The notes under the pieces were generated by a model. It was not told where the DNA came from and searched no databases. It worked only from the letters and a program-made list of their open reading frames with translations. Position numbers and translations under genes: made by a program. A stretch of DNA of 64,000 nucleotides from Pseudopyrenochaeta lycopersici (lineage: Eukaryota > Ascomycota > Dothideomycetes > Pleosporales > Pseudopyrenochaetaceae), in contig NHZP01000004.1 in NCBI GenBank assembly GCA_003313425.1, forward strand, positions 930,001 to 994,000, written 5' to 3'. This document shows, piece after piece, positions 1-64,000 of the stretch (position 1 is the first letter of the stretch; every line of letters starts with the position of its first letter).

Positions 1-310
1 CGCAGGATCGGCTGGAGAGCGCATCGAAGACTGTTACAGCAGCTTGCCGCGCCCTGGTTAGGCAAGTGCAAGAAATCATTGCGCAAAAGAATAGGGATGA
101 GGGCGAGGTTGTAGATTACAGCAAACTGGGTGATCACGAGTTCAAGGTTCGGCAAATGGAGCAGCAGGTAAGTCATAATCCTCCAGTTATACTTAGAGAG
201 AACATGCTAACATGGCTTTGTAGGTCGAGATTCTACAGCTTGAGAACTCACTTGCCCAGGCCCGAACAAGGCTAGGTGAGATGCGGAAGTTGTCTTATCT
301 TGAGGAGTAA
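1..310 (+). CDS. SLA2: Sla2/End4-type actin-binding protein, C-terminal end (partial)
   Basis: This is the 3' end of a gene that enters from the left edge. Exons 1-167 and 224-310 flank a 56-bp intron (gtaagt donor, tgctaac branch site, tag acceptor) and end in TAA at 308-310. The visible residues include LESASKTVTAACRALVRQVQ and, after the intron, an alpha-helical tail ending LGEMRKLSYLEE. This matches the end of the I/LWEQ (talin-HIP1R/Sla2) actin-binding module. Sla2 couples clathrin-coated endocytic pits to cortical actin. In many Pezizomycotina SLA2 borders the mating-type locus, but no MAT gene is seen on the side covered here. The identification is good for the module. Only about 85 residues are visible, so full-length architecture is inferred. 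Confidence 0.8.
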
Positions 311-700
311 GCGGACAAACTGCGATTCTGGGGACTTCAGCGATTTTCGCGCTTCTTCGTAGACAGTAGAGGCTATCTTAGCCTTATGTGTGAAATTAAC
401 TCTGGGAGGATCATTCTATCGCTCTTGCGTGTGTAAAGAAGATGATTCGGGGATCCGACTCTCCTTGATACCATCAACGCCATCAATACCATATTACATG
501 CAATTTTTTTCTTCAATTATACGTCCACAGTCCGTAAACTGCCGCTCTTGTCATACAGCCACCATTATTCTAATTGTGCCTTCAATTTCCATTCAGTCCT
601 CTGTCATCTTACCCAGCAACAATTGCCCTGTGGAAACAAGGTGTCATATTCAAACATCATCTTCAGTAATATTATCTCTATCCCTGCTCCGTACGCTCAC
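311..700. other. Intergenic, convergent 3' regions
   Basis: This is a 390-bp gap between the convergent SLA2 end and the RING-like gene. It is AT-rich in the middle and I see no coding signal, RNA gene or repeat. Confidence 0.6.
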
Positions 701-1627
701 TCAACAGAATAGCAACCTCTCCATCCTATCGATCCTTTTCGCCATTTCTTCTTCACCAATTGCGAGAATCTGCTGCAAGAAACCGTCGCACCTTCTACAC
801 TCCAAAGCAGAAAGTCGTCCGCACCACACCGACCGTGCTGATTCAAGGCACTTGATATGCAAAATGTGCGCTCCGCCTTTTCCGCAGCTGTGCACTCTCC
901 ATGCTGCTCGTGCGTATGGGTCTAAAGAGTCGCGCGAAAACGTCCCACAGCACGATGCGCATGTAGCAGGTCCATTTGCGGTGGTGAGAGTGGCGCCTGG
1001 GTTGGCGATGAGTTTCAGTGAGAGCCAGAGGATGTCTTCGTGAAGGGGCGGGAGAGTATCGGGGACGCTGGATATGGTATTGCGCATGGTATCTGTACCG
1101 CTATCTCGTCGGTAGTGCAATGTTGAAGTTGCTGGACTTATTGGCTGGGTGTCTCCACGAGATTCTGGCACAGTAGCTGCTTCTGTGGTCGCGGGATGAG
1201 ATGTAATGAATTTTCCCCATTTATTTACTGCTTTATCTGCTACGTTTAATCCTAGAAATAATTTCATGCTCATTACCCGCGAGCGTGCTGCTTCCCTTCT
1301 CTTCGGGGGCATATTGTCATACTCTTTCTTCAAATCTCCTCCAAGTTGGCATGGTAGGGGCCCTGGGATGGCCTTCGAGCGTTCTGTCAGTCCTGGCTTT
1401 TCACAGAATGGTGTGCCGCTAGGTGTTAAGGTTTGTGTACTGTCGGCTTTCCTCCTGGCCAGCGAAAGAGTACTCGATTTGAATATTGACAATACCCCAT
1501 TGCGCTCATTCGGCTCCTTTGTTGCAGATGTGTTACTTGTCGAGTTATTGGAGCTAGTGCATAGCGTTGGTGATGTCGAGTCGTTTGAGAAACGCTTCAA
1601 TAGCTGCATTGCCGAACGGACTGACAT
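701..1627 (-). CDS. Hypothetical protein with C-terminal RING-like zinc-binding region
   Basis: A single open frame of 308 codons starts at ATG 1625-1627 and ends at 701. The N-terminal two thirds is rich in Ser, Thr, Pro and Arg and looks disordered. The last about 90 residues hold a Cys/His cluster: CASCCGTF, then VHSCGKGGAHILHIKC, then WCGRLSALECRRCDG. The order C-x2-C ... C ... H-x2-C ... C-x2-C resembles a RING or PHD-type fold, so a ubiquitin-ligase or protein-interaction role is possible. Nothing outside that cluster is recognisable. It lies tail-to-tail with the SLA2 end. It could gain an upstream exon, but the ATG fits a plain single-exon gene. Function unknown. Confidence 0.55.
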   Translation of the reverse strand: MSVRSAMQLLKRFSNDSTSPTLCTSSNNSTSNTSATKEPNERNGVLSIFKSSTLSLARRKADSTQTLTPSGTPFCEKPGLTERSKAIPGPLPCQLGGDLKKEYDNMPPKRREAARSRVMSMKLFLGLNVADKAVNKWGKFITSHPATTEAATVPESRGDTQPISPATSTLHYRRDSGTDTMRNTISSVPDTLPPLHEDILWLSLKLIANPGATLTTANGPATCASCCGTFSRDSLDPYARAAWRVHSCGKGGAHILHIKCLESARSVWCGRLSALECRRCDGFLQQILAIGEEEMAKRIDRMERLLFC

Positions 1628-2273
1628 TGTCGATGGTAGATGTATCTCAAGAAGGTCAAACCACGTCAGGTGCAGTTGCTAGAGTATAGGCAAAACTCCC
1701 ACTGCGAAATGTTTTGTAGAAATTTCGATCGTCTGTTGATATTTGTGAAAAGTTCAGTAGTAAGGACTGAGGGAGATGGTGTTGGACAGGACCAAGAATC
1801 GAAATATCCAGTAACGAAATGAGCAGCCAATGACACTACGCTTGATAATCATATGTGAAAAACCTACTTTAGCACAATAAGATTCCGCTATTTATCAGCC
1901 TAGTTTATTGACAGTGTCGTGAGTCGGGCTGAGATCTCGTGGGAAGCCTCTTACTAGACGTCTGATCATTACAGTAGGTTGTCATTTGAACAGCTTCAGC
2001 TCCCATGATCTGGAACTAGGCCAAAATCAAACTGCATAAACTCATCTGGATAGCGCAAACTAAACAGTGAACCACAGTCCAAGGAAACAATCTGTCATCC
2101 CGACGAATGATGTTGTCATAGATCAAGAACGCTTTAAATTACCAGTGCCACTTGATGCAGGGACACCTTTGCGTGAAGGTCCAGCAATACTACTCAATGT
2201 TCAAGGAAGTCATCAACTGCCCCAGTAAACTCAAGTAGTCAGCCCAGAATGATCTTACACGACGCTTCCAGAA
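1628..2273. other. Intergenic spacer
   Basis: This 646-bp spacer contains the upstream region of the RING-like gene and the 3' flank of the molybdopterin oxidoreductase. I see no open frame of note, no repeat and no RNA gene. Confidence 0.55.
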
Positions 2274-5200
2274 CTACATTTTCCCATCGACCACTAGCAC
2301 AGGCACAATCAAACTCTGTGGAGCTTTGACCTGCATTTGCTGCAAACACCACTCTTCCATTTTGGCCACATCAATGAAACCTTCTTCAACGCAAGAGATC
2401 AGTTCTTTATCCCAGAGGGCTGCAGCAGCCGGCTCCAAAGCCCTTAGACTCCCCTTGATATAACCGAGATAAACATGCAGACTCTGCAATGTCTCAAGCA
2501 TCAGATAGCTGCCATCTAGCTGGCCATCTTTGAAAAACAGTGCCTCAGCCAGTACTTGTGCTCGTTGTTTTCCCCAATCCTTGTCATCCTCGTACTTCTT
2601 AGCCATGGGTTGAATACGGTCGTACATACGGGATCCAATGCTGTGCATGATGCGCAACCCACTTTGGATGTCGGGGTCACTATCCGATGTGGAGATTATG
2701 TCGTTAAATATGTTCAGGAGAAGTGAAGAACATTGTTCCAGTTCGCCCATCCAGCGCTCCAGTCCACGGCGTCGAGGATAATCCGAAAAAATATCCATTA
2801 CCTGAGGTTTCTTTGCAGCTTTGGTCTCAGCTGCATACTGTTGTGCTCTGGCATGAATCTTGACCTCACCATCGGTTGGTGGAAGTTTTGTGATCTTGAT
2901 GGCACCGCCCTTAAGTAAGGGCTGCTTGCTGATAGGGTCCCACCTCGCTGTCTCGTGTAAGTTCGTGGGCCAAGAAAGTATTTATGGTAACTAACCTGTA
3001 GTCAACTCGTTCGCTGCCCTAGCCTTCCCGTCTACAGTATCGAAATAGCCAAAATGGAAAGGAATAAAAGTATGTCCCTTGAGTGTGCCGCCTATCCGTA
3101 CAGCAAGCTGCACCTTGCCCCGTCTTGATTCAACAAGAACATCTTGCCCATTCTCTACACCAAGAGCCTTTGCATCTTCTTCTGATATCTCAATCTCTGG
3201 CTCTGGGCAAGCATTTTGCAGAGGCGTACGTCCGGTCTTGGTCCGGGTATGAAAATGGTGTACTCTGCGGCCCGTTGACAAGTAGAAAGGATACTCATCA
3301 TTTGGTTCTTCTGGCGATGGTATGTAATGACACGCCTTTAAGATAGCTCTTCCGGCCGGGTTCATCTTACTATATTTGTCTTTCCCATAGTACACACCGG
3401 TCTCAAGATCATGCCCAAAACTCTCGCAATACTCAATATCAGTAAAGAATTTCCCATCAGAGAACAGACGTTCCGTGCCGAAAGGGTTGTCTTCATTGCA
3501 TGGCCACTGAATACCAGAACCTCCGGTAAGTTTCTCATATGACATACCACTGTAGTCGCAGGGCCTGCCTTTGGAGAGCTGTTTCCAGGCTTCGAAGACT
3601 TCTTCAGAATTTGTCCAGGGCAATAAAACATTGCCGTCTTTATCCTTAAATTCCATGCGTTTACCATAATCAAGGAAGATTTCAAGGTCTGGTTTTGCCT
3701 CTCCTGGTGGCTCGATCGCTTTATGAGATATGTGTACTACAAAGATTTAAGTGTGAAGTCAACATATGCCTCAGGTGTGGTTCTTAGATAATCCACTTAC
3801 CTGTACGGTCAACATTAGTGAAACAACCCGTCTTCTCTCCCCACTGTGCGCCGGGCAAAACGACATCCGCAATAGCCGTCGTTTCCGTCGGATATATGTC
3901 TTGAGCTATGACAAACAGGTCATCCTTTGTCAAAAGCTCACGCACTCGGTCCAAGTTTGGAAGGCTGACCAATGGATTTGTGCCAGATATCCAGAGCATC
4001 TCGATAGTCCCTTTTGCGATGAAGCTGAGTATATTCTCGACATGTGTAGGCTCATTCCAATGAGGCACTCGAACGGGGTCAATATTCCAGATTCTAGCTA
4101 AATCTTTCATATGTGCTGGATTCAAGTGATTGCGAAAGCCAGGAAACTCTCCGTCGCAGCCTGCTTCGCGATTGTTTTGGGCGGTCGGTTGCCCATTCAT
4201 CTGGAAGATTCCACATCCAGGCTTGCCAATCAAACCACGCAGAAGGTTGATGTTGTTGATTTGACATGCAGCTGCAGTGGCCTGATTTGATTGATAGATT
4301 CCTTGCAGTGCTGTAGACAGAAGAGTCTTAGTTGTGCCTATTATCTCTGCCGCTTTGTACAGTTCTGCGACAGGAACTCCTGTTATTTTTTCAACGATGT
4401 TCGGTGTGAATTCCTTGACTGTTTCTCTGAGATTCTCCAATCCGACTGTATGTTCGTGAACCCACTCGTAATTAACCCAGTCATTCGCAAAAAGAAGATG
4501 TTGGATTCCATTAAACAAAGCCACGTTTGTTCCGATCTTTGGCTTCAGATGTACTGTCGCGAGTTTTGCTGTATCTGATAGTCTTGGGTCAATTACGATA
4601 ATTTTTGGAGGAGAGGATCCTGCCAATCGGTCCAAGATACGCGCCCACAATACCGTCTGGGTGGCTGCCATATTGTGGCCGCAAAGCATTATACAGTCAG
4701 TGTAGTCGATATCCTAAGTCTTCTTAGATTATACCTGACCATTATCAAAAGCGGCTAAGCCTACCGTGTATGATCCTGGTTGCCCATCGCTACCAAAAGA
4801 CTCTCGCATGGAGGCCGCTGCAGTCGCTGTGCATAGGCGAGTATTACCATCCCTCAGTAATGTCAGAAGTAACGTAATGTAGGACTTTTAAAAGGGAACG
4901 TACATGTGAAGTGTGTTGAGTCCAGCTTTACCGACCATAGCTAAGACGTAGTACTCTTCGAGGAAGAACTGCCCAGTAGTATAAAAAGCAATACCATGGC
5001 TAGTAAGCCTTTTGGTGACATATTTGGTTTTCTCAACAATTAAACTCATCGCTTCTTCCCATGTTGCGCGCTCGAGCTTGCCGTTGCGTCGAATTTGAGG
5101 GTATTTAAGGCGATCTTCGTGGCCGACAGCCTTCCAGCTGTGAAGGCCTTTGGGTCCGAGCCGCCCTTTATTGACTCTATCAGTCGCCCTGCCTCTGATA

Positions 5201-5421
5201 CCAACGATCTTTCCGTCTTTCACTCCTATATCAACACCACAACCATTAGAACACAACACACACGCGCTTTGTACCCACTTTTCCGGCTCTTCGTCATATG
5301 CATCATCCACCCGTACTGGCCATTCGTGTTTGTAAGGCGTGCGCGGTCCCCAAATATCTTCAATGGACTGACGTGATTGCACCTTGGGCGCTTCTCCAAT
5401 CTTGACTTTGGGCTTTACCAT
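2274..5421 (-). CDS. DMSO-reductase-family (bis-MGD) molybdopterin oxidoreductase, bacterial-type
   Basis: Exons at 5421-4904, 4852-4765, 4713-3801, 3736-2996 and 2947-2274 give 977 residues. The start is the first ATG after an in-frame upstream stop. Near the N-terminus Cys54, Cys57 and Cys61 (CVLCSNGC) form the 4Fe-4S motif, but the usual fourth Cys is Gly89 (GRLGPKG). Exons 1 and 2 join to give DGNTRLCTATA, whose Cys180 fits the Mo ligand of nitrate-reductase-like members. Later blocks (GHNMAATQTVLWARILDRL, QINNINLLRGLIGKPGCG, QMNGQPTAQNNREAGCDGEF, GEKTGCFTNVDRT) are the molybdopterin and dinucleotide-binding regions. The family reduces nitrate, oxidises formate or similar; the substrate here is unknown. 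About 200 C-terminal residues form a helix-rich extension. The family is not expected in eukaryotes, so horizontal transfer is inferred. No targeting peptide is obvious. It diverges from moeA with a 350-bp spacer. Confidence 0.88.
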
Positions 5422-5771
5422 GATGGCTTCCCGATCAAAATTCTGTGTTTCCCAAGTGCCGACAACATAGCCCAAATAGATTTGTGCATGGACGTGCTAG
5501 CATATTCGCGTTGTTGTACCTGACGTAATTATCCTGCAATTAATACTAGGTGGCTTTTAGTTCCGGGGCATGCGGTTGCAGCGTCCAATAACCTTCGATG
5601 TGTTGACAAAAGCGTGCAGTAGCAGGAAATACTTCACGTCCGCTCCAATGAAGAGAATTGTGGTAGCCCTGCAGGATTGATCGCCTTAGGTTATGATGAC
5701 TACCATGTAGCCTTTGTTTCTTTTGACATTTCCAAGGTTGCCAAAGTTGAGTCTGAGGTTGAAATCTCACA
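5422..5771. promoter_or_regulatory. Divergent promoter between the oxidoreductase and moeA
   Basis: This 350-bp spacer separates two start codons that face away from each other, so the two genes probably share control. One GATAA core (read on the minus strand, 5529-5533) could be a GATA-factor (AreA-type) site, but a single core is weak evidence. I see no clear TATA box or NirA-type site. Confidence 0.45.
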
Positions 5772-7170
5772 ATGACTGTCAGCTACCGAGAAGCGCTTGA
5801 AATTGTACAGGGAGTCGCAGAAAAACGTGCCAAAGAACGCGATGGCCAGATACAGATTGTGTCGTTGCCAGAGTCCCTGGGGCGCACCGCTGCGAAAGAT
5901 CATTTCAGTCCCATCTCGACCCCGCCATATGATACCTCAGCCATGGACGGATATGCCATCTCTTCAGAAGCTACTACAAATGCGTCTACCGAGACACCTA
6001 TTACATTCGTGGTCAAGGGAACCATTGCAGCAGGCGACCAGCCTATTGTACTTACTAATGAGCTTGATGACGGCGCCTTCCCTTGTGTCGAGATCATGAC
6101 AGGAGCGCAATTTCCGCACAGCATGTCAAGCACTCCTTTTGATGCGTGCGTCAAGATTGAGGATACGATGTCGCTTGGCTCATCTGTTTCAGAGGCCAAA
6201 TCGCAGAACCGTTTGGCAGTAACCCGCCCGCTGCCCTTGTACGCAAATCGGCGCTTTGCTGGAGGAGACATAAAGAAAGGAGACATCATTATCGCAAAAG
6301 GAGATGTTGTGTGTTCACGTCATGTAATGGCTCTGGCATCTGTTGGTATTGATAAACTCAGTGTACATCGAAAGCCTCGAGTTGCTGTGTGGTCGACAGG
6401 AAACGAGCTGAGTGAAGGACCAGACAGAATCCGTAGCGACGAGCAGATTTTGAACTCGAATGGGCCTTACTTGAGCGCAGTGTTGCGGGAAAATGGTGCA
6501 GATGTGGAATACAAAGGCATACTCAAGGACAATTCCCATAGTTTGCAGGCCGCATTGAGCTCATTTGCGACTAGTCCATGGGATCTAGGTAAGAGACCTT
6601 TGTCCGAACTGTATGTTAGACATACGCTGACTTGGTATGTTCATCTCCGTAGTAATTACCACAGGCGCAGTCTCGAAAGGAAAATTCGATTTTATGGCAC
6701 CAGCGTTAGAAGAACTACAGGCAGAGATTCATTTTCATGGCGTGGCCATCCGTCCCGGACATCCCGTTCTCTTCGCAACGACAGGTGGTGACTCTTGCGA
6801 CGTCCCGCTGTTTGGACTTCCAGGTAATCCAATCGCAACGGCTGCATGTTTTCGCTTCCTGGTTGTGCCTTTCCTGAAGCGTCTTCTGGGACAAATTTGC
6901 GATCGACCACAACAAGCAAAGCTGCTGTTACGAGATGGTAATCCAGATGCCATACTATCCTCGCCGCCACATTTGGACTGCTTTAGACATGGGTTTGTCA
7001 GAAGCGATAGCTGCGGGAATAAAGTCGCAGAACTAAGCAGGAACCAAAGCCCCGCTATCATCTCGCAATTTGCGGCGTCCAATTGCTGGGTCCACATTCC
7101 CAGAGCTCGAGCAGAGGAGCTAGGCGAAGCAGTGGTATACTGCTTTCCTCACACCCTTTTCCTGAATTGA
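5772..7170 (+). CDS. moeA: Stand-alone molybdopterin molybdenumtransferase (MoeA)
   Basis: Exons 5772-6588 and 6653-7170 with a 64-bp intron (gtaaga..gtag) give 444 residues. MoeA inserts molybdate into adenylylated molybdopterin to make Moco. Seen motifs are PPYDTSAMDGYA (residues 51-62), AAGDQP, STGNEL, NSNGPYL, the exon-joined DLVITTGAVSKGKFDF and GLPGNPIATAACFRF, all in the MoeA order. Length is close to bacterial MoeA (about 400). The MogA-like domain fused in eukaryotic gephyrin/CnxE-type proteins is absent, so this looks like an extra, bacterial-style copy rather than the fungal housekeeping enzyme. It lies between the oxidoreductase (divergent) and mobA (convergent, overlapping by 22 bp), which fits a job feeding Mo-cofactor to MobA. 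The Lys in GAVSKGKFD where MoeA often has GGVS-G--D is a mild divergence. Confidence 0.88.
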
Positions 7171-7808
7171 ACTTGTTCCATGTAGGTTTTAGCAACCTCC
7201 CACTCCTGCTTCGTATTTACGTTCAAGAGCCATTCTTCTCGGATCGGTTTAATAAGTTTGCCCCCGAGCTGCCCCACAGTGTAGGCCGGGCCAGTATAAT
7301 TTTGCATGACATTGTCCTTGAGGCTACAAAGGGAACGTGGGCTCCAAATTCCAAGCAGTGGCTCACTAAAACCATCCCGATTTTGAAAGCAGGTGACAGG
7401 CGCCTCGTAGCTCTCGATAAGCTGGTGCACCGCCGAAACTTGAAGGAGAGGATAGTCACAGGCGAGGACTAGCCATGTCGCTGACGAGTCGTAATGGTGC
7501 GCCGAAAGAAGGCCTGCGGCGGGGCCAATATCCTTTTCCGTATCGTCTAAAATCGTCTCTAGCTTGATTGAGGTTGAATTTGAATTACTTGGGAAGGACA
7601 ATGAAACTATTCCGTTACGCAAGGGCTCGTCGAGAATTGACCGATCAGCGACCGACAGGTAAACCTTTTCTATTCCTGGTAGAGCCTCGTGCAGGGTTTC
7701 TATAAGCCGAAAATAGAGCGGTCTGTCTGAAAGTGGAAGGAGATGTTTTGGAGATCCCATGCGTGAGGAACGCCCACCAGCTAGAATCAGGACTGATAAT
7801 GAAACCAT
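7149..7808 (-). CDS. mobA: Molybdenum cofactor guanylyltransferase (MobA)
   Basis: An intronless frame of 219 residues starts at ATG 7806-7808. MobA transfers GMP from GTP to Mo-molybdopterin, making the guanine dinucleotide cofactor (MGD) of DMSO-reductase-family enzymes. The N-terminus VLILAGGRSSRMGSPKHLL is the nucleotidyltransferase GTP-binding loop (LAGGxSxRMGxxK). Further motifs are DIGPAAGLLSA (GPLAG-like), VLACDYPLL (the metal-binding DxPL motif) and EPLLGIW. Length is near that of bacterial MobA (about 190-220). It is convergent with moeA and overlaps its last 22 bp, stop codons included. MobA is not known as a normal eukaryotic enzyme, so its presence beside a bis-MGD-type enzyme strongly supports a working MGD pathway. 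A MocA-type cytidylyltransferase is the main alternative, but the partner enzyme favours GMP. Confidence 0.85.
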   Translation of the reverse strand: MVSLSVLILAGGRSSRMGSPKHLLPLSDRPLYFRLIETLHEALPGIEKVYLSVADRSILDEPLRNGIVSLSFPSNSNSTSIKLETILDDTEKDIGPAAGLLSAHHYDSSATWLVLACDYPLLQVSAVHQLIESYEAPVTCFQNRDGFSEPLLGIWSPRSLCSLKDNVMQNYTGPAYTVGQLGGKLIKPIREEWLLNVNTKQEWEVAKTYMEQVQFRKRV

Positions 7809-8158
7809 ACTGTCTTGAGGGCTGGTCCAGTGCGCAAGTATGAGGTTTGTTGAAGCAGGAACGAGCCTTTAGCCATCAAATGCGTCACTATGATGTTATC
7901 CAGAGCAATTAAAGAAATGCAAATCTTTTAGCCCAATTGTGCATCAATAACAACCTTGTCAAGCAATATGAAATGTGGGGTGGGATATGGAAAAGGGAAA
8001 ACCTGCTCGCACGATGCGTTGATACTAGCTCATTGATGCGTCATACACGTGAAGAGAGTCAGACTCAGAAAATCCTTCTTAATAATCATTTTCTATCTCG
8101 GTCTTTGTTCAATAGCACATGATGAAGCGCAGAAACAGTCCATGGAAGGTCAAGTTTC
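7809..8158. other. Intergenic, upstream of mobA
   Basis: This 350-bp spacer holds the mobA promoter side and the 3' flank of the transporter. I see no other feature. Confidence 0.5.
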
Positions 8159-10063
8159 TTACGGCCCGCTGTTGGCTGTCTCGTTGAAAACGCCGTCGTG
8201 ACCTCCCTCGCGGTCCAGTTTCGCCTTTTCCGCCTTCGCCTTTTGGATCTTCAAAGACATCTTCACCGGATGTACATCAGGAGTCTCAAACACGGAGTCA
8301 ATTTCTTCTAGACTGAGCTTGCTCGTCTCTGGGAATACGAAGTAGGATGCTAGGTTCATTAGCCATGTGATCTTTTCCATTTTGGGTCATAAAGACTGAA
8401 TCACTTACCGACCAACTGAAGACAATTGTACACAATGTACACACACCAGATCTTATAACCAATTTTACTAATCCCGATCGAGATACCGTACGCTTCGATA
8501 GCTCCACACGCGCCCTGAATGAGTCCATACAATCCCATACCTTTGGCACGAAGCGGCAGCGACAGGATTTCGACCGGATAAAGGTTATGCATTGTGGCGA
8601 TGAAAGTAGCGCTGATAATTTGAAACATAAACATCCACATAATGGTGAGGGCCTGTTATCGAATTAATATGCAGGTCCGTCAACGGGTAGTTGACGATAT
8701 TGTGACTTACAGAGCAGGCCTTGGATTCTGTCTTGCTGTATTGCCAGGAGGTGATCGTGGCCGCTGTCTGCATACAAATGATACCGATGAGGCCCGCGAA
8801 AATAAGCGTACGACGCTTCAATAAATCGACGAACCATCCACCGATTGCAGTAAAGATGAAGTATGTGGCAGTGAGTCCAAGCGAGATGCCAAGTTGTGGA
8901 ATGGTATCATTCACTCCGATTGTTTCTAACGCCGGCGTAAGGTAATAGGCTGGACTTCGTTATCTCCTGGACTTGATGGCAAAAATGGAGATGTGTCCGC
9001 TTCGAACAGAAAACACTTACAGACGATCCCGCCACCATTCCATGACTGGAAACACGAGTACAACACCAGAACTAACAGACGATATCGGACAACCTTCTGG
9101 AGAAAGACGGCGAAGTTCCACGATTGTCTAAACCCTGTTCTCGACGTCTCGAGTGATTCTTCGATCTGTGCTACTACGACATTCACAAGAGGGTCGGAAG
9201 TAGATGCGGACGTTGTCATATACTTGGCAATGACCTCCTTCGCCTGTTCTCGCTTGCCCTTCAAGATGAGATAACGGGGCGATTCGGGAGTCAAGAAGTA
9301 GATGAGTGAGCAGACAATAAGTGGGAAAAATGACTGTAAAAGTAGTGGGATACGCCACGACCAGTTGTTTGTCTCGGCCATAGTCGCAGTACCTATCATC
9401 CCTGCATTCATGGCCACACTGCCAATCTGGAAACAGGCACCGAAGAGACCAACAATGCGACCTCGAAGATGGACAGGAGCAACTTCGGCAATATATTGTG
9501 GTGAAGACATTAGAGCAGATCCGAAGCCCAGGAAAAAACGGCCAGCCATGAAGCAAGAAACATTCGGTGCAAGTCCTTGCATGATGGCAGCCGTGATGAC
9601 GAGAGCGTTTCCAAGAAAGTTGACCCCACGACGTCCGATCTTATCGTTCAATGCGAGGAATGGTGCGCCGCAAACCGTACCGATTCTCATCAATGCTGTG
9701 ATGTGTGCAAAGGTCTAAAAGTTCACAATCAGCATATCGCGCACATGCAGCCCGCACTGGAGGTCTACATACCGCGCCGCTTGTTTCAAAGCCAAAGTAG
9801 TTGTGCCAGGAGTCGTAGGAGTTAATGTTACCAATGACTGCCCAATCTACACCGTATCCTGCTTGGTTGCAGCCTTGGACGAACATGATCAAGCATAGCC
9901 TCCATCCAGTCTTGGTCCAGAATGTTGGCATTGCCTCTTTAGACATTTTGAGCAAATCATCTTCTGTGATACGCTGGACAACAACATCTTCTGTTTGAAG
10001 CGCGCCGGCTTTCTCATCCGTTATGTCATGGTGAAAAGATCTAATATTATCTTGCGGAGCCAT
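8159..10063 (-). CDS. MFS sugar transporter (sugar porter family, lactose-permease-like)
   Basis: Exons at 10063-9773, 9714-9021, 8949-8711, 8652-8409 and 8349-8159 give 552 residues with about 12 hydrophobic segments. Sugar-porter marks are GRRG after the second segment, PQYIAEVAPVHLRGRIVG in the first half, PESPRYL before the central loop and the closing FPETSKLSLEEID. The protein is plasma-membrane-bound and probably a proton symporter. It is divergent from the GH95 gene with a 401-bp spacer and next to a GH1 gene. Its cargo is therefore likely an oligosaccharide or glycoside that the two glycosidases then cut inside the cell. The sequence is intact and intron positions are typical. Substrate specificity cannot be read from sequence alone. 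Confidence 0.85.
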
Positions 10064-10464
10064 GGTGCAGATGCGCGTGTGCGACCAGTGGTGTGCGGCT
10101 CGATGCTCACGCTCCTGGTGATGTACGACACCGAGAGTCTGTACTCTGAGAAAGGTTTCAAGGATTTATCTATTTTACAATATTGCCAAAGCACAAAGAA
10201 TATCAAGCGACGTCTCGACGGACTTCATTGAAGTATATTACTGTCGCAGCCCATCATGAACCCATGTCCATCCTCATGGATTCAAATGCATGATGGCCAA
10301 TAGCCCAGAGGACGCGAGCATTCCGTGTTCGTGAATAGATTCGCGAAAAGCTGCAATACCTTTCACATGTGGTCGCCTTGTTGTTGCTGATCGATGTTTG
10401 GGCAAATATTCTTCCGTCCAACCATCCTAGTGCTCCGCTGTAACACGCGGCTCATACTAGAGAA
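10064..10464. promoter_or_regulatory. Divergent promoter between transporter and GH95 gene
   Basis: This 401-bp spacer lies between opposed start codons. The arrangement suggests co-induction of uptake and hydrolysis. I did not find a binding site I would defend. Confidence 0.4.
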
Positions 10465-12936
10465 ATGTATAAATCCTCCGTACAACGAAGTCCAGAGCAA
10501 CAATCAAGGTTCCTCTTCCCATTTAGCCCGCACATTTTGCCGGTGGTCAATCGCTTAAGAACCAATACGATCATTCCACCCTCATGCACTCCCATGTTAC
10601 GCTACGAGAACCCCGCTTCAAACTGGGACGGCTCGCTGCCGCTAGGTAACGGTCGACTGGGAGTGATGGTCGATGGAGGAGTTCATACAGAAACGCTACG
10701 CCTGAATGAAGAAAGTGTCTGGTACGGCGGCCCTCAACCTCCGAGGACTCCCTTCGGTGCCAAACATCACCTAAAGGAATTAAGGCAATCCATCCGTGCT
10801 GGGAAACATCGAGATGCCGAAGGCCTAGTCAGGAAACGCTTCCTGGCGACACCAAAAAGTGCGAGACACTACGAGCCGCTGGGCACTTGTACTATTAATT
10901 TCGAATACAGCAATAATCGATCCACTGATGGAGGCGGCAAGGATATCTTCCAAGATTACGAGAGAAGTCTAGACCTCACAAGAGCTGAGGCAGTGGTTCA
11001 GTACACTGTAAATGGGATTGGAGTGCGGAGAGAGATTATCGTCACCAATGCGGACAACGTAATCGCTATTTGTGTGACCGCGGACCGCGAGATCACCTTC
11101 ACCGTCAATCTAACGCGCATGAGTCACATTGACGGTGAAGTCAATGAATTTTTAGACTCTATAACGATCGTAGACGGTCGAATCGTTCTTCATGCTACGC
11201 CAGGCGGCAAAGATAGCAACAGCCTAAGCCTGGTTGCGGGAGCCCGAGTTGACGGGGATGGGGAAGTTCAGGTTGTTGGACGTGAACTTGAAGTGACAGC
11301 TAAAAAGGCCCTGATTGTTCTTGCTGCTCACACACAGTATCATCACTCAGACGTTCAGCAAGCCTCAATCGCAGATATTAGCACTGCTTTGGACCATACG
11401 ACGGAGGAGCTTTGGCAGCGACACATTGAAGACTGGACGAATATCTTCAACCGCATGAGCATTCAGCTATGGCCAGATGACAAGCGATTGCCTACTAACG
11501 ACCGTTTGGCCAACCATCGAGACCCGGGCCTTTCTTCTCTATACTTCTGTTATGCGCGCTATCTGCTTCTCTCCTGTAGCAGGTCTTACTTAAAGGCTCT
11601 CCCAGCAACGTTGCAGGGCATCTGGTCCCCAAGTTTCCAACCACCATGGGGCTCAAAGTATACCATCAACATCAACCTCCAGATGAACTACTGGCCTGCT
11701 CATGTATCAAATCTTTCGGAATGTGAACTTCCGCTCTTTGATCTACTGAAGCGTATGGCTGTCAATGGCGAGCGTACCGCTTCAGAAGTCTGGGGCTGTC
11801 GCGGATGGTGCGCCCACCATAACACTGATATATTTGCTGATACTGAGACACAGGATCGGTGGATGCCGGCGACTCTGTGGCCCTTGGGTGGAGCGTGGTT
11901 GTGCACACATATAGGAGAATATTTCTCTTTCACTGGTGACAAAGAATTTCTTCTGCGGATGGCTCCGGTACTTGAAGGTTGCGTCCGATTCCTTCTGGAC
12001 TTCCTCATCCTCGACTCGACTGGTCAATATTTTGTCACCAGCCCCTCGCTATCACCAGAAAACACTTTCAGGCATGGTGAAACCGGCGAAAGCGGGGTGT
12101 TCTGCGAGGGATCGACCATGGACATGGAGATAATACGGCAAGTATTTTCGCAATATCTTGTCGCTGTAGCGGAGCTCCAAGAAGGAGCCTTCAGCGCAAC
12201 AATAGTCGAAGAGGTTGAGGGTGCCTTAATCCGTCTACAACCCGTCATCGTAAGTCCTAGCACCGGGGGAATTCAAGAATGGGGCTTGAACGATTATGAA
12301 GAGACCGAACTTGGTCATCGACACCTTTCACACCTTTATGCTCTTCATCCAGGCAATTCAATAACGCCAGAAACAACACCAAAGCTTGCGGAAGCAGCAA
12401 CGCAAACATTATTACGCCGTATCAAACATGGTGGCGGGCACACAGGCTGGTCCAGAGCTTGGCTCATCAACCTATGGGCACGGCTGCGGCAGCCCGAACA
12501 ATGTGCACTTAACATTGAAGCGCTATTGAGGGACAGCACCTTACCAAACATGCTCGACACTCACCCACCTTTTCAGATTGATGGAAATTTTGGCGGCGCA
12601 GCTGGCATCATGGAGTGTGTGGTGCAGTCACATGAGATCCTCGCTAGGGACGGAATGTCTAACATTATAATCATTCGTTTGCTACCTTCATGTCCCGATA
12701 TTTGGCAGAAGGGAGAAGTGAGAGGGGCCAAGTGCCGCGGAGGCTTCGAGCTTGACTTCACGTGGGATAACGGACACATTTGTGAGCCTGTCACTGTCAA
12801 GTCGAGGTTTGCGAATAGCAGCTTGATTGTTTTCCATCACGTAGGTTCCGATGCAAAAGATTGTGGCACTCAGATATCGCTTCCAGAACGCAGTGGGGAG
12901 CTATTGGTCTATAGAGATGGTCTCCGCGATGCCTAA
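10465..12936 (+). CDS. GH95 alpha-L-fucosidase (possibly alpha-L-galactosidase)
   Basis: A single exon encodes 823 residues from the first ATG, or 780 if the internal ATG at 10594 (MLRYENPASNWDGSLPLGNG) is used; the latter matches the usual family start. GH95 enzymes remove alpha-1,2-linked L-fucose, or L-galactose, by inversion. Family marks in order are the N-terminal LPLGNGRLGVMV and ESVWYGGP, then TININLQMNYWPAHVSNLSE (catalytic Asn region), HHNTDIFADT, TSPSLSPEN with the likely acid Glu, GHRHLSHLYALHPG, GHTGWSRAW and QIDGNFGG with the helper Asp. The key residues appear present and the length is normal. No signal peptide is visible, so the enzyme is probably intracellular and acts on imported oligosaccharides. 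Natural substrates could be fucosylated xyloglucan pieces. Confidence 0.9.
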   Translation: MYKSSVQRSPEQQSRFLFPFSPHILPVVNRLRTNTIIPPSCTPMLRYENPASNWDGSLPLGNGRLGVMVDGGVHTETLRLNEESVWYGGPQPPRTPFGAKHHLKELRQSIRAGKHRDAEGLVRKRFLATPKSARHYEPLGTCTINFEYSNNRSTDGGGKDIFQDYERSLDLTRAEAVVQYTVNGIGVRREIIVTNADNVIAICVTADREITFTVNLTRMSHIDGEVNEFLDSITIVDGRIVLHATPGGKDSNSLSLVAGARVDGDGEVQVVGRELEVTAKKALIVLAAHTQYHHSDVQQASIADISTALDHTTEELWQRHIEDWTNIFNRMSIQLWPDDKRLPTNDRLANHRDPGLSSLYFCYARYLLLSCSRSYLKALPATLQGIWSPSFQPPWGSKYTININLQMNYWPAHVSNLSECELPLFDLLKRMAVNGERTASEVWGCRGWCAHHNTDIFADTETQDRWMPATLWPLGGAWLCTHIGEYFSFTGDKEFLLRMAPVLEGCVRFLLDFLILDSTGQYFVTSPSLSPENTFRHGETGESGVFCEGSTMDMEIIRQVFSQYLVAVAELQEGAFSATIVEEVEGALIRLQPVIVSPSTGGIQEWGLNDYEETELGHRHLSHLYALHPGNSITPETTPKLAEAATQTLLRRIKHGGGHTGWSRAWLINLWARLRQPEQCALNIEALLRDSTLPNMLDTHPPFQIDGNFGGAAGIMECVVQSHEILARDGMSNIIIIRLLPSCPDIWQKGEVRGAKCRGGFELDFTWDNGHICEPVTVKSRFANSSLIVFHHVGSDAKDCGTQISLPERSGELLVYRDGLRDA

Positions 12937-13671
12937 TTCCTCTAGGAGTTTCTTAAGCAACACTACATTCACCTGGATCTGGAATCGCCTCGCCGGTGCA
13001 CCGAGAGCATGGATATGGTCTGATGGAAAGTCCTGGAAAGTCGGAACGTAAACCCGACGTACCTTGATGTTACGCCGAGGCATTTTGCTCGAGTTCTGAT
13101 AATGCACGATGTACGTACATTCATGGCGGAGGCGGGGTACGAGAAGGATTGCGGGGAACCGCTCCTACCAGAAGATAGACGGGTAGGCAAGCGAGTGACC
13201 AATAATGAGCACAAATGATGATGTTGAGAATGCGAAGCTAGATCCATGGATCATCTAGGTCTACGTGGAAGTGAAAGACGAATACGTGCTACTGTGCAAA
13301 ACAACCACTGTTAGAGGCCGTAAGAAAGCTTGGGACAAGCAGATACTTAGCTATTCAACCGTTCTTTAATGAACAGTGATTTGAGGGGAGCATGTCATAA
13401 ACTAGAGGACAGTTTAGAATAGATCGCCATGAGCTCTTTACATCCTATAATCAACTTTTCCCATGCCCCGCGATGCTCAACTACTGGCTATATGCAAGTA
13501 GTCAAGAATTTCGGTATAGCAAGCACCGGTGTTGTGTGTTGCAGTTCCGCCAATGACAGAGCGCAACATTAAGAACCATGCAAATCTACACCAGCATTTG
13601 CTGTTGCAATCATATGGTATTGCCATGCAGTATCAACTTTAAGCTGTGCAGATCTCGATAAATTAAGCTCG
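12937..13671. other. Intergenic between GH95 and GH1 genes
   Basis: This 735-bp spacer contains the 3' flank of GH95 and the GH1 promoter. A short open stretch of about 64 codons on the plus strand (13026-13217) looks mildly coding but has no start context or partner, so I do not call it. Confidence 0.45.
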
Positions 13672-13776
13672 ATGCAGAAGAGTGGGCCTGGGTATTTCAT
13701 TCAAGTACTTCGCGTTGGCAGCCAGTCGATTCTACACTACATAGAAAAGCACCAGATTCACCGTCGCTGCCTCATA

Positions 13777-15255
13777 ATGACTTGGACTCATACCTTCGAA
13801 GCACCACCTGACGCGGACCTGAAAGGAGCTCTGAGGAAAGACTTTCATTGGGGATACGCAACCGCTGCTGCTCAGATTGAAGGAGCTTGGAATAAAGATG
13901 GCAAAGGCGAATCGATATGGGACAAGCTTTGTCACACACCCGGGAAGGTGAAAGATGGAAGTACGAATGAAGACTCAGCTCGCTCATATGACTTCTATAA
14001 AGATGATGTCGCCCTGATGAAAAGTTATGGGGTTAACTCATACCGATTTTCCCTTGCGTGGTCAAGAATCATTCCTCTCGGGGGTGTAGGTGATCCCGTC
14101 AATGAACGAGGAATTCAATTCTACAACAACCTGATCGATGAGCTACTTGCAAATGGCATAACACCGTTTGTCACTTTGTTCCATTGGGACACCCCACAGG
14201 CCCTTGAAGATCGCTATAATGGGATGTTGGATCAAGAGAAATACACGCCGGACTTTCTCCGTTATGCGCGAGTTTGCTTTGAGCGATTCGGCGACCGAGT
14301 CAAACATTGGATCACATATAATGAGCCAGGTGTATACACTCTCGCCGGTTATGCAGGTGGTGCTCACGCTCCTGGAAGATCGTCTTATCGCGACAGGAAC
14401 GAAGAGGGCGATTCATCGACCGAGCCTTTCATCGTCGCCCATACTGAGCTTGTATCCCACGCAAAAGCAGTCAAGATTTACAGAGAAGAATTCAAACCCA
14501 CGCAAAAAGGCGTTATCGGCATCACTCTTCACGGGAACTATTCAGAACCATGGGATGTCAATGATCCAGCTGATGTTGCAGCAGCTGAGCGTGCGCGTCA
14601 ATTCGAAATTGCATGGTTTGCGGATCCAGTATACGGCAGTGGTGATTACCCACAGTGCATGCGCGACCAGCTCGGTGATCGGCTGCCGCGGTTCTCTGAA
14701 GAGGAAAAGGCTCTTGTGAAAGGAAGTTCTGATTTTTACGGCATGAACACATACACAACGTTCTTTGTGAAACATCGAAATGTGCCGGCGGATATCAACG
14801 ACCACAAAGGCAACGTGGAGAAACTTGACAACAATTGTGAAGGCAAATCACGGGGTCCAGAGTCTGACACATACTGGTTGCGCACTGCCCCTGAAGGTTT
14901 CGGAAAGCTGCTGAAATGGGTATGGAATCGATATCACGTTCCGATATACATGACCGAAAATGGAACAACCGCGAAAGGGGAGACAGCACCGACAGACGAC
15001 GTTCTAAATGATACGTTTCGCATCGATTTCTACAACAGTTATTTACGCGAACTGACTCAGGCGGTCAAGGACGGAATAGACATTCGGTCGTACTTTGCCT
15101 GGACGTTCACGGACAACTGGGAGTGGGCGGCCGGGTATACTGACAGATTTGGTGTGACCTACATTGACTTCGACACACCCGAGAAGAAGAGGTATCCCAA
15201 AAGATCAGCGTACTTTCTTCGCGATTATTTTGAGCACTTAATTGCAAGGGAATAA
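13777..15255 (+). CDS. GH1 beta-glucosidase
   Basis: A single exon encodes 492 residues from ATG 13777. An in-frame ATG at 13672 would add 35 residues without family similarity. GH1 retaining enzymes split beta-glucosides or beta-galactosides. The N-terminus FHWGYATAAAQIEGAWNKDG is the GH1 signature. The acid/base Glu183 lies in TYNEP and the nucleophile Glu394 in YMTENG. FHWDTPQAL, FSLAWSRI and AWTFTDNWEWAAGY with RFGVTYID are also present. The usual length is about 470-490, so the gene is complete. No signal peptide is seen, which fits an intracellular enzyme. It follows the GH95 gene on the same strand, and with the transporter suggests sequential breakdown of an imported oligosaccharide. 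Confidence 0.93.
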   Translation: MTWTHTFEAPPDADLKGALRKDFHWGYATAAAQIEGAWNKDGKGESIWDKLCHTPGKVKDGSTNEDSARSYDFYKDDVALMKSYGVNSYRFSLAWSRIIPLGGVGDPVNERGIQFYNNLIDELLANGITPFVTLFHWDTPQALEDRYNGMLDQEKYTPDFLRYARVCFERFGDRVKHWITYNEPGVYTLAGYAGGAHAPGRSSYRDRNEEGDSSTEPFIVAHTELVSHAKAVKIYREEFKPTQKGVIGITLHGNYSEPWDVNDPADVAAAERARQFEIAWFADPVYGSGDYPQCMRDQLGDRLPRFSEEEKALVKGSSDFYGMNTYTTFFVKHRNVPADINDHKGNVEKLDNNCEGKSRGPESDTYWLRTAPEGFGKLLKWVWNRYHVPIYMTENGTTAKGETAPTDDVLNDTFRIDFYNSYLRELTQAVKDGIDIRSYFAWTFTDNWEWAAGYTDRFGVTYIDFDTPEKKRYPKRSAYFLRDYFEHLIARE

Positions 15256-18200
15256 AATTGATTGAGTATTGCTATAAATCTTACAGTTAAGAAAGAATAC
15301 GGAGCAAAAATTTTGTCGAAGCCTGCACTCTACCACTCGTATCGCCCAGTATCAAAACCTTAAGGCACTCGTCGTATGTAACATAATGGACGAGAGCGTA
15401 ACCGAGCTCTTAACTTGTGGACTCATGTGAGGCACTGAAACCGGTAGTTTGCAAGAAATAAAGGTGATAATGAAAGAGCATTAAGGGACATTATGAAACA
15501 TGAAGATTTGGTAAGCGAGCTGTTCGGCGGCAGGCTTGTTGTATCAAAGTATCTCTGCATGGTCATGGACACATCCGTTCTCGTCATCTTGCGCGAATAC
15601 GTGGATACGAAGCCAATCTCTCGCCTATCAGCAGTAGTTGCTTTCCAAGATGAGTTTGACCGAGAAATCATGATCGCGTTGACGCACCAAGATGTTGCGC
15701 TCAAGTCTTGTCAACCTCGCTTCCAGCGCGAAGACACCCCACGCGAGGATTATAGAGATACGTCGGTGTTTCGGGTGAGCTTCGATGCCTCCATGCACAT
15801 CAAGATGGTGGCGCCCATCTGCAATTGCGATTGCACAATGCGGTGTCCCGTGGCCCCAATCGTAGGCTGAAATTTTGCGGGTCCTCGCCTCGAGGCATAG
15901 CTTGGATTTCTTCTATTCGGGCCTCCTTTCTGTCCATATGAAAGGCCCACGTAATGCGAGTGTAAGCCCTAGACGCAGCCACCACCTGGGCAGGAGATCG
16001 GAATATATGAGTAAACCCACTTTTGCGGGAGGGCGTTTTGGCGAGTTGGCACTCGAGCGTACGGAGGAGATTTCCGCGATGAGTTAAACCAGAGTGGTGT
16101 GGTGACTTCCATGAACACGCGGGATCACTACAGTAGTGCAGTATGGCGTAATTCGTGATGTAAGGATCGTATAGGTGCTGCTGCGCCGAGACAAATGCAT
16201 CAGCAATCAGTGGTGAACTGAGTGTGAAAGTATAGTTTCCTATCAGAATCCACGCCGTTATAAGGGATCAGCACGCCAGAAAGCCAAGCGCATTAGTCCG
16301 TCTACCAAGGACCTGCTGAACACCGGATACTTGCACCTTGATCAGGCCAACTCTGTGCTACTGCAGCTCTATTGATCGATGCCGCAACTGACTAACATTC
16401 AGACACACGGTGATCAAATACGTAATATTCCGGAGCTCTAACTTTTCCGTCGAGTTGCATTGATTAAATAACGGCATCGAAACATGACGCGAACGGAAGC
16501 ATCGAATCGTGCTCCAGAAACAACCAGAGGCTAGAAGACGAGAATGCGAATGCGCATCACAGTGAGTGGATCACAACAGGATTGTGCACTGGCCCCAAGA
16601 TGTGCGAGCCACAGAAAAAATCTCGTGGTTCAACTCGATTCCACCTGACTTATGCGAACTCGCAATAATGTGCGCGTTATCATTGATGGATAAACAAGGT
16701 TATGAGGCGTGAGTTACCATTCGGGGCGACAAAAAAAGTTCTGTGATAATAGTGAGCTTGTTTAAATCGAGTCTCGAAGTGAATCATATTTGTGTTTAGC
16801 AATTGCTATTGCAACATGGTGGTCGAAGAGCGAAATCACTGCCAACGTAAGCACTTCCATGCCCCATAATTGTGCCGGATCACAGCTGTTAACGTGTTTG
16901 ATCAACGTCACTGTAGTTGAGGTGCCCCTCTCGCCGTTCATATCACAGAGGAACAGGGTTTTCAGGACGGGTGTGGTCGGACGTTGACGCACGGGTGAGC
17001 ACCGTATAATGTTCTAAGAAGGGCCGTTACTTTATGAAGGGGGAAGCACCGCAAATTTGGTATCGAGGGACTTCACCAGTTGGCAGGAGCAGACCTGACC
17101 CTGGAAGGTGGTGAGGTTTGATAATGAGCACACCCATGCATCGCCCAGAAGGGTTTGTTGATGGGATGACCTAACTTCTACCGTTGTAAACCCAGACCTG
17201 ACGTTAGCTCTACCGACAGGCCGCGAGGTGGTATTGCGTCAAGGGATATAGTACGTTATCATTACCACATGGACTGATTCATGGACTGCCCTGCTCGTGC
17301 ATTGTTCCCGAAGTCAAGGTGCATGCACAACCTTGGAGTGTTCCGATCCTACTTTGTTTTCACTGTATCGGTGAGATTGCAAGACTAAGCCAGTCGGCGT
17401 GTTTCCGGTGCGTTCGGTCTTGCTTCATGCAGGCTAGCAACCCTGAAATCATCCCACTCGTCCCACGCTCCTGTCCGCCGTCTTCGGGACAATTGAACCC
17501 AAGCAAACCATGGTTACCGCGGGTCCAGTTATGCCAGGATAGACCTGATGCAATGTGATGCAGTACGTGTTCCTCCACTCACGCGTCATGTGGTCAACGC
17601 AATCACGCAAGCTTTACCTCTTGCTTTTAGCGAGCCAGGGAGAGCCCGAACAAGGCAAGAGCGCACGGAGACAGATTATTGTCAACCTGCGAGAATGGAA
17701 CGACTTCCAGGATGGTTTGTACGCATGGTTCTGCGAGTAGATGTAGAGTCGGAGTCAGATTGCCTTGCACCAAACCTAGGTAGAGTTTCCGTTCAGTAAA
17801 AGGCCAATTGATATCGTAGACCAACACAGTATTCTTGGAAAGTATGCCAGTTTCGTGTTCTTGAGACTTTTTTGCACGACGGAGATCCAAGTCTTGCGGT
17901 CGACAATCTTTAGTCCCATGAAGGGCAGCTATATGTGTGGTTGCTCGGGGAACGGACGCGAAGGGAGACTTGGTGTGTTGGGGAGAGAGAGCAAACCTGC
18001 TAGCAGCTCAGCAGCAGCAAGCGAGGCGCAGAGTACACGCTGTAGCTGGACAGGAGTCGGGGGAGCTGAGATAAAATTTATGGTGGTGAGAAGGGAAGGG
18101 ACAGACGCGCTCTCACGTGATACAGAGGCTAGTAGAGCATGGACGCGTTTGCCAAGTGAGAGAGCTTCAACGTCGTAACAAGTATTTCCAGTGATTGCAT

Positions 18201-18268
18201 TACAGCCATCATCTGCTCCTTCAGTCTCTATACCTGCCCACGTCACTGATACTGAGGCGATCGCACAA
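15256..18268. other. Gene-poor region between GH1 and POB3
   Basis: About 3 kb with no intact gene. A decayed coding stretch lies at 15740-16110 on the minus strand and is listed separately. The rest (16110-18268) has only short open frames without recognisable content. The last few hundred bases are the POB3 promoter and leader. Confidence 0.5.
15740..16110 (-). pseudogene. Frameshifted remnant of an unidentified enzyme-like gene
   Basis: Reading right to left, one frame is open from about 16105 to a TGA at 15800-15802. It holds well-formed protein text such as SGFTHIFRSPAQVVAASRAY, TRITWAFHMDRKEARIEEIQ and GEDPQNFSLRLGPRDTALCN. Directly after that, similar-quality text continues in a second frame (HHLDVHGGIEAHP) and then in a third (ETPTYLYNPRVGCLRAGSEV) before a stop. 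The switches fall within a few codons and leave no room for introns, so two small indels are the simplest explanation. I cannot name the family. A sequencing error or a coincidence of open frames is possible. Confidence 0.4.
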
Positions 18269-20163
18269 ATGTGAGCAAATATAGGTTGTGACAATTCTTG
18301 CAACGTCAGGCTTACATTCGGCGCAGGGAGGCGTTCAACGACATTTACCTCAATCTTTCCCGCAAGCCGGGCGCAACTCGATTCTCAGACTCTGGCTTTG
18401 GCTGGAAGCCCGCGAATGGCGAAACGTACACGTGTGACCAGTCACAAATCATTCAAGCGCAGTGGAGTCGAGCAGCACGCGGGTACGAAGTGAAGATTCT
18501 CTCTCGAAACGATGGAGTAATACAGCTTGATGGGTTCAAGCTAGAAGACTACGAACGAGTAGGAAAGGTCTTCAAGACATGGTACGGCATCAACTTGGAT
18601 AACCGAGAACATGCCTTGCGCGGTTGGAACTGGGGTAAAGCCGACTTTGGCAAAGCCGAACTCACCTTCAACGTCGCAAATCGCCCAGCGTTTGAGGTGC
18701 CATACACAGAGGTTTCGAATACAAACTTGGCGGGCAAGAACGAAGTTGCCGTCGACTTTTCGCTTCCCGCCGATGGCGATGCTGGCGCAAATGGACACCT
18801 GGGAGGAGCGAGATTCCGAGGCAAGAAGTCTGCTGGTGCCCGGGATCAGCTGGTCGAGATGCGCTTCTACATACCTGGCGTCGCGTCCAAGAAAGAGGAG
18901 AATGAGGACGGCGAGGAAGCTTCTGGAGCCGAGGATGGCAAGGAGACAAACGCTGCCAACCTCTTCTATGAGACTCTTATGGATAAAGCTGAAATCGGCG
19001 AAGTTGCCGGTGATACATTCGCCACTTTCTTGGATATTCTCCATCTTACTCCCAGGTACAGTGCCCATGACCAAATGGGAAGAAGTGCTAACAGCAACGC
19101 AGAGGTCGTTTCGATATCGATATGTATGAGAGTTCATTCCGGTTGCGAGGAAAGACGTACGATTACAAGATCCAATTCGACTCGGTCAAGAAGTTCATGG
19201 TACTGCCAAAGCCAGACGATATGCATACACTGATTACCGTTGGCTTGGATCCTCCTTTACGGCAGGGTCAGACACGCTATCCGTTCCTTGTTATGCAATT
19301 CAAGCGTGACGAGGAGGTCAACTTGGACTTGAACATGAAGGAAGAGCTGCTGGAATCCAAATACAAGGACAAGCTGCAGTCGCACTATGAGGCACCCATC
19401 GCTGTGGTTGTGTCCGATATTTTCCGAGGACTGAGCGGAAAACGTATTACTAGGCCTTCCCGCGATTTCATCAGTCATCACGAGCAGTCTGGTGTCAAGT
19501 GTTCGATCAAGGCCAATGAAGGCCACCTCTTTTGCCTTGACAAGGCCTTCATGTTTATCCCTAAGCCAGCAACCTACATCAGTATGGACAACATCGCCTC
19601 GGTGACCATGTCTCGCGTTGGTGGAGCTATGGCAGCAAGCCGCACTTTTGATATTACCTTCACAATGAAGGGAGGCATGGCAGAGCATCAATTCTCTAAC
19701 ATCAATCGGTGAGGAAACCCCGCGCCAATGCCATGAACCCAAGCATAGCTAAGACTTCGCTATAGTGAGGAGCAACAGCCGCTCGAGAACTTCTTCCGCG
19801 CTAAAGGTATCAAGACGAAGAACGAGATGGCAGATGACGTAAGAGCATCCTTAGTCTCCACGCGAATTACGCTAATCATGGGTTCTATAGTCAGGAGCAA
19901 TTCTTGCAGCGGCACTTCAAGACGAGGATCTAGCTTCTAGCGATGACGGAGGCGTCGCGAACCGCGGCAGCGCTGATGAAGACGATGAAAGCGTTGATGA
20001 AGACTTTCAAGCAGATTCAGAGTCTGAGGTTGGCGAAGAATTTGACTCGGATCACCAGAGCAGTGGCTCTGACAGTGATGCCGAGATGGGGGATGCGGAC
20101 AGCGATGCCGCTGAGCAGGCAGTGCCAGAACGCCCGAAGAAGAAACAGAAGGTGTCAAAGTAA
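18269..20163 (+). CDS. POB3: FACT histone chaperone subunit Pob3
   Basis: Exons 18269-18270, 18327-19055, 19103-19708, 19766-19838 and 19891-20163 give 560 residues. Pob3 pairs with Spt16 in the FACT complex, which loosens and rebuilds nucleosomes during transcription and replication. The mature start MEAFNDIYLNLSRKPG is the fungal Pob3 N-terminus, and its ATG is made by splicing AT (18269-18270) to G (18327) across a 56-bp intron. Domains are an N-terminal PH-like region, the SSRP1/Pob3 middle double PH region (from GRFDIDMYESSFRLRGKTYD to REEQQPLENFF) and an acidic Asp/Glu/Ser tail ending in a basic PKKKQKVSK signal. No HMG box is present, as in yeast Pob3 and unlike animal SSRP1. The last introns are 57 and 52 bp. 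Confidence 0.93.
18271..18326 (+). other. Intron that splits the POB3 start codon
   Basis: A 56-bp intron (gtgagc..gcgcag). Unspliced RNA reads ATG directly followed by TGA, so only spliced RNA can start Pob3 translation. Confidence 0.75.
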
Positions 20164-21019
20164 GCGGCTTGCCCGTTCGCTTGTGAACGCGGGCAGGGTC
20201 CCATCGGTGGGCCAAAGGCGGTGAGGGAGCCGCAGTTTATCCGATGCTTCCAAATTTCTTCAAGGTGTGCGATCCGAAGCGTGGGCGTTTGCGCATTCCT
20301 CCCGCTGGTAGCGCGTTGAGCATGTTGCCGCATCGTTCCTAGACTGCTCGGAGGTATTGGAGGGGTGTCCCACGCTTTTAATAGGCGAGTCTGCCGGCCT
20401 GAAACATGGCAGGATAGTAGGGAACAACGGTTCCGGATCTGAGCATGGACATGGGAAAGGTGCCCCAAAGGAGCGTTACTTAGCCAAACGGGCCGAAACG
20501 CATCCTTAGGGCAAAGGCACAGCAGCCAAGAAAAAAGTTTAAAAAGAGTGTGGCAACTAGCGGCCACATTCCAGCTAGCTCCACGTGCGCGGCTTCCTGC
20601 AAGTGATGTGCGTCGGTTCGGTCATGATTCGGCTCCCTGCGGCGCTTGACGCGATTCAGCATGCGGGCCCGCGCAGCTTGCCTTCACACCGAGCGCTAGT
20701 GTGTTGTGCTCCCCAGCCCCAGATCCAGCAATGCCATTGCGATTCAGGTTGACGCAAGCTAGGGCAAGGAAAAGCCTTTCACCAACATTACAGGGCCTGC
20801 TTAATTGTGACGGAGGATCCGCACTGGCGTGAACCATGCTAGACCCCGCATCTAACCTCCGAGTCTGAAAGCTTTCTCGCCCACCAGCATGCTGAGATAG
20901 ATATAGAGCATTGCTCGCCGACTCATGTGAACGCTCCCTCATACCCACATCGCCTCGGTACAAGTTCCTCGACAACAGTACCTCTCAGACAGACCCACAC
21001 ATACAGGACCACCTCTGAG
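20164..21019. other. Intergenic between POB3 and the Zn2Cys6 regulator
   Basis: This 856-bp spacer holds the POB3 3' flank and the promoter of the regulator. I see no further gene; the open frames here on the minus strand lack recognisable content. Confidence 0.5.
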
Positions 21020-23398
21020 ATGCGCTCACGCACTGGATGGTAAGTGGAGCTCCCCGTCGCTACTACCGCCACTGTCTAACTCAGCCTAAGCCTTACCTGC
21101 CGTCAGCGAAAGCTGAAGTGTGATGAGAAGAAGCCCGTGTGCGGCCAATGCACCAAAGCCTCCCGAGAATGCATCCCCAGCTCGGGCATTGTCTTTCGAC
21201 ACCAGCACAATGCCTCGATGAATGGCGAGGACTCGGGAGACGAGAACTCGCTCAAGGGCTTCTATGCCTACAAAAACACATTCGAAGATGACACCATATG
21301 GATGGATGTTCCTAAGAATGGTCAGCCCCTCCTAAGCTTCAGCCATCGCCACTCTCCTAACCCACAACTCTAGTAACCTTTATCAACACCACAAACCCTT
21401 ACCTTGATCCCGGCACACCAGACTTCGACACCATGTCGACTGCCTCCATGGACTCCCCGCCGCCCTTTGAGCCTCGCCCACTCGCCTCATGGCGGACACA
21501 CAGCAGCTACCACTCGGTCACTAGCACCCCATCAAGCATGGGAGCAGACCTCCCTCCCACGAGCGTTCCCATGTGCTACACTCCTGAGCTTGAGGCTCTG
21601 CCACCACTAATGCAGTCACCTCCAACGTCTGCAGTAGGGACACCCATCTCGCCACCCGCTGCTCTCTGCAACCGCCGCATATATCCTATCATGGACTACT
21701 CGGCTTCTTCAACGCCACCGCCAATTGATCCACGCCTCAACTCACCCTTCGAATCATCCTCAGAATACATGCCTCGAGCGAGTTCAATCACAAGTTCGCG
21801 AAGATCGCCACCTCGCTCGGACAGCGATTCGCTAACAGAGAAAGATCATGAAATCGCATACCTTTTGAGGTGGTTTTCGGAAGGACCCGGGTACTGGATG
21901 GATCTCTTCGACCTAGGCACATACTTCGCTTCATACGTTCCCGTCAAGGCACGTGAGAATCCATTACTTAAATATGCAGCAGTGGCATGTGCTGCCAAGG
22001 CCCTTGCACGTGTTCAAGGACGCAAACCTGTCATGGGAGGTAGTGTGACGCGTCAAGCTCGGATGGAACTGTATCCTGACGCGCCACTAGTTGACTGGAA
22101 ACACAAAGCTGCAGTATTTTACGACACGGCTGTGTCACTGCTGCTGCAAGCTTTGAAAGCCGACGCGATCAGTACACCCGACGATTCCGACTGCGAACTG
22201 AGACAACCCAATGGCGACTCAGCACTCGGACGTGACGGTCCAGCGCCTAAGAGGCGCAGAACCTCAAGTAATGCGTCCTTCGTTTCCAGTACCGATGAGT
22301 TGTTGGCAGCTTCAGCAATACTCTGCGTCTATGAGTTCCTGGACACTTCCGTCTCAGAATGGGCGAATCACTTGAATGGAGCTAAATCCCTCCTTGTCCT
22401 TGCACAAGATCGGGTTATGCCTTTGCAGATGCCGACTCCGAGCTCGACAATGTCATCAGTCAGCTTCAATTTCATCTCCAAGGCCCGGCGAGCCACTTTT
22501 TGGAATATTGCTAGGCAAGATATGCTCGCGGCTTGTAAGTTGTTTCCAAGTCAATATGAACTTCTAGATCCTTCACTGACTCAAGCTACCAGTCATAAAC
22601 AAGACGCAAACCCGGCTCGATACTGAAGATCTCTCATTATGGAAAGAAGCTGGACTTTTGATTAACGATCAGGGATACATCGTTCCTAGCAACACCACCG
22701 AGAGCGGATACCCAGAGGAGGGTGAACTAATGATGAAAGAAGACCTTATTTGCAATGCGCTGGTCTGGCTTATGGCCAAGCTTGTCAACTTCATGGCCGC
22801 CGGTGATGAAATCTCCGACAACACCGGAACGTCCTGGGCCGGCGTTCCTCAGCGGACGCTTCTGGACTATTGGTGCAATCTGCGGAAACAATTCCAGGTT
22901 TGGCATGATGGCTTACCCGTGACCTTCCAGCCGTCCGCTAGAGTGAATCCTGCGCACACGCCAGGCCATCTTCAAAAGGGCGACACTGAGTCAATGTTCA
23001 CTGAGGTCTGGTACAGCATTCCGATGTGCGCCTCGACCATGCAGACCTACCACATGAGCCAAGTCCTCTTGTTCATGAACAAGCCTCATGAGTCTACTCA
23101 GGGACGTAGCACTGTGTGTGCACGCCTTAACTCCTACCAGTCAGTTCTCGCCGCTTGCCAAAAGCATAGTCGAGAGATTGTTGGCATTTCACTCGCTCGT
23201 TCGGACGAAGCGGTCCGTATCCACTCCATCCAGCCCCTGTTCACTGCTGGACAGTGCCTCAGCGATCCTCGGGAACGCCAGGTGGTCGTCAACCTCCTCC
23301 GCGATATCGAGTCAGATATCGGCTGGGCTACGGACTATCGGGTACGGCAGCTAGCTGAGCAATGGCAGTGGGAAGACCAAGAGGCTCTTGTCCCCTGA
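21020..23398 (+). CDS. Zn2Cys6 fungal-type transcription factor
   Basis: Exons 21020-21039, 21091-21320, 21374-22534 and 22593-23398 give 738 residues. The first two exons join to MRSRTGCLTCRQRKLKCDEK followed by KPVCGQCTKASREC. This is the binuclear zinc cluster C-x2-C-x6-C-x6-C-x2-C-x6-C and binds DNA, usually CGG half-sites. An intron inside the cluster is common in this family. Residues of about 110-270 are Pro/Ser-rich. The rest is a helix-rich fungal transcription-factor regulatory domain, probably the Fungal_trans_2 type. Its own targets are not obvious: neighbours are POB3 upstream and 5 kb of gene-poor DNA downstream, so it is not clearly a cluster regulator. The 20-bp first exon is easy to miss. 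Confidence 0.88.
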
Positions 23399-24008
23399 AA
23401 CACCCTACTTTGGCACAGTCCAACAGTCACGAAAACGCCCGAGCCATCGCTTCCACGGGTGTCCACTTGTCAAGCGGAATACTGAGTCAGGGCACTGGCC
23501 CTGGCCCCAGCCCTTAGCACAAGCATCCCGCTCGCCAGACCCACTATCCGATGTACCGCAACAACCTCCAACTTGAAATCACACATTGAATGCGGGATAC
23601 TAATAGGGCAAGAAAATCCGCCAAGCACTGCAGCATTACACCAAGCCTAGTGCGAGGATCCCGGCAGGCGAAGAGCAAGTTTCTAAATGGCGAGTCCTTG
23701 ATGGACGCAATTGATGTGAAAATGTCGCCCCCACATTTACACTTTCGTCGTGCTGATTCGAGCACCACACAACCTTCAGGCAAGGAAAGGAGTACATGAA
23801 GACCGTTCAATTCCAATGTGTTCTAGATAGACTACATAGATGATTGTAACAGTTTGTGGATTAGACTCTGATCCAGTACACACATATTATCTGTGCCAAA
23901 CCAACAACAGCGTATCACAATTAGGTACGTCATATCGTTACCCCCATGTGGACCACATCATGTGGGATCACACCAATGCGACAACAGTGCGATACACTTT
24001 CCCCTCAC

Positions 24009-24030
24009 AAGCGCGATCACCATCGCGCTT
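24009..24030. repeat. Perfect 9-bp inverted repeat with 4-nt loop
   Basis: AAGCGCGAT (24009-24017) is exactly complementary to ATCGCGCTT (24022-24030), separated by cacc. It can fold as a tight hairpin in DNA or RNA. Confidence 0.8.
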
Positions 24031-24265
24031 TGCGCACTGTGGATCCCTTCCCCCACCCCGTTTAAACCTCGCTGACATGCATGCAGATCTGGCGTGCAGC
24101 CTAGGCGCATACACGCAGACACGTGGCTTGCAGCCATCAAACGCCATAAGCAATCAACGACCCTGCATGCAATTCCTGTGAATGGACGACAAACGACAAG
24201 CCATGACGGACGATGACGCAGAGAAGTTGTCGCGTGGATGCGGGTATTTGGGGGCATGGTATATC

Positions 24266-24277
24266 GTATCGCGATAC
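24266..24277. repeat. 12-bp perfect palindrome GTATCGCGATAC
   Basis: The sequence equals its own reverse complement, and could be a dimeric regulator site. Chance occurrence cannot be excluded. Confidence 0.6.
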
Positions 24278-25134
24278 TAGTCCGGCTTCACAATCGCGAC
24301 CCTGCTCGGCCGCGATATCGTTCCCGACGAATCATTGCTAACTTGATTATCTTTCACTCGCTGGTGAAACAAAGTAAGTGATGCTGCATTATCCGAGCTC
24401 CCCCGTACGCCTAGGAACTTAAGCTGGGGCGGCGTTCATGCCCAGTCACATGCGGCGTGGGGATGAAGTTGGCTAGGACGAAATTGCCTCGTTGCGAGAC
24501 CCCCGCCCCCAACCCCAAACCAGGTTCACATTACTTACCACGTGCCACAATGTGAGGAGGTTGTTCAAAGGATGTGGCTTGATACTGGGTGGGCTTATAC
24601 CGTCGATCCACGTGTTCATGGCGGTGAATGGGCATCCTGCAGCCCGTACTAGATGGAGCATGGGCGCAGCGGCAGTTGCGTGCGCATCGTGTCAATTGGG
24701 TGGAGAAAGTCATTCCGCAGAGTTGATGGTGGTTCGAGCTGCATCCTCAGCAATGTTGGGCGGATAATTTCCGGGGAATCGCTGTATGTTTCTGCGAGTT
24801 TCAGGCCATCTAGCATGCAGCTAGGACCAGCATGGCAGCATGCATAACAGACACCGCTATTTCAAAATGGTTCCATGGTGTGGACCTTCCGACAAAAGGA
24901 TAGGTTAGGAAAGCTTCTCGAAGTCTTCTGCTGCATAAGACGGCTTAGGGGGCTTGAGGAAAAAATCGGGCCATAGATTAACTTTTGCCAGGGATCTGGC
25001 CGTACACGCTACTGCACCCAGTCATCAAAACGGCAAACATCCTTGACCGAGCAGCGGGAAAAACAGGCGGTGATTTGTTGCGGTGGAGACGGCGCGAAAA
25101 TGTGTGACAAGCTGGTCTAACCCGCTCTGATTGT

Positions 25135-25186
25135 GCGGTGCGGCTCCGTCCACTAGACGACAGTGCGTGATCAGGAGCCGCACCGC
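25135..25186. repeat. Perfect 13-bp GC-rich inverted repeat
   Basis: GCGGTGCGGCTCC (25135-25147) is exactly complementary to GGAGCCGCACCGC (25174-25186) with a 26-nt loop. There is no poly-U tail, and fungi do not use bacterial-type terminators. It lies in gene-poor DNA far from any called gene. Confidence 0.85.
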
Positions 25187-27144
25187 TTGATGAAGCCATT
25201 ACGCTGATTTGCGCAGGGAATAGTTCTGCAGTGCTACCCCTCTATGCACGCGGAGAGATCTCCGGTAAGCATGATTGGAACATGTCCCCCACTCTTGCTG
25301 CCGTCTATCCGTTCATTTGTCGTCTGGTTTTTATCGAATCCTCAGCGGCGTGTCGATGTGTCTTCCATGCCCGAATTCGAAACACACTCCTCGGAGGTGA
25401 GTAAAAGAGAGTGCCACATTCCGCTTAGCCTTGGTGGTCCACATCAATACCAGGGCTGGCACTAATGCATGCACAACGTGCTCACCTCGTGGGTGAGGCA
25501 AAAATGTGCCAGCTGACTGCGCAGTCCTTATATGATTCATGATAATGTTTGCTAATTGCTTTGCCGATGTGTTACCGTTACTAATCGGCCACGGAGTCCA
25601 CGACATGCTCGACGCTGGATGCCTGAAGATCGCAATTTTCAACACGGCGAATATTCAATATTCAACTCGGGGTCCGCGAGAACCGCGAAAGAATTAGGAT
25701 CGTAACAAGCAGATGGTGCATGAGGCTGTGCCACGTTGATGCCGTGTGGCGTGTGCATAGGGATGGAGCGGAGCCGCAGTGCTTTCGAGATAGTTTAAGC
25801 GACCGTTCTCATACACGGCCTCGGCTGAAACACCCTTTCTCGATGGTCTCCGTGAAAAACGAAGACTATGCAGCCAAGAAGCAGTACGAGTCTCACTACT
25901 CTTTTCACCGCCACGATAGGGACGATAGGCTCAGGTAACTGCCGTGCGTGATCGGGTTCCAGCCACGGTGAATGAACATTGTTGAGCAAGCCACATTAAT
26001 GTAAGACGCCCTAAACGCTCTTCTGGCTCCCTTAATTCGAATACCTGTTACTTCATTATTTGGTTTCTCCGGCGCTACAATAAACCTGCCGAGGCTGTCC
26101 GGTTGCGTGCTAGATTCGTGCGACTATCTATGATACTGTAATGCTGAAGTTGATATACGTTAGAGGTTGTCAGATCGGCCGATAACGTGGGGAAGGATTC
26201 CCTGATCAGCTCGGTACCGGCAGCCTGGAACGATCGATCCGATGGCGGAATAATCGAACCGATGATCTGATCCTAAATATCTAGATGAGCACGTGCTTGA
26301 GGAAGATTGCGTAGATATGATGATGAGAGCCCTGACTGCATTGTTTCATTGTTGTATATCACCTCTGCGTGGCAACATACGTGATTTTTTCAATTTGGAG
26401 TTGAATCTTCCAAGGGAGTATGGAGCTGCAATCGAGGCTTAGCGCGCTACTATTACTATTTGCACAGCAGAGACGGTCAAGCTTGGCCCTCGACCACAGA
26501 GACGACACTTTGTGTTTCGACAAGTACGTGGGATCATGAGGTCAAACCTGCGGCCTGCTATCGGCCTCCTCAACACGTCGAGCCAATTTTGCTTGCCCAA
26601 AGTCAACATGAAGAGACTCTGTATCCTACCTTGCGGATACACATACTATAGACTATGAAGATATCTTGTGTATAGCCTATAATATCTATGTATCTATCAA
26701 GTATGTCCGTAGATACTGCTGCGACGTTTCGAGTACATAATGACCCGTTAAAACAACGTGTGTTGAGGATTCAAACTGCGGGGAATAAACAATGATCGAA
26801 GGTTTGGACTATATGACAACATGAAATGGCCCCAGATGATGTTGTGAAACAAAGTAGTGCTATTGAACATGGTAGACTCCATGAAGGTTTTGGTATTGGT
26901 GTTGAATCCAGCGAACAAAGTTTGGGTTTCAACCACTCTCACATCTAGCAAACCATTGTGACTGACTCTAGATGCACCAACTTGAGAATCAAATTCAACC
27001 TGAAGATGCTCATCTGATGCAGCACGCGGAAGTAAGATAGGGGTTCGCCAAAGGATGTTACAGAGTGCGTTGGATATCAATGCTAAACGATGCGATAAAG
27101 GTTAATCAGGTGCACACAGCAATCTTTGGGTTCTCACAACCCCT

Positions 27145-27182
27145 CAAGTCTAGAAGTACAAGTCTAGAACCGCAAGTCTAGA
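27145..27182. repeat. Three copies of caagtctaga spaced by 14 bp
   Basis: Copies are at 27145-27154, 27159-27168 and 27173-27182, and each includes the palindrome tctaga. The even phasing is a direct-repeat array of 10 bp units with 4-bp spacers. Confidence 0.75.
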
Positions 27183-27877
27183 CTGCACATGTTCCCCACG
27201 ATGGCAACAGCAGAAGGCCAACACAAACCTAAACCCCCTATCGACCCTTAAACACCTGCATTTGCTGCTACATGCCCGCGTTCGACAAAAAACCCTATTA
27301 AACTAACTTAGGGTAACGGCTTGCAAGACACATATATACAAGGGGGGCTTCGCTTCACCTTGCTATCCTCATCCAGAGACTCGGGAGCAGGTCGCTAGCC
27401 GGCGCGTAGCTCAACTTAAAATTGTTACACGCTCGTTTACGTACAGCTGAAGCTACACGTACAGGTGGGTATGTCAAAAAGAAGGCTTACCCGAAAGTAA
27501 GAGTCTAAGAGGCGGGTTCGCCCATCCGCCGCGATCGATCCTACTATATTCGGAAATATATCTATCCTGTTCTTGGCTACCTTGGACACAGGTGAGCTTT
27601 GCATATAGAATTTCTGCTGTTGCGAAGAAATTTTCAAGGAAAGCATTTTGTGTAGGTAATTGAAATGGGGCTTCTGGGGGGGTTTAGAGGGAGATTGGCT
27701 GGGACAAAGTAGCATTATAGTTCACAATAGCCTTATACGAGACCCACTCCAAACACGAGAAACTTAATTGACTCGCAGTTCGAGTTGAACTTGGCATGGG
27801 CAAGGCATCCACAAACTTCCATGCTACTCCGTAATCTGAGGCAAGTATGCACTCAGAATCCGTAATGATGATGCATT

Positions 27878-28731
27878 TTAGGCTTCGAGATTGAGGGGTA
27901 CAAATGCAGTTATGTCGATATTGACAGCTGCACCGTCCTCAACAAAGCTACACGCGTCGCCATGGACGCTCCTCGGACAAAAGCTCCGTAATGTGACAGG
28001 CAGAGCGCGGTAAAAGCCGCTTGGACGTACCATAACTTGGAAGTGGATCCCATGTCCAAACCGTCGAATTATAAAAGTTGTATCATTCCCAGCCTCAAAA
28101 CCGGGCTGGTCCTTGCTTTTCGCAAAATCAGGCCATGCCATGACTCGTATGACATACAGGTTCCCCAGATTTGTCGATCATCAAGCCTTGCGGATCCGCA
28201 AGCTTGACGATCTTGCAGCCATACATCTCCACGGAAGATTTTACCACGAGGAGAGACGCAGGGTTTTACGATGCCGTACCAGTGGGATGTTGCGCAAGGA
28301 GTGTAGTGTCTGAGGAAGTGGCCGCTTCAGGGTTGGTTGTATCCTGTTGTGGCTTGCTTTCGTGGGGTCACTGTATTGTCCGAATACCAAAAGATGGTTT
28401 GTATGCAGTGCTGACTCGATCCCTGATTTCCTGAGCCTGTCCTTGGAAAACAATTGCAGTGGCCTGATCACTGAGATCAGAAGGCTTCACCTTGCCAGAG
28501 TTGTTCTCCGAAAAATTCTTCGGTGGGGACCCTACGACCGTGCTGAACAGCTTGCCTCTTCTTCTTACCACCTTCTCCCCTGACCTCTGCATTGACCTTG
28601 TATATGAATTTGACTGAGTCGTGGAGCTCAGACATGGTTAGAGTCTCATTGGCAAGCAGAAAATCCCCACAGTAGACATTTCCGACGGCTGCCTTGAAGC
28701 TTATGGGAGACCCACTTTGCGCAACTTCCAC
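27878..28731 (-). pseudogene. Decayed coding sequence downstream of the 435-residue hypothetical gene
   Basis: Several stretches with coding character lie end to end on the minus strand. A first 84-codon frame begins right after the neighbour's TAG. A second frame (VVGSPPKNFSENNSGKVKPS, then ATAIVFQGQAQEIRDRVSTA) runs to a TGA at 28368-28370. It continues in the same frame past that TGA and a later TAA into MYGCKIVKLADPQGLMIDKS. A plausible intron (gtatgt..caag) then leads to DQPGFEAGNDTTFIIRRFGH and the last frame ending at 27878. The in-frame stops argue for a dead gene, though a multi-intron gene that I have mis-modelled is possible. Family not recognised. Confidence 0.3.
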
Positions 28732-30039
28732 CTAAGCAGCAGTAGCTTGGCCGTATTCGTGCATCTCAGGCAAGGCACCTTCCTCTCGTGAGTTATTCTC
28801 GCTCTCAATTTCAATACTGCTCGCCACGATATGTTTCTCTGCTTCTCTGTCTTTAAGAGAGACTGTCTTCTCAGTAGACGGCTTTTGAGCATCTTTCGTC
28901 TCGTGCTGGTCTACTTGGTTGTTCCTAACATTGCCCTGTATTACACAGTTAAGAGCATCGTTTGCGTCTCGAATCTCTTCATCCTGGTCAGGCGTCGATC
29001 TAAAACGAGCCGCCTTGCTTGAAGACACTTGATTTGCTTTCTCCGCCCTGTCCTGCGACCTCTCTCTTTCTCTTTGTGCTAGAGCACCCTTTTTCTGCAG
29101 AGTATCTACGAGTGATACCCTTTTCTTCCTCTCCGCCAATCTCGTCGCACGACTGCCAAGCTGGGTACCTTCGCTCAAGTACGGCGCATCTTGAAGATTT
29201 CCATCAATCCCTTCCTGCATCGTAGCGCCCTTTGAGGGTTCAAAACTTTGAAGCTGGGTTGCTTTCTTCGTCCCATTGCTTACAACATTCTCAGTCTTTT
29301 CAGTCACTTCCACCCATTTCCCTCTCACTTTCTTGACTCCTGTAAACTTTGGGAAGGTCTGATCAGTCCCGCTAGTATCTAGGTATCCACCTTCTGGTGG
29401 CGCATACCGGCCAGGCACATATTCTTCACGGGAGCGACATAATTCAAGGTAATTCCTGGTATCCTCTCGAAATTCGACCGAGTCTGAAAACTTGATACGC
29501 TTGCGTCCCAGGAGGGATGTTATACTATGCGAGTGTATAGGTGGCGGCCTGTGCAAGAGTCTCGCTGTGCTTTGTGGTGACTGTGGACCGTTGAGTTCTG
29601 CTTTCAGCGTATCATGTGGCACATGGTTCTGGGCGGTAGGTGAGTGTGAGCGTGCACGTTTCATGCCTCGTTGTTCCAGAAGCCTCTCATCCTTCAGTCC
29701 CTTCACCTCGCTGTAAGCCTCTTGTTCGGCCTCATCTTGTTGCTGTCCATTTAGAGTCACGGACGCCTCAATACCTATCAGCCAGTTGTCAAAGTCCATA
29801 TGCGTTCTATTGACCTTGGCCACTGCAGCCTGTTTGCCGTGATGCTTATCCCCCTTTTCTGACAGTGGCTCATATTCCTTATCGGCGGCGTGCATAGCTT
29901 CGTAGAGTTCGCCAAACTGTTGACACGTGTTGCAGCCTTGGGTCTCAGAAGAGATGGTGGGAACGATTCCACCCTCCAAAACTGTAGCTAGGGTACGACC
30001 GCAGGATTTACATCTGATAGGCTTGGGTGCGGCGACCAT
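28732..30039 (-). CDS. Hypothetical fungal protein, low-complexity, with N-terminal Cys pairs
   Basis: The single exon encodes 435 residues from ATG 30037-30039 (MVAAPKPIRCKSCGRTL); the codon 25 triplets further upstream in frame is TTG, so I chose the ATG. Two CxxC pairs (CKSC near residue 10 and CNTC near 35) could hold a zinc ion. The remainder is charged and Ser/Gln-rich with a conserved-looking core around KRIKFSDSVEFREDTRNYLE and YVPGRYAPPEGGYLDTSG, followed by KKVRGKWVEV. It is probably nuclear, judging from basic patches such as RKRIK. I do not recognise a family. The same frame stays open for 84 codons beyond the TAG stop. Confidence 0.6.
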   Translation of the reverse strand: MVAAPKPIRCKSCGRTLATVLEGGIVPTISSETQGCNTCQQFGELYEAMHAADKEYEPLSEKGDKHHGKQAAVAKVNRTHMDFDNWLIGIEASVTLNGQQQDEAEQEAYSEVKGLKDERLLEQRGMKRARSHSPTAQNHVPHDTLKAELNGPQSPQSTARLLHRPPPIHSHSITSLLGRKRIKFSDSVEFREDTRNYLELCRSREEYVPGRYAPPEGGYLDTSGTDQTFPKFTGVKKVRGKWVEVTEKTENVVSNGTKKATQLQSFEPSKGATMQEGIDGNLQDAPYLSEGTQLGSRATRLAERKKRVSLVDTLQKKGALAQRERERSQDRAEKANQVSSSKAARFRSTPDQDEEIRDANDALNCVIQGNVRNNQVDQHETKDAQKPSTEKTVSLKDREAEKHIVASSIEIESENNSREEGALPEMHEYGQATAA

Positions 30040-30679
30040 CTTTGATTGTGGAGACCCAGAAAGATTGTGCTCGGTAGTAGGCTTGCGGGATTGATGTGCG
30101 TCGTAGCGATGCAAAGCTCAGGATTACGCAACTGCATGCAAAAACTGGCGCAACGTGTTTAGGGGCTGAAAATTCGTGCGCAAGACTATTATTGTGCTTG
30201 GGAGAGTAACTGTGTGACAGAGAACTGGTGTAAGATTCACAAGAAACGAGGGCCTATTGTGAATTCGACAAAGCGGACTGAAACGCGATAGCGTTATGCA
30301 TACATAGAGAATCTAGACACCAGGGACAAGATGATGATGGGTTTGAGACTGTGGAAGAGAAGAGAGAGACATAGGAGCGTGATTATGTCATGTTTTTGTC
30401 GAGGTCTGAGCTGTCCAAAACAAGGGTCGCAATGTCGCTCTTGCCTCGCTATCGATAGTGCCTCGCCATATGTGCCCCACAATGGGAGCAAGCGCAAGCA
30501 CCGAGGTGCTCCTATTGACTTACACTATCCAATTGCGTTATTTCATATAGCTGTCGTTTTTACAATTATCGAAGGCGTATTTATGTTCCATATATCGTGT
30601 AGTGTATGTCATCCACCTCAAATAATGTGTGTAGCCAGGCATGCTCCATGCATAGGCAAAGACCCCGCACCCTCTCGTC
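30040..30679. other. Intergenic spacer
   Basis: This 640-bp spacer between two minus-strand genes is the promoter of the 435-residue gene plus the 3' flank of the next. No other feature seen. Confidence 0.5.
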
Positions 30680-32185
30680 TTAACAGCCAAAGAACTCCTT
30701 ATCCTCATCCATTAAGCTGTCAAGCTCGTCATTATCCATCCTCAGTAGATCCCACTTAAGGTAGTACTGGTGTATTACATGTCTTTCATAGTATCCCCTG
30801 CACATGTCTCTCCAGCTCTGCTTGTCCAACAACTTCGTAGTACTATCTTCAAACTCAACCTTCTTTGAATTCCCATATTTATCTGTCTCCACAAACACTA
30901 GGCGTTCTAAGCTCCCGAAGGCAGTCTTCAATATATGAACTACCATTGGAATATCCTCCGATGGAACGCCCTTGAGATTGATTGTGAGGGTGAGCAGGTT
31001 GAGGTCTCGTACCAGATCCTGAATCTGGCAGCGCCAAAAGAATTGCAGGGAGCGTGGGTTCGTGACGACGGGCGGTTCTAGAAGTTCAAAGACAGGGTCG
31101 GGGGCAAGCCAGCGGATGCAGTGCAGCAGTGCTAGCTTGCCAAAGTGGAATGTGAGGCGTCTGATCTCTGGGCGATGTATGGGTCCAACTTGCCAGAGGA
31201 AATTTGTGAAGCCTGTGAGGCCGAAGTGGAAATCTGTGCTATGAAATATATATGGGATAAGATGTTTGTTCATTGCCTTCGAGATTTGGAACATCTTGGA
31301 GAGGGAGATGGGTGACGGATCTTTCCTCTTGCTCCTGTGAACCAGGTGCGCATCGTAACATAGATTGTATGCTCGCGTATGACCAGCTGCTACCATAAGA
31401 ATCATTTCCTGGAGTTCTGATGGTAATCTACGAAAGGGATGAAATAGCGGCTGCACCGTGACGCTCTCCTTTTCGGAAGGGGGGCGCCCGAGTGGTTGTG
31501 AACGGTTCTTGAGGGATTGATCCACGTTTCGTATGTATGTGCGAGGATTCAGTTTCTGCGCTTCAAGATGTGTGAAGTAGATCTTGCTGAAATATTCGCG
31601 GGCCGATATCCAGCCTGCACCACATCTTACCACTAGCTTGTAGTACCCATTTGTAGTGATATTTGGAGGTAATGGAGACTCATGAGTCCCATTGTTCCTT
31701 GTCTTATCAGGCACACCTCTTTGCCATTCACTGAAGTTCAGATCCGACCCAACTAGATCCATCGAGTCGTGCCGCCTTGTTCGGCCTACAACTCGTCTTC
31801 TGTGCGTCGAGTCCTCCTGTGGTGGGAACAAACGAATAACAATCTTCTTTCTCGCATCTGTAAAAGAATTGTCCGTGAGAATGCAAGCGACAGACTTGCT
31901 CAGCCCTATCTCTGACGCAACTTTAGAGTCTGGAAAGAGGCTAATTTTGCCATGGAAATAGGGACTCGAATCGTGGGTAAGCGACCACAGCGTTAGGTGG
32001 TGCAAGAATTCCTTCCGTTGTTGTTCTTGAACCCAGTGTTTATTTGATGGATTGCGAGCAGATTTTTTGGGCGATGAGAGGGATGTCTTCGGTGATGAAA
32101 CGGAGCCCGGAGTAGTCTTGTGCATTGATGGGGAGCCCATTGGTGTTCTCGGGCGACCCATGTCCAAGCTATTTGGGCGTGTCAT
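30680..32185 (-). CDS. Hypothetical protein with F-box-like segment
   Basis: A single exon encodes 501 residues from ATG 32183-32185 (MTRPNSLDMGRPRTPMGSPS). The first 55 residues are basic and Ser/Pro-rich. The middle holds FRRLPSELQEMILMVAAGHT, which resembles the short F-box-like opening (LP-E---I) found in many fungal hypothetical proteins. It is followed by Leu-rich strands such as IRRLTFHFGKLALLHCIRWL and LNLLTLTINL. The tail is acidic (DNDELDSLMDEDKEFFGC). A role in recognising proteins for ubiquitination is only a guess. The gene lies on the same strand as its neighbours with spacers of 640 and 807 bp, so it is not in an evident cluster. Confidence 0.6.
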   Translation of the reverse strand: MTRPNSLDMGRPRTPMGSPSMHKTTPGSVSSPKTSLSSPKKSARNPSNKHWVQEQQRKEFLHHLTLWSLTHDSSPYFHGKISLFPDSKVASEIGLSKSVACILTDNSFTDARKKIVIRLFPPQEDSTHRRRVVGRTRRHDSMDLVGSDLNFSEWQRGVPDKTRNNGTHESPLPPNITTNGYYKLVVRCGAGWISAREYFSKIYFTHLEAQKLNPRTYIRNVDQSLKNRSQPLGRPPSEKESVTVQPLFHPFRRLPSELQEMILMVAAGHTRAYNLCYDAHLVHRSKRKDPSPISLSKMFQISKAMNKHLIPYIFHSTDFHFGLTGFTNFLWQVGPIHRPEIRRLTFHFGKLALLHCIRWLAPDPVFELLEPPVVTNPRSLQFFWRCQIQDLVRDLNLLTLTINLKGVPSEDIPMVVHILKTAFGSLERLVFVETDKYGNSKKVEFEDSTTKLLDKQSWRDMCRGYYERHVIHQYYLKWDLLRMDNDELDSLMDEDKEFFGC

Positions 32186-32992
32186 GTTGAGCGTCAAGAT
32201 GACCGGTTGCAGTCAATGGTGCGGTTGTTCGTGACGTCAAAGGGCTGTGCCCCTTGTTCCCAGGTCGACAATGTGCCCAGATCTCGTGATAGATGTCACA
32301 AGCGAGATGAACGTAAAGCCTCGGATATCTTTGCCACTGGTGTCACTCAAATCAGAATCCCGTAACGGGCACTAATTTAGTATCACACACGAGAAAAATA
32401 AAATCAAGAGGAATCTTTAGAACGTCTGTGATGGTGTTCACAGTTCCAACGGTCGCGCATACTGCGGGAACTGAGACCGTTGACAATACACGATCGACCA
32501 GATTGCGGGGTGAGTGCTGTTTGCGTGATTGGTGGGTGCGCGAAGCTAGCGATTGAAGATGAGAAACAAGGACAGAATGGGCTTTAGCGACGCCAAAGGC
32601 ACGTTGTAGAAACCCGTTTCCGCTGGGAATGAACAGGATGGGAGGTTGCAGCCTGGTCCAAGACGATGCGGCATGATGACGCGATCTGGACATGATCACA
32701 TCGCTTGATGCGGGCGCTAGCCGACTTCGGAGTCTCACGCGCCCGTTTTGGTGTGCTAGAAGCGCATGCGGAGACCTTCGGTCGTGCACCACATGTCAAT
32801 GACTTTGGAACATTGCTGTGATTTCTACTTTGGCTTTTGGGCAGACACGCAGAGAGGAAGGCCAACCGTTGTAATAAATCCGATTTCGAACTGTGGCTTT
32901 AGTGCCGGGTATCCTATCAACCACCTGTATAACGCCGTCAAAAGCTCACGGGGACGTGCCTCATCCAACCGCCTTCCTCAAGTACCGTACGC
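32186..32992. other. Intergenic spacer
   Basis: This 807-bp spacer lies between the F-box-like gene and the AME1-like gene. A 113-codon minus-strand frame from ATG 32693 to 32352 has no recognisable features and I leave it uncalled. Confidence 0.45.
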
Positions 32993-35101
32993 CTATGCTC
33001 GTCCCTCTAACCAACCTGCAGCCCTCTCTAGAGCCCCACTGAACGCCTTCACATTACCTAGTAAGCCGCCTCCAAAGGACCCCACCTCTCTGCCTACCCT
33101 TTCGAGCAACATAGTGAGAGGGATTTCCGGTCCTTCGTCGTCCCTACCCTCCTTCCGCGCCTTTTCACGGCCATTCTGAATCGCAGCTTCGATATCGAAC
33201 ATATTTTTACTAAGCGTGTTCCTCGCCTCGATCCTAGCCTTCTCAGCTTCGAAGTCAGCTTGAACATCATCATGCTCCACCGCAATCTCTTGTCTGTTGT
33301 TCTGAAGCATGAGGATATCCTTTCGGAGGTCAGCATTGTCGCGCTTGAAGAGCTTTAATTTCTTGAAGTTGGTGCTTAGGACGTCGTTGGCGTCTTGCAG
33401 ATCAAGGAGCTTCTCATTCAGGCTTTCTTTGAACGAGAGTGACAGATTGATCTCGCTTCGCATATCCTTCCGTTGCGAAGATCCTGATGAGGTCTGTAAC
33501 TTCTCAGCCATCTTAGTGAGACGGTGATCGATGGTTTCTTCTAGGATAGTGCGAGTCGTGTCAGCGACTGTAATACCTCGCACTGTAGAGCCTTTTATGC
33601 GCATAACCGAGATGGCGTGCTTGGGCCCAGAAAACTTTTGGCGCTTGCGCTGCGGCTTTTCGGACGGGATTGCAGGTCGCTGTAGCTGCTTAGGGGATGT
33701 TCGTATCGCAATGGGTCGAGGTGTTGGTTCTGGCTCCTCCTCAAGCTCGGGTTCCTCATAATTATCCGACGCCTCTGCATCAGAGACTTCTATTACTTCC
33801 TTCTCACGGCTCGTCTGTTTCGCAATTTCAGGCGAGAGTTCGTCCAGCTCACTAGCATCGTCCTCGTCCGCGATGATTCTCTTGCGCCGTCTCTTCCCAG
33901 GCTTTCGCGCAGGTGGAGTCGATGTAAATCCACCTTCCATTGACGGGGCCGCTTTGTGTGATCTAGCTCGTTTTGTAGGTTGAACTTGTATGGTATCGAT
34001 GATAGGTGGGTTCTCCTTATCAATTGCCCGAGGAGTTTCAATGCGTTTGGCTGATCGAGACGCATTGGATTGACTTTTTGATTGCATTTTGTTTAGCCTC
34101 TGCTTTCCTCCCTTATCAGGTACGACAGATGCTTCTTGTATTGGTGTTGGCTGCATCGGTGAAGATAGCTCATCAACATCCATTTCCCCACCGTCCTGTG
34201 TGGTAGGATGTAATTGTTGCTCCCTCGTAACGATGCGTGGTGTACTCCCTAAGGGTTGTGGGGGTGAGAGCTCGTCCTCGCTCTCGTCCTCGGCTGGAAC
34301 AGCGCCTGGCGTGTTGAATCCAGCTCCGAAACGCGATGCCGATGGCAGTCTCGCTCGTCCATTTGGCAGCAAGGTGGGCGTGTTTGGTCCGGAAGCTGTA
34401 GGTTTGGGTACTCGAGATATTGAACGCTGCGACGTCACTGACATGCTTCCAATCCTGTCTGCAATTGGTGTTCTTCGCGGCACATGACCAGGACTTGTCC
34501 GCTGCTTCGCTGGAAACGACACAGGACTGCCATTGATGACCGCTGACATGTCCATGAAGGACTTCCTCACAGAGCTTCCTCCCTCTTCCAATATTGACAG
34601 CTCATCAGGCGCTTCATCGAATTCTTCGCGTATGGGCGAGACCGTGCCCACGACCCTCCGACTCTTTTCAATGGAGCGAACAATCTCGGCGCCTTCAGGG
34701 CTGAGCTCATCCTCGTCTCCATCGTCTGCGCCTGGCTGCGCCTGTGCTGAGCCCCTCTTCCTTTTTCCCAATTGCGGGGTTACGGTCCGGTCTTTTGGTG
34801 TGCCTTTACGTCTTGCGCTGCCGCTGCGCTGAACGGACGCGCTACGGTGCCGCGATACAGACCCATTTGCGCCGCGAGGTGTGCTTTGGACTGGTGTTCT
34901 ACGCGATGATCTCTGCGGTGGGAGGGAAGTTTGTTTGGTGGGCCGCGTGCCGAGAGCGCCGAAGTTGAAGCCAAAAGATGCTTGCACAGAGGACGGCCTA
35001 GCGAGGTTAGATTGCGAAGATAAGATGGTGGTTTGGGGTGCTATGGCTTACCCAGCGCCGCGCACGCGTTGCTGTCGATGCTCGCGGCGATCTGAGAGCA
35101 T
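32993..35101 (-). CDS. AME1: Inner kinetochore protein, AME1/CENP-U-like
   Basis: Exons 35101-35052 and 34997-32993 with a 54-bp intron give 684 residues. The first exon encodes MLSDRREHRQQRVRGAG and joins to SFGFNFGALG. This N-terminal pattern, with a basic QRxRGAG-like start then FGFxFG, agrees with what I recall of filamentous-fungal AME1 proteins. Residues of about 30-450 are disordered, basic and Ser/Pro-rich with acidic DEDELSP repeats. The C-terminal 230 residues contain MRIKGSTVRGITVADTTRTI followed by a long coiled coil (DLQDANDVLSTNFKKLKLFK and RKDILMLQNNRQEIAVEHDD). In CENP-U/Ame1, the COMA complex partner of Okp1, such a coil mediates dimerisation. CENP-Q or another coiled-coil kinetochore subunit is the main alternative. 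The gene is divergent from the twin-CX9C gene. Confidence 0.62.
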
Positions 35102-35369
35102 AATTAGCATAAGATGATGAGGATGTGGATTTCAGCAAGTAACAAACCGACGGGCGCCATAACGATAGTTGGCGTGATAAATGGTGCAAATGGCCAAACG
35201 TCGTCGCGTGTTGGAGTTTGGTCCTCTGTTATGACGCTGGACGCGCTAGCGCCTGCTAGCACGTGAGGCTGAAGCTTGGGCCTGCGGGAAACATTCACTC
35301 CCCGCAAAAGCTTGGTCTGCACTAGGCATTTCTAGATCTGGCACTGCGTCTGTACACAATTGCGTAAAT

Positions 35370-36365
35370 ATGGGCTGGATATGGGGTAGCGGCAATAGCT
35401 CCAATGCACAAGACCAGCTTGACCCATCACTCCGCGACTTCCTCAAAAACGAAGCACCAACCGGCCCAAAGCCCGCCTTACCGTCCGCTCCCAAAGAAAC
35501 CCCTACCGAACCTTCACCACCTACACAAGCGCAATCGCAAGCACAAGCAGAATCAGCAAAGCCATTCGTCCCCCCACAGTCGCAATTTCAAGATGGTCGC
35601 TATGCCCACCTATGGAAAGACTACACCCCCCAAGATGTCCTCAACGACCGCGGCAAGTCAGAGCAAGACCGCTTGCGCGACCTCGTAGACGCCTATAACG
35701 ACCGCAAAGCTTCCGTCGGCCGGATAGCAATGGAGAATTGCGCTCTGGAGTACCTGGACCAATTCGAGTGCTTCCGACATCCCTCAACGTGGTGGTCAGC
35801 GGGGACAATGTGCAATGCAGAGAGTCGGAGGTTCAATCGGTGTTATGATGTGCAGAGCAAGTTTTTGAAAGCATTGGGGTACATGACCATGGATGCGCGG
35901 ACGGCCGAAGAGGATGAGAGAATACAGATGCATGCTGATAAGCTGTACCAGCAGATGCTGGCGCAGGAGAAAGAGATTGAGACGGCTAAGGAGGAGGGAA
36001 GACCGATACCGAAGTTTGGAAGCATATTGTCCAAAGAAAATATTGCAAGAGCGATGGAGGGCTCATCATCGCCTATCACTGCTGCACCAGAAAGTAGCAA
36101 GCTGGGTGTTGATGAGGAGAGCCGTATCTGGAGTCAGGTCAAGCCAGAGTCACGGAAAGAGTACGAGAAAAAGCTCGCTGCATTGCCACCTGAAGAGCAG
36201 GAGATCGAGCGAATGGCTGTCTTGGGCGAACTCAAGGCATCAACAGGCATGGCGAAACAGGTCGAAGAGGCATTCATTGAAGAGCGGATAAAGCGCATGA
36301 AGAGAAGAGAAGCAGGTCAGGCAACATTCGGCGACACAATCAAGCATTGGTGGGGATGGGGCTGA
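35370..36365 (+). CDS. Large twin-CX9C (CHCH-type) protein, probably mitochondrial
   Basis: A single exon encodes 331 residues. Two exact C-x9-C motifs are present, Cys124-Cys134 (CALEYLDQFEC) and Cys148-Cys158 (CNAESRRFNRC). They are separated by 13 residues, the hallmark of Mia40-imported intermembrane-space proteins such as Cmc1-family cytochrome oxidase assembly factors. The family is usually 70-150 residues. Here a Pro/Gln-rich N-terminal region of about 75 residues and a long charged helical C-terminal region of about 170 residues ending KHWWGWG are added. Both termini carry Trp-Gly repeats (MGWIWGSG and WWGWG). A role in respiratory-chain assembly is inferred from the motif only. The gene is divergent from the AME1-like gene (268-bp shared promoter) and convergent with the P450. 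Confidence 0.72.
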   Translation: MGWIWGSGNSSNAQDQLDPSLRDFLKNEAPTGPKPALPSAPKETPTEPSPPTQAQSQAQAESAKPFVPPQSQFQDGRYAHLWKDYTPQDVLNDRGKSEQDRLRDLVDAYNDRKASVGRIAMENCALEYLDQFECFRHPSTWWSAGTMCNAESRRFNRCYDVQSKFLKALGYMTMDARTAEEDERIQMHADKLYQQMLAQEKEIETAKEEGRPIPKFGSILSKENIARAMEGSSSPITAAPESSKLGVDEESRIWSQVKPESRKEYEKKLAALPPEEQEIERMAVLGELKASTGMAKQVEEAFIEERIKRMKRREAGQATFGDTIKHWWGWG

Positions 36366-36764
36366 ACACATATATTGTAGGGTATTTGTATTGCTATGTA
36401 AAGATACTGAAGGCGTACATCAATGTTCTCTCGCTCTGCCAGCACTGGGCCTGCGAGCAGGCGCTGTAAGATAAAGATCCCTTTAGATTGCCAACATAAA
36501 GGCGAATGGGGCCACTAAGTAGTGCTTGATCGACCCGACCTAGCGACTTATAGCAAGAGTTGTGAATCAGAGTCTATTCAAATCTCTACGTATTTATCCA
36601 AACAATCTGGGCAAATGTAAACAGCACGCTACCGCGTCTCCAACACCAATTCTACGCAGTCATATATCTTCTATGCTGCCAGCAGAAGGATGGATCGGAA
36701 ATCCTAAATTGCCACCACCCTTTGCTCTTCTTTCCCGCAAATGCTCTGATCCTCAACGGCATCT
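36366..36764. other. Intergenic between convergent genes
   Basis: A 399-bp AT-rich 3' region shared by the twin-CX9C gene and the P450. No further feature seen. Confidence 0.5.
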
Positions 36765-38679
36765 TCATGAGGTACCGGCTGGCGTCAATTTCACCATCAA
36801 GGGTCGCTTCTCCCAGATGATGTAGGTATTTTGATTGTTCCAGTCCTTGGATTCTGGACAGAGCTCGAGATCGAAATTATACATCACCCTCGATAAAATC
36901 AAGCGCATTTCGTGATATGCCATGCTGGATAATCCATTAGTACAACTCATGCATATGTTGGAGACGACACCTTACTTCTTGCCTAAGCAATCACGCGCAC
37001 CAATGGAAAAGGGTTGCACCACGGCTCGTTGATCCTCAGCATACTCTGCGTCCCCGGTCCAGCGCTCCGGAACGAAAGAAAGTGGATCTTTGAAGTTCCT
37101 AGGCGCACTGTATATCACAGTATGGTGGCTAGCGACAGTCGTCTGTGAAGCTTGTTGTCAGTGACGGCTCGAAACTATTTATTTACTTTGTGCCCGCTTA
37201 CCCCAGGAGGTACGAATTCGCCACAAATCGTCGATCCATTGGCTGGTGTTATACGAGGCAAACCAATAGGTACAGGTGGATACCGCCGCAAACCCTCTTT
37301 GAGGCAGGCGTTGAGATACGGGAGCTTCGCCAGTGCTTCCATCGACATATCGTCTGTCGAGGCGAATGTACCGCGAATTTCCTCTTTGAGCTTTTTCATC
37401 GGATCCGGGTTTGTAAGCAGAAAATAAGTCAGCCCAGAAAGCAAAGTCGCAGTGGTCTCTGTTCCGGCCGCCATGAAGAGTGAAGCGTTAGCATCCATAT
37501 TCTCCCTTCTTAGCCCTTGTTTGCCCTTGTCTTCCTGGCCCAACACAAGATCCCAGATATCTACGCCCTCAGATGCCCTACCTTTCTCAAGACGTTTAGT
37601 GACCCGAGTTTTGGAATAGTTCATCTCCTCAGAGGCAATTTTGCGAAACGTACGGTTTAAGATGGTTTTGAGCATTACAGCCGCCAAGGGATAGTAGTGA
37701 AGGATGCAGTTCAGCTGTGTGCTAGCCTTCGCTTGTTCAAATACCAATTTCGTCCACGAATCGAACTCTCCTTTATCAAGCATGTGTAGCGACTCTCCAA
37801 AAGTGAGATCGCCCATAACGTCGAAAGTAGTGAAGTCTGAGAGAAGAGGAAGCGAAGTTAGAATATGTCCTATGCGCCAACCGTCCATACACACTTACTG
37901 TACATTTTGACCATGTCGACCTGGGCAGATCCGGTCTTTGTTTCTTCAATCCTATCCTTCAGGGTTTGAATAAGCTTGTTAACGTATTTCAGGAACAAGG
38001 GAGCTTGTAGCGTGAGGGCGCGGTCCGAGAATGCTGGACTGAAGATGCGACGAACTCTTCCATGTTCTACATTGTTTGCTGTGGTGAGTAGAGAATCATG
38101 TCCATTAGCAGGCTTGATATATCGATCCAAGTGCTTAGGCGGATTAGATCCTTCACTGGCCTTCGATCCATAGCCGTAAACATCTCTGAAAGCGGTACCG
38201 GGTCAGTATCTATCAAATTGATATGGGCCTAAAACACGTACCGCATAGCATTAGGAGCCAAGAAGCTAAGCTCCTATATTATAGGTACAAAGTCAACGTA
38301 TGATTCGTGCACAGTTGGTACCTGAATGCTACTTACATCAGGTGAGATACGGACTACATCGCCGTATTGGGCATGCAGGCGAGCAATATACCTGTGCGGT
38401 GACCCCGTGGCAACAGCATACAGGTGAGGAATTCGAGTGAAGGCAGACAGTTTTGGGCCAGAGAAACGGCTAAGGGGATGAAAATAGACCCTATAGATCC
38501 CCCTTACGATGAATCGGGTGAAGACCTAGATTGGTTAGAATTACACACTGAAGTGTAGCTGGTAGACTGACAATGGCCACCGTAAGTAAAACAATTTGTT
38601 GGAAAGAGATGTCCTTTATCATATTGACCAAGGTCCCGAGCTTTCCTCCTTCGACAGTGGGAAGTCTGGTCGTTGACAT
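36765..38679 (-). CDS. Cytochrome P450 monooxygenase
   Basis: Exons at 38679-38549, 38490-38337, 38273-38242, 38185-37899, 37836-37202, 37142-36976 and 36924-36765 give 521 residues. The N-terminus has one hydrophobic anchor (QQIVLLTVAIVSLPA), then YFHPLSRFSGPKLSAFTRIP. Diagnostic motifs are AAGTETTATLLSGLTYF (I helix), KEGLRRYPP (ExxR) and QPFSIGARDCLGKN with heme ligand Cys465. This is a microsomal class II fungal P450, closest in style to the isotrichodermin C-15 hydroxylase/benzoate-hydroxylase-like groups. The third exon is only 32 bp. No biosynthetic core enzyme (PKS, NRPS, terpene synthase) lies nearby in the window, so it is probably a detoxification or stand-alone enzyme. The start and first splice are the least certain parts. 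Confidence 0.88.
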
Positions 38680-40148
38680 GATGATTGGCGATTGGGATGC
38701 ACGACGAAAATGTGAAGTGGGTAGACAAAATAGTCGCAAAAGTTCATTATATACCACATTACGCTGCCTTAGGTCGGCCTGTCAGGATGAAAATAGCGGA
38801 GAACTGGTAGGCAATGTTCTGCATGACGCTATATGTTGCAAGGAAGCTGCGTGGATTCCAAGGCAGTGGTGTGTGATGTGGATATCCTGGCCAAGTCTAT
38901 CACTTTTGTATTGAGAGAGCCTTGTTCCTGCTTGACACGCCAGTTTGATTTCATCCGGTCCTGGGCGAAACGCTCAAACTATTTAATTCATGTCTACTGT
39001 TGACGTCTCTTTTGTAGCGCAGAACAAGTGAGATTGTGAGGCGGAAGCCGGCTGGCAAGCGAGCGGGAGAGGCGTTGCCTCCACAAACGTCCCGTCCCTA
39101 GCGCAATCAACGCCGTCGTCAAAGTTCCAGAACATGGTTACATAGGCGTCATTAGGGATTCAAAATTGTTGTCTATGCAAGGCAAGTGCGGGCCTCCTGT
39201 GCAGCATTTCGATCAATTAGCGCCACCCTCCGATCCTCCCTGTTCGATCCGACCCTCCGATCATCACAAGGCCCACGGCAGCCATTGATAGTACTCCACT
39301 TATTGTCACGCACAGCGTACAAGATTGTCTACTGCTAGATTCTCCATAATTGTACTGCAACCGGCCGAAACCGTTCATTCACTACATCATTAAGAGAATA
39401 TGCAAACGAACGGATTATAGGCGGAACCGTAGCGGAGGGTGTATGTGGATGGTGTCTGCGGTGCAAGTGGTCTGGTTCTTGTAGCACCGCACATATTAAA
39501 TTTCCAAGAGCGTGGGAGCATCTTTTTTCAACAGCCGAGAGGTGAAGTTTCAGGCAGCTTCTCAGATCAATGGTTTCTTGTGGGAAAAGTGAGCTCCAAC
39601 GCTTTTTGCACACCTGCGCCGGCGATGCCTCATTGAGTAACAAAATTAGTATATTTTCTGGGTTTTGTAACGACTGTACTTCATTGCTTATGTCTGTGTG
39701 TACTAAAGAGCTCCAAAGCAAGTAATGATACCAGGTCTATGCGAGATGATGCTAGACTTGGCAACAAAAATGATGCCGAATTCCCATGAGCTGCTACTAC
39801 TATCTCCAAGCCTTGCCATGCATGCAAGCCAGCATATTCCGGTGGCAAAAGATTAATAAACAGGCTTGAAAGAAGGGAGACGGATAGCCCGGGAGAGTTT
39901 GATCCGACTGGCTACCGAATTGAATTCAATATGCATGTGGTTCTTCGCTTGAAGTGTTCAAAATATCAAAATCCAATGAGTAAATTCGTTTTCTTGTCAA
40001 AGAATGATATCTACGGCATAAGGCAGCAAATATATGTGTATTGAGACTAAATTTTGGTAATCGTGATCATGTTTATTCTTCAAAGCTGGGATGCTCCGCC
40101 AAGTCTGGCTTTTGTGGAGAGACTGTGGCTCGATTTAATAGGCATGCT
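38680..40148. other. Intergenic region upstream of the P450
   Basis: About 1.5 kb without a credible gene. It includes the P450 promoter and a small duplicated ccctccgatc motif near 39230-39262. A 128-codon minus-strand frame (39335-39721) has no recognisable features. Confidence 0.45.
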
Positions 40149-40400
40149 CTAGGACGCAGGCTTAGGCTGGGATTGCGTGGGCTGGTCTAGGATGTGTTCC
40201 ACCTCTTCGACAACCCAAGGATTCATCGGCGATGTTTGGTAACAGGCTACTTCCGTCTCGTCGGTCGTCTCACCCAAGTATTCACTTGGCCTTTCTTGCT
40301 GAGAATGAGCGTCACAATGACGAGAATCATAAGGCCGAGGAGTTCATGATAGCAATGGGTACTGGTCCGATGTTGGCCTCGTGACTCGACGCAGTGGGCT
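40149..40400 (-). pseudogene. Broken single-pass membrane-protein gene (3' part)
   Basis: On the minus strand, SHEANIGPVPIAI reads into a stop. One frame over, LLGLMILVIVTLILSKKGQ is an obvious membrane segment with a basic stop-transfer edge. In the third frame the tail ERPSEYLGETTDETEVACYQ and SPMNPWVVEEVEH runs to TAG at 40149-40151. The order ectodomain end, membrane span, cytoplasmic tail is what a surface glycoprotein would show, but two frame changes break it. Upstream exon-like text (about 40420-40610) also carries an in-frame stop. It could be a sequencing problem. Family not identified. Confidence 0.35.
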
Positions 40401-40614
40401 ATTTGGTGGGGCGAGCTACACAGTTGGCAACTGATTGTTCCTTGGTATGGTTGCGGCCATGTCGCATGACAGCTTAGAGTAAAAGTATCGAAAAGGCTTC
40501 ATCAAGAGCTATTTCCGTATCGCAATCGCCACTTACGTTTGCCGAAGATACGTCTTCCATGTAATTCTTCGTGGGTAGGGCGTTACCGATTTCATTCCTG
40601 CTTCAAACAGCATT

Positions 40615-42732
40615 TTATCCCCCACGTCTGACGTCAATAGAACCAGAGCCTTTTTGGGCTTGAGTGCCCTCCTCCGAAGTTTTCCGAGTATCTCTTTTCC
40701 TCAAAGCAGATATAGATATAGGTGGTCTCTCTTTCTTTCCCTTTGCATCTGGTGATCTCATTTTACGCATTTCTGCCTCCAACGTAGCGGCTAGGCGTTG
40801 AAGCAGCCACTGAGACTCAGCTTGATTTCCCATAAGTGGACTGCGGATGCCCAACCAACTCCAAGAGACGGTATTTCCGTCGTCCGCTGTACCAATATCC
40901 GGGGAGTCCTTACTGTTATGCTGATGTTTTGCCTGTGGTTTCCGGTGGCCTGAGGCGTCATTCTCATCTTGACCTATCAAACGAAGGTAATATTGCCATT
41001 CATGATACTTGTACTCTCGGGGTGGAGACACATCCACGTCTTTCATGAGCTGTCGTATCTCCTTTGCGAGAACGAAATGGTAAAAGTGGATATCGCGCTC
41101 GAGGTAGTCGCCTTCCTCACCTGCTTTTACCGCTTCCCCAAATTCCGCCTCTTCGACATGCTTCGCCAGACGATCTAGCGTACGTTGTTCTGAGGCACCA
41201 TAGCCACCTTTGCGGTGGCCTTCTTCGTCATCTTCATACAGTTCACCAGCCTTGAAACGCTTCAACCCCACCCTGAGCGCGGCAACAAGTCCTTTCTCGT
41301 CGGGCAAGACGGTGAGAGAACCGATCCAAATGGTGAAGTCTTTGAAAGCCTTGATGACTGTATTACCCATGTTGCTGATGAGAATAGTAAGAGTTGGTAC
41401 CGCCAAGAGGCTCCAAAATACGAAAAACGCTTTTCCTGCGTTACTGTTGACGGTAAAATCACCGTATCCGATAGTAAGAAGCGTGGTGTATGCGAAATAA
41501 AGAGATACAAAATAACTGAATCCTTGTGGCTTCTCAGAGTGCATGAAAACTAGGGCACCGAGAAACCACAACAGAAGTGCTGCTGCGGTTGATATAACAA
41601 GCGCAGTATACCGCCTCTTCCTCTCAGACAGCTTTTGTATGCGCCGCATCACGCGGAACTCCTGTTCTCTTCTCTCAGACTCCGATAGACCCTTTTGGCA
41701 GAAACTGATCTTTTCGAAAGGTCCAAGTCTAATCGTGCGTGTCTCATCTTCGATAGACGACAGAACTTTCTCCCTCTTGATTTCCATGAACCGAGCAGCC
41801 ATCTTTTGCTTCCCGTGTTCGAGGATAAGGGATCGGATGGACCCAATCACGAGACCGACCATCAGTAAGCCGCCAATTGCGTACGGGAATAGCAATGCCC
41901 GCCCGGAGTGACTTTTGGGAACAAACTCTCCACCGAGCCCTACAGTAAGCAAAGTAAAGTCCGCCCAAAATACTGCATCCAGAAAATTCCACTTCTCTAC
42001 TTTGGAAAAAACAAGCGCACCCAAGAGTAGATAGACCATAAAGCTAATTGTCTGTAGCATGAGTGTCCGTTGACTCGATGTCAACCGAAATGCCTTGTCG
42101 TAGTGTCCTTTGTAGGCCCCAAGGGCTGTAAATGCCATCAAGGATGCAATTATGAAGTATATACTGGCTGCTATGATGCCATAATAGAATGCTTGACCCA
42201 AGGCGTGTTCCTGAGCGGGCTCAATTCGGAATATTGAAGTTGAGGCCACTGCGACGAGCGCCATGAGAAGGAAAGAGGCTAGGTAGAACCTGATGATGGT
42301 TAGGGGTTGGGCTATGGCGAAGGAAAGTCTTCGAGCCATGTTCAGCAGTAATGCGATGTTCGCGGTGAGTGCCAAGATCAGTGAGATCGAGTTGACGGCG
42401 ATCAGCCATTTTGGGTCTTCGATCTTCTCTCCGTGCGCTTCGTCGCTACCTGGCGGTACATATACTCTCCATTTCTCTACAAGGGCACAGATACTGAAGG
42501 CATTTGCCATGGGCCCAAAAGTTCCAGCTATTAACGGGCTTGCAGTCGAGGCAAACCACCATCGGCTAGCAATGTCAGTCAGTCCAATTCAAGGCCTCCA
42601 TGGCTGGATAACATACCTCGGATCAAGATACTCCTGCTCCTCCTGCTCGGCTTTCTCGTCTTCTTCCTGTTTGAGCTTTTCCACATCCTGTGCAGCCTCT
42701 TGGGCCGGCTCATCCAGACCAGGGTCATTCAT
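40615..42732 (-). CDS. TOK1: TOK-type outward-rectifying two-pore potassium channel
   Basis: Exons 42732-42617 and 42565-40615 with a 51-bp intron give 688 residues. The spliced junction reads LDPSRWWFASTASPLIAGTF, the usual start of the TOK membrane region. TOK channels have eight membrane spans and two pore loops in one chain. The pore filters here are TLLTVGLGGEF and TLLTIGYGDFTVNSNAGKAF. The acidic N-terminus (EEDEKAEQEEQE) and a long C-terminal cytosolic tail of about 230 residues with basic Ser-rich ends complete the protein. It sits in the plasma membrane and releases K+ on depolarisation. The first filter ends in Gly-Gly instead of Gly-Asp, within the variation seen in pore 1. Confidence 0.92.
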
Positions 42733-44576
42733 GATTGCACAGAGGTTGAAGTGAAAGAAATGAGAACTGCGGGAAGGCGAGCATGTCCAAGATATTGAGG
42801 AAGAGCAAAATGTAAGATAAGCAACTTCCAAGGCAGGCCAAGCCGTTCGCGCACGTCGCGTGTCAAGGTCATCTGGGAACTAAGATGCAATGCAATGACG
42901 TACACGACCGGTTCCAGGGTTTATGGTCGCTAAGTTCGGCAAGCCACCATTGGCTCAGAGCTAACGTCTCCAGAACACAAGATGGGGGAAACCCATAAAA
43001 TGGTAGCAAGCATAAATAATAAGACCATATTAATAGGAGTGAAGATAGGTAATATGCAGGTCATCCGGACGCCTTCAATACATGTACGAAAACAGCTAAG
43101 GACTGAAGAAGGCTGCCACTGATCGCTGTCATCCATACTGGACAGTATTGTGAGCAGTGTCTCCAGTTCTGCATGTTCCATATATTATAGGAGAAGGTGG
43201 TACATATTGATGGAGCTCGATCGATGCGGCGCTGGCGGTGCCGCTGTAGTGGCGGCTAGTCAAAGTATGGCTGACAGCGCAAGGTCGCACGCACTGAGCA
43301 GGACGTGTCAGCGGGTTGTCTTTCAAGAAGGCGATTTTATGAATACCATATCCCCATACTTTGCTCTTTATCTGTATACTGGAAAATTTTGCAAACTTTG
43401 GTGCAAGATACTGGTGCTGGGGCATATTCAATCCGCACAGGTGTCATGAATACTCAACCGCAGGCGACGTGCGATCCTTGAACAACACCATTCCCATTCC
43501 GGCCTGGCTGTATCTATTCGCGCTTGCTCTGAATTAGCCACAATCGTCTTTGCATTTGTTTTTTTCGTTGAGCTTACACTGGTCTATCGTTTAGATTTCG
43601 ACAATAATTACTACATCGTAGGGTACACTGTAGACAAACTCACTGTAATCTGGATGCCTCATGGATCCTTCAATGTACTGCACAGCTAGAAACGCCCTCA
43701 TTAATCCACATCCATACATCTTCGTTAATCATTCTGACTCCATTATTACACCCTAGCCACGCTCTGCAAGGTTTCTCATTAAGCTACCAATGGGCTGCAC
43801 TGCATCAAACTTCACGAAGACGTTTTGGGATGGCAATAGATGGAAACCCTAGTAGTGTAAGGCAGGTGTTTCATAAAGAGAAGTACAATTTTGAAGCACC
43901 CAGATGCTATCGGATGGTATATTTGCGGGTATGCTGGCTGGTGTCGGGAGTGTGGAACTAAATTGGGGAGGCACATCTAGCTTCTCAAAACCCAAACTCC
44001 AAACTATCGAGAGGACTGTAATCGCACTTGAACTTGCAAAACCTTATCATAGTATAACTACATTTTCTTCGTAGCCCTCACTCGAAGGTCAATAGATGAG
44101 CTATCTTGCCGTCCAAGTTTGCCGGCCGCAAGCACTTCTAACGTTTTATGTCCTTATCATATTAAGGCCTCTCTACCGTCTGCGGAATACAGATTAACTG
44201 TACCACTTCAGGTGGCGCTTTTCCCACAAGGTTTCTTCTCCCATGCAAGGGCGCCCTTTTTTACACTTCCTAGTTGACTGTTTTGTATATTGGACTGCTA
44301 CCCGCCCTGCACTTTGGGAAGCCGTGCATGAGCTGGGTCTTTCTATCCACCTTCACTTCAGTTTCTCTTACTCTGGCTGCAGGAAAATTTAGTCGTCATC
44401 ACGGAAAAATCGGTGAAGGAGACTAGTTGCCCGCTGCCCCTGCCCTTTGTCTACATAAACAACACCACGCTGCTCTTTCCTCGCGACATCCGTCACCCAA
44501 GCACCCTAAGCACCCACCCTTTCACGCTTGACCTTACTCAGCCAGTTACTGTCTGTTAGAAATTCCCTCCTACATC
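42733..44576. other. Intergenic between divergent TOK1 and helicase genes
   Basis: This 1.84-kb spacer between opposed starts holds both promoters. The 100 bp before the helicase ATG are pyrimidine-rich (clusters of ctttc and accc), typical of strongly expressed fungal genes. No RNA gene or repeat seen. Confidence 0.5.
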
Positions 44577-46648
<2,072 letters not shown>

Positions 46649-47706
46649 GCGGGTTCCCCGACGCTACAATCTCATCACAACCCGCTCTTTGCGATTTGTT
46701 CCCATTGCGTATACCCTCGTTGCTTCAGATTGGGGGGTTGAATCTTTGATTCACGCATCACATTTCATCTGACAAGTCATAATTTGCATGACTGCATGAC
46801 GGTGGCTTCTACTTCAAGGTAGTTTGATCCCATAACTCTCCATGGGGTCCTTGCCACCGCTCATTTAGCAATGGCGACTGTGGTCAGCTAGAGCAATATC
46901 TAAATGCCATTGTCGATTCGCAAGGTTCTTTCCCTTTCACTCCAGCTGTGACTCTTCCTATACATATCTCTAGGGTCCCAGAATTCGAAGGTGCTGGAGA
47001 GGATGATATATCAATTTAGGACGGAGGTATCGGAGGAGGTGTTTGGCGGACACTGGGCCTTGATGCAGATCCTAAGCATCAAGAACAAAAGCTTCTAATC
47101 TTTAGCACACTCAAAGCCCTCAGCTTGTCACTGACCCTGACGCTTTTGTATGTGTTGATAGATTGACAGGGTATTGAACAAGTACAGGGCTTTGAGTCCT
47201 TAGTAGTTTTAAGGGTAATAGTGCGGTTGAGGAAGCGTTGACACCCGAGTCACAGAAGCCACCACACTAGGATATACTATCAGGTCTGATTTGATTATTT
47301 AGGATCCTGGTATGTGTATTGAAAATGAACGTCAAATAGCTTTTGTTCAAATAGATACAAAATTCTAAACATCACCTGAGGTGAGTTCTCACTCGTTGCT
47401 CGGAGATAATCCCACATACTTGCTACCTTGCTGCTGATTACCTTGCAGGATTGAATCCCTCCATTGAGCATCTGGTCCTTAGAGATTCGACTATGCTTGG
47501 AGGCTAGTTTCTCTCTTTCCACTAGCAAAGGGAACCGTACATACAGTAAAGCATGGAAAAAAAAATCTGATGAAGCAAGATTGAGCTGGATAATGAGGAA
47601 TCAAACTTTTGCCAGAATGTCGTTTCCTCACTCACATCTCGGTCGTTCTCAGTGGTCAGCGAGGACGAACGTTGTATGGATATATTCGGATTTTTCTTTA
47701 TTTATT
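46649..47706. other. Intergenic between convergent genes
   Basis: This 1.06-kb AT-rich spacer lies between the helicase end and the end of the large secreted gene. No credible coding or RNA signal. Confidence 0.5.
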
Positions 47707-50404
47707 TCAACGCTCGTTTACGTGGAAGACCTTGTAATGTACGCATCGGTACGTGTACTCTCCAGCAATAAATTTGTCGGGCTTGGTGTTGCATTTCTCG
47801 AACAGTCTGCGCAACGCAAAACGACAGTCGTCTCGTCCCATCTTCCAGTCATAGCCGCTACATCAAAGTTAGTAAACAAATCAAAAATACGCTCATAGCA
47901 TAAGTCGATAAGCACTTACTTGCACCAACCCATGTCCTCGTATGGCTGTTTTGCACCGTTGTTGATGGTTTCAGCGCCGAGTAACAGATGCATCTTGAGC
48001 GCATCCGAATTGTAAAATTTTGGCTGGCCTTTGGGCGGATACTGAAACATGGCATCCCAGTTTTTACCGAATCCCTTGATATCCGCTCCATCAGTGCAAA
48101 AGGCGTCGACTGCACTTGCCAAGTCAACTTCGGAAACCTTCCTACCAACGCTGTCATTGGGTGCATAGCAGACGGGGGAATGAGCGAAACCACCCAAATC
48201 TTTCCCAGGTGCGAACTCAGGAGCCGGGAAAGCGGGCTTCTCGGCCCATGGAGGGTTTCCGTCCTGGGTCACCCCACTGAGGTCGAGGTCGTAGTCCATG
48301 GAACCGACTGATGCCGTGAAGCCGTGCGATATGTCGCTATTGGGATCGCACTGTGAAAGACCGTCTGTGATTGCGGCAATACATTCGTCTTTAATAAATT
48401 TGCCCCCTTTATTAACTCCATTGACGCTTGCTCGGAGCCAGAAGGAGCTTCGATTCGGCACATCGAGCTGCGCTATACCCCAACGCCAGTATATGTTGTC
48501 GTTACCCGGGGTCCTACTTATCATGTGTCCATCGTTATCATTACACCAGCGTTGGACAGCGGATTCGATACTCGTAGCGCCATTGGCGTTGCTATCGCGC
48601 TTTGGTGCTGAAAGAGGGTGGTTTCGACACTTGATCGATGACTCTATGGATCTTGGCTTTTTGTCAATGATAAAAGAGTACGTGCCACAACCGATAGTAA
48701 TACCGCCGCTAGTTGCCATGCTACTCTTCGTACTGCCTCGCTTGCACGAGACTGAAGATACTAATTCTTTGAAGGCGTCACCACACGATCTAGAACACTC
48801 CGCACCGTCATCTTGAAGTCTCCACCCTAGCGTAATGCTGTACTCATCGTACTGGTCAGCTGAAGATTCTTCTCTTCGTGCCATTCGCCGAGATCTAGGT
48901 TTGATCTGCTCTCCTTGTGCATTCACTATCCATGTAATACCATCCTTCGTTTCATCGGCTTGTTTGCAGAACTCAGAATAGGTTTTGGCGAAGAGATCCG
49001 TGGGAAAGTCGGTATCATCTCCAGGGAGACACATGGCTACGGGTGCTTGCATCGGTACTTGGGCCGGAACCACCCACGGCTCGACAGTCATCGTTCTGAC
49101 GGCGTATGAGGTGGGCTTGGTTATTTCTCTGGTGCCTGTAGGGCATTGTGTACTGCAGCGTTTCATAGGACCAACCATAGTGCATGAAGCCGAGCACTCA
49201 AATATACTCGACGAACTCGCAGAGCCAGTAGTAGTGGTTGGAGCAACCGTTATTGTTGTATGTAGAGGTGATTCTGTCATAGTTCCTTTAAGATCGTTTC
49301 CCAGTATCCAATTCACTCTCGAGAGCGGCTTCTTGTTGTTGATCACGGTGTATGCAAGCATGAATGAATAGAATCCAAGGTGAGTTGCTGCTTCATCGCT
49401 GAGCTTCATGAAACGTGCTTGTTTGACAGCAAAGCCAATGACTTCTCCCATGGCTTGTGCCAAGATTGGGGATGACCAAGTTGATTGCTTGCCTTGAAGA
49501 AGGGCAAGATCAGCAAACGGGGCTCCTGGAGAAGCATTGAGTATAACCTGTTGAGCGGCACATATTATTGCGCCATATCGATTCTCCAGTTCTCGTGTGC
49601 GAAAGCTCTTGGTGTTTGGGAACGCGTCTCCGGCCGCGCACTGTTGGCTTCTTTCAATCATTTCTGTAACACGACTCGCAAGGTCTTCGGACAGATATAT
49701 GGCAACATCGCCCGGCGAGTGCCCCTCCTGCGGATTAGTCAAGGTTGTTTGGCTAGGGGCGTCGGGGCTAATATGGGTGAGCAAATCGACCATTCACACG
49801 AGCAATTAGAACTCACCCTGTAGTTGAGGCCACATCAGGTTTTGGGGTAATGGTGATAACCGGACTGGCAGAGCCCGTGGCAACAGCAATAGTGGATGCC
49901 TGCGCAGCGGATACGGCTGGATCCACTTGCGCTGAAGGAATGTGTATTCCCATAGGCACGCCTTGCGATCGTCCCTTCCCATAAAAAGGTATTGCAAGAG
50001 CGATGAAGGCAAATAGGGCTACACCGGCAACTCCAACTTGTCGCGCTTCCAATTCAGTCTGCGGACTATTGAGTAGGCTCTCGATACTCTCAACACATTG
50101 GCTGTCAATGGTGTTACAGTTGCTCGCCACGGCTTTCTCGATATTTTCTCGCAATTCATTGGACAGGACGACATCGACTCCATCATTTGGACTCGCCGGC
50201 TCTGTGAATATGACGCGAGATCCGGTCAATGTAGGTGTATTTGCCTAAAGTTTATCAGTGACATTTCATCTCATGTACAGGACGGTGATGTTTGACCAAT
50301 GATGCAGAGTATTGACCAATTTCACCAAGAGAAAGCGTAAAAACCTCAGCCATAGAGAGGGCTGACATCAGTTCAAAAATGAAGATAAAAAAGCACCGAG
50401 CCAT
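47707..50404 (-). CDS. Large Cys-rich secreted or membrane-anchored hypothetical protein
   Basis: Exons 50404-50297, 50244-49817, 49767-47920 and 47857-47707 give 844 residues. The start MARCFFIFIFELMSALSMAE is a likely signal peptide. A second hydrophobic span (VGVAGVALFAFIALAIPFYG, about residues 106-125) follows a Cys pair and an EAR sequence. The middle is Thr/Ser-rich (TTITVAPTTTTGSASSSS) and the C-terminal 500 residues contain many Cys, including SRSCGDAFKELVSSVSC and GYDWKMGRDDCRFALRRLFE with a final Cys pair. Many cysteines and the signal peptide point to the secretory pathway. I know similar proteins only as fungal hypotheticals; no enzyme motif is visible. It lies head-to-tail with an ankyrin gene and near another secreted protein gene. 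Confidence 0.65.
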
Positions 50405-51144
50405 TTTGACTCGTCGTGAAGTTAAACTCAAAATAGCTTCAGAAGTTTCTGGCCAGTATATGATTTTACAGCAGTTTTATGGCTGAAGCTGCCATCAGAG
50501 TGCCCTAAATACTTTTGCTCCATTCCAGATCTCAAAGTGATGTAAACCTCTAATGCCGTGTTCAGGTATCTGTCCTCAATTCTGCCCCACGCCTCTTCAG
50601 TACTTCGCCTCTCGGACGATTTAGCGAGGTTCGACATGTGCCTCCTCCTGGGCATGAAACTGGCCCATGTTCACTTGGTGGTTGGTGTAGAAGTACACTT
50701 ATTCTTGGAGTTGCACATCGTCACGACGAATAGGAATTCATTCGTAGCCAGGACACTCTCTGCTAAGATATCAAGCCTTGTGTCTCTAGCCCCAGCGGAT
50801 TTTGGTCCTGAACACAGGTTGGATTTTCTACGCCTCTCCATGCATGGTGCCGGCGTTTGCAAATCCTAATGGATCTTTGGGAGGCAGCGAGACATCTACG
50901 AAAGGACGCCGAGGCTGACACCTTCAAAGCACTAAAGAACTCCTGAAATATTGGCGCGGAAAATTGAAAGCGCACATAGCCCAAAAATTTGAAAGGATCG
51001 AGGAAGACGCAGGACTACTTGTTACTGCTCATTGGCCGCATTTAGAAACCTCGTGTTATTCGTGACGCCAGCTGCTCTGCTTGCGAAAATCTGAAGATAG
51101 GCAATGGCTGATATTGTTTCTGCATAGGAGGAGTATGAGATGCC
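50405..51144. other. Intergenic spacer with weak minus-strand coding signal
   Basis: This 740-bp spacer lies between the secreted protein start and the ankyrin gene end. A 75-codon minus-strand frame (50655-50428) with helix-like content overlaps the leader of the secreted gene; I cannot model it as a gene. Confidence 0.4.
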
Positions 51145-51977
51145 TCAAGGCTCACTCTCAATGCATCCTGCTTCTAGAATTTCATGTAACTCTGTTCGCC
51201 CACACCGCAGCGCGTATTCTGACGCCGTGGTTCCTCCTGCCTCGTGACGAAGGGTTGGGTCTGCGCCACGCTCCAACAGGTACCTCACTTTTTCCTTGCT
51301 ATTCCGACGGACGGCAAGATGCAGTGGTGTAGCCCACTTCTCTGACACATAGTTGACGTTGGCGCCATGATCGATCAACACAGCCATTGTCGCCGTGCCA
51401 TTTCTTTGGCGTAGTTGAACTCCGATAGCGTGAAATAAAGCCATGGGGTCCAGCTCAGCTCCGTGGGAGAGCAGCATTTGCAGTGCAGTTGGATCACTTA
51501 GTTCTGCCGCATTGGCGAGTGGCGTCCAGCGATGAATCGACAAAGCCGCCCCGGGGGGTCTCTGTGCCATAGTGTTGGGGTCTGCGCCATGCTCAAGTAG
51601 CCAGCGGAGCAAGGTATGATCTCCAAGTGCACATCTACATCTGGAATGAACAGGAGCGCCTGTAACGTCTGAGATTGTACTCACACTAGAGCAGTCAGGT
51701 GAAATTGGGTAGAGTTGATATCCCAGCCATAATCCACCAGAAGCTGGAACAGCGAAGGATCCGCCCGGGCGTTAAGCGAAACAAAAGACATCTTCTTAAG
51801 CTTTGCTCCATGTTGGAGTAGAATTCTGATCACATCCAAGGACCCTGCTGGCATCGCTAGAACAAGCCCCTCGTCAATCTCATTTTGACTGATAGCTGGA
51901 CCTCTGGACAGCCTGTCTTTGAGCTCTTTAGAATCATTGGTTCTAATTATGTCTTGCATCCCACTCGAAACGCTCAT
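51145..51977 (-). CDS. Ankyrin-repeat protein
   Basis: Exons 51977-51685 and 51640-51145 give 262 residues (260 if the acceptor 6 bp further in is used). At least five ankyrin-type units are visible: LDVIRILLQHGAKLKKM, SLFQLLVDYGWDINST, HTLLRWLLEHGADPNTM, TPLANAAELSDPTALQMLL with SHGAELD, and TPLHLAVRRNSKEKVRYLLE with RGADPTLRHE. A partial last unit is ASEYALRCGRTELHEILEAG. Ankyrin repeats bind proteins, so the role is scaffold-like and no catalytic domain is present. Fungal genomes carry many such small fast-evolving ankyrin genes. The gene has no signal peptide although both neighbours encode secreted proteins. Confidence 0.82.
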
Positions 51978-52409
51978 GACAGTGTTGGTGGTAGTGGTGA
52001 CGGGGGAGGGGAATACTGTGAGAATCTTGGTGCGGCGAAGTTGTGCTTATATGGCACGTCTTTACGGCACAGCAACAAAAGATCCTGTGTCATGTGCCAA
52101 GGTTTCGGCGTTTGGCCTCTTATCGGGGAGCATGCGACGAGTGCCTTGTGAGGTGCGATTGGTTAACTACAACTACGACCAACATGAGACTGACACACTT
52201 CGTAACAGAGTGAATCAGCAACCCGCCGTAATCCACATTATGGGTTTCTGCCTTGACTTGATGGATTCCGCCAGCAGCGAATTGGGTTTGCCTACTCGAA
52301 CTCAATCAGTTAAATAGAATCATGGAGCTCTCGTAGTCTCAACAGGTCGTGTCTTTAGACAGTGCAAAAACTCACTTCTAATCTAAACCATCATCATACT
52401 ACAAAAAAA
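51978..52409. promoter_or_regulatory. Divergent spacer between ankyrin and secreted-protein genes
   Basis: This 432-bp spacer between opposed starts probably holds both promoters. No defined site recognised. Confidence 0.4.
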
Positions 52410-53409
52410 ATGAAATATTTCCTGTTATTATGGCTGCTGGCAATTCTCCACTGCTCAGACAGTGCTGTCTTACGTATGTTGTCCGTATCTTGACTTAGAT
52501 TGTGTCCCTAACAGTTAGTAAGGGCATGACGATGTGCAATTCACGACATCGACTCGCAACGCCGAAGCCCCTCCAGAGTTCAATAAGCATGCACATCTAG
52601 TACCTCGTGCACCGCGGGCAAAATGCGATCCACCGACATATTCTAGCGCCAAAAACAGACGGAATATCTATGTTCAAGCACAAGCCGCTAATAATGGGAC
52701 GATCTGGCCGCGAATGAACCTCCCAGGTGCTGCTGGAATCGAGAGCTACATTATGGCAGAAACAAATGATGCCGATGCATACCCTATCGTATGGCCCGGA
52801 GGAACAGAGGAAACCCCTATAGATATGAACACAGCCGAACTTATGGAATTTGGTGACGAAGAGTTCAGCTACTCGGCTTCTTTTTTGAAGGGTTGTACCA
52901 TGTTGGCTATAATTAGCCGCAGAGGTGTGTATCTAGCTCATTACTGGGAGACCATCTCTTTCTCATTGAATGGTGATGGCGTAACACCTGAGCTCCAACA
53001 GAGAGAGTTTGCGAGGACTGTCCTGAGACCCTTGGAGAGAGGTCACCAACGTTTTCAAGACTCGCTGAAAGGTAACGTCAGGCTGATCGCGGACGAATAC
53101 GTACGTGTGTACCTCATACGTCCAACTACCGGCTCAGATGAGCGGACTGATTATAGAACATACTGGGATCAAATCAAGAATGCGGTAGTTAGTTGGCTTC
53201 CTCAAGCCAATGAGAGGTGGACAGAACATTCATATGATGTGGTTTTAGGTACCGATGCGCAGGTTCAACGTACGCTCTTTACGACATCAAGAGGAAGGCT
53301 ATTATTCAAGTATGACCCTTCACACCGCCGTGCGAACGGGAGGGATATACGACGCGCCATGCTCTGGAGCGAAACGAGAGAGATACATAGTGACGAATGG
53401 GAGCATTGA
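52410..53409 (+). CDS. Secreted hypothetical protein
   Basis: Exons 52410-52473 and 52523-53409 give 316 residues. The first exon encodes MKYFLLLWLLAILHCSDSAV, a clear signal peptide, and joins through a gtatgt donor and an unusual but frame-keeping aag acceptor to the body. Visible blocks are KCDPPTYSSAKNRRNIYVQA, FLKGCTMLAIISRRGVYLAH and a C-terminal NGRDIRRAMLWSE. The core block with a buried Cys and an SRRGVYLAHYWE strand resembles a set of fungal secreted proteins of unknown function. There is no membrane span or anchor signal. A role in interaction with other organisms is possible but not shown. Size and Cys count are larger and lower than in typical small effectors. Confidence 0.68.
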
Positions 53410-55357
53410 CGAGGGTTGTATATGCCAACATTCATAAGACAGAAGTAGTAGAAGCGCAAACTTTTCATTGTCATGCCGCAGGCGAGAATAGCTTGTTTCA
53501 CAACTTAACTCAATAACCGAAGCATTTCGTATCGGCGGATGCATAAAGTTTCCTGTTCATAATTTCGAACAGCCATGATCCATTCTCATTATGTGTATAC
53601 GTTAAGTATGAAGAGGACTTCATCCGCATCGTTGAGCTTTGTTGTGGCTAGATGATCTGGTTTGAGTGTCGTGATCTCCCTCAAGTGACCGTTGGACGCC
53701 TGCAGAATTGCAATTCGTGATCCTTACAGTTAGCATGGGCTCCTTTCAGAGTCATAATTCTCAACCGTCTGTGCGCTAAATGAGTTGTTCCTTTGGCAGA
53801 CTGGAACCTGCATGAGTGGTTTGGCACGAAAGAGGCAGGACGAGCAACCAACACCGATCTGCAAGCGCTACACTTGCACTGTGAGTGTTGATTTCATGAA
53901 ACTGAGACATTCACTGATTGTCGCTAACCATACACGACTTTAAGAACCACGTGTATTGGCCCGAAGGGCATCGTCTGCAAGAGTTTTACCGTAGATTCGC
54001 GAGAAACATTTTCTTACCCTCTTGATGACATCAACTCACCTACGCGTCCTTCTCTTGTGGTCTCTTCTTGTTCCCTTGGCACTAGAACGCGATCCTTCGT
54101 GCTTGTTTCTTGTTTTAGGTGCCAAACAGCATGCTCCGCCGCGATTGCGTCGTAAACGATGTCAATCGCCTTGGCCAACATCACTTGGCTTGATGGATTG
54201 ACGGCCACAACTGCATCTGTCTAGGGCCCGGCATGGAGATACCCCGGTCATCGAGTGACATACACCGTAACACTCTCGCATATGGAATCGGCCCTCGAGT
54301 GAGACAGCCCCGCTGGGACTGAATTTCAGAATGCGAGAAGTCGTCGTCACTGAGCGGGGTGGCTCGGCCGCTTGAGGTTGATGAGTGAGATCAGGCACCT
54401 TTTAGGACGCATGTCGAAAATAGATTGGCAGATCATACACAAGGCCGGATGGTAGACCGTCATTCACGATGCTCCATATTTTGTGTTTCTGGGGAACATT
54501 TGCCATTTGTACCAAGCATGAATCGACCACCCCAGAACCAAGTAGTCACTCCCGGTTAATGCATGAGACGGAGACGCACCAACGGGGCTGGCCGAAACCC
54601 CCCCACACACGTGCATAGGTCCTATTATCAGGCAGCAAGATGCTCTTCATGCTTTTTGATCCATACCCCAGCGTTATCGATGCAATCCTGGTTTGCGCAG
54701 GCACATTCTGGCGGATTGACTCGCAGGAAGGGTCTCGCAATGTCACTCCGGAAGCACTAACAAATACCACCTCGTGCTTTAACTGTGCTACGCTTTGGTG
54801 GGCCAATATTGTCATGCACAAGCTTTTTTAGACTTGCAAGTCAGCAAAACGGGGACTGCTCGTATTGAAGCTCTCCTGAGCATTTCCGAGGCGCGATGAT
54901 TGGTGTAAACAGCATTGACCATTTCCCAGAAACCGGTGCTATTGGTTTCGAGTGTGGCTTAGCTATGGTAGACGATCGCTGCAGGGGTCGAAATTCACTC
55001 ATTTGTGGACTAACCATCGTTTTGGGAGATTGATGCAACTGGGGCTCGGCTTACTCAAAGTGCGCCCACTCCTCGCTCAGAAACACAATTAACGTACATC
55101 TACACGTCGGTTCCCAGAGTGCTCTGTCACTGGAAATTGGTAGGTGCCATTGGAGGAATCGGTGTGCCGGTTCGTCGGTTAAGAGGCAGAGTACGAGACA
55201 AAGGCGCTAACGAGGGCCTAGATTCATGCGCGCAGACTATCTCGCATTCTCCGAAAGCATCGAGCAGCCAGCCACTATATCGCAACATCAAGCCCCCCAA
55301 CTCCCTCGACTCTGCTTTCTTGATTGAAAGCCATTCACACCACAACACACTCAGAAC
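53410..55357. other. Gene-poor spacer with a possible small two-exon gene
   Basis: About 1.9 kb. Between about 53801 and 54024 there is an exon-like pair with a good gtgagt donor, a gctaacc branch site and an aag acceptor that would join into one open frame of about 50 codons, but no start exon is convincing. The rest shows nothing I can support. Confidence 0.35.
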
Positions 55358-56014
55358 ATGTTCTCAAAGTCCGGTCTATTGCTTTCATTCCTCGGCCTCA
55401 CAACAGTTCTGGCTGCCCCAATGGACCACCCAACTGAACACCGTCTGGAGGATATCCAATGTCGCTGTCTCTCCTTCTCTACGAGCGCAAAACCCACGCT
55501 CTGCACGTATCTAGAATCACATAGCCTCGACTGGCATACTGCACACTCCCTGGCATACGAAAACGACATGAAGATCCAATTTGCCAGCAAAACCACAATC
55601 TCAAAGGTCCTTGCGATTCCAAAACCTCTACCAAGCAGTGTTCTTCAGAGCCTGAGCCATGGCGAAGCTGTACCGCTGGGCTCGACCGACTTGATCAAGA
55701 GCGAGAACAAGATTGTGTGCGGCCTCGGCGATGAAGTCAAGCACATTGGGAGCCATGACAGCAACCTTGACCCAGAATGCCATTACGTGGGTGTAGTTGT
55801 TGCGGGATTCATGTTATTCCTTATTGCCTACATGGTAGGAGAGTACGCCTGGACGAGGTATGTATCCGCGATTCCTGAGCTTGATTCTCCAACTTATAAT
55901 GCTTGCAGATACTCTGCTCAGCGCGAAGGCAACATCAAGCTCGAAGGAGACGAGAAGGCCTTGACCGCTGCACTGAGCCACGAAGATTGCACTGCGCCTG
56001 CAGACTCTTCCTGA
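55358..56014 (+). CDS. Small single-pass hypothetical protein with signal peptide
   Basis: Exons 55358-55857 and 55909-56014 give 201 residues. The 51-bp intron (gtatgt..gcag) is a multiple of three without a stop, so a 218-residue product from unspliced RNA would also be in frame. The start MFSKSGLLLSFLGLTTVLAA is a signal peptide. The luminal part has Cys residues in CRCLSFS and TLCTYL. A membrane span (VGVVVAGFMLFLIAYMVGEY) precedes a short acidic tail. The protein probably resides in the secretory pathway or plasma membrane, type I. I do not recognise a family. Confidence 0.65.
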   Translation: MFSKSGLLLSFLGLTTVLAAPMDHPTEHRLEDIQCRCLSFSTSAKPTLCTYLESHSLDWHTAHSLAYENDMKIQFASKTTISKVLAIPKPLPSSVLQSLSHGEAVPLGSTDLIKSENKIVCGLGDEVKHIGSHDSNLDPECHYVGVVVAGFMLFLIAYMVGEYAWTRYVSAIPELDSPTYNACRYSAQREGNIKLEGDEKALTAALSHEDCTAPADSS

Positions 56015-57377
56015 ACGGCACCACTGGACATGAAAGCGAATTATTCCACCATCAGCGCCACTTTCGCCAGCGGCGTGCTCACCATGACCACTTCCAGTGG
56101 CGCAATGACGCGATGAGGACCACCCTCTTTATCGCGCGCCACGCAGAACATGAACAACACTCTGCACCCGCGATGTCCCATGGCCGCGGAAAAACCGCAG
56201 GGTCGAAGCGGAGAAGGGCAATCTATCGGCTCTTTCCGCTCCCCACAAGCGTTCTGCTTCTTGGCCCTCCACAAAGGGACCCCAATTACCGAGCACGCAT
56301 GGATGTCGAAATACAACACCCATCTATGTGCGGCGTCGCGATTGCTTTTTGCCTTGCTTTTATCTGGGCGGCGGTGACGAGGCCTTGTTTAATATGAGAG
56401 TGAGAGAATCAGAATTACGGAAGAACCTTTGATGGCATATGAACCTTGTGAAGGGAGACTTGGCATGAGCAAGTCTGTGTGACTGAATCAACCCATGGTC
56501 TGCACAAGAGGGGGCAGAGAGTGTGGGGCAGAAGGAGAAGTGCGAGACTGTATCGTGGATTGGGCTTAGTATACTACTTGATAGCATCGAATATACCCGG
56601 CTAGTACGCATTACTCCCACTGCATGCAAGTGACGCCGATATCTATAATAAGCACACCAAACGGCAAAGAATTCCGAACCACCAGTTATCGAGCATTCAT
56701 TTTCCTAGACAATAACCTCGCCAAAACACTTTCTAAACTCCACATACACACATACACACACACATCTCCTAGTATTTCACCATTCAGCTTTTCAACAAGG
56801 TTTCATCATATTTTTCATTTCATTGTTCAGGCACCCATATAGCCCCAAGCCCATGAGCTCTATTAAGTAATAAACTCCAGAAAACCAGGAGAGAACGAAA
56901 AGAAAAGACTATACACAAAAGACCACTTACCTACTTTTCATACATATGTATATATGTATATGTATATATGTGTGTGTATGTGTATATATATAATATGCGC
57001 GCGCGACAAAGAATTAAAGTCCCATTTCCCCATGTGTAACATGCGCGCCATATCCGCCTCTGTGTCTAGAAAACCCCCCAACTTGTGGTTTGTTGGGGAG
57101 GATGAGGTGGAAAGGGCCAGGTCTTTATGCAACAAAACGACAAAGAAACGCTAATGGGTATAAACGCGCACTGCGGAGACACACGATATCCGACTATGAT
57201 CGCCTGGCTGCTACGGCTGCTGCTAGTTCTTCTACTTCGAGAGCTCGAGCCTGGAAACAAATGAGAGTATGTTTGCTCACCCTATCCATACATGGGAAAA
57301 AGGGGTGCTTAGAGCGGTTCATGTACAGGCGATGGCTGCTCTTCGGGCGATGGCTCCTCCATGGGCGCTGTAGGTAG
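56015..57377. other. Intergenic between convergent genes, with microsatellites
   Basis: This 1.36-kb spacer contains CA-rich and TA/TG-rich simple repeats (listed separately for 56938-57005; a shorter acacatacacac run lies near 56742-56766). No gene seen. Confidence 0.5.
56938..57005. repeat. Alternating TA/TG/GC simple repeat
   Basis: About 68 bp of nearly strict purine-pyrimidine alternation: tatgtatata and tgtgtgtatg units followed by tatatata and gcgcgcgc. Such tracts can form Z-DNA or slipped hairpins and are length-variable. Confidence 0.85.
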
Positions 57378-59022
57378 TCATGGAGCGGACTTTGGCCACT
57401 CGAGTTGTATTCTGGGTTCGTATAACCTGTGTCGAGTCAGTACTTGCTTATTCTTGCAAATATCGTTTGGGAAAATTACTCACATAAACGTTTCATACCT
57501 AACCCCCCGCTTCTGCCCTCTCTTCAAGCGATCCCCAACCTCTACACCACTGTACAACATTGGCTCCCAGGCCATTACATCCTTCCACCTCTTGACCAGA
57601 CGTCTCCAATAACACGCTTCGGCCGCCTGCGTCAAGTAGCGTTCCCTGAACACTTGCACGCTATTATCGGCTATACGCTTCGCTTTCTCGGGGTGGTCCA
57701 GTAGGTCTTCCATTGCCGAGGAGAGGTCAGAGAAATCGCGCTCGACTTCAACAAAGTTTTGATTCGTTCCGTTGGAGCGAAAGAGGTAGTGGTAGTGCTG
57801 AATCCATTGCAGCTTGTGGGAGACGATTACAGAGCGGCAGAGTTGGCGGTATTTGAGGGAGCCCGAGTAGGAGCGGCCTGGAATGTTGTTAGCTTTTCGT
57901 CTTTCATGATCTGTAAAAGAATCGGGGAAACGTACCCTCTGCATGTGCAATGAACATGTAGTTGCACTGATCCACAGGCCCTAGAAACTGCTCCTTGAAG
58001 TTTGGATCAGTCCACTTGAGTTGGCCAACATCACTCCATGGCTTGCCCTTGGCCGCGTCCAGCAGTGCTCTCCGCAATTTCGGTGCAAATGTAATCTTGC
58101 CCCTCCAAACCAGCTTCTCCATCTTCTGGTCCCATGGCTCAATGCTCTCCCGCTGCACTGCTTCAATTGCAACTTCGTCTAGCGTGCCCAGAGATGGCAT
58201 ATCCCAGCTCCAGAAGCCAAAGTCAGGAATCAGCCACAGATTGTGGTCTTGCACACGGCGTGCGAGCGACCACATGGGCTTCGTAGGCTGCGCGGGGAGA
58301 TCTTCCACGGAGAAGACAAACTCGATATTCGGGATTTCAGAGGTTGCAGGGGCAGCGAGGACGGCGCGATAGAGGGCGCTGAGGGAAGCGAGTGCTTTTT
58401 GGCGATTGACGTTATCGACCAGATATGTTTCGACTATGTAGAGCTGTCACACGAGTTAGCCAGTCCACTAGGTACCACAGCGCTACAGCGTCCCTGCCGT
58501 ACTCACCTCTCTGTCATAAATCATAGCACGAACCATGCCCTTGGTAAGCTCGAAGCTGGACAGATCCGCCTCGGTCACCTTGCCCCAGCGTTTGCGGACC
58601 TTGACGGCGCGCTCGATATCCTCATACTGTCCCGGAAAAGCAATGTCGCACTGAGCATCATCCAGCCCATAATTATTCTTGTCCCGTGTGTACTTGAAGG
58701 TCCAATAGTCCTCCTCGTCCTTCAGCGTCGCATTCGCGGCCAAGATGGCCTGGTTCGACGCGCAGTCCAGACAGGTATCGCAGGCAAAAGTGGTGCTGAA
58801 CTCGCACAAGCAGCGGCCGGCGGGCAGGTATTCCTTGACCAGCGGCGGTAGTGTGGGGTTCTCGGTCCGTGTGCCGTACAGGATGGAGCAGATGAGCAAG
58901 AACAGCAGAGCGCAGGTCGAGACGAAGAAGAACGACAGAACCTCAGAGACGCCGGGGCAGCGACGACGATAGACTGTCTTGTCCTTGCGCTCTTCCACGA
59001 TCCACATCTTCTTCATCAACAT
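57378..59022 (-). CDS. GT90 / CAP10-like glycosyltransferase
   Basis: Exons 59022-58507, 58443-57936, 57877-57484 and 57426-57378 give 488 residues. The start is the first ATG in the frame (MLMKKMWIVEERKDK). A single membrane anchor (VLSFFFVSTCALLFLLICSI) near residue 35 makes a type II Golgi-type protein. A Cys-rich stem (CLCEFSTTFACDTCLDC) follows. The CAP10/GT90 region includes the WSLARRV...FGFWSWDMPSLGT block, KLVWRGKITFAPKLRRALLD, FIAHAEG joined to RSYSGSLKYRQLCRSVIVSH, and a C-terminal helix with RFRERYLTQAA-like text. GT90 enzymes add xylose or glucose in fungal wall and capsule glycans. The final 49-bp exon is supported by a gtgagt donor, a ctgac branch site and an acag acceptor. Confidence 0.85.
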
Positions 59023-61025
59023 TGGGGGTAGTGAGAACCGTGGGGCTGAGACCGGAATAGCGATTGCGGCGAGACTCGACACGCGCGACCAGAGGCGGTC
59101 GATCCGCGGGCGCGTGTATGGAAGTATTAGGACGAGTTTCCAAAAGGCGACATGGATACCGATAAAATAAAGAATAAAAGAAAAAAAAACGTATATATGT
59201 ACACGGCGGAAAAGGGTTTTAAAAAAAAGAGACCTCGACTGCGAAATTCGAGAGTTTGAAACTGGGACAGGTCGCGCCGCTCGGAGGTACCAAGGACAGG
59301 GACAAGGACGTGGCACACACACTCACAAGCCCGGCGTGGAAGGGGGCGGGCAGAGTGAGATTCGGAGGGTGTGTAACGATGACAGGAAAAGGTGTTCACG
59401 GCGTTTGCAGCATGATTATTAAAAAGGTCGTGGCCCCATTGGAAGCGCGTGAGGCGTTGCGGAGAGAAGTAGGGAAAAAAAGGAGCCGGGCGAAGCTGGG
59501 TCCCATCGCGAAAGGTGCAGCAGTAGGAGCAGAACGGGTCGGGGGCGGGCGCCCCAATTGGCAGGGGTTGCGCCATCTCGATTATCTCGACCCGCGCCTC
59601 TTTGCATTGCCTGGAGAGCGCCAGAATTGAACACCATTTCATTTGTTTCCGGCTTGTTGGGCCCCCTAGTTTTTTGTCTTGGTTGGGAATTCTATTTCCG
59701 TCTCTTCTTTCTTCACAAAATCGCTTGACATCTGCAGGCCTTTTGCGCTTCGAGTTGTCTACTTTGGGTTCTGACAAGCTGCCTCGCCCTTGTGGAATGC
59801 TCGCCAGCGTGCTGGCCGGGGTGGGCTCGCGCCTTGTCAAACACGCGCGGCCTCTGGATGCTCCCTGCTCTATCAGGGAAGGCGCCATGCAACTCAACCT
59901 CTGCGCTTCACCCACAACCCCCCCAAGAAAACCTGCATGTCGTCGCCCGTTAGCATGGCTTGCCGTCGCCCGTAGCCTGGAATTTGCCATGCGAATTTTT
60001 TTTGACCCTGGGCTACCGTTAAGTCGGCATCCGTTTTTGGCGTCTGTCTACTTTGAGCCGTTCTTTCTCCCAAACGGCAATGTTGCATGCGGCCATTGTC
60101 TGTGCGTTTGAGCCTCCAGACTGCTAGCGGCGGCTACCACAGGCAATTCACCCAACAGGGCCCCGATTATCAAAGCCGCTGTCCGATGCTGTGACAACCA
60201 AGCTTTTGTCGTCTGGCTAATTGTGGGCCGCTGTTGAGACAAATTCCCATGCTTGAAAGAGCTGATCATGGCGCAATGCCGACATAGTCACTGTTGATCG
60301 TCTTCGGCTTCCACTTCCACGAGTCACGAAAAACCGTCGTTGTATGAGACACGGCCGGAGAGATTACATTATTGTGGGCTCCGGTAACGCAGAGCAGATC
60401 CCAAACGCAGCATACCCACTGCCATGTCGATCAACGGGATCAGCCTACAACGTCCGAATCTGTCAGTATCAAGTGCGCGGCCCTCACAACAGCAGTCTGC
60501 ATATCTCGGCGTTCAAGCAGAACGCGAACTGGTCATGCACTTGGACGTCACTAGTCCGTAGACATAATATGTGTAGTGAGACAGAATTCATTCTGGAATG
60601 TCCACTACATGAGATACCAAATTGCTCAAAAAACTCCCCTAGGGCACTCGACCTGATCATCGTAAAGGGAGGCCACTAATGCAAGTATCAACCAGCCAGT
60701 GTAATGCAGCTGGACAACCCAGTAACAAAGGAAAATAACAAGATAATCAAAAAAAAATACAAAGATGATCTGAAAATAATGTTTGATCTAACAGGAAAAA
60801 GATATGGCAGGCTATGTACATCATAAAGCCTGTATATGAATGGAAGAATATATGTCGTAACAATAAACATGTTCAAAGAAGCGAATGTGTGGGTGCTTGC
60901 TTAGCCAAGCTTGACCCATTGTGTGAGACCAGCGACCAACAAGTCCTGCACTCATCATTGAGAGCAGAAGCATGTAAAGTGCCAACTAGAGTCGGCGGCG
61001 CTGCTCTGCACGAACGTACTGTCAT
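59023..61025. other. Intergenic region
   Basis: About 2 kb upstream of the GT90 gene and downstream of the acidic-protein gene. It has A-rich runs at 59168-59232 and a pyrimidine/purine-rich leader. A 111-codon plus-strand frame (60344-60679) lacks recognisable content and is not called. Confidence 0.45.
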
Positions 61026-63362
61026 CTATATCGACAGCACATGCATATCTTGCTCGTCCGGTGTCGCGGGGATCTGGAAAGGTCCAAAGCCAGTCGTCTT
61101 GCCCTTGTGAGCATGGGCAGCGAGTCCCATCTCACGCATGCGTTCGGCGCCTTTACCAGGTGCTGGGCGTCTCTCCTTGACGCCTTTGCGGTGTTGCTTA
61201 CGGTACAGTGTTTCTTTGCGTCGTTGCCTCTTCTTCTCGAGGCCAACTTGGATGTCAATAGCGCGACGCACGGGCATCTCGTCGGGACCTGCCTCTTCTT
61301 CCTCGAGGTCAAATGGATTCAGCATGGCGATAGGAGTTCGAGGCACCGAGGCAGAGACCATTGGTGCGGGCCGCTCGCCAATACCACCAAAGCGGATTGA
61401 TATTTCGCTGCGCTGACGCGCCACCAATGGGTTTACAGAGCCACGGCGAGTAGGTGGAGGTGAACGGAGGCGCAGTGGGGGCGGAGGGGAGTGAAGGCGT
61501 TTGGGGGAATTTCCAAACAGCTTGCGAGGAGGCGGAGAACGATGCACAGCTCGCTTTGCAGGTGGTGGCGATCGCAGCCGTCTTGGTGATTGTGCAGGAG
61601 AGCGCTTCTTTGCAACATCTTTGCGACGGCCACGCAGGTCACCGTCGACAGGATCCATGCGGCCGTGCATCATGAAATCGCTTTCCGAGGCAATGTTTTC
61701 CACCTCCGACACCTCATCCTCTTCATCCTCGGGAAGATCAGGGTCTGATGTCGGGAATGTGGGGTCAATATCTTGAGGCGTTTGTTTCTGCTTGGCTGCA
61801 CGTCGGCGTTTCAAAGTTGACATGTACGCTTCTTCTGCAGGTCGATCCTCGTCGAGGGTTCCACAAACAAAGTCTGTGCTGTCAGGCAACTCAGGACTCG
61901 GGATACGGATGTTGACAGGCTTCGACTTTCTGCGCTTAATAGCTGGCTTGTCGAAGATCTTGAGGCCCTCGCGGCTTTCCAGGGATCCGATGGATGACTC
62001 GGATACAGTGCGGTGCACCTTGAGACGTTCGAGATGCTCGACAGACGTGGCTGCAGTGGATGCGCCGGGTGCCCACCAATTGTAGTCGGACCCAGCATCA
62101 CTCTCGTCGTCTGACACTGCAAATCCGTTCTCATCGTCGGTTTGGAAGCCCTCATCAGTGACATCGCTGTACGCATCACTCCCATCCTGATCATCGTCAA
62201 GGAGGTCGTCGTCATCATCGTCGTCCATCTCTCCGGCGTCGTCATCGTCATCTTCCTCTTCTTCCAGAGCCTCTTCTTCGACCTCCTCGCCTAGTTGGCG
62301 AAGATTGTTCTCAATCTTGAGAGTATCTTGGACAGTAAGACGACTTCGGTGACAGGTGACTTCTTGCGTCCACTCTTCGACTTCCTCTTCTGAACTTGCA
62401 AACTCATGGAAGCGATACTTTTCACACCGAGCCAGGTCTGAGTTGACACTGAGGCGGCGGGTTCGATCAACAACAGCAACCTTGCGAACGCTGACAGGAG
62501 AGTTATTGCGGACTGTGGAGTCAGAATCGCGATGCGCTTTGTTTGTGGTCTTGGGAGACGAGGGTATCCGTCGTGCCAGTGGTGCGGGGCTGGCCATACG
62601 GCGGGGTTTGGCGTTCGTCGAGGGTGCGTCTGTTGAGATTTTGGTAGGGCATGCGAATTTGATGGTGCAGACACGCTTTGGAGGATCTTCCGATGCAGGA
62701 GCAGGTGTGGGCTTAGTGGGTGCTTCCGCTGGTTTCTTCTCTTCTGTTCGACCGCATGCGAACATGATGCATCTCTTCCTTCCCAAAACTGCTTCTACTT
62801 TTTGCTCGTCGTCCTCCGGGACTGTAGTCTTCTGCAGCGGCTCTATATTGTCGTCATCGTGCGAAACAACTGAGACAGGCACCGCAAACGGTTTCTTGTT
62901 GAACGCAGGCATCATGCTGTGGAATGAGGCTGATGGAAGTGGCGGGCTCGGCGTGCTGGTTCGCGTTCCCGGGCTTGTGAAGCCTCCGTCACTCGTCAAC
63001 TCGGCGGTTGTGCCGCTGTTGTTACTCCAGGTTGAGATACATGAAAGTCCACGAACAGGGCTTGTGTCAGCGTGCTCTTCAATGGGAGAGCTGGTGTTGG
63101 AAGTAGATTTCAGCGCAGAGGTGAGGAGTGATTCCTTGCGATCGAGTACAGGTTTTGACTTGGTAAAGGATGCTGCCGAAGAGTGCCGGAGCTTCAAGGG
63201 CGCGGGGCGCGGCGTGCGTGCTAGTTCGGGGGGCTCGTCCACGTCGGCCACAGCCGCCTCCTCCTCTGCAGTCATAGCGGGCGGTGACGTGCTAAACATG
63301 TTCTGTTGGTTGCCAATGTGCAATGCGCCCTGTCCACCAACATGATCCTGGTCGTTCGCCAT
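61026..63362 (-). CDS. Large acidic and Ser/Pro-rich fungal protein (DUF2457-like)
   Basis: A single exon encodes 778 residues from ATG 63360-63362 (MANDQDHVGGQGALHIGNQQ). The chain is mostly disordered. Two short repeated Cys blocks, KRCIMFACG and RVCTIKFACP, are about 35 residues apart. There is a long acidic run of Asp and Glu near residues 395-435 and a SPPP/RSPPP-rich basic segment. The C-terminal helix region is EEEEAGPDEMPVRRAIDIQV with RQRRKETLYRKQ. The paired CxI-FAC blocks match what I remember of the fungal DUF2457 family. Basic clusters such as IKRRKSKPVN suggest nuclear entry. Function is unknown, and the family name rests on memory of motifs rather than a search. Confidence 0.7.
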   Translation of the reverse strand: MANDQDHVGGQGALHIGNQQNMFSTSPPAMTAEEEAAVADVDEPPELARTPRPAPLKLRHSSAASFTKSKPVLDRKESLLTSALKSTSNTSSPIEEHADTSPVRGLSCISTWSNNSGTTAELTSDGGFTSPGTRTSTPSPPLPSASFHSMMPAFNKKPFAVPVSVVSHDDDNIEPLQKTTVPEDDEQKVEAVLGRKRCIMFACGRTEEKKPAEAPTKPTPAPASEDPPKRVCTIKFACPTKISTDAPSTNAKPRRMASPAPLARRIPSSPKTTNKAHRDSDSTVRNNSPVSVRKVAVVDRTRRLSVNSDLARCEKYRFHEFASSEEEVEEWTQEVTCHRSRLTVQDTLKIENNLRQLGEEVEEEALEEEEDDDDDAGEMDDDDDDDLLDDDQDGSDAYSDVTDEGFQTDDENGFAVSDDESDAGSDYNWWAPGASTAATSVEHLERLKVHRTVSESSIGSLESREGLKIFDKPAIKRRKSKPVNIRIPSPELPDSTDFVCGTLDEDRPAEEAYMSTLKRRRAAKQKQTPQDIDPTFPTSDPDLPEDEEDEVSEVENIASESDFMMHGRMDPVDGDLRGRRKDVAKKRSPAQSPRRLRSPPPAKRAVHRSPPPRKLFGNSPKRLHSPPPPLRLRSPPPTRRGSVNPLVARQRSEISIRFGGIGERPAPMVSASVPRTPIAMLNPFDLEEEEAGPDEMPVRRAIDIQVGLEKKRQRRKETLYRKQHRKGVKERRPAPGKGAERMREMGLAAHAHKGKTTGFGPFQIPATPDEQDMHVLSI

Positions 63363-64000
63363 GTCGGGTAGTGGGGATTGTTGGTTCTGCAGTGCTGCAG
63401 CGCAGATACGGGATGCTCGATTGTAAATAAACACAAAATAAAGGAATGTCGGAGTAGATGTTGGTGGTGTGACACGGGACTCTGTGAAAATTGGCTGCTC
63501 GTGATGCAGCAGGTGTTGACGCGTGGGATCCGTCGGTTCCCGACGCGATGCAGTAAAGGCAGGCGAAATTGAAGTCCGAGGAAGAGCCAAAGGAGAGTTT
63601 CGTACAAAGGTCGAAGTGGTCGGTTAAAAATGCGGGTATGGGCAATTACTGAGTCGTACCAATGGTGACTGGAGAGGGTGGGCCCCGAGGGACGTGGATG
63701 TTATAATATCGTCATGAACATGGTGGAAAATTAAAAGGTCGGACCGTGGTAGAGATTAAGTGAAAGCTTGAGAAGGTGTCAGAGGTGCGAGTGGGTTGGG
63801 CAGTGTTAACAGGGAAGGGCTACCTTGCGAGGATGATGTAGGCGAGCGCAGCGAGCAGGTGGCAAGGCCCGCCGGGGATGGCTGTGACGGGCGCCGGAAG
63901 TGAGTGTTGCTGAGAGACTGGCTTGGCGATTATGTAGATCGAAGGCGGAGTCCTTGGTCAGACGATGTCCGCAGAATCTGCTGCAACACTGGCACGACGA
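63363..64000. other. Upstream region of the acidic-protein gene, to the window edge
   Basis: This 638-bp stretch probably holds the leader and promoter of the 778-residue gene. No other gene is visible before the edge. Confidence 0.45.

Follow-up and report, generated by a model that had tools for sequence, protein, structure and literature searches.

A probable bis-MGD branch in Pseudopyrenochaeta lycopersici: a bacterial-origin oxidoreductase gene with adjoining MobA-like and MoeA genes

The most diverse family of Mo/W enzymes is stated, in the abstract of PMC10609526, to be exclusive to prokaryotes. The closest known relatives of the fungal oxidoreductase described here (OX) form an uncharacterised bacterial subfamily that is tagged "nitrate reductase" in plasmid records of Hymenobacter, Halomonas sp. 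KO116, Deinococcus and Rhodococcus, and that is also present in Flavisolibacter. OX is like these bacterial proteins in its sequence (50-61% identity), in the context of its Mo ligand, in the fourth cluster position, which is occupied by Gly or Asp, and in having a small ferritin-like subunit; unlike them, it carries this subunit fused (as Halomonas does too), is encoded in five exons in a eukaryotic host, and is adjoined by MobA and MoeA genes. With NasC/NasA/NarB and NapA, OX shares the Cys ligand in an RLC motif, and it aligns over the whole core with the solved Nap (2jim), but it falls under the curated cut-offs, has Gly for the fourth cluster Cys and bears an extra C-terminal domain. The fungal MobA-like protein has the common motifs and the NTP_transf_3 domain of Bacteroidota-type MobA (PRK14500/PRK14490), from which it differs in its identity of ~30%, greater length and unfused state. 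The fungal MoeA has the same MoeA_N and MoCF_biosynth domains as MoeA, eukaryotic CnxE and the gephyrin E domain, yet it stands alone and reads SAMDGYA where the CnxE-type gene of the same fungus reads SIVDGYA.

Horizontal acquisition has likewise been claimed for a molybdopterin oxidoreductase gene in another eukaryotic genome, with mopB/mopS of Litopenaeus vannamei (PMC3750580). Passages of that source name four intron-bearing transferred genes, mopB not being among them; a table row gives mopB a value of 83.27 (probably % identity) to Polaribacter, and the passages on mopB/mopS are without MobA, unlike the fungal locus. For fungi, passages of PMC4686598 say that the nitrate reductases of the dissimilatory pathway are known in less detail than NirK and P450nor, and note that fungi can run assimilatory enzymes in dissimilatory mode. 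Among the titles and abstract openings retrieved for open-licence papers, we encountered no report of a fungal MobA or of a fungal DMSOR-family enzyme. MobA-like proteins in other fungi may already carry automatic database labels, and we make no claim to priority.

The window, by which we mean the whole 64,000-nucleotide stretch analysed, covers bases 930001-994000 of contig C4 in a genome of 62.7 Mb and 188 contigs. Positions 2274-7808 contain the OX, MoeA and MobA-like genes, all where an earlier note had placed them, and we consider that they probably represent a eukaryotic bis-MGD branch together with its client, that is, a fungal bis-MGD oxidoreductase of bacterial origin with an adjoining MobA and a second MoeA. 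The features are as follows.

2274..5421, minus strand: OX gene, 977 aa, with PF04879, PF00384 and PF01568; its bacterial orthologs share ~61% identity with it, and homology fixes the splice sites
5421-4904, 4852-4765, 4713-3801, 3736-2996 and 2947-2274, minus strand: the five OX exons
4853..4903, minus strand: OX intron 1, 51 nt, GT-AG
4714..4764, minus strand: OX intron 2, 51 nt, GT-AG
3737..3800, minus strand: OX intron 3, 64 nt, GT-AG
2948..2995, minus strand: OX intron 4, 48 nt, GT-AG
5239..5262, minus strand: OX iron-sulfur motif Cys54, Cys57, Cys61
4831..4833, minus strand: OX Cys180, predicted Mo ligand (RLCTATAAAS)
2304..2762, minus strand: OX C-terminal ferritin-like helical domain (aa 816-968), fused homologue of the separate bacterial small subunit
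5422..5771, no strand: upstream region common to the divergent OX and MoeA genes, 350 bp between start codons
5772..7170, plus strand: MoeA gene, 444 aa, exons 5772-6588 and 6653-7170, stand-alone, without a MogA domain
6589..6652, plus strand: MoeA intron, 64 nt, GT-AG, with CTGAC beginning 26 nt before its 3' end
7149..7808, minus strand: MobA-like guanylyltransferase gene, 219 aa, intronless

The earlier note had described three neighbouring genes for a DMSO-reductase-family enzyme, a stand-alone MoeA and a MobA, intact, divergent or overlapping and flanked by fungal genes, with four introns in the first and one in the second; coordinates, frames and Pfam matches above cut-off bear this out. 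The MoeA and MobA genes converge, with 22 bp of overlap between their 3' ends, and the same window also encodes a fungal transcription-factor domain, DUF2457, a sugar transporter and glycosidases. Once spliced, OX restores the bacterial sequence across all four junctions in the alignment with its bacterial relatives, and retention of any one of its introns leads to a stop (at codon 178, 214, 512 or 755), as does retention of the MoeA intron (codon 340); splicing of both genes is thus predicted from their sequence. GC3 is 0.47-0.51 for the three genes vs 0.48-0.54 for nine other ORFs of the window, in which Rfam and tRNA scans found nothing.

OX shows the Fe4S4, Molybdopterin and Molydop_binding domains in order (PF04879, 48.5 bits; PF00384, 196.2; PF01568, 86.6; all over cut-off), which places it in the DMSO reductase (MopB, Mo/W-bisPGD) superfamily. 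It does not have the four-Cys [4Fe-4S] motif, its fourth ligand position being Gly89, and the equivalent residue is Gly or Asp in 10/10 bacterial relatives aligned; this is in line with a passage of PMC10100899 in which the motif is not universal in the superfamily. Cys180 aligns with the Mo-coordinating Cys/Sec of Nap and formate dehydrogenases and is followed by Thr181, as in the bacterial relatives aligned. The C-terminal domain matches the small ORF of a bacterial locus (L007) at 24%, and hhalign supports the homology at 96.6% (E 6e-10); its assignment as ferritin-like draws on the fold of the bacterial counterpart, which is a separate gene in most bacteria seen. The di-iron ligand pattern of an active ferritin was not seen for this four-helix domain.

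With respect to origin, the core of OX shares ~61% identity with proteins of Bacteroidota/Ignavibacteria, and OX nests inside the bacterial subfamily with a support of 98/94, in a tree from which we left out loci L006 (a fragment), L055 (a duplicate), L103 and L104 (neither of which yielded a clean frame) and L111 and L112 (fetched later). The tree shows, at the level of sequence, that the OX gene was horizontally acquired from bacteria, and the phylogeny that the earlier note had called for accordingly agrees with its expectation for this gene. Fungal OX keeps 242/257 of the columns that are invariant in bacteria and has the majority residue at 238/503 of the variable ones; such retention at ~61% identity points to long selection on OX.

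The predicted substrate of OX is an oxyanion, most likely nitrate. It is unlikely, if still deserving of some weight, that OX is instead a formate dehydrogenase, or an enzyme for some other substrate such as chlorate or another oxyanion. Among NCBIfam models, OX scores highest with formate dehydrogenase alpha (TIGR01591), at 481.6 bits vs a cut-off of 666.25, and the same model comes out on top for the Flavisolibacter (524) and Halomonas (491.7) OX proteins, both also below that cut-off; indeed OX and these two bacterial relatives lie under every NCBIfam cut-off listed, including those of NasC (NF047855: 409.7, 458.9 and 428 bits for the fungal, Flavisolibacter and Halomonas proteins, cut-off 1100) and Nas (NF041323: 350.2, 389.6 and 377.7 bits, cut-off 1000). 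An N-terminal piece of 339 aa likewise has a formate dehydrogenase as its best PDB chain (181.9 bits vs 174.7 for Nap), but for full-length OX the top chain is Nap (374.5 vs 360.5 bits). Thr181 stands where three formate-dehydrogenase-type chains have a His after the (seleno)cysteine, and FdhD (PF02634), found in 8/14 control genomes, has no match in the fungal genome; despite the top NCBIfam model, these two observations disfavour a formate dehydrogenase. The neighbours of bacterial OX genes also speak against formate or another substrate, since they include anion, HPP and formate/nitrite-type transporters, the last kind carrying formate too: SLAC1 adjoins OX in 5/5 loci of the G040 class, and HPP or FNT does so in Halomonas, Deinococcus aetherius and Gloeothece. 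Counting against nitrate, the annotated stretches around OX in Hymenobacter, Rhodococcus, Deinococcus taeanensis and Streptomyces showed no nitrate-type transporter next to it. In Halomonas, FdhD does occur near OX, though an fdhF gene distinct from OX lies close to that FdhD.

The MobA-like protein carries PF12804 (NTP_transf_3) at 92.2 bits, over cut-off, and is the sole strong match to this domain in the fungal genome (91.8 bits), a second match reaching 29.3 bits, just over the cut-off of 27. Its motifs are intact in the alignment (LAGGxSxRMG, GPAAG, CDYP, EPL and LNVNT); LAGG goes with GTP use and LAAG with CTP use. The protein scores below the NCBI MobA cut-offs (TIGR02665, 58.9 vs 151.85; NF001457, 70.5 vs 164), which all three Bacteroidota MobAs scanned also fail, and its best NCBIfam model is PRK14500. 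Relatives are present in 130/296 Bacteroidota genomes at 1e-3, 55 of these at 1e-8, and in 0/296 Actinomycetota genomes at 1e-8; among six plasmid matches the best is from Persicobacter, one of the Bacteroidota. The fungal protein sits on a long branch (2.33 changes per column). We dropped the predicted structure as proof of identity, the single-sequence model being too weak (pLDDT 54, no PDB match at 0.001); it matches other nucleotidyltransferases first, with E. coli MobA at rank 34.

MoeA contains PF03453 (110 bits) and PF00994 (104 bits) once each and no MogA domain, as in the bacterial type, and the C-terminal model PF03454 is absent from its Pfam match table. The fungal genome carries its own two-domain CnxE-type gene. 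Compared with two exons of this host gene, MoeA shows just 29-32% identity, rising to 37% in a single stretch of 102 aa, and it has the SAMDGYA motif of several bacterial MoeAs where the host gene has SIVDGYA, which excludes a recent duplicate of the CnxE-type gene. In the tree, MoeA lies apart from the host gene and groups with no donor, although this placement is weakly supported and the branch is long (2.49 changes per column).

Whether the three genes arrived together is a separate matter. We searched 20 bacterial loci containing an OX relative of >44% identity, with flanks of ~1.3-9 kb (tblastn, 1e-3; L003-L014, L056 (+L085), L057, L058, L102-L104, L111 (+L113, L114) and L112, with L104 broken up and L055 omitted as the genome of L007 again), and observed that MoeA adjoins OX in 1/20 (G040) and MobA in 0/20. 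The G040 order is OX, small subunit, MoeA, TauE, a MoaD-like ORF (by eye), MoeB, MoaE and MoaC/MoaB, and wider flanks around the OX relative in G920 contained neither MoeA nor MobA. Among seven whole genomes with an OX relative, only Arthrobacter gave a MobA match at 1e-3, a weak one (1.8e-5), and the other six, Flavisolibacter included, gave none. Among the best 32 MobA matches, MoeA lies within 4 kb in 18 and does not in 7, the remaining 7 being impossible to judge. A bacterial OX-MoeA-MobA operon as donor was thus not found among the loci compared, and with MoeA near OX in 1/20 and MobA in 0/20, joint acquisition is inferred rather than demonstrated. The earlier note had proposed that the whole cofactor branch and its client were gained together and maintained as a module: the horizontal origin of OX holds, while joint gain is weakened by the unequal divergence (~61% for OX, ~30-38% for MobA and MoeA) and the missing bacterial trio. 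"Whole cofactor branch" is moreover too strong, since the locus encodes no more of it than MobA, for the bis-MGD step, plus a second MoeA, and the host has a CnxE-type gene.

The same divergence, the weakly supported placement of MoeA, the lack of a trio among the 20 loci and the absence of a MobA match in 6/7 OX-bearing genomes would also fit a history in which only OX is a bis-MGD enzyme from bacteria, and the MobA-like and MoeA-like genes are older, of separate origins and in other roles (for example another nucleotidyltransferase or a CnxE helper), adjoining by chance or by secondary clustering. We hold this to be distinctly unlikely: both proteins clearly match Moco families, the MobA motifs are intact, MobA has no other eukaryotic use that we are aware of, and the trio is linked by the upstream region between its divergent genes and by the overlap at one gene end. 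That the genes are non-functional passengers of a transfer, or unexpressed, could be argued from the two nitrate-reductase-type genes that the fungal genome also has, but it is highly improbable given three intact frames, gained introns, a GC3 like that of the neighbours and the selection evident in the invariant columns of OX. Bacterial contamination or a chimeric assembly, which the earlier note already doubted, is very unlikely and can be set aside: the best matches are bacterial, but the locus has five GT-AG introns, fungal composition and fungal genes around it, protein identity is only ~61%, and a near-mode search of 72,556 plasmid records returned no nucleotide match.

Under the favoured reading, a bis-MGD branch with its client, the gene that the fungus took up from bacteria would encode a bis-MGD oxidoreductase that is cytosolic and nitrate-reductase-like, and whose ferritin-like accessory subunit is now fused. 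Molybdopterin would come from the ordinary Moco pathway of the host; MoeA would insert Mo and hand Mo-MPT to MobA, which would join two Mo-MPT and add two GMP, giving bis-MGD. E. coli MobA forms bis-Mo-MPT and also adds GMP, according to a passage of PMC9103625. The cofactor would then enter OX, with Cys180 binding its Mo, and the enzyme would reduce an oxyanion, which is most likely nitrate. The extra MoeA would hold the bis-MGD branch apart from host CnxE, and MobA would sit with its client because it is the step that a eukaryote lacks. More tentatively, and with slightly less than even confidence, we suggest that a dedicated MoeA-MobA branch feeds, through bis-MGD, a fused-subunit bacterial nitrate reductase beside two eukaryotic-type ones, possibly for low-oxygen nitrate use; that OX bears on fungal dissimilatory nitrate reduction is speculation.

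The prokaryote-exclusive rule would be broken by a fungus in which a bis-MGD-type enzyme and the adjoining MobA step are maintained. The trio would show which steps suffice for adding a bis-MGD pathway to a eukaryotic cell, and would provide a natural eukaryotic system for studying bis-MGD synthesis and insertion.

Positions 2274-7808 of the window, which spans bases 930001-994000 of contig C4 in a 62.7-Mb, 188-contig genome, are filled by three genes (the trio), namely, a DMSO-reductase-superfamily oxidoreductase gene (OX), a MoeA gene, and a MobA-like gene.

5421-2274, minus strand: OX gene, five exons, 977 residues
5772-7170, plus strand: MoeA gene, two exons, 444 residues
7808-7149, minus strand: MobA-like gene, intronless, 219 residues

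The five introns of the trio are all GT-AG and 48-64 nt long; retention of any single one leads to a premature protein end, and their removal restores bacterial sequence at every OX junction in alignment with bacterial relatives. The earlier note had claimed a bacterial-style bis-MGD module here, with introns in OX and MoeA and ordinary fungal neighbors. The gene models bear out the former (four and one introns, respectively) and the window bears out the latter, with a fungal transcription-factor domain, DUF2457, a sugar transporter, GH95, and GH1. GC3 in the trio (0.47-0.51) matches that of nine other ORFs in the window (0.48-0.54) and lies below the 0.56-0.62 recorded for three bacterial OX genes. 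OX and MoeA diverge from a common 350-bp upstream stretch, and the ends of MoeA and MobA overlap, an arrangement that fits co-regulation. Adjoining the trio, at ~8160-15252, the sugar transporter followed by the GH95 and GH1 glycosidase genes makes up a typical-looking fungal sugar-use neighborhood.

With respect to the origin of OX, six short peptide patterns were used to search a collection of species genomes for relatives; they matched 28 stretches, 7 of them encoding an OX relative. Over residues 14-777, OX is ~61% identical to the Flavisolibacter and Ignavibacteria proteins and 60% identical to a Hymenobacter plasmid protein. In the phylum of Flavisolibacter, 4 of 296 genomes, Flavisolibacter itself among them, carry an OX-type ortholog (58-61% identity), and the next match is at only 37%; in the class of G040, a bacterial genome whose OX locus includes MoeA, 5 of 395 genomes carry one. 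A 23-protein tree nests the fungal OX within a bacterial subfamily, alongside 10 proteins of Bacteroidota, Ignavibacteria, Halomonas, Deinococcus, and Gloeothece (support 98/94), in agreement with the acquisition inferred in the earlier note; three Actinomycetota and two Bacillota proteins fall outside this group. The fungal end branch measures 0.78, versus 0.08-0.47 in the bacterial members. Fungal OX retains 242 of the 257 columns invariant among 12 bacterial orthologs, whereas it carries the majority residue at 238 of 503 variable columns, indicating long selection for function. These comparisons establish OX as a transferred bacterial gene under long selection.

The iron-sulfur motif of OX comprises Cys54, Cys57, and Cys61, with Gly89 at the fourth place, and this place is Gly or Asp in the 10 aligned bacterial relatives, so that the cluster, if present, is not of the plain four-Cys type. 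The first three Cys are also absent in two aligned relatives, the actinobacterial orthologs of Enteractinococcus (L004:7986-10358) and of Rhodococcus rhodochrous plasmid pNit (L013:8016-10481), which have wholly lost the N-terminal Cys motif, keep the Mo-ligand Cys, and are apparently DMSOR-type enzymes without an iron-sulfur cluster. Cys180 is the predicted Mo ligand of OX. The plasmid oxidoreductase of Gloeothece PCC 7822 (L014:8001-10309) is unannotated, was matched as two pieces, and may be broken.

Residues 816-968 of OX are the counterpart of a separate ORF immediately downstream of bacterial OX (24% identity to the ORF of the bacterial locus L007; hhalign against nine such ORFs, probability 96.6%, E 6e-10), and two further small ORFs of this type exist beyond the nine. 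In Halomonas sp. KO116, the small subunit is fused to the oxidoreductase, as in the fungus; this natural fusion (L011:9004-11832) lies on a plasmid, with an HPP gene adjoining and fdhD and fdhF close by. The small subunits represent an unnamed ferritin-like four-helix family, and scanning of five of the ORFs (135-162 aa) yielded nothing above the Pfam cut-off.

L007:10364-10822, small ferritin-like ORF
L003:5801-6259, small ferritin-like ORF
L010:11314-11772, small ferritin-like ORF
L012:10511-10918, small ferritin-like ORF
L013:10481-10969, small ferritin-like ORF, Rhodococcus

Folded with two relatives, the Flavisolibacter ORF gives four long helices (pLDDT 83), and the PDB entries it matches best are bacterioferritins and YciE, with one match at E 9e-4 and the others weaker (TM ~0.65-0.8). 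We take the C-terminal part of OX to be an accessory domain of ferritin-like type; that it serves in maturation or docking would be a guess. Two loci from Bacillota have an ORF of 140 aa immediately before the oxidoreductase gene (L008:7536-7961 and L009:7507-7929), perhaps the small-subunit counterpart, the L008 ORF having no Pfam match over the cut-off.

Judged by homology and gene neighborhood, OX probably acts on an oxyanion such as nitrate. Among PDB chains, full-length OX matches solved Nap first (374.5 versus 360.5 bits). In the class of G040, every one of the five OX loci (L056, L057, L058, L111, and L112) has a SLAC1-family anion channel adjoining OX, which suggests an anion-transport partnership with the oxidoreductase. 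HPP proteins lie near OX in Halomonas, Deinococcus aetherius, and Gloeothece, as does a formate/nitrite transporter in D. aetherius; the stretches annotated around OX in Hymenobacter, Rhodococcus, D. taeanensis, and Streptomyces show no such transporter. Members of the SLAC1 and HPP families carry nitrate or nitrite. Two HPP-family genes are present elsewhere in the fungal genome (G000:C24:328464-329012 and G000:C9:160810-161354).

That OX is a formate dehydrogenase would accord with its NCBIfam ranking, in which formate dehydrogenase alpha comes top (481.6 bits) and NasC second (409.7 bits), each far below its cut-off, and with its N-terminal piece, which scores 181.9 bits for a formate dehydrogenase chain versus 174.7 for Nap. 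Two bacterial relatives scanned give the same NCBIfam pattern, pointing to a subfamily without its own curated model there. However, Cys180 is followed by Thr (Met in Nap) rather than by the His of the three formate-dehydrogenase-type chains compared, and FdhD has no match in the fungal genome, although 8 of 14 control genomes were positive. We consider this reading, even jointly with any other non-nitrate substrate, unlikely. OX is not the host's sole nitrate reductase candidate, since two host ORFs combine Oxidored_molyb, Mo-co_dimer, and Cyt-b5, the eukaryotic nitrate reductase layout as far as the exon concerned extends.

NTP_transf_3 has a single strong match in the fungal genome, MobA (91.8 bits), which keeps the conserved motifs of bacterial MobA intact in alignment; a second match (G000:C20:98960-99265; 29.3 bits) is barely over the cut-off of 27. 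At 1e-3, 130 of 296 Bacteroidota genomes contain a relative, and 55 of those still do at 1e-8; none of 296 Actinomycetota genomes does at 1e-8, a blank that, without a positive control, is no evidence of absence. Six of 72,556 plasmid records match, the best being Persicobacter (Bacteroidota), and just one of seven OX-bearing genomes, Arthrobacter, has a match at 1e-3, a weak one. Given full-length identities of ~28-33% and a branch of 2.33, a Bacteroidota-like source is likely rather than proven.

The best MoeA matches are likewise from Bacteroidota (31-38% identity among the best, at most 161 bits), and those from Gammaproteobacteria score only slightly lower. Against structures, the top scores for archaeal proteins, E. 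coli, Cnx1, and gephyrin all fall within 25 bits of one another, and the MoeA tree gives no firm placement. The host has a CnxE-type gene of its own (contig C21), of which MoeA was rejected as a recent copy (29-32% identity across two of its exons and 37% within a single short stretch). MoeA and MobA are frequently adjacent in Bacteroidota, and MoeA lies within 4 kb of MobA in 18 of the 32 best MobA matches (not in 7, the remaining 7 being without a placed MoeA). The order at G040 is OX, small subunit, MoeA, TauE, a MoaD-like ORF (by eye), MoeB, MoaE, and MoaC/MoaB; at the other 19 bacterial OX loci, tblastn found neither MoeA nor MobA. We infer that OX, MoeA, and MobA may have arrived jointly.

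A survey including 250 eukaryotes names SO, XO, and mARC as their families (PMC6147048), and another paper states that DMSOR enzymes are exclusive to prokaryotes (PMC4633490). NarB is absent from the main text of a study of eukaryotic nitrate assimilation genes (PMC6400420). One printed claim of a eukaryotic molybdopterin oxidoreductase gene concerns a shrimp (PMC3750580); titles and abstract openings of the open-licence literature yielded no fungal case. In the fungus, MobA would make the bis-MGD for OX, and the second MoeA would feed this branch. E. coli MobA is reported to catalyze the addition of GMP as well as the formation of bis-Mo-MPT (PMC9103625), so that a single added protein could in principle suffice for bis-MGD in a eukaryote.
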